IMG/VR virus record: IMGVR_UViG_3300032284_001479
Span: 1-22,065 of that record
Source: a virus
Strand: one strand, 5' to 3'
DNA: 22,065 nt
The translations under genes were made by a program, and so were the position numbers. Positions 1-22,065 of this stretch are shown piece after piece. The notes beneath the pieces were generated by a model. It had not been told where the DNA came from, did no database searches, and saw nothing but the letters and a program-made list of their open reading frames with translations. Position 1 is the stretch's first letter, and every line of letters begins with the position of its first letter.

Positions 1-339
1 CCTGATAACAGGCAAAATGGTGCAGCATATTGGGGTGTAGGAGTTCCTTATTCGGTAACAGGAGTAAGACCCGATACAGATACAACTATTTGGACTTTTG
101 GTGATAATCGTAATGCTCAAATTGTGGAGTGTATGATATGGATAACGATTTATAAACTAAGTCCGTTAATATCACCACGTAACATCCCTCCTCTGTGGGA
201 AAATAAGTATAAAGAATATTTAACATGGCTTCAGATGTGTGCGGAAGGAGATGTAACATTAACAGCACCCGAAATACAACCTGCTCAAGGAGCAAGGATA
301 AGATGGGGAGGAGCAATAAAACAAAGCAATGGCTACTAA
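1..339 (+). CDS. DUF1320 / Mu gp36-like head-tail protein (5' end missing)
   Basis: Frame 1 is open from the first base to a TAA at 337-339, giving 112 residues of a gene that begins upstream. The end reads like the DUF1320 (Mu gp36) family of small head-tail connector proteins: an acidic or arginine stretch (GDDRNA-type, here GDNRNAQ) precedes a helix, IVECMIWITIYKL, and a second helix, YKEYLTWLQMCAEGDV, precedes a Pro-rich tail. This is family recognition from memory of the pattern, not a search. A GTG at 124 could be read as a start, but the upstream residues (AYWGVGVPYSVTG and onward) fit the same family, so the gene is treated as partial. Its last 11 bases overlap the portal start, so the two are probably coupled. 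Confidence 0.75.
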   Translation, partial: PDNRQNGAAYWGVGVPYSVTGVRPDTDTTIWTFGDNRNAQIVECMIWITIYKLSPLISPRNIPPLWENKYKEYLTWLQMCAEGDVTLTAPEIQPAQGARIRWGGAIKQSNGY

Positions 340-1720
340 TAAGACAATATTATCACGAGTTAAAAATATGTTCTTTCCTGGGATAGGTACATCCGGCCCC
401 CCCGCGGAAAACAATTTACTTTCTCAAAACATTGTAAACGATGCTAAGGAATTAAATAAATATCGCGGTCCGGTACAATTAGTTCGTATTAAAGGTGATA
501 CTTCATTTTGGAGGTCATCAATAGCAGAGGCGGAGAGACCATTGCCAGCATTACCTTACAGGGTACAGATGCAGCAGATATTTATTGACACCGTATTGAA
601 TGGCCACGTATCGGCTTGTATGCAGAAGCGTAAGAACCTGACATTGCTTAAAAAGTATGCTATGGTTGATGAGCAAGGCAATGAGAATGAGGAAGCAACA
701 AAGTTAATAGATACTGCATGGTTTAATCTGATACGAAACTATATCCATGATGCGAAATTTTACGGATATTCATTAATAACCTTTGGTGATTTAATAGATG
801 GGGGATTCCCGAACTTGCAAATTACAAGACGTGCTGATGTAAGTCCTGATAGGTTGGTATTGAGTTCATTTCAATATATACCAACAGGTATTAACTTCAT
901 GGATGAGAACGAAAAAGACCCGAATGGAAATAGTTATTATGACTGGAGTTTATATGTAACAACACCTTCCGAGAATGGAGTAAGTGTTTGCGGATATGGA
1001 TTGCTGTACAAAGTTGCTTTGTATGAAATAATAATGAGGTCAATAATCGGTTGGAATACTGATTACATAGAGCGTTATGGACAGCCAACAGTAGTTATTA
1101 AGACCATAAAGGATAGCGAAGATGAGAGGGGTGCAGCAGAACAGGCAGCGCAAAACTTGGGGTCGAGTGGCTATATGATAATGGATAAGCAGGATGAGTT
1201 TGAATATGTTGAAACGTCAAACAGTGGTACAGGGTGGCAGTCTTATGATAACCTTGAACAGAGGTGTAAAAAAATCATATCTTCTATTATATTAGGACAC
1301 GAGGACGGGATTAGTTCAACACCGGGAAAGTTAGGAAGTGGGCAAGGGGGTAATAAAGATGTAGATGATAGCCCGATAGGACGAGCATTAGCAGAATGTG
1401 AGAGCATAGACAGCCGATTTGAGGAGAATGTAATTAATAATCACTTATTGCCAAAACTTATTAAGTTAGGATTTACACAGCTTGCAGGACTTAAATATCA
1501 GTTAAAAAATGACCAGGAGGAGTATATCGAAGAAAAGCGAATGAGTGAAACAGCTTTATCATGGGCAACGATAGCAAAGACGATGCACGATGCAGGATTA
1601 AATATTGATGTAGATACATTTGTTGAAAATTCAGGCATAAAAGCGGATAGGGTAGTTGCTCCGGAGCCAATGAACTTCAGTAGTAACTTAAAGGCAAAAC
1701 TTGAAAGAGTATATAAATAA
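329..1720 (+). CDS. Portal protein, DUF935 (Mu gp29-like)
   Basis: This 463-residue protein is the likely portal, the dodecameric ring at the capsid vertex through which DNA is packaged and to which the tail attaches. The DUF935 signature is visible: a region rich in conserved aromatic residues and, near residues 243-254, W-N-T-D-Y-I-E-R-Y-G-Q-P, the family's 'ER(F/Y)G.P' motif, followed by a long helical C-terminal half. It is slightly shorter than Mu gp29 (about 510 residues). The ATG at 329 lies inside the preceding gene. The stop at 1718-1720 overlaps the next ATG (TAATG), so portal and Mu F protein are translated in series, as in Mu-like phages. Confidence 0.93.
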   Translation: MATNKTILSRVKNMFFPGIGTSGPPAENNLLSQNIVNDAKELNKYRGPVQLVRIKGDTSFWRSSIAEAERPLPALPYRVQMQQIFIDTVLNGHVSACMQKRKNLTLLKKYAMVDEQGNENEEATKLIDTAWFNLIRNYIHDAKFYGYSLITFGDLIDGGFPNLQITRRADVSPDRLVLSSFQYIPTGINFMDENEKDPNGNSYYDWSLYVTTPSENGVSVCGYGLLYKVALYEIIMRSIIGWNTDYIERYGQPTVVIKTIKDSEDERGAAEQAAQNLGSSGYMIMDKQDEFEYVETSNSGTGWQSYDNLEQRCKKIISSIILGHEDGISSTPGKLGSGQGGNKDVDDSPIGRALAECESIDSRFEENVINNHLLPKLIKLGFTQLAGLKYQLKNDQEEYIEEKRMSETALSWATIAKTMHDAGLNIDVDTFVENSGIKADRVVAPEPMNFSSNLKAKLERVYK

Positions 1721-2616
1721 TGCAACCGAACCTTGGCCAATATAAGAATGAGATTTTGCACCGGATTTATTCAGGTGAGATAACAGCGCACAGCTTGCCT
1801 CGAAAATTATATGAAGCCATAGCAGATTATTTGCTTGATGGATTGGTAAAAGGATATAAGCAGGGTAAGATGAAACAGGGCAAGTTAAACGATAAGATAG
1901 TTCGAAATGATTGGGTAGACCCACTAAAAAAGTATATGTTTGATAGTGCTGATGAAACTATGATTAATCAGTTAATGACTAATACCTATATGTTCACAGC
2001 TTCGAAAATATTTAATGAAACAATGGATATGAGAAAGTTATTAGTTGATGATAACGGACTTGTTAGAAGTTTTAAAGAGTTTGAAACAGAGGCGGGTGGA
2101 GTTTGGGATACATATAACGAAACATGGCTAAAGACAGAATTTGATACAGCAGTAGCGGGAAGCAGGTCAGCGAGTAAGTGGGTAGAGATACAAAAGAATA
2201 AAGTTGATAGACCTTATTTGAGATATTCGGCAGTAATGGATGACCATACTTGCGAGATATGCGCTTCACTGGATGATATTACATTACCGATTGATGACCC
2301 TTTTTGGCTTGAGAATATTGCACCAAATCATTTTAATTGTGAGTGCGTAACAGAGCAGTTGGATGAGGACGATTTAAAAGATGTTGATGGGTTAAGTGAT
2401 GAAGAAGAAGTGAGTGCAGCAGTTGAAAGGTCGCAAGCGCATAAAGACGAGGCATGGAATTTTAACCCAGGAATAAAAGGTGAGATATTCCCAACGGAGG
2501 GAAGCAGTAAGCATCCTTATTTTGATGTACCGAAAGAGTACTTGCCATTAGCAAAAAGGAATTTTAATTTACCATTGCCCGATAGCATACAATACGACAA
2601 AGAAACAGAAGAATGA
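1720..2616 (+). CDS. Mu F-type minor head / head morphogenesis protein
   Basis: This 298-residue protein belongs to the Mu gpF (gp30) / SPP1 gp7 minor head protein group, which binds the portal and is carried into the capsid. The diagnostic domain is in the middle: DDHTCEICASLDD near residue 173, then P-N-H-F-N-C-E-C at residues 202-209. These Cys and His residues are the family hallmark and are all present. The N-terminal half is helical and the C-terminus is acidic and then loosely conserved. The protein is shorter than Mu gpF (over 400 residues) but usual for Bacteroidetes Mu-like elements. It overlaps the portal stop by one base and the next gene by four (ATGA). Confidence 0.92.
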   Translation: MQPNLGQYKNEILHRIYSGEITAHSLPRKLYEAIADYLLDGLVKGYKQGKMKQGKLNDKIVRNDWVDPLKKYMFDSADETMINQLMTNTYMFTASKIFNETMDMRKLLVDDNGLVRSFKEFETEAGGVWDTYNETWLKTEFDTAVAGSRSASKWVEIQKNKVDRPYLRYSAVMDDHTCEICASLDDITLPIDDPFWLENIAPNHFNCECVTEQLDEDDLKDVDGLSDEEEVSAAVERSQAHKDEAWNFNPGIKGEIFPTEGSSKHPYFDVPKEYLPLAKRNFNLPLPDSIQYDKETEE

Positions 2617-2975
2617 CATTAATAAACTTTAAAAAACCACGCTCGACGGGAGCAAAGAATAATGTAATTAACTGGTCTGCAGGTGATAGACTGAAAGACA
2701 AAAGCGGTGAATATTTGCCTAAAGCAGTTGATTTAGTTGCAAAGTGTGTAGGATGGCACAGAATACACAAACGAAGTATTAAATGTGTGTATCTTTGCCC
2801 GGTGTATTACAATCAGTTTGATGCTTGGTGGAGAAGATTAGCAACCGAACAGGAGGCCGATAGTAAAGTAGAGTTATTAACATTTGATGGATGTGAGGTT
2901 AAGAGAATGAATGAGAACCATGTAGTAAGGTCAAGATTTGGGGATGATATGTTTGATTGGGAAATGTACGAATAA
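2613..2975 (+). CDS. Hypothetical protein in head-neck operon
   Basis: 120 residues, no family recognised. The N-terminus is basic and low in hydrophobic residues (FKKPRSTGAKN). A central part (CVGWHRIHKRSIKCVYLCPVYYNQFDAWWRR) is rich in aromatics and has three Cys residues, and the C-terminus is acidic. There is no signal peptide and no membrane segment. It starts on an ATGA overlap with the Mu F gene and ends on a TAATG overlap with the gpG-like gene, so it is locked into the head-neck operon. A role in head completion or as a packaged cargo protein is only an inference from position. Confidence 0.8.
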   Translation: MTLINFKKPRSTGAKNNVINWSAGDRLKDKSGEYLPKAVDLVAKCVGWHRIHKRSIKCVYLCPVYYNQFDAWWRRLATEQEADSKVELLTFDGCEVKRMNENHVVRSRFGDDMFDWEMYE

Positions 2976-3400
2976 TGGAAGATGATAAGTTTAAATTTGG
3001 CAAGATGATTAAAGCGTTACAGGATGCTAAAGTTACGCTGCCTTCTAAATTGGCACAGACAGGACAATTATATTTTCAGCAAAACTTTGACAGACAACAA
3101 TGGGATGGTGTGAAATGGGCGCCGCGCAAAAGTGAGTTTACTTATCAAAACCATAAGAAAGTTAAGAACACGAAACACCTATTAGTTAGGACCGGAGCAT
3201 TGAGGCAATCATTACAGGATAGTGTACGAGAGATGAGTTACGAAAAAATAGTATGGGGTACAGATATTCCGTATGCCAAGTATCAAAACTTTGGAACAGA
3301 CACGATTCCACAGCGTGAATTTATGGGCGAAAGTAAAGAACTGAATGCGAAATTTAAGGACAAAATTACTAAAGCATTTGACCGCATAATGAAACCATGA
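2975..3400 (+). CDS. Phage virion morphogenesis protein (Mu gpG-like / tail completion)
   Basis: 141 residues from the ATG at 2975. An in-frame TTG at 2957 exists, but the ATG sits on a TAATG overlap with the preceding stop and is the better start. The protein matches the pattern of the phage virion morphogenesis family (Mu gpG, P2 gpS). It has an N-terminal helix, FDRQQWDGVKWAPRK with the typical 'F..q..P.G..W.p', a middle LLVRTGALRQSL ('L..tG.L..s'), then YAKYQNFGTDTIPQREFMG ('Ya..hq.G...iPaR.F.G'). These proteins complete the tail or the head-tail joint. The 3' end overlaps the next start by ATGA. Confidence 0.88.
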   Translation: MEDDKFKFGKMIKALQDAKVTLPSKLAQTGQLYFQQNFDRQQWDGVKWAPRKSEFTYQNHKKVKNTKHLLVRTGALRQSLQDSVREMSYEKIVWGTDIPYAKYQNFGTDTIPQREFMGESKELNAKFKDKITKAFDRIMKP

Positions 3401-3864
3401 AGCAGTTGTTTAATGCCATAAAGAATTACCTATTACCATTACTTAATCAGTATGGAGTAACCTTTATTGAGGTATGGAATAACAACCTATCTTATTTGGA
3501 ACAAGGCATGGATAATCCGAACTATCAATCACCTGCTTTATTTGTGGAGTTTGTTAGTCCTTTGAACTGGAGGCAGGTAGGTAACGGAGTACAGGCGATT
3601 GATGATTTACATATTAAGTTACATTTGATAGTTAATGAACTTGATGCTATTGATGGCACGATGTCGCAAAACTTGAATGTATTGCAGATGGCTCAAAATG
3701 TATTTGCACAATTTCAGGATGTGGAGTTATCTGTACCGGTAGGAATAATGACAAGGGTGGGTGAGATGCAGGATGATGACCACGACAACATATATCACTT
3801 TCAACAGGAGTATATCACTACATGGATGGACTTTACAATGAATAGACCTTTAAATGGCACATAA
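3397..3864 (+). CDS. Tail terminator-like neck protein, interrupted before a 25-codon in-frame tail
   Basis: 155 residues up to a TAA at 3862-3864. The size, position after the gpG-like gene and overall pattern (short N-terminal helix, PALFVEFVSPLNW strand, DDLHIKLHLIVNELDA, closing ITTWMDFTM strand) suit a tail terminator or neck protein, but no exact family is claimed. The same frame stays open after the TAA for 25 more codons (SVPILDYELDIIDPNQ and onward) and ends in a TGA at 3940-3942 that overlaps the next ATG as ATGA, the junction type used elsewhere in this operon. The annotated stop is therefore probably premature, readthrough or an assembly error. The complete protein would be about 180 residues with a selenocysteine-free, acidic tail. 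Confidence 0.75.
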   Translation: MKQLFNAIKNYLLPLLNQYGVTFIEVWNNNLSYLEQGMDNPNYQSPALFVEFVSPLNWRQVGNGVQAIDDLHIKLHLIVNELDAIDGTMSQNLNVLQMAQNVFAQFQDVELSVPVGIMTRVGEMQDDDHDNIYHFQQEYITTWMDFTMNRPLNGT

Positions 3865-3942
3865 TCTGTGCCTATATTGGATTATGAATTAGATATTATA
3901 GACCCTAATCAAGAAGAAACAATTTTATATTATACGACATGA
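3862..3942 (+). pseudogene. In-frame C-terminal remnant after TAA of the tail-terminator-like gene
   Basis: Beginning with the TAA at 3862, the frame of the upstream gene continues for 25 sense codons (LDYELDIIDPN in the middle) to a TGA at 3940-3942. That TGA forms an ATGA overlap with the next gene. The rest of this operon has no gap longer than about a dozen bases up to 6792, so the 74-base 'gap' here is best explained as the severed end of the upstream gene. Whether the full-length protein is made by stop readthrough cannot be told from sequence alone. Confidence 0.6.
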
Positions 3943-4322
3943 TAAAAGTAAAACAAGTAATTTTAACACCTACGCAAATTGAAGCGTTATATGCAACCCC
4001 ATTAATCGTATTGCCTGCGCCACCAACGGGATATGTTAATAATATTCTAAGTGTAACAGAAAGGTTGGATTTTAAAACAACTCCTTATACGGGGGTGATA
4101 AAAACTATGTATCAAAGCATTAATTCAGACGGGAATATTATATTTGAAAGTGAGGTTATTGCCAATCATACAAGTATACTTTTGCCGACAGTTAAAAAAA
4201 TAACAAACCAAACAATACTTGCTACTACAGACCCTATTTATCTTACAACCGATGCAACAGCAACAGATGGAGATAGTCAATTTACGATTACAATAGTTTA
4301 TGACCAAGTAGCAATATCATAA
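3939..4322 (+). CDS. Small phage structural protein (decoration/tail accessory type)
   Basis: 127 residues, predicted to be mostly beta strand. It opens with IKVKQVILTPTQIEALYATPLIVLPAPP followed by G-Y-V, which resembles a widespread class of small phage virion proteins that begin '..tLt.aqi.aL..tP..lv.aPg.Gk.i'. It then has Thr- and Ile-rich strands up to FTITIVYDQVAIS. This similarity is recalled from pattern and was not searched. It lies between the neck genes and the baseplate gpJ-like gene. It starts on an ATGA overlap with the in-frame remnant upstream and ends on a TAATG overlap with gpJ. The likely role is a surface or tail accessory protein. Confidence in the gene is high, in the role low. 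Confidence 0.8.
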   Translation: MIKVKQVILTPTQIEALYATPLIVLPAPPTGYVNNILSVTERLDFKTTPYTGVIKTMYQSINSDGNIIFESEVIANHTSILLPTVKKITNQTILATTDPIYLTTDATATDGDSQFTITIVYDQVAIS

Positions 4323-5173
4323 TGGGATATACACCTCGCACCATACAGCAGATAGTTAATCAAATTACCGCATCCAAAAATGCGGATAGTAATTTGAACG
4401 GACTAACAAGCACCTCGCAGGTTGCTTATTGGAAACTATGGATATATATTCAGGCAGTAGCTACAAATCTATTGGAGCAGATAATGAGTATATTCTTAGA
4501 TGAAATACAAACAATAGAAAGTCAAAGCCATGCGGGTACGATTGGATGGGTGCAGAATGAAGTCCTTAAATTTCAATATCCTGACGTAGTACAAATCAAT
4601 CCTGATTTCACGTTTCAATACGCAACTATTAATCCATCATTACAGATAATTACTAATTGTGCGGTAACAGTAGGAAATACAGGAGCATTAACAGTAAAAG
4701 TAACAACAGGAGTTCCGGCAGGTGCAATATCAAGCGATGAACAAATAGCATTAACAAGTTACTTAGATGCAATACTTTCACCTAACCAATTTTACACAAT
4801 AGTAAGTCAGGATGGCGATGCTTTATATATCACAGGTACAGTATTTTATAACGGGCAATATCAGGCAGCTATTCAGACAAACGTAGAAGCGGCTTTAACA
4901 GCATATATCAATAAATTTGCAACATCATCAGCAAGCGGAGGTGGTTTTAATGGAGTGGTAAAACTATCGGATATTGAGAATGTAATATTATCGGTTGCGG
5001 GTGTAGTTGATTGGCAACCTTCAATGGTTGCGGTTACTCCTTTTGGTGGGTCAATGGTTTATCTAATGAAAGTAAGCACAATTATATCACGTAACTTTCA
5101 GACAGTGGCAGGATATGTTAAGGAAGCAGGTCCTTTTAGTTCAACAATTTCTTATCAGATAGCGGCAAATTAA
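4322..5173 (+). CDS. Baseplate J-like protein (Mu gp47 / P2 gpJ type)
   Basis: 283 residues. The C-terminal part has the baseplate J pattern near residues 190-233: AALTAYINKF, then a Gly-rich turn and VVKLSDIENVILSVAGVVDW, equivalent to the family's 'l..yi......G..v..s.i...i..v.GV.d'. The N-terminal region is helical and probably joins the hub, and the middle is beta-rich. In contractile tails gpJ proteins form the baseplate wedge with gpW (gp25-like) and gpI. Here the gp25-like partner is encoded 13 kb away at 17856, so the wedge genes are split. The gene overlaps its neighbours by one base on each side (TAATG). Confidence 0.82.
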   Translation: MGYTPRTIQQIVNQITASKNADSNLNGLTSTSQVAYWKLWIYIQAVATNLLEQIMSIFLDEIQTIESQSHAGTIGWVQNEVLKFQYPDVVQINPDFTFQYATINPSLQIITNCAVTVGNTGALTVKVTTGVPAGAISSDEQIALTSYLDAILSPNQFYTIVSQDGDALYITGTVFYNGQYQAAIQTNVEAALTAYINKFATSSASGGGFNGVVKLSDIENVILSVAGVVDWQPSMVAVTPFGGSMVYLMKVSTIISRNFQTVAGYVKEAGPFSSTISYQIAAN

Positions 5174-5976
5174 TGATACCGAATCCTGAAATATATTATC
5201 AAACCGAATCACAGGTAGCTAATGATTTGTTGCCAGTGCAAAGGAGAAAGCCAGTATTTAAGTCATGGCTCACCGCTTTGTTGAGTTCTATTCAGTGGTG
5301 CAGGGATGTTATATTTAATAATTTTGCGGATGGGTCAAGTTATGATAATTGGACATCAGGAAATACTTATGCTTATTTAGAGCGTGTGATTTATATTGAT
5401 AATGGAGTATATGAGTGCCAAAAGACAACAGGACTAACATCATTTGTACCCCCTAATATTGATACAGATAATTGGCTTAAAATAGCAGACAGCTTTATCG
5501 GAATACGTGAGCAGATGCACTATACCTTTCAGAAGTTATGGCTTGAGTATGCACTTAATCGTATCTATCAGGTTGCTCCATTCAGTACGATTGATTGGGG
5601 GGTAACATTTAGCGGTATAACACCAACAGCGCATACTACACCTCCATATACACAAATTTATATCAGCAAGACACCAGTATTATTAACTAATTTTTGGTTG
5701 AGCAATGGGGGAGTAGAAGCATTAACATCATTTATGCCAACCAATAGTATTTATTCGCATTACTATTTAGGCAATGCTTATGCAGCTTATTCGACCTATC
5801 AATTTACGATTCATGTACCGAGTGCGGTGTACACTCAAATAGCAGACAATACACCAACATCAGTGCCAACAACCGACCCTACCGACCCCGCACCACAAAG
5901 AGCAGGAAGTGCGATAAGAGCGTTTGTAAACAGGTATGCACAGGCAGGAAGCATATATAAAATAGTAACTTATTAA
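5173..5976 (+). CDS. Baseplate gpI-like wedge protein with carbohydrate-binding-like insert
   Basis: 267 residues. Its place directly after the gpJ-like gene and before the fibre is the usual position of gpI (Mu gp48), the wedge protein that holds the fibre; that role is inferred from order. The N-terminus (ANDLLPVQRRKPVFKSWL) and the helical FTFQ-KLWLEYALN stretch fit a wedge protein. Residues about 58-103 look like a separate small module: N-W-T-S-G-N-T-Y, V-I-Y-I-D-N-G-V-Y-E-C, then P-P-N and D-N-W-L-K-I. This is the aromatic spacing of CBM5/12-like (chitin-binding type) modules common in phage tail proteins. The C-terminal half is Thr/Pro-rich and beta-like. Confidence 0.68.
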   Translation: MIPNPEIYYQTESQVANDLLPVQRRKPVFKSWLTALLSSIQWCRDVIFNNFADGSSYDNWTSGNTYAYLERVIYIDNGVYECQKTTGLTSFVPPNIDTDNWLKIADSFIGIREQMHYTFQKLWLEYALNRIYQVAPFSTIDWGVTFSGITPTAHTTPPYTQIYISKTPVLLTNFWLSNGGVEALTSFMPTNSIYSHYYLGNAYAAYSTYQFTIHVPSAVYTQIADNTPTSVPTTDPTDPAPQRAGSAIRAFVNRYAQAGSIYKIVTY

Positions 5977-5988
5977 AACAAATAAAAT

Positions 5989-6792
5989 ATGAAAGTAATT
6001 AATGTAACGCAGATAGTAGACCCGAATGTACAACAACCATTTACAGGGCCATCATTAAACTTTTTGCAACAGGGTAATATTGAGATATTGAATGCACTTG
6101 CTCAATCATTGGGTGATTCAAGAGGTGGCACAGGAATAGACACCTATATAATAACAGGATTTAAACAATTTGATATGGGAGGCGGGAATTATAGTTATAC
6201 ACAAGGATATATTTACGACCAACAAACAGGACTAATTTACTTTTGCCCAGGAACTGGAAGTGGAAGTGTAGCGGATGCAAACCCTAACTTTACATTTTTA
6301 GCAACTCCAGACGGAGTAGCTGACCCATGTATATTTAGCGATGGCAGTACTAAGAATGTACACTATAATTACACAGTTGAAATAAATGGTGCAGGAATAG
6401 TAATAAATTCCTTTAATAACTTAATACGTTCATTTACTGTAAGGCAAAAGGTATTTACTGTAGGTGAGGCAGGTGCAGCAGCATTTGAAGGCACTTGTAC
6501 GCCAGCCTCAGCAGGTGATAGCTTACGTTATTGGAAAGATTCGAGCGACATTGTACATATTCAGGGAGGATTTAAACCAGGAGGTGGAGCAGGGAGTGTG
6601 TTTCAGCTTCCCGTGGGAATGAGGCCAGTTAATGATACTGAATTACATTACAGAGTGGATGCTACCAACATTGGCGCATCAGGAGGTACAACAACAGTAG
6701 AAGTTATAATATATGCAAGTGGACAAGTGTGGACAAATACTACATCAGGAAGCACTATATCCCTTGGACATTTATCGTTTGCTATCTTTTAG
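5989..6792 (+). CDS. Tail fibre / receptor-binding protein
   Basis: 267 residues. The first 45 residues resemble the trimer-forming N-terminus of short fibres (PFTGPSLNFLQQGNIEILNALAQSLG), followed by beta-rich, Gly-rich segments. The C-terminal tip from about residue 180 has Y-W-K-D-S-S-D-I-V-H-I-Q-G, then V-F-Q-L-P-V-G-M-R-P. This is the 'g.v.l.G......g..i..LP.G.RP' pattern seen at the tips of many phage fibres. It probably recognises the host surface. It has an A-rich leader (aacaaataaaat) and no overlap with the gpI-like gene. The 3' end overlaps the convergent leftward gene by four bases. Confidence 0.78.
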   Translation: MKVINVTQIVDPNVQQPFTGPSLNFLQQGNIEILNALAQSLGDSRGGTGIDTYIITGFKQFDMGGGNYSYTQGYIYDQQTGLIYFCPGTGSGSVADANPNFTFLATPDGVADPCIFSDGSTKNVHYNYTVEINGAGIVINSFNNLIRSFTVRQKVFTVGEAGAAAFEGTCTPASAGDSLRYWKDSSDIVHIQGGFKPGGGAGSVFQLPVGMRPVNDTELHYRVDATNIGASGGTTTVEVIIYASGQVWTNTTSGSTISLGHLSFAIF

Positions 6793-7106
6793 ATACGAAT
6801 AACAACGGAGGTATTCATAATTTCATTGTATTTGGTTTGATAGTCCTCAAATACTTTGCCTTCGTTTAATTTGGAAGTAGTTACACCTTTATCATCAGTA
6901 ATAGTAACTATCTTATCATTTTCAAGTACGAAATACTCCTTTTGCAAATCGTTTAATGTTTTGCCAAGTGCTACATACTTTGAAAAGTTTAGTTCGTGGA
7001 AGTCAGAAATACGGGTACGGAACAATATCCCTAATACGCTTGTCTGAATTTGAGCCAACTCACTAAAGTATGAGTACAGCATTTTGTTGGTAGTGTTTAT
7101 TGTCAT
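6789..7106 (-). CDS. Hypothetical leftward protein, DUF1617-like
   Basis: 105 residues, soluble and predicted helical. Its C-terminal pattern (VLENDKIVTITDD, then LNEGKVFEDYQTKYNEIMNTSVVI) resembles the short DUF1617-type phage proteins, in which a late 'eg.t.edf..ey.elmn.ev' segment recurs. This is a weak resemblance from memory. It is the second gene of a two-gene leftward unit, five bases after the 7112-7342 gene. Its stop overlaps the end of the fibre gene tail to tail. It lies opposite to all structural genes and is therefore likely expressed on a different schedule, possibly as a moron or regulator. Confidence 0.75.
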   Translation of the reverse strand: MTINTTNKMLYSYFSELAQIQTSVLGILFRTRISDFHELNFSKYVALGKTLNDLQKEYFVLENDKIVTITDDKGVTTSKLNEGKVFEDYQTKYNEIMNTSVVIRI

Positions 7107-7111
7107 ATTGT

Positions 7112-7342
7112 TTATTGTTTAATTTTATTTTTTTTTATCCAGTAATCGTAATCTTCTAATAATTGTTTTTGATGAATAGGAGTAAGACTATCGTAATATT
7201 TTTCTAAAATACTATTCATGTGTTCTCCTTTGCCTCTTAACATATTATTCATATCAGCAATAAATAATCTATGATAACGTGGTTTAAGTATAGTACTGAT
7301 ACGTCTTTCGCAGGATGATGAGATATATTTTACTCTTGGCAT
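7112..7342 (-). CDS. Small basic leftward protein, possible DNA-binding regulator
   Basis: 76 residues, strongly basic at the N-terminus (MPRVKYISSSCERRISTILKPRYHR) and helical later (HMNSILEKYYDSLTPIHQKQLLEDYDYW). No family is claimed. A short basic strand followed by two helices would be compatible with a small ribbon-helix-helix-type protein, but that is inference. Its start faces the start of the protease gene across a 102-base region with two promoter-like elements and a palindrome, so it may regulate its own and the head operon promoters. It is followed after five bases by the 6789-7106 gene. Confidence 0.75.
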   Translation of the reverse strand: MPRVKYISSSCERRISTILKPRYHRLFIADMNNMLRGKGEHMNSILEKYYDSLTPIHQKQLLEDYDYWIKKNKIKQ

Positions 7343-7357
7343 AGAAATAAATTTTTA

Positions 7358-7365
7358 CAAAAATA
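7358..7365 (-). promoter_or_regulatory. Leftward promoter -7 box (TATTTTTG)
   Basis: On the minus strand this reads TATTTTTG, a match to the Bacteroidetes -7 consensus TAnnTTTG, 15 bases before the ATG of the leftward gene at 7342. No good -33 TTG is seen upstream, so the call rests on the -7 box and on position between divergent genes. Confidence 0.5.
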
Positions 7366-7379
7366 CAAATAATATTTTA

Positions 7380-7399
7380 ATGTGCTAATAATGGCACAT
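7380..7399. promoter_or_regulatory. Palindromic operator candidate between divergent promoters
   Basis: ATGTGC (7380-7385) and GCACAT (7394-7399) form a perfect 6-bp inverted repeat around an 8-base spacer. The repeat sits midway between the leftward and rightward -7 boxes, where a dimeric repressor or activator could control both units. It has no T-run, so it is not a terminator. Confidence 0.45.
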
Positions 7400-7426
7400 A
7401 ATAGTTATTAACAAATTTTATTAACG

Positions 7427-7434
7427 TATTTTTG
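7427..7434 (+). promoter_or_regulatory. Rightward promoter -7 box for head operon (TATTTTTG)
   Basis: TATTTTTG matches the Bacteroidetes -7 consensus TAnnTTTG and lies 10 bases before the protease ATG at 7445, which implies a very short leader. The surrounding 16 bases (7421-7436) differ at only one position from 21251-21266, in front of the second rightward operon. ATTAAC occurs twice just upstream (7407-7412 and 7420-7425). A clear -33 TTG is not seen, so a phage activator may be needed. Confidence 0.55.
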
Positions 7435-7444
7435 TATCGAGTAA

Positions 7445-8656
7445 ATGATACAAGAGTTTAAATATACACAAAACCCCGAAGCAGATACTCCGATAATGTT
7501 CATTGATAAAGAGATTGGAGGGAAGGATGCAAATGGAGAGCCGAATATTCAGGGCAATGATTTTTTGAAGGAGTTGTTATACTTATCGGATACACTCAAT
7601 AAAAAAAATATTTGCGTTTGGATTAATTCACCAGGAGGAGTAGTAACCGAAGGGCAAAGTATTTACACCGCGATATTAAATAGTAAAGCGAAAGTAGATA
7701 CATATTGTTACGGAATAGCTGCATCAATAGCAGGGGTAATATTTCAAGCAGGACGTACCCGAATGATGGCGGACTTTGCAAAGTTAATGTATCACCCAGC
7801 ATACAGCGAAGATGGAAAGCAGGATAAAGGACTTGAGGCATTAAATCATTCGATATGTACAATGATAGCCAAAAGGACAGGAAAGACAGAAGATGAAGTT
7901 TGGGCTATCATGAATGCGGGGCGCAAAGATGACAAAGGTACATGGTTAGATGCTTATTATGCTAAAGACAATGGATTTTGTGATGAGGTGAAGGAGAGCG
8001 ATTCAGTAAATAAAAACGCGATAACAAGCGAGATGACAAGTGCAATTTATGAGAAAGCAAATTTAATATATAATAGAGTAAAAAACAACCAAACAATAAA
8101 AACAATGAATTATAAAAATTTAAACACAACATTAGGACTGCAGGAAGATGCTTCAGAGGCATCAGCCATTGTAGCGGTTACAGCCCTTAACAAATCTATG
8201 GAAGATTTGCAGAAAAAATACGATGACTTGAAAAAGAAGTTAGCGGATTGCGAAGAAGAAATGGATGCAATGAAGAAAAAAGCAAAAGCGGATGAAGATG
8301 CTACAAAAGCAAAAGCGGACGAGGATGCTAAGAATGCTAAAAAAGCAGAGGACGAGGCGAAAGCTAAGAAAGCAGATGAAGATGTTAAGAATGCAGTTGC
8401 ATTAGGTAAAATCAAAAATGATGAGGCCGTAATTAAAAACTACACCGCATTATATTTGTCAAGTCCTGAAACAACAAAAGCACTTATTGATTCATTGCCT
8501 ATCAACAAAGCAGGAGCTTCATTTATTGTAAATAAGGATGGAGAAACTCCAACCGATACGCAAGCTGAACAGTCAGCACGCAAAAACGGAATTAAGCCGG
8601 GTACTGCACAATGGTACAACGCGATTAAAGAATTTGAATTAAAATATAAAAACTAA
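7445..8656 (+). CDS. ClpP-like (S14) prohead protease fused to scaffold
   Basis: 403 residues with two parts. Residues 1-200 are a phage ClpP-like serine protease: C-V-W-I-N-S-P-G-G-V near 59, nucleophile Ser94 in G-I-A-A-S-I-A-G, His117 in M-Y-H-P-A, and a closing W-L-D-A-Y-Y-A-K-D-N-G-F-C-D-E-V. From about residue 221 the protein becomes a scaffold, with a Lys/Glu/Asp/Ala-rich coiled coil at about 250-320 and a small C-terminal domain ending NAIKEFELKYKN. Such proteases process scaffold and capsid precursors during prohead maturation. An in-frame ATG at 8105 could give the scaffold alone. The gene opens the head operon, just upstream of the capsid gene. Confidence 0.9.
   Translation: MIQEFKYTQNPEADTPIMFIDKEIGGKDANGEPNIQGNDFLKELLYLSDTLNKKNICVWINSPGGVVTEGQSIYTAILNSKAKVDTYCYGIAASIAGVIFQAGRTRMMADFAKLMYHPAYSEDGKQDKGLEALNHSICTMIAKRTGKTEDEVWAIMNAGRKDDKGTWLDAYYAKDNGFCDEVKESDSVNKNAITSEMTSAIYEKANLIYNRVKNNQTIKTMNYKNLNTTLGLQEDASEASAIVAVTALNKSMEDLQKKYDDLKKKLADCEEEMDAMKKKAKADEDATKAKADEDAKNAKKAEDEAKAKKADEDVKNAVALGKIKNDEAVIKNYTALYLSSPETTKALIDSLPINKAGASFIVNKDGETPTDTQAEQSARKNGIKPGTAQWYNAIKEFELKYKN
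8105..8656 (+). CDS. Probable internally started scaffold protein
   Basis: The ATG at 8105 is in frame with the protease gene (its residue 221) and would give 183 residues made only of the coiled-coil scaffold and the C-terminal domain. The bases before it (caaacaataaaaaca) look like the A-rich leaders before the true starts in this window, for example at 5989 and 8677, although here they are inside a coding region. Nested protease/scaffold genes are established in Mu (I and Z) and lambda (C and Nu3). The start is inferred from this parallel and the leader; protein data would be needed to prove it. Confidence 0.5.
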   Translation: MNYKNLNTTLGLQEDASEASAIVAVTALNKSMEDLQKKYDDLKKKLADCEEEMDAMKKKAKADEDATKAKADEDAKNAKKAEDEAKAKKADEDVKNAVALGKIKNDEAVIKNYTALYLSSPETTKALIDSLPINKAGASFIVNKDGETPTDTQAEQSARKNGIKPGTAQWYNAIKEFELKYKN

Positions 8657-8676
8657 TAATTAAAAAATAAAATAAA

Positions 8677-9675
8677 ATGGCAGAAGCATTATCAGTACAG
8701 GAAACCGTTTACGCAGGAGAAGCAGCAAGTTTTTTCCTTTTACGTCCGGTAGTAGAAATGGATACATACGAAAAGGGATGTATTGCATTAATTGATGGAA
8801 TTAAGAAACAACACACGCTTGACCGCTTGGAAGTTTCTAACTTTATTCAAGACCCTGCTGCAACACCAACCTCTCAAGGTTCGATTGTAGTAGATTACAA
8901 ACAGTTGATACCTCAGCGTTTCGACTTGTACATGGAGTTTAATCCTCATGATTTTGAGGTATCTTTTTGGGCCCCTGAACTTCAAAAAATGTTACTTGAT
9001 AGAGCATTGCCTCCAACAGCAAGTAACTTTTTGCTGTTACAGTTAATGCGAAGAGTAAACCAGTACTATGAATATGCTATTTGGAACTCACGTATAGCTT
9101 ATGCTCCCGGAGGAAGTCAAACAGTACCTGCATGGCTTACAGCAGCGACCTCAAATAATAACTTCTATTATTTTGATGGTTTGCTCAAAAAAGCGTTAGA
9201 CGACCCAAACACTATTGATGTGCCATCACCAGTAGCATTGACAGCAGCAAACATTCGTACAGCATTTGATACAGCTATTAACCTTGTACCTCCTGCATTA
9301 CTTGCACGTTATGGAAAAATGGGATTAAGAGTATTAGTAAGTAATGCTGACTGGTTGAAATATAACACAGCATTAAGAACAGATGCCTTTAAAAACCAAA
9401 ATACTACTGAAGCATCACAGGATATGTGGAATGGTTATGATGTAGTAAGATGTGCGGGAATACCTGAAAACACCTTCTTTATGTGTATTGCAAATCCAAA
9501 TCCTCAAAGCGGAAACGCATTTATCGGAGTGAATGAGTTTACCGATAAAGATAATTTGAAGATGGCTCCAACAGTTGCATATTCAGACCTTTGGTTTGTA
9601 CGTGCGATGCAGAAAGTAGATGTAAATTGGGGATTTGCTGACCAATTAGTAATGTACACAACAGCAACAGCGTAA
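8677..9675 (+). CDS. Major capsid protein
   Basis: 332 residues, directly after the protease/scaffold gene, with the size and composition of a major capsid protein. It has no signal peptide or membrane segment and has an even mix of strand and helix. The helical stretch LLLQLMRRVNQYYEYAIWNSR could be the spine helix of an HK97-type fold, and the end (SDLWFVRAMQKVDVNWGFADQLVMYT) resembles the last strands of capsid proteins from Bacteroidetes phages. The HK97 fold is inferred and not visible as a motif. No obvious processing site is seen near the N-terminus. Its A-rich leader (aaaataaaataaa) is typical of highly translated genes here. Confidence 0.82.
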   Translation: MAEALSVQETVYAGEAASFFLLRPVVEMDTYEKGCIALIDGIKKQHTLDRLEVSNFIQDPAATPTSQGSIVVDYKQLIPQRFDLYMEFNPHDFEVSFWAPELQKMLLDRALPPTASNFLLLQLMRRVNQYYEYAIWNSRIAYAPGGSQTVPAWLTAATSNNNFYYFDGLLKKALDDPNTIDVPSPVALTAANIRTAFDTAINLVPPALLARYGKMGLRVLVSNADWLKYNTALRTDAFKNQNTTEASQDMWNGYDVVRCAGIPENTFFMCIANPNPQSGNAFIGVNEFTDKDNLKMAPTVAYSDLWFVRAMQKVDVNWGFADQLVMYTTATA

Positions 9676-9700
9676 TAACAATTAAAAACTAAATAAGAAA

Positions 9701-10141
9701 ATGAAAAAGATAATATCATTAATTGCACTTACTTTAATAGTAACATTCGCAATAGCGCAATCAACAACTCCGAGATTCGGAACTACATCCTCAAATGATA
9801 ATACCGGCCGTGTATTAACATACGGATATATCAACGTGAATTTAGCGACTGCACAGGCATCAGCTTATCAGATTCCTAACTACTATTTCACTACTATAAG
9901 AATCCAAACACTTACCCACGCATTGACGGATAGTGTATCTGTTACTTATGCTCACCTTGGCGACCATATCGAGATGATATTTACAGCCGATACATTAACA
10001 GCAGGAAGAGTAGTAACATTCGGAAATCACCTTAAATCAGCAGGTACATTAACAGTTGCTAAATCGAAGAAAGCGACAGCCATATTTGTGTTTGATGGAA
10101 CAGCTTGGATTGAAGAAGATAGAACTATTTGCACTAACTAA
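9701..10141 (+). CDS. Signal-peptide-bearing capsid-module protein, paralogue of the next gene
   Basis: 146 residues. The N-terminus is a clear Sec signal: MKK, a hydrophobic core IISLIALTLIVTFAIA, and probable cleavage after Ala19 before Gln20, the 'A-x-A-Q' pattern common in Bacteroidetes. The mature part is beta-rich. Its last 55 residues align with the end of the 10144 protein: GDHIEMIF/GDVMIIKL, GRVVTFGN/GRTVTFST, ATAIFVFD/CIVRFMFD and AWIEEDRTI/KWVEMSRAI. A secreted protein among capsid genes is unusual. It could be a decoration protein that acquired a signal, or a surface protein. The gene has an A-rich leader and is followed after two bases by its paralogue. Confidence 0.82.
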   Translation: MKKIISLIALTLIVTFAIAQSTTPRFGTTSSNDNTGRVLTYGYINVNLATAQASAYQIPNYYFTTIRIQTLTHALTDSVSVTYAHLGDHIEMIFTADTLTAGRVVTFGNHLKSAGTLTVAKSKKATAIFVFDGTAWIEEDRTICTN

Positions 10142-10143
10142 AC

Positions 10144-10527
10144 ATGAGCCAAGCAGCAAGATATATAGGTGCAGAGCCATCTATTGGCGGTACGTACCAA
10201 CTACCATACAGAGAAACCCAAGCGGTTGCCTATGGTAGTTCAGTAAAGATAACCCCATTGGATGCACGTTCTGAAAGCATATTGGTGCTATTTGCAACGA
10301 TAACGGGAGCGATGACTTTAACAGCCGATACAACCACTCCTTGCGATGGAGATGTAATGATTATTAAATTACCAATGGACGCAACAGGTCGAACAGTAAC
10401 CTTTTCAACAGGATTTACAGACACAGCATCAACAATAGTAGGTACAGCTAACAGCGTATGTATTGTTAGATTTATGTTTGACGTGAACACTTTGAAATGG
10501 GTAGAAATGTCAAGAGCAATTAATTAA
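10144..10527 (+). CDS. Small beta-rich structural protein, paralogue of the previous gene without signal peptide
   Basis: 127 residues, related to the 9701 protein over its C-terminal half (GD-x5-7-L, GRTVTFSTGF, V-C-I-V-R-F-M-F-D, WVEMSRAI) but with a cytoplasmic-type N-terminus (MSQAARYIGAEP). It contains TLTADTT and repeated short strands, as expected of a small jelly-roll-like or decoration protein. Its place two genes after the capsid gene suits a head decoration or stabilising protein; this is inferred. It begins two bases after the stop of its paralogue. Confidence 0.78.
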   Translation: MSQAARYIGAEPSIGGTYQLPYRETQAVAYGSSVKITPLDARSESILVLFATITGAMTLTADTTTPCDGDVMIIKLPMDATGRTVTFSTGFTDTASTIVGTANSVCIVRFMFDVNTLKWVEMSRAIN

Positions 10528-10547
10528 ACCAAATAAATAAACCACAA

Positions 10548-10880
10548 ATGGCAAAAGAAGTAAAAACACCGGAAACAAAAGCTACCGATAAGGAAGTAAT
10601 GGCAGGACTAATAGACTTGCTAAAAAAGAACCCCAAAATTAAGAAAGTGTATTTTAATGAGAACGGAGATTTTTATCTTCACTCTCATAAAGTTACTGTT
10701 CACGAATTAAACGACCTTGGATTTTCAGTATCAACAAAAGAAGTTGAATGTTGCCCGGGAGTTAAATGGGGAATTGCAAAGATTACCAACGAACTTAACA
10801 AAAACGTGATTTCAAAGCGTGTGAATGTTGAGTATGTTCCGGTAGCAAAAATATTAACACGCGAGGAGATTTTAAACTAA
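10548..10880 (+). CDS. Hypothetical protein in head-tail region
   Basis: 110 residues, no family recognised. It has a charged N-terminus (KEVKTPETKATDKEV), an amphipathic helix (MAGLIDLLKKNPKIKK), a strand pair (VYFNENGDFYLHSHK), and ECCPGVKWGIAKI, which contains an adjacent Cys pair. It has no membrane segment. The leader (aaaccaaataaataaaccacaa before ATG) is almost identical to the one before the chaperone gene at 13132. It lies between the capsid genes and the sheath, a spot often taken by head-tail adaptor proteins, so that role is possible but unproven. Confidence 0.8.
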   Translation: MAKEVKTPETKATDKEVMAGLIDLLKKNPKIKKVYFNENGDFYLHSHKVTVHELNDLGFSVSTKEVECCPGVKWGIAKITNELNKNVISKRVNVEYVPVAKILTREEILN

Positions 10881-10884
10881 AGAC

Positions 10885-11100
10885 ATGATTACAACAATCG
10901 AAGAAGCAAAAGCAGTAGTACATTATTCAACTGATAGATACGATAATATTGTAGTTATTGAGGATGGAACAGTAGTATGTTCAAATGATTCAACCGCTTT
11001 ACAGGATGTTGTGGATAATAACAATGTATTTATTTTGAAAGGGGACTTGCAGAAAACAGTTAAAAAAACAAAAGCTAAACAAGAAGATACAATAGTATAA
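10885..11100 (+). CDS. Small hypothetical protein before the sheath
   Basis: 71 residues, no family recognised. It has an acidic/aliphatic N-terminal half with strands (NIVVIEDGTVVCSND, NNNVFILKGD) and a Lys-rich C-terminus (KTVKKTKAKQED). There is no signal peptide or membrane segment. It begins four bases after the 10548 gene and its stop overlaps the sheath start (TAATG), which suggests coupling to sheath translation. Confidence 0.72.
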   Translation: MITTIEEAKAVVHYSTDRYDNIVVIEDGTVVCSNDSTALQDVVDNNNVFILKGDLQKTVKKTKAKQEDTIV

Positions 11101-12686
11101 TGGGAACTTTTCAGACAGGATTCACTTTCGTAAAAGGAGTATTAACAAACGGAGCAGCATTGCCCGGTAATGATTACATTTCTTCTTTAATATTTTACAC
11201 TAACACACCACCGACAGGATTCCCATCAAACGGAATTAAGGAATGTTTCTCGATTCAAGATGCGATTAATTCAGGAGTAGTTAATACTCATGTTGGTGAG
11301 ACAAAAGCGATTGGGAAGTTGGCAATAGGTACAGCAGGAGCGACTGGGGATATAATTAATATTTATTTTCAGGAGCCGATTAATCCTACAAATACCAACC
11401 CATCACCAAATCAAGTATTATTAGGAACGTACACAGTAGCAAGTACTGATACCACCGCAACATTACAGGCAGCAGCAATAGCGGCAGTAATCAACAGCAA
11501 TACTTACATTACAGGATATACAGCAGTATCGAGTACAACAACTGTACTTATAACAGTTCGTGCAGGATTAGGGGTGTATCCAAATTCAGGAACAGTATTC
11601 AGTACAGTATATACCCCGATTGGGTCAAGTACATTTGTAGGTACATGGACACAGCCGACAGGTTCAGGAGGTACCACTCAAGGGGTGGCTTCATTTATTG
11701 ATATTATCTATTACCATGTATCGGAGTTCTTCCGTATGAATCCGCAGGGAGTTTTATGGTTAGGGATATTTGCAGTTCCGGGAACATTTAACTTTTCCGA
11801 AGTAACAACTATTCAGAATAATGCAAGTGGTCAAATAAGACAAGTAGGTATTTATACTCCAACAAGAACAGTAGTAAGTAATTCGGCTGCTGATATTGTT
11901 GCCCTTAATACTGTTTGTCAAACATTGGATAATACTAAGATGCCATTGTCGGCAGTTATATCACAGGATATGCACAGCGTAACCGACTTAACTACATTGC
12001 CGAATAATTCAGGACTTAATTGTCCCTGGGTGAGTACAGTAATTTCTCAAGATGGTAACGCTCAAGGATTTGCACTATATAAAGCATACGGAAGTACGAT
12101 AGGAAATATTGGAGCGATATTAGGAGTAATTTCAACAGTACAGGTAAGTGCGGATATTGCACAACCTATATCAGGTAATAACATCTCTAATCAATCAGAA
12201 AATCAAGTTCCTGCACTTGGTAATGGTACTTTAATAAGTACAGTAACTACAGGACAGCAAACACAATTTGATAACTACCGCTATATCTATACTAATAACT
12301 ATGTAGGATATACAGGTACTTATTTTAATGATTCTCATTGTTGCATTGTTCAGAATAGCAACTACGCATGGATTGAGCAGAACAGAGTAGAGGCAAAGAT
12401 TGAGCGATTGATGTATCAGGCATATTTGCCTTACCTTAAATCACAGCTTCAGTTAAATGCTGATGGTACTTTATATAATCCATTAGTATCTTCATTGGAA
12501 AGTGTAGGGAATGAGGCACTTGCAGTCATGGTTAGAGCAGGGGAATTAAGCGGAGTTGAAACAGTAATCAACCCGAATCAGAATATAACAGTAAGTGGTA
12601 AATTGGTTGTAACGCTTTATGAGCAAAACAACCCGATAGCACGTAATATCGAAGTAGATATAAATTCAGTAACAGTATTACCTTAA
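11100..12686 (+). CDS. Contractile tail sheath protein (DUF2586 type)
   Basis: 528 residues. Size, position directly before a tube gene and the general pattern match the DUF2586 sheath proteins of Bacteroidetes Mu-like phages. The opening strand region is followed by an inserted, Thr/Ser-rich beta domain (about residues 70-200), then a conserved core with VASFIDIIYYHVSEFFRMNPQ and GIFAVPG, and a C-terminal part with WIEQNRVEAKIERLMYQAYLPYL that would form the joining arms between subunits. The Thr/Ser-rich insert probably lies on the outer surface of the tail. The sheath is the contractile tube around the tail tube, so the phage is a myovirus type. Confidence 0.87.
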   Translation: MGTFQTGFTFVKGVLTNGAALPGNDYISSLIFYTNTPPTGFPSNGIKECFSIQDAINSGVVNTHVGETKAIGKLAIGTAGATGDIINIYFQEPINPTNTNPSPNQVLLGTYTVASTDTTATLQAAAIAAVINSNTYITGYTAVSSTTTVLITVRAGLGVYPNSGTVFSTVYTPIGSSTFVGTWTQPTGSGGTTQGVASFIDIIYYHVSEFFRMNPQGVLWLGIFAVPGTFNFSEVTTIQNNASGQIRQVGIYTPTRTVVSNSAADIVALNTVCQTLDNTKMPLSAVISQDMHSVTDLTTLPNNSGLNCPWVSTVISQDGNAQGFALYKAYGSTIGNIGAILGVISTVQVSADIAQPISGNNISNQSENQVPALGNGTLISTVTTGQQTQFDNYRYIYTNNYVGYTGTYFNDSHCCIVQNSNYAWIEQNRVEAKIERLMYQAYLPYLKSQLQLNADGTLYNPLVSSLESVGNEALAVMVRAGELSGVETVINPNQNITVSGKLVVTLYEQNNPIARNIEVDINSVTVLP

Positions 12687-12690
12687 AAAT

Positions 12691-13110
12691 ATGCAACCAG
12701 TATTAATAAATGGCGTGAATTACGCATGGAGTAACATAACTTGGATGTGGTACTCACTTCCTTTAATCGGAATAAAATCTATTTCGTATGAAGCGATGCA
12801 AAAAACAGAATTGAATTATGGAGCAGGTGTAATGCCTATTTCAGAGGCAGTAGGTAATTATGAGTTTAAAGGCGAGATTGAAGTATATGCTGATGAGTGG
12901 AATAAAATTATTCAGGCAGCACCAAATAAAGACCCACTACAAATACCTCGTACCGATATGCAGGTAGTATTTGGTGGTTCGAGAGTAAATTCGAAGGTTG
13001 ATATTTTGCAGTCAGTAAAATTCACAAATGACCCGATAATGGTTAAGCAGGGCGACACTTTAATTAGTGTTAAACTTACCTTGTCCATTGCAGGAATCCA
13101 ACATAAATAA
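12691..13110 (+). CDS. Tail tube protein
   Basis: 139 residues directly after the sheath gene, the usual tube position. The sequence is beta-rich (ITWMWYSLPLIGIKSISYE, EGEIEVYADE-type strands, VVFGG) with a closing DTLISVKLTLSIAGI strand. This suits a Mu gpM / P2 FII type tube fold that stacks as hexameric rings inside the sheath. No diagnostic motif is needed beyond order and size. It begins four bases after the sheath stop. Confidence 0.82.
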   Translation: MQPVLINGVNYAWSNITWMWYSLPLIGIKSISYEAMQKTELNYGAGVMPISEAVGNYEFKGEIEVYADEWNKIIQAAPNKDPLQIPRTDMQVVFGGSRVNSKVDILQSVKFTNDPIMVKQGDTLISVKLTLSIAGIQHK

Positions 13111-13131
13111 ACCAATTAAATAAACCACAAA

Positions 13132-13476
13132 ATGCCAAAATTAAGTAATGAAGAAATCCAAGCAAAAGCCGATGAATTGTCGGCTAAGTTTGGTAATACA
13201 GTAACACCGATTGTATTTAATGTTTCAGATGATGACCAAGTAATTGGATATTGTCAGGAGCCGGAGTATGATGTAATGATGTATGCGACTGATTGCTACC
13301 TTTCAAGAGAGGTAAGTAAGGCAGTAGAGGCATGTTTAAAGAATTGTTTAATTGTCGAAGAAAGCGACAGCCGCATATTAAGTAATGAAAGGAAGCATGC
13401 ACGAATAAGAGCGAGTTTCACAAATGCGGTAACAAAATTAATCATTCCATTTGCGGATGAGTATAAAAAAAAATAG
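13132..13476 (+). CDS. Tail assembly chaperone, short (pre-frameshift) form
   Basis: 114 residues ending in DEYKKK at a TAG (13474-13476). It sits between the tube and tape measure genes, where tail assembly chaperones (lambda gpG, Mu/P2 type) are encoded in two forms. The sequence is mixed charged and helical (NEEIQAKADELSAKFGN, ADCYLSREVSKAVEACLKNCLI). A run of nine A bases (13465-13473) precedes the TAG, and the -1 frame is open from there to 13661, so a longer fusion is expected. The leader is nearly the same as that before 10548. Confidence 0.85.
   Translation: MPKLSNEEIQAKADELSAKFGNTVTPIVFNVSDDDQVIGYCQEPEYDVMMYATDCYLSREVSKAVEACLKNCLIVEESDSRILSNERKHARIRASFTNAVTKLIIPFADEYKKK
13467..13473 (+). 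promoter_or_regulatory. Programmed -1 frameshift slippery site (A AAA AAA)
   Basis: The heptamer A AAA AAA is in the right phase in the zero frame (AAA codons at 13468-13470 and 13471-13473) and is followed directly by TAG. A -1 slip makes the ribosome read ATA (13473-13475) and continue. The -1 frame has a TAA at 13464-13466, so it opens exactly at the slippery run. Confidence 0.8.
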
Positions 13477-13661
13477 CTGAAATAAGTAAGCAAGTTCAAG
13501 GAAGCGAATTGGGGCGAACAGCATCCTTAATTCGCTTTTTTTTTAAAGAGGATGTTATGGCAAATTTAAAGAGTGGTAAGTGGACAATGGATGATTATCT
13601 TTTAGCAAAAGAACAATTATATTATGCTTTGAAAACTACAGGGCAAATGAATAAGGAGTAA
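13467..13661 (+). CDS. Tail assembly chaperone, -1 frameshift extension (GT form)
   Basis: This frame has no start of its own. It is reached by the -1 slip at 13467-13473 and adds 62 residues (IAEISKQVQGSELGRTASL and onward) to the 114-residue short form, giving a 176-residue GT protein. The middle is RFFFKEDVMANLKSGKWT-type sequence followed by YLLAKEQLYYAL, which is typical of chaperone extensions before tape measure genes. It ends at TAA 13659-13661, overlapping the tape measure ATG (TAATG). The short form normally coats the tape measure and the T part recruits tube protein. This is family knowledge; the frameshift itself is read directly from the sequence. Confidence 0.8.
   Translation, partial: KKIAEISKQVQGSELGRTASLIRFFFKEDVMANLKSGKWTMDDYLLAKEQLYYALKTTGQMNKE
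13502..13544 (+). promoter_or_regulatory. Hairpin plus T-run inside the chaperone extension
   Basis: AAGCGAATT (13502-13510) and AATTCGCTT (13529-13537) form a perfect 9-bp stem with an 18-base loop, followed by T's to 13544. The hairpin lies about 28 bases after the slippery site, farther than usual stimulators (5-9). It also has the form of an intrinsic terminator, although the T-run codes for the Phe-Phe-Phe of the extension. It may act as an attenuator between tail modules or be incidental. Confidence 0.5.
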
Positions 13662-15199
13662 TGGCTGATAATACAGATGTAAAATATACCCTCATACTCG
13701 AAGGGATAGACCGATTAGAAAGTAGTTTAAAAACTGCAAAGCATCATACGGATGAGTTGGGCGATGCTATGGGGCATCTTAAAACGGTAGTAGTAGAAGC
13801 AATAGCTGCTTATGCAGGATTTGAAACACTTAAAGAATCATTAAAAGATTTCCAAGCACATAAAGTTGCGGTTGCTGAACTGACAGCGATGTATAAAAAC
13901 AACAGCGAAGGCATGAGTGAAAATGTCGAGCAGTTGAAAGAGATAGCAGAAAAGCAACAAAAGCAGACGGGAGTATTTGCCGAGAATACAATGGCGGCCG
14001 AATCCGCATTGATGAAATATAAGGGATTGAAGATTGGCATGGAAGAGTTAATACCGGTAATGGCAGATATGGCAGGTAAGACTTATGATGTAGCGAGTAA
14101 AGCGGATTTGATGGGGCGAGCATTAACCCATCCCGAAACAGCCGCACGATTATTAAGACAGGAAGGTATATTTTTAGGTAAACAGCAACAGGAGTTATTA
14201 GCACACCTAAACGAAACAGGGAAACAGGCAGAGGCCCAGGGGATAATATTTGAAGCATTAAAACAAAAGTTTCAGGGAGTATCACAGGCGATTTATGATG
14301 CCGATACCTCGCAACAATTAGCTATTGGATTTAAGGAGGTAAAGGAGCAGATAGGGGAGTTTATAGAAAGGGGGTTAATACGGATGATGCCATATATTAA
14401 AGCATTGATGGAACACATTAAGGATGTAGTTAAGTGGATGGATGAGCATAGAAAAGTAGTTATGGCCGTAGTTGAAGTAGTAGGGGTTGCGGTTGCTATT
14501 TGGGGAACATACACATTAATACTAAAAGCGGGTGCGGCAGCGATGGCAATAGCTGAAGGCGCACAACTTGCACTTAATACCGCAATGTCCGCCAACCCGA
14601 TAGGATTAATAATTACCTTAGTATCTGCATTGATTGTGGAATTGGGAATATTATATGCCAACTACAAAAGCATTGAAGAACTGCACGAAACCCAAGCACA
14701 GAAAGCATTGACGGACGGAATAAAAAAAGAGAATGACCAACTCGAACTACTAACAAAGTCCTACCAAAACCACATGCACATCACTAAAGAACTTGCCCAA
14801 CAAAAGGCAATGATTTTAGAAAAAAACAATTTGATGGAGGAGGAGCAGAATCTGAATCGTGAAAAAAGAGATATGCAACTTAAAGGTGAACTAACGGAAA
14901 GCCAAAGCAGGATATTTGATTTACGTTATCAGGATTTGATAGGTCGTAAAAAAGCACTTGAAACATTCGGCAAAGGAGAAAAAGGAGCAACAGGAAAGAA
15001 CGCACTTATCCCCGAAAGCCAAAGCGATAAAGTAACAGGGACCAAACAGGTAGTTATAAATGTAAGTATTAACAAATTGGTGGAAATGATAAAGATAGAG
15101 GCACAAAACATTAGGGAGGGAGCAAGTTCGGCAGGTAGCGATGTTGCAAAAGCACTATTAGGAGCAGTAGACCAATTCTCAGCTTCAGCAGATATATAA
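13661..15199 (+). CDS. Tail tape measure protein
   Basis: 512 residues, long helices throughout with two hydrophobic segments in the middle (about residues 261-340: VVMAVVEVVGVAVAIWGTY, then PIGLIITLVSALIVELGIL). This matches the tape measure pattern of coiled coil flanking membrane-active helices. The N-terminal 150 residues contain LKDFQAHKVAVAELTAMYKNNSE and repeated Met/Ala-rich helices. The length is short for the class. At about 1.5 angstrom per residue it would set a tail near 75 nm (rule of thumb, inference). It follows the frameshifted chaperone, which fixes the assignment, and overlaps the next gene by one base. Confidence 0.9.
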   Translation: MADNTDVKYTLILEGIDRLESSLKTAKHHTDELGDAMGHLKTVVVEAIAAYAGFETLKESLKDFQAHKVAVAELTAMYKNNSEGMSENVEQLKEIAEKQQKQTGVFAENTMAAESALMKYKGLKIGMEELIPVMADMAGKTYDVASKADLMGRALTHPETAARLLRQEGIFLGKQQQELLAHLNETGKQAEAQGIIFEALKQKFQGVSQAIYDADTSQQLAIGFKEVKEQIGEFIERGLIRMMPYIKALMEHIKDVVKWMDEHRKVVMAVVEVVGVAVAIWGTYTLILKAGAAAMAIAEGAQLALNTAMSANPIGLIITLVSALIVELGILYANYKSIEELHETQAQKALTDGIKKENDQLELLTKSYQNHMHITKELAQQKAMILEKNNLMEEEQNLNREKRDMQLKGELTESQSRIFDLRYQDLIGRKKALETFGKGEKGATGKNALIPESQSDKVTGTKQVVINVSINKLVEMIKIEAQNIREGASSAGSDVAKALLGAVDQFSASADI

Positions 15200-15831
15200 T
15201 GAATAACAATCAGAAAATAATTATTGAAGCGTTTGGATTGACAGCAGTTAAAACACTACCTCATATCGGTATTGGAGTAGGTAATAATATTGCATCTCAA
15301 AATGTTTATAAGGCAACAGTACCGAAACAGCAAGGGCAGGATATTGCTAATGGCATATCTGTATTAGGCACTCCAGTATTCGACAACCTTATGATTAAAG
15401 CAGGTAGTTATGAAGTGAATGGGCAGACAGTGGATTATGATACCATGACTTTTGATAGCGTACTCATAACTTTAACACAGTCGCACAATGTTATATTAAC
15501 ACCCATACAAGGCCGCGATAATGAAGTAATTGAATATATCGGGAAGTTCAGTTTCAGGATTAACATTAAGGGAGGTATATTTGGAATAAATAACAACCGA
15601 CCTATAAAAGATATTGCCAATTTTGTTAAAATGGTAAACAGCAACAAACCATTACAGGTAATTGCAGGCACCGGAACATCATCAGGATTTTTATCAGAAT
15701 GGAATATTTCGCAATTTGTAATATTGGATAAGTCCATGCCACAGATAGCGGGTGGATACAACTACCAACTATTTGAAATCAATGCTATTCAGGATGTACC
15801 AGTAATATTAGCACAACAGCAATATGCTTAA
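15199..15831 (+). CDS. DUF6046-like tail/baseplate protein
   Basis: 210 residues. The middle and end (DSVLITLTQSHNVILTPIQGRDNEVIEYIG, then FRINIKGGIFG, and PQIAGGYNYQLFEINAIQD) recall the DUF6046 proteins found between tape measure and hub in contractile tails of Bacteroidetes phages. In Mu the same place holds gpN, which links tape measure end and hub; function here is by position. It starts on a TAATG overlap with the tape measure and its last 8 bases overlap the hub gene. Confidence 0.72.
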   Translation: MNNNQKIIIEAFGLTAVKTLPHIGIGVGNNIASQNVYKATVPKQQGQDIANGISVLGTPVFDNLMIKAGSYEVNGQTVDYDTMTFDSVLITLTQSHNVILTPIQGRDNEVIEYIGKFSFRINIKGGIFGINNNRPIKDIANFVKMVNSNKPLQVIAGTGTSSGFLSEWNISQFVILDKSMPQIAGGYNYQLFEINAIQDVPVILAQQQYA

Positions 15832-17218
15832 TTTAGTTTCGAAGATAACCATAACTCAACAACCTAATATTACTTATCCTTTAAGGAATAAGGTGTATGT
15901 ATTGGATTTTGTGAATGAGATTGAAATTAAAAGTACATGGAAGGATTTAACAAGTACAGCTAAGGTTACGCTACCTAAGAAAGTATTTATAAAGGAGGGC
16001 GAGGAATTGATTAATTGGGATGGGGAGGACTTTTATGCAAATAGTCCGACAGCTATACAAACACCTCCGGTAGCATTAAGAGGAGATAAGATATTGATTG
16101 AGTTGGGATATTATTACAATACAGGCACCATTGATAGTCCGAATTATCAGACAACTACAAATGTTGAATTTGATGGGTACATAACTAAGATAAACCCAAA
16201 GATGCCAATGGAGATAGAGTGTGAGGATAAGATGTGGCTTCTTAAACAGGCACAATGTCCGAATATGTTATTTCAGGCAGGAACAAACACCTCTACATAT
16301 GTAAATGGCGATGGCAAAACCATATCAATAACTTCATTTGATAATAAGCCATGGGACACCCAAAGCATCATCACCGCTTTATTGCAAAATGCCTATATTC
16401 AGAATTACACCAACGGACAGGCAAGCAACCCATATATTAAAGACGTTTTATTGCCTGAATTAAGTAATATCAATGTGATTAATGGCGAAGGATTAAGTGA
16501 GAATATAAGTACAAATATCGGTAATTTCAGGACCCAAAATGAAACCATTTGCCAGGTATTAATGAGGTTACGAAAGGACTTTAAATTGGAGTGTTTTTTC
16601 CGCAAAAATACTAAGACCCAAAAATGGAATGATTTGTATGTAAGTGGGATAGTCTATTATTCGCAGGACTATGTTGATAAAGCCACAGGTAAAATAATAT
16701 CCACAGCATACGACTTTCAACAAAATATTATTGATGGCAATAATTTAATTTATTTGCGAAAAGATGATGTGAGATTAGGAATTAAGGCCTATTCGGTAGG
16801 TAAGTATGAATTGGCTACTACTAACTCATCAGGAACAAAATCTACAAAGTCGCAAAGACTGGAGGTAAATGTAGGGGATTTGGATGGGGATATTCGTACC
16901 ATGTTCTTCTTTCCGAAAACCGATACCTCAAAAGATTTGGATATTGAAAACCTTAAAACATTAGCGAATCAGGCACTTATTAAATTAAAGTATGAAGGAT
17001 GGCGAGGTACATTTATGTCATTCGGATTGCCTTATGTGCAGCATGGGCAGGCAGTAACATTAAAGGATAATGTGATACAGGAGAGGACGGGAACATATTT
17101 AGTAAAAGGAACTAATGTAACATTTGGGCAGCATGGATTCAGGAGAAAGATAGATTTACATATTCGGATTGATAGTGTTACAGGATTAAAAGTTAATGAT
17201 TTTTTAAACGGATTATGA
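15824..17218 (+). CDS. Baseplate hub protein (Mu gp44 / gpP type)
   Basis: 464 residues, position and size of the baseplate hub, the trimer that closes the tube end. The N-terminal region (YVLDFVNEIEIKSTWKDLTSTAKVTLPKK) is the expected 'i.....w......a.i.lP' strand-rich domain of gpP/gpD hubs, followed by DKILIELGYY, YVNGDGKTI, and a long middle domain. The C-terminal part (FMSFGLPYVQHGQAVTLKDN, then GTYLVKGTNVTFGQHGFRRKIDLHI) is typical of hub domains. It overlaps the preceding gene by 8 bases and the spike gene by an ATGA. Confidence 0.82.
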   Translation: MLNLVSKITITQQPNITYPLRNKVYVLDFVNEIEIKSTWKDLTSTAKVTLPKKVFIKEGEELINWDGEDFYANSPTAIQTPPVALRGDKILIELGYYYNTGTIDSPNYQTTTNVEFDGYITKINPKMPMEIECEDKMWLLKQAQCPNMLFQAGTNTSTYVNGDGKTISITSFDNKPWDTQSIITALLQNAYIQNYTNGQASNPYIKDVLLPELSNINVINGEGLSENISTNIGNFRTQNETICQVLMRLRKDFKLECFFRKNTKTQKWNDLYVSGIVYYSQDYVDKATGKIISTAYDFQQNIIDGNNLIYLRKDDVRLGIKAYSVGKYELATTNSSGTKSTKSQRLEVNVGDLDGDIRTMFFFPKTDTSKDLDIENLKTLANQALIKLKYEGWRGTFMSFGLPYVQHGQAVTLKDNVIQERTGTYLVKGTNVTFGQHGFRRKIDLHIRIDSVTGLKVNDFLNGL

Positions 17219-17859
17219 GTACCCATAAAGAAATAGAGAAATCAGTGCAGCGACTTGCAGGAACATATTTAAAGGATATTGTATCTTTTGTTATATGCAA
17301 TGTTGATAGCGTAGATTATAAAAACAGGATGTGTAATTGCACTCCGATAAGTGGCGATGCAAACACAACGATACAGGGAGTTCAGCTATGTGCGGAGAAC
17401 AGCGATGGCTTAGTGGTTTATCCTAAAGCTGGAAGTACCGTCATAGTTGCCCTATCTACTCGAAACAATGCCTTTATATTGTTTACATCTGAAATTGATT
17501 CACTTTCTATTTATTCTGCAGTAGGAGGTAAGGCATATTATTACAATTTTAATCAGGATAGCGATGGGGTGCAATGGTTTAATTCCGATAGTTATGGTTA
17601 TATCCCGAAAGTAAAGGATAATGATGATAGCAGTGCAGGATTGTTAAAAAAAATAAATAATTTAGAGAATTTAATTAATGATTTAATCAATCAGTATAAC
17701 ACCCATACACATACAGCCACATTGGCGGTAAGTGGGTCAAGTGCAACAGGAACAACCGACCCGACAATAGCAACAGAAACGGGCAATATTTCACCAATAA
17801 CAGCAGAGGCAGATATAAGTAATCAATATTTAAAACAAGGCAAACCAAAAGATATATGA
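17215..17859 (+). CDS. Baseplate spike protein (Mu gp45 / gpV type)
   Basis: 214 residues. Residues about 20-95 fit the OB-fold of gp45/gpV spikes (IVSFVICNVDSVDYKNRMCNC, then GLVVYPKAGSTVIVALSTRN). Near residues 164-166 it has T-H-T-H-T, the H-x-H metal-binding motif at the tip of many contractile-tail spikes, followed by Ser/Thr-rich repeats. The spike pierces the outer membrane after sheath contraction. The helical linker LLKKINNLENLINDLINQYN between OB-fold and tip is also typical. It sits between hub and gp25-like genes with ATGA overlaps, as in Mu. Confidence 0.88.
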   Translation: MSTHKEIEKSVQRLAGTYLKDIVSFVICNVDSVDYKNRMCNCTPISGDANTTIQGVQLCAENSDGLVVYPKAGSTVIVALSTRNNAFILFTSEIDSLSIYSAVGGKAYYYNFNQDSDGVQWFNSDSYGYIPKVKDNDDSSAGLLKKINNLENLINDLINQYNTHTHTATLAVSGSSATGTTDPTIATETGNISPITAEADISNQYLKQGKPKDI

Positions 17860-18167
17860 CATTTCAGGATTTTCAACTATCGGATTCAGGCGATTTACAA
17901 ATTACTAATGGTGATTTTATAGTAGCACCATCAGACTACGCACATATTCAGGATATAATAACATCATTTCAGGGCGAATGGAAACAATATCCATTAGTAG
18001 GTTGCGGAATAATTAAATATCTAAAATCACAAAGCGGAGCGGAGGCAATCAATATCTGTAAAACACAATTACAGGCGGATGGATATTCGGTTGCTAATGT
18101 CAGTGCAAATATTGATGAAGGTGGCAATTTAAAGATAGCATTTCCTAACGGGATAAGCAGACCATGA
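17856..18167 (+). CDS. gp25-like baseplate wedge protein (Mu gp46 / P2 gpW)
   Basis: 103 residues. It is the gp25/gpW lysozyme-like wedge protein that initiates sheath assembly: the opening DFQLSDSGDLQITNGDFIVA, the central helices (QDIITSFQGEWKQYPLVGCGI) and the closing strand (LKIAFPNG). The order spike then gp25-like matches contractile tails. Its wedge partners gpJ and gpI are in the window's first half (4322-5976), so the wedge is split between two operons. ATGA overlaps flank both ends. Confidence 0.82.
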   Translation: MTFQDFQLSDSGDLQITNGDFIVAPSDYAHIQDIITSFQGEWKQYPLVGCGIIKYLKSQSGAEAINICKTQLQADGYSVANVSANIDEGGNLKIAFPNGISRP

Positions 18168-18592
18168 TTTATATCACTTTAAATAATCAGACCATATTTG
18201 ACGTAGTAATAAACACTACTAATGACTTGGATAATGTTTACTCATTAATATTAAGTAATTCAGGACTTACTAATATCGAAAGTGTAAGTGTAGGAACGCA
18301 GGTAACTTATGAAAAACCCGCTACCATTCCTGCTTCAGTAAATGCAGGATTGCCGAATATTGTATTGACGGAGGATTATTACTCGCAAAATAATCAAAGT
18401 GTGTATGACATTTGTTTACAGACTTATGGCAGTTTAAACTTGCTTTATAAACTGATTCAGGATAGTAATTTTAGTAGCATAGATAGCTACCCTGATATTA
18501 ATACTTTATTTATATTTGCACCACAAAAGGTAACAAATAAAACGATAAGGAATTACATTATTAATCAAAAAATAATATTCGCAACAGCATAA
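18164..18592 (+). CDS. Baseplate protein with two LysM-like (gpX) modules
   Basis: 142 residues containing an internal repeat. Module 1 (about residues 6-50: NNQTIFDVVINTTNDLDNVYSL to SVGTQVTY) and module 2 (about 75-125: NNQSVYDICLQTYGSLNLLYKL to LFIFAPQ) share N-N-Q-[ST]-[IV]-[FY]-D-[VI], a central L-x3-Y-x-L-I, and a final aromatic strand. This is a LysM-like tail X pattern. In Mu-like tails one such module connects tape measure and hub; two in tandem is unusual. It starts on an ATGA overlap with the gp25-like gene and ends on a TAATG overlap with the first membrane protein gene. Confidence 0.75.
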   Translation: MIYITLNNQTIFDVVINTTNDLDNVYSLILSNSGLTNIESVSVGTQVTYEKPATIPASVNAGLPNIVLTEDYYSQNNQSVYDICLQTYGSLNLLYKLIQDSNFSSIDSYPDINTLFIFAPQKVTNKTIRNYIINQKIIFATA

Positions 18593-18864
18593 TGACAGCA
18601 CACCACAAAGAAGAAAAAAAAGAAATTACACTTAAAGCATGGATAGGTAATTTACTATCATTAGCATTTATTGGTATTGTAGGATTCCTTTGTTCAACTG
18701 TATTGCATTCATGGAAGATGCAAGTAATTGATGACAAGTTGCATCAGCAGGATATAACTAATGCGATTACAAACGAATGGATAAAGCAAGACAAAGAATA
18801 CCATGAAGAGGATAAGCAATTTAAAAAAGAGTTGCTCGAAAAAATAGATAAGATAAAGCGATGA
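18592..18864 (+). CDS. Small membrane protein with C-terminal coiled coil (lysis region)
   Basis: 90 residues. A charged N-terminus (EEKKEITLKAW) leads to one hydrophobic segment at about residues 17-39 (IGNLLSLAFIGIVGFLCSTVL), then an acidic/basic coiled coil (QQDITNAITNEWIKQDKEYHEED) to the end. It looks like a single-span holin or inner-membrane accessory such as XhlA-like proteins, but no family is claimed. It overlaps the LysM-like gene by one base (TAATG). It starts a run of five small membrane proteins. Confidence 0.72.
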   Translation: MTAHHKEEKKEITLKAWIGNLLSLAFIGIVGFLCSTVLHSWKMQVIDDKLHQQDITNAITNEWIKQDKEYHEEDKQFKKELLEKIDKIKR

Positions 18865-18867
18865 GTT

Positions 18868-19107
18868 ATGGTAAGAGTTGCAAGATTAACAGTATTAGGT
18901 ACTGCATTAATCGTATATTCTGTTTTGATTTACAATAAAGGAGTTGATGATACAAGCAAAGGCATATCGAATTTAATAAGGCAACGGGAACAATATAAGG
19001 AGGCAATGTGGAGGTATAAAACATTATTTGAGGCGAAAGATGCGGAGTATTATATTTTAAGTTTGAAGTACAAAAAACAATTATTATTTTTGACCTATGG
19101 AAAATGA
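18868..19107 (+). CDS. Small single-span membrane protein (lysis region)
   Basis: 79 residues with a basic N-terminus (MVRVAR), a hydrophobic segment at about 6-22 (LTVLGTALIVYSVLIY), and a helical, tyrosine- and lysine-rich rest (RQREQYKEAMWRYKTLFEA). The topology suits an i-spanin or holin accessory. An ATG at 18861 forms an ATGA overlap with the previous stop but gives only 22 codons, so the ATG at 18868 is chosen. The 3' end overlaps the next gene by 11 bases. Confidence 0.68.
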   Translation: MVRVARLTVLGTALIVYSVLIYNKGVDDTSKGISNLIRQREQYKEAMWRYKTLFEAKDAEYYILSLKYKKQLLFLTYGK

Positions 19108-19375
19108 AGTTGAAGAAACCAAAGTAGTATTAAATATCTTCCGGGTAGGTAAAAGTATCTACAAATCATGGAAAATTATATTGCCTATCATTGGAGGTAT
19201 TGGTTATGCTATTTATGTGGGTTATGGTATTTATGATAACACACAAAGGATAATTGAAAACAATAAAAAGATACCTATACTGCAGAGGGAAATCGAAAGG
19301 GATAGTATTAATCTTTTTGAGATGGACGAGCGAATAAAAAGAGATAGCTTAGAGTATATACAACAAACCAATTAA
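19097..19375 (+). CDS. Small single-span membrane protein (lysis region)
   Basis: 92 residues with an N-terminal acidic stretch, a hydrophobic Gly-rich segment at about 26-46 (KIILPIIGGIGYAIYVGYGIY) and a C-terminal charged coiled coil (IPILQREIERDSINLFEMDERIK). No family recognised. Together with the two preceding genes it forms a membrane protein trio between the baseplate genes and the DUF5675 gene. It may be a holin/antiholin or spanin part. Confidence 0.7.
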   Translation: MENEVEETKVVLNIFRVGKSIYKSWKIILPIIGGIGYAIYVGYGIYDNTQRIIENNKKIPILQREIERDSINLFEMDERIKRDSLEYIQQTN

Positions 19376-19381
19376 TAAAAC

Positions 19382-19801
19382 ATGAAAATAAAAATTGAAA
19401 GAGAGTACAAGGATAACGAAACCCTTGGAACAGCACAAGTAATAGATGACAATGGTAACAGCATCTTTGACTTTAAAACGATTGAGTTACCTTATTTGGA
19501 TAATGCACCGACAACTTCATGTATTCCAGTAGGTACTTATCCAGTGATTAAATCGGTAGGTTGGGGTAACATTCCTTATGAACATTTTGCAGTTGAAAAT
19601 GTGCCACATCGTGCAGGAATTTGCATACACATTGGGAACTATGCTGAAGGCAAAAGAGTAGATTCGGAGGGGTGTATATTAGTTGGTAATGCTTTTGCTG
19701 ATATTAACGGGGATGGACATTTAGATGTGGTGGCAAGCGGAATAACATTAGGTAAATTGTTATCTATATTGCCTGGCAAATTCGAGTTGGAGATTATTTA
19801 A
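19382..19801 (+). CDS. DUF5675 protein, candidate endolysin
   Basis: 139 residues of the DUF5675 family, often present in the lysis position of Bacteroidetes phages. The characteristic region is C81-I-H83-I-G-N followed by S-E-G-C98-I-L-V-G. The 'HxGN...GC' arrangement recalls the His/Cys dyad of YkuD-like L,D-transpeptidase folds, so a peptidoglycan-acting enzyme is possible but not proven. It has no signal peptide and so would need a holin to reach the wall. It lies among the membrane proteins and directly before the structured RNA element at 19806. Confidence 0.75.
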   Translation: MKIKIEREYKDNETLGTAQVIDDNGNSIFDFKTIELPYLDNAPTTSCIPVGTYPVIKSVGWGNIPYEHFAVENVPHRAGICIHIGNYAEGKRVDSEGCILVGNAFADINGDGHLDVVASGITLGKLLSILPGKFELEII

Positions 19802-19805
19802 AAAA

Positions 19806-19894
19806 CTCGGGTTAAGGCACCGAGGTACTTAGGACTGAATGAATCAGGACAGCCGAACGTTAGGCATTCGGGGTACAAAGATAATAATTATTAT
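19806..19894 (+). ncRNA. Structured RNA element between endolysin and holin genes
   Basis: A GC-rich island in AT-rich DNA. Hairpin A has stem 19806-19810/19820-19824 (CTCGG/CCGAG) and loop GTTAAGGCA. Hairpin B has stem 19835-19838/19844-19847 (CTGA/TCAG). Hairpin C has stem 19853-19857/19867-19871 (CCGAA/TTCGG) and loop CGTTAGGCA. GTAC follows A directly (19825-19828) and follows C after one G (19873-19876); the two copies can pair, enclosing B and C. A 14-base palindrome (19881-19894) follows. A and C share loops but differ in four of five stem pairs, all compensated. There is no T-run for an intrinsic terminator and no clear promoter, so it is probably part of the polycistronic mRNA. The frame of the upstream gene is also open through it. 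Confidence 0.6.
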
Positions 19895-19924
19895 TTTACA
19901 ATTAACAAATTAAAATTTAAGACA

Positions 19925-20200
19925 ATGCAAAATTACTTAGTCAAATTGCTGAAATGGATTCTTTCCATTGCTTCAGAGCAGGACGGCTCCGGTAGTTCAA
20001 AGCGTGTTATTGCTTTTATTGCAATGGCTTTGATATGCGGAATTAACTACCTTGCGATTAAAATAGATAAACCTGAAGTATTTACATTCGTGCAGTTTTG
20101 TGATGGGACCTTCTGTTTATTTATCCTTGTATTGCTTGGGCTTGCAACATGGAATAATATCTCTAATAATAACACAAACAATGAAAACAAACAGTTATAA
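19925..20200 (+). CDS. Holin-like protein with two membrane segments
   Basis: 91 residues with two hydrophobic segments, about 28-46 (VIAFIAMALICGINYLAIK) and 53-76 (FTFVQFCDGTFCLFILVLLGL), and a hydrophilic Asn-rich tail. The G-S-S-K-R-V before the first segment resembles small holins of Bacteroidetes phages. It is the best holin candidate in this cluster, placed after the DUF5675 gene and separated from it by the structured RNA. The ATG at 19925 follows an A-rich leader (aatttaagaca). Its last 20 bases overlap the next gene. Confidence 0.75.
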   Translation: MQNYLVKLLKWILSIASEQDGSGSSKRVIAFIAMALICGINYLAIKIDKPEVFTFVQFCDGTFCLFILVLLGLATWNNISNNNTNNENKQL

Positions 20201-20846
20201 TTTAATAATTGGAATTTCAGCAGTCGCATTAATCGCATTGCTTTTTTGTTGGAACGGTTGTAATCAAAGAAGATTAGGGCGCAACGAGGTTAAACAATCT
20301 ATTGTTGATTTGCATACTGAAAAGGAAATGAAGTTGTGGAGCGATAGTGTGAGTAATTTAGTAGTTGAAAACTATCAACTAAAAACTGAAAACAAAATGG
20401 TGAATTTACGGAATGAATCATTATTAAAATCATTATCTGCATACCAACAGCATCAAAGTATTATCCGGAATACAAACGTTGCTCAAATCAAACAGGAGAG
20501 CGATAAGATAAAGGACAGCACCATTAATGTAATTCAGATAAAAGATAAAAACGGACTGCTGATTGATTATGTAAATTATAATAACATTTCGAATAGTTAC
20601 GATAGTTGCCAAATTGAAAATAAAATACTTAATTCAACTATTTATTCGGATTCGTTACTTATTATTTCAGATGCAAAGCTAATACAGGCAACGGATTCAT
20701 TAAGCAGGTGGAAAGATGTAAAATGTATTGATGATGTGAAAAGCGAAATTAAAAAAGTCCGTAAAAGGACATTGTGGATTTGTGTACTTGCCGGAACCAA
20801 TGCAATAAAAGATTTTTTATTTATTGATTACCTTATAAAAAAATAA
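20181..20846 (+). CDS. Membrane-anchored coiled-coil protein, spanin-like
   Basis: 221 residues from the ATG at 20181. An upstream in-frame ATG at 20100 lies inside the holin-like gene and gives an implausible N-terminus. The protein has an N-terminal hydrophobic anchor (about 8-24) followed by W-N-G-C, which could be a weak lipobox. A long helical/coiled-coil region follows (LWSDSVSNLVVENYQLKTE), then IQIKDKNGLLIDYVNYN, and a second hydrophobic stretch at the very end (TLWICVLAGTNAIKDFLF). N-anchor plus periplasmic coil suits an i-spanin that connects to the outer membrane. The second hydrophobic end is unusual. The promoter of the next gene overlaps its 3' end. Confidence 0.7.
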   Translation: MKTNSYNLIIGISAVALIALLFCWNGCNQRRLGRNEVKQSIVDLHTEKEMKLWSDSVSNLVVENYQLKTENKMVNLRNESLLKSLSAYQQHQSIIRNTNVAQIKQESDKIKDSTINVIQIKDKNGLLIDYVNYNNISNSYDSCQIENKILNSTIYSDSLLIISDAKLIQATDSLSRWKDVKCIDDVKSEIKKVRKRTLWICVLAGTNAIKDFLFIDYLIKK

Positions 20847-20855
20847 CTATCTTTG
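20824..20855 (+). promoter_or_regulatory. Bacteroidetes-type promoter of the 20887 gene
   Basis: TTG at 20824-20826, 21 bases, then TATCTTTG at 20848-20855 (next base C) match the -33 TTG / -7 TAnnTTTG(c) pattern of Bacteroidetes promoters. The start of transcription would be near 20862, giving a leader of about 25 bases. The -33 part lies inside the end of the spanin-like gene. Confidence 0.62.
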
Positions 20856-20886
20856 CAACTCAAATAATAACTTAAATTATTATACC

Positions 20887-21096
20887 ATGTTTAAAAAGAA
20901 ATTTTATTGCTCATCTGAAACAACAACAGATAAAGGGCAAACAGTAACACTTACAGAGGTTGATTCTAATGATTCATTCTCAATGCCTGAATTAACGATA
21001 GATGTAGCAAAAGGTACATTTAAAGAGGGCGAGTATTATGTTGTAAGTATTGAGGATGGTGGACCACCATCAGCAGATACGGCATCAAGTAATTAA
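20887..21096 (+). CDS. Small hypothetical protein in its own transcription unit (moron candidate)
   Basis: 69 residues, no family recognised. A basic N-terminus (MFKKKFYCSSE) precedes mainly beta-like sequence (TDKGQTVTLTEVDSN, KEGEYYVVSIEDGG) and a Pro/Ser tail. There is no signal peptide. The gene has its own promoter (20824-20855) and is closed by two hairpins, one of them a strong terminator (21151-21181). A lone gene with promoter and terminator at the end of a late operon is the classic layout of a moron, a host-expressed gene in a prophage. That label is inferred from layout. Confidence 0.68.
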   Translation: MFKKKFYCSSETTTDKGQTVTLTEVDSNDSFSMPELTIDVAKGTFKEGEYYVVSIEDGGPPSADTASSN

Positions 21097-21103
21097 CGGA
21101 AAG

Positions 21104-21128
21104 AGCGCGGACGTTGTAAACCCGCGCT
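21104..21128 (+). other. GC-rich hairpin after the 20887 gene
   Basis: AGCGCGG (21104-21110) pairs with CCGCGCT (21122-21128) around an 11-base loop. Only a short T-rich stretch follows (tt, then gttcg), so it is at most a weak terminator. It may protect the 3' end or work with the next hairpin. Confidence 0.6.
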
Positions 21129-21150
21129 TTGTTCGTTCGTAATGGGAGAG

Positions 21151-21181
21151 GGAGTGATATTAATTTATCACTCCTTTTTTT
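21151..21181 (+). terminator. Intrinsic terminator
   Basis: GGAGTGATA (21151-21159) and TATCACTCC (21166-21174) form a perfect 9-bp stem with a 6-base loop, followed by seven T's (21175-21181). It ends transcription from the 20887 unit and from the whole structural/lysis operon. Confidence 0.9.
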
Positions 21182-21250
21182 ATGCTTATTTTTGAGTGTT
21201 AGTAACTTGTTAATAACTTTTCTTGAAATAAATTACAAACGTATTAATTT

Positions 21251-21266
21251 TTTACGTATTTTTGTA
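21251..21266 (+). promoter_or_regulatory. Promoter element of second rightward operon, matching the head promoter
   Basis: This block has TATTTTTG (21257-21264) as -7 box, 40 bases before the ATG at 21305. The 16 bases differ at one position from 7421-7436 in front of the protease gene. ACGTATT occurs twice (21239-21245 and 21254-21260), a possible activator site. No good -33 TTG at normal spacing is seen. Confidence 0.55.
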
Positions 21267-21304
21267 CCCGATAAGAAACATAAACAATTTAAAACTATAA
21301 ACAA

Positions 21305-21532
21305 ATGAAAGAACTAACCACCGAGCAAGCGAAAAAAGAAGTTTTTGCCTGCACCAAACTACCTAACATCACTTGGCGACAAATAGCATCCGTACACATC
21401 GGAACTATGTCAGTTGAGGAGAAGTTATGGATTGACATTTATTTGGCTTCGTTTTATGGCTTTGAACTAACTAAGAACACGAAAACGGAAGACATGGATA
21501 AGCTATTAATGAAACAGATATTGAATAATTAA
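21305..21532 (+). CDS. Small hypothetical protein, first gene of second operon
   Basis: 75 residues, no family recognised, predicted all-helical (ELTTEQAKKEVFACTKL, VEEKLWIDIYLASFYGF) with a charged C-terminus. It follows the terminator and a TATTTTTG promoter with an A-rich leader (acaatttaaaactataaacaa). First gene of what seems to be a separate block of small genes, perhaps early or regulatory. Confidence 0.72.
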   Translation: MKELTTEQAKKEVFACTKLPNITWRQIASVHIGTMSVEEKLWIDIYLASFYGFELTKNTKTEDMDKLLMKQILNN

Positions 21533-21557
21533 ATCAAATAATTTAAAGAAAGCAAAA

Positions 21558-21842
21558 ATGACAGAATTGTATTGTATAGAAACTCATCATCAAGGCGCAG
21601 TGGTTAGGGGGAATATTTATTCCTTATTGGGCGCGATGCCATGCTTTTGTGGATGTGGCGAAGCGCTTGTTAATGTTGGAATTAAAGGCAAGTCTTCAGT
21701 AAAACGTTGCATTATTACCAAGCGAGAGGCTTATCTTTGTGATGGTATATGGTGGATAAGAGCCAAATTGTTTGCCAATATTGACGATATATCACTAGAA
21801 GAAGTTGAAGAGATATTAGAACACGATTTAATTGAAATATAA
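21558..21842 (+). CDS. Small Cys-rich hypothetical protein, possible zinc-binding
   Basis: 94 residues. In the first half, P-C-F-C-G-C-G-E-A-L and later R-C give a Cys cluster that could bind zinc, although the spacing (C-x-C-x-C, then 19 residues, C) is not a standard ribbon. The second half is aromatic and acidic (YLCDGIWWIRAKLFA, LEEVEEILEHDLIEI). No family is claimed. It begins 25 bases after the previous gene with an A-rich leader. Confidence 0.7.
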   Translation: MTELYCIETHHQGAVVRGNIYSLLGAMPCFCGCGEALVNVGIKGKSSVKRCIITKREAYLCDGIWWIRAKLFANIDDISLEEVEEILEHDLIEI

Positions 21843-21853
21843 ACTATAATAAC

Positions 21854-22015
21854 ATGAAGAAGAAAACAGAATCAAACCCTAAAGGAGCAGGAAGGGCAAA
21901 ACTGCCTGATAATGTACGAAAAGAAAGAGTAGTGCTATTCGTAACTAAGAAAGAGAAAGCAGATGTAAAGGCATGGCTTGAAAGATTACGCAAAGAAACA
22001 CGGGGAGAAGTATAG
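21854..22015 (+). CDS. Small basic protein, possible DNA-binding
   Basis: 53 residues with an A-rich upstream context (actataataac before ATG) and a TAG at 22013-22015. The sequence is basic (MKKKTESNPKGAGRAKLP), then RVVLFVTKKEKADVKAWLERLRKE, a strand followed by a helix. This shape fits a single Arc/MetJ-like ribbon-helix-helix unit or an N-terminal regulatory fragment, but it is short, so no name is given. Confidence 0.6.
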   Translation: MKKKTESNPKGAGRAKLPDNVRKERVVLFVTKKEKADVKAWLERLRKETRGEV

Positions 22016-22034
22016 ATAATTTAAAAACTACCCA

Positions 22035-22065
22035 ATGACCGAAGCCCAATACATGAACTTACCGA
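22035..22065 (+). CDS. Start of a downstream gene, cut by the window end
   Basis: ATG at 22035 after an A-rich leader (taatttaaaaactaccca), then TEAQYMNLP before the window ends. Only ten codons are visible, so this is a probable start and nothing more. Confidence 0.4.
   Translation, partial: MTEAQYMNLP

Follow-up and report, generated by a model that had tools for sequence, protein, structure and literature searches.

A candidate antisense RNA gene between the endolysin-position and holin-like genes of a Mu-like Bacteroidetes phage

Why should a 123-base spacer carrying two hairpins with almost the same loop separate the endolysin-position and holin-like genes of a phage? The locus lies in a 22,065-base IMG/VR virus record (here called the window) from a Mu-like contractile phage of Bacteroidetes that encodes a Mu-type portal, a Clp-type protease and a tail sheath. 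The nearest relatives of its hub protein are found in phages of Flavobacterium and Winogradskyella, several of which are classed as Winoviridae. A baseplate-type gene (window 4322-5173) sits upstream of the protease gene, whereas relatives, L002 and L004 among them, have its homologue downstream of the hub gene, which is a gene-order rearrangement. The gene on the left of the spacer encodes a DUF5675 protein that is considered an endolysin by position only. An initial annotation placed a candidate structured RNA between a candidate endolysin and holin, and the presence there of a structured element that does not look like coding sequence is supported. It also assigned the structure to the mRNA, having taken the plus strand alone; the minus strand has a promoter-like box and a terminator-like hairpin that bound both hairpins (Table 1). 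The best explanation of the spacer, which we hold tentatively and at slightly less than an even chance, is that insertion of a small antisense RNA gene separated the two protein genes. The element may regulate lysis.

Table 1. Features of the spacer and its flanking genes, in window coordinates.
Feature	Position	Strand	Remarks
DUF5675 gene, endolysin position	19382..19801	+	Pfam PF18925 E=1.7e-19; phrog_1501
T6 tract 3' of hairpin A on the minus strand	19800..19805	-	Direct reading
Predicted ~72-nt antisense RNA, inferred ends	19800..19871	-	Promoter-like box plus terminator-like hairpin
Spacer holding the element, 123 bases	19802..19924		Absent at corresponding junctions of L056 and L082
Hairpin A	19806..19824		Stem CTCGG/CCGAG, 19806-10/19820-24; minus-strand reading is the terminator stem
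First GTAC	19825..19828		Able to pair with 19873-19876 in a sense transcript
Hairpin B	19835..19847		CTGA/TCAG
Hairpin C	19853..19871		Stem CCGAA/TTCGG, 19853-57/19867-71; 5' end of predicted antisense RNA
Second GTAC	19873..19876		Upstream of predicted antisense start; one-base overlap with -7 box
Promoter-like -7 box TATCTTTG	19876..19883	-	Perfect match to TAnnTTTG, Bacteroidetes sigma-A (PMC7366714, PMC9723704)
14-base A+T palindrome ATAATAATTATTAT	19881..19894		Inside predicted promoter region of antisense reading
Candidate -33 element TTTG	19906..19909	-	Spacing 22, longer than ideal; direct reading
Holin-like gene	19925..20200	+	phrog_6384 holin, weak, E=0.004; related frames L056 21011-21292, L082 11378-11650

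The twin hairpins themselves are as first described: every pair is present, and the loops of hairpins A and C (GTTAAGGCA and CGTTAGGCA) are near-identical. This arrangement is rare by chance. Of 5000 dinucleotide shuffles of the 140-nt region, just one gave two 5-bp hairpins with similar loops within 120 nt, and 100 shuffled windows gave no such pair. The sole other such twin in the window is weaker, has similar A-rich loops at 17977 and 18056, and lies inside coding sequence. The GTAC that follows each hairpin and the 14-base palindrome, composed of A+T only, were likewise found where reported. Two further claims stand in part. The stretch had been called clearly GC-richer than its surroundings; its G+C content is 40% (19800-19899), but the rise is modest, with neighbouring 100-base windows at 28% to 43%. 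The changes between the two stems had been called compensated, and pairing is indeed kept, but the two hairpins compared belong to one molecule and are not homologues, so the term does not amount to evidence of covariation.

Evidence in support of an antisense gene came from the minus strand. In F. psychrophilum the -7 box sits at -12 to -5 (PMC9723704), so that transcription is predicted to start on the outer base of hairpin C, at 19871. On this strand hairpin A, a 5-bp stem with four G-C pairs and a 9-nt loop followed by T6, resembles an intrinsic terminator; upstream on this strand there is no gene needing a terminator. The combination of a promoter with an intrinsic terminator marks high-confidence intergenic small RNAs in B. 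thetaiotaomicron (PMC7366714). The window has a single TAnnTTTG box with a GC hairpin and T-run 40-120 nt further on; 3000 shuffles of the region gave 0 such units and shuffled windows averaged 0.05 each, although these rates flatter the site because the rule was fixed after the site had been seen. Between the genes of these phages, TAnnTTTG shows no clear enrichment (1.4-fold, versus 1.35-1.6 for control words).

Boxes of this type were also seen at other places. Within the window, TATCTTTG recurs on the plus strand at 20848-20855, with TTG 21 bases upstream, just ahead of a small gene (20887-21096), and is likely a promoter. Past this gene, strong hairpins at 21104-21183, one with a T-run, are among the best-folding segments of the window and likely mark an operon end. 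In three relatives (L004:140-215, L073:1393-1473 and L077:6594-6667, all on the minus strand), a TTATATTTG box is kept between convergent genes while the bases that follow vary, and a GCCTTC..GAAGGC hairpin with T6 lies ~70 nt past the box. These units are possibly a conserved small RNA gene, or merely the terminator of the preceding gene. Units of ~75 nt running from TAnnTTTG to a terminator also lie between genes in other relatives (L075:2364-2446 (+), L085:3381-3461 (+) and L027:20230-20305 (-)).

In the proposed mechanism, minus-strand transcription would start at about 19871 and produce an RNA of ~72 nt, with hairpin C at its 5' end, a linker, and hairpin A as the 3' terminator. If the late operon reads through the spacer, this RNA would be the exact complement of late lysis mRNA from the intercistronic region. 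Sense/antisense pairing would begin between exposed loops and spread to a duplex, and the near-identity of the loops would allow every antisense-sense combination of them. The duplex would then be cleaved, or holin output lowered. The convergent minus-strand promoter may also interfere with late transcription, and the net effect proposed is that lysis would be restrained. The YUNR U-turn motif, which starts or speeds antisense pairing in known systems (PMC8464778), is present in all four loops, sense and antisense; as chance alone often produces the motif and one loop duplicates the other, it lends weak support to loop pairing. A scan for other targets at gene starts performed no better with the predicted RNA than with a shuffled RNA.

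Small RNAs of this sort at such places are a known kind, exemplified by sar, OOP, P22E and PAK_P4as15; they are ordinary phage regulators, and the present one is predicted in one phage only. The two-hairpin layout also has a plasmid parallel. FinP of plasmid F is a ~78-nt antisense RNA to an mRNA leader that has two stem-loops, the second being the terminator, and acts by loop pairing. It controls plasmid transfer and, unlike the twin loops here, its two loops are not known to be duplicates. Among phages, sar of P22 comes from the arc-ant intercistronic region and has two stem-loops. This 68/69-nt antisense RNA pairs with phage mRNA (PMC12197685) and resembles the predicted RNA in being a short phage antisense RNA, with no sequence relation shown. 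Sar keeps ant translation from starting. The predicted RNA stops 54 bases before the holin start codon, so direct occlusion of the sar type is not expected. Lambda OOP is a 77-nt cis-antisense RNA that influences the choice between lysis and lysogeny (PMC12197685); it targets the early gene cII, whereas the target here would be a late lysis mRNA. A parallel in location is the P22E small RNA, 48 bp ahead of holin gene 13 in P22 (PMC13397905). PAK_P4as15, an antisense RNA associated with an endolysin gene, is carried by one phage and missing from a relative, and has been proposed to delay lysis (PMC12197685). It differs in being ~550 nt long and tied to the endolysin gene itself rather than to an intercistronic RNA of ~72 nt.

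Comparison with relatives suggests that the spacer is a feature of one lineage rather than part of a conserved cassette. Related viral loci were collected by tail-sheath alignment (80) and LysM alignment (4). In L056, the DUF5675 gene (20592-21014) and the holin relative (21011-21292) overlap by 4 nt, leaving no spacer. In L082, a Peptidase_M15 endolysin overlaps the holin relative directly after it, again without a spacer, an arrangement that also speaks for calling the window's two genes a holin and an endolysin-position gene. The next short frame follows DUF5675 immediately in L018 and L110, and in the order to which L095 (a Chitinophagaceae MAG) belongs, genomes often have a DUF5675 gene that overlaps the next frame or lies within a few bases of it. 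Judged by the two directly comparable junctions (L056 and L082), and given that no homologue was found, the spacer would most simply be an insertion peculiar to its own lineage; absence from those junctions is also what is expected of a self-contained insertion.

The searches gave no convincing homologue of the element. Single-protein scans of viral contigs and of genomes with DUF5675 and the holin found no homologues, loop-pattern searches, of IMG/VR among others, found no homologue of the element and gave either nothing or matches that lacked the stems, and no second copy turned up when 94 sequences were scanned for hairpin and loop together. Among the matches listed in a blastn search of the element against phages and plasmids, only the A+T flank was aligned. 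Covariance model R1, built from a single sequence, matched the window alone in 82 sources (1.16 Mb) and gave 4 and 7 hits over 299 and 396 Bacteroidota genomes, at chance level (per-genome E 0.004-0.05), with the sole loop-like word at these loci far from the hit. Membership of a known Rfam family was rejected, in agreement with the initial annotation, as nothing in the window matched at the gathering score and the best permissive match had E=2.7. The predicted antisense RNA would be a new member of the sar/OOP kind, without an Rfam sequence match.

Several observations speak against an antisense gene, and some of them favour its main rival, a structured element of the sense strand. Folding is stronger on the sense strand (z -3.2 to -3.7, rank 10 of 1694 segments) than on the minus strand (z -2.5 to -2.9, rank 33). 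In the minus-strand RNA, hairpin C grows to seven pairs, with a G-U. An RNA beginning at 19871 would make no use of the GTAC copies or the GUAC helix. The predicted start is a C, while purines are preferred; the -33 element is poorly spaced; and no homologue showing conservation was found. On the sense strand, a polycistronic lysis mRNA would carry hairpin A followed by a GUAC-closed junction with B and C, which may bind a protein or shape the processing or translation of the holin mRNA. The location in the leader of the holin frame is consistent with this idea, as is the plus-strand ensemble, in which hairpins A and B and the GUAC helix each have a probability of at least 0.90; the helix, at 0.99, is explained on the sense strand only. 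However, hairpin C is about half populated in the same ensemble (~0.45), and the minus-strand box and T-run are left unexplained. The missing spacer in L056 and L082, together with the lack of any homologue found, also argues against a sense element, and a conserved, cassette-wide version of the initially proposed cis-acting mRNA element is not supported. A sense-strand element is therefore possible but unlikely. A plus-strand terminator was rejected, since no GC stem followed by a T-run is present.

A second alternative is that the spacer is a remnant or filler, in which a duplicated, hairpin-bearing DNA insertion has no present function and the box and T-run are coincidences of A+T-rich DNA. 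The element occurs once, and TAnnTTTG is frequent between genes (~1 per kb per strand), both of which suit this explanation. It is nevertheless rather improbable, as the twin hairpins and the box-plus-terminator are jointly rare in shuffles and the stems have changed yet still pair.

The element could also act as DNA, with single-stranded hairpins or sites for proteins serving recombination or regulation. Conserved loops on changed-but-paired stems fit any hairpin, whether DNA or RNA, and the loops match the integron box GTTRRRY. There is, however, no complementary GCCTAAC partner nearby, both copies of the box have the same orientation inside loops, and a constant loop between varying arms does not resemble an operator, which makes a DNA-level role highly unlikely. 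An integron attC site in particular was rejected, because complementary R boxes do not flank a hairpin and direct reading finds no GCCTAAC in the plus-strand stretch. Least credible is coding, by readthrough of the DUF5675 stop codon into the holin or by an unseen small protein: the holin frame is open from 19802, right after the DUF5675 stop and in the same frame (~3% expected by composition), but the hairpin part has a codon score of -0.24, lower than the 5th percentile for genes of this phage, on which coding was rejected, and there is no in-frame start codon, no match to the translation in phages, and a DUF5675 end at the usual place.

For the antisense gene, the analysis also yields a more specific proposal, to which we assign only a small chance: a two-stem-loop antisense RNA with duplicated recognition loops, carried on an acquired cassette of ~120 bp between the endolysin-position and holin genes, would time lysis through pairing between loops, in a phage of Bacteroidetes, a phylum with no Shine-Dalgarno sites in its mRNAs. 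More generally, where a structured RNA is called from one strand, the opposite strand is worth checking for a promoter and terminator. If the antisense reading is true, this would be an antisense RNA at the holin gene of a Bacteroidetes phage, a case not met with in a limited literature search, and would give a small, testable point of access to lysis timing in such a phage.
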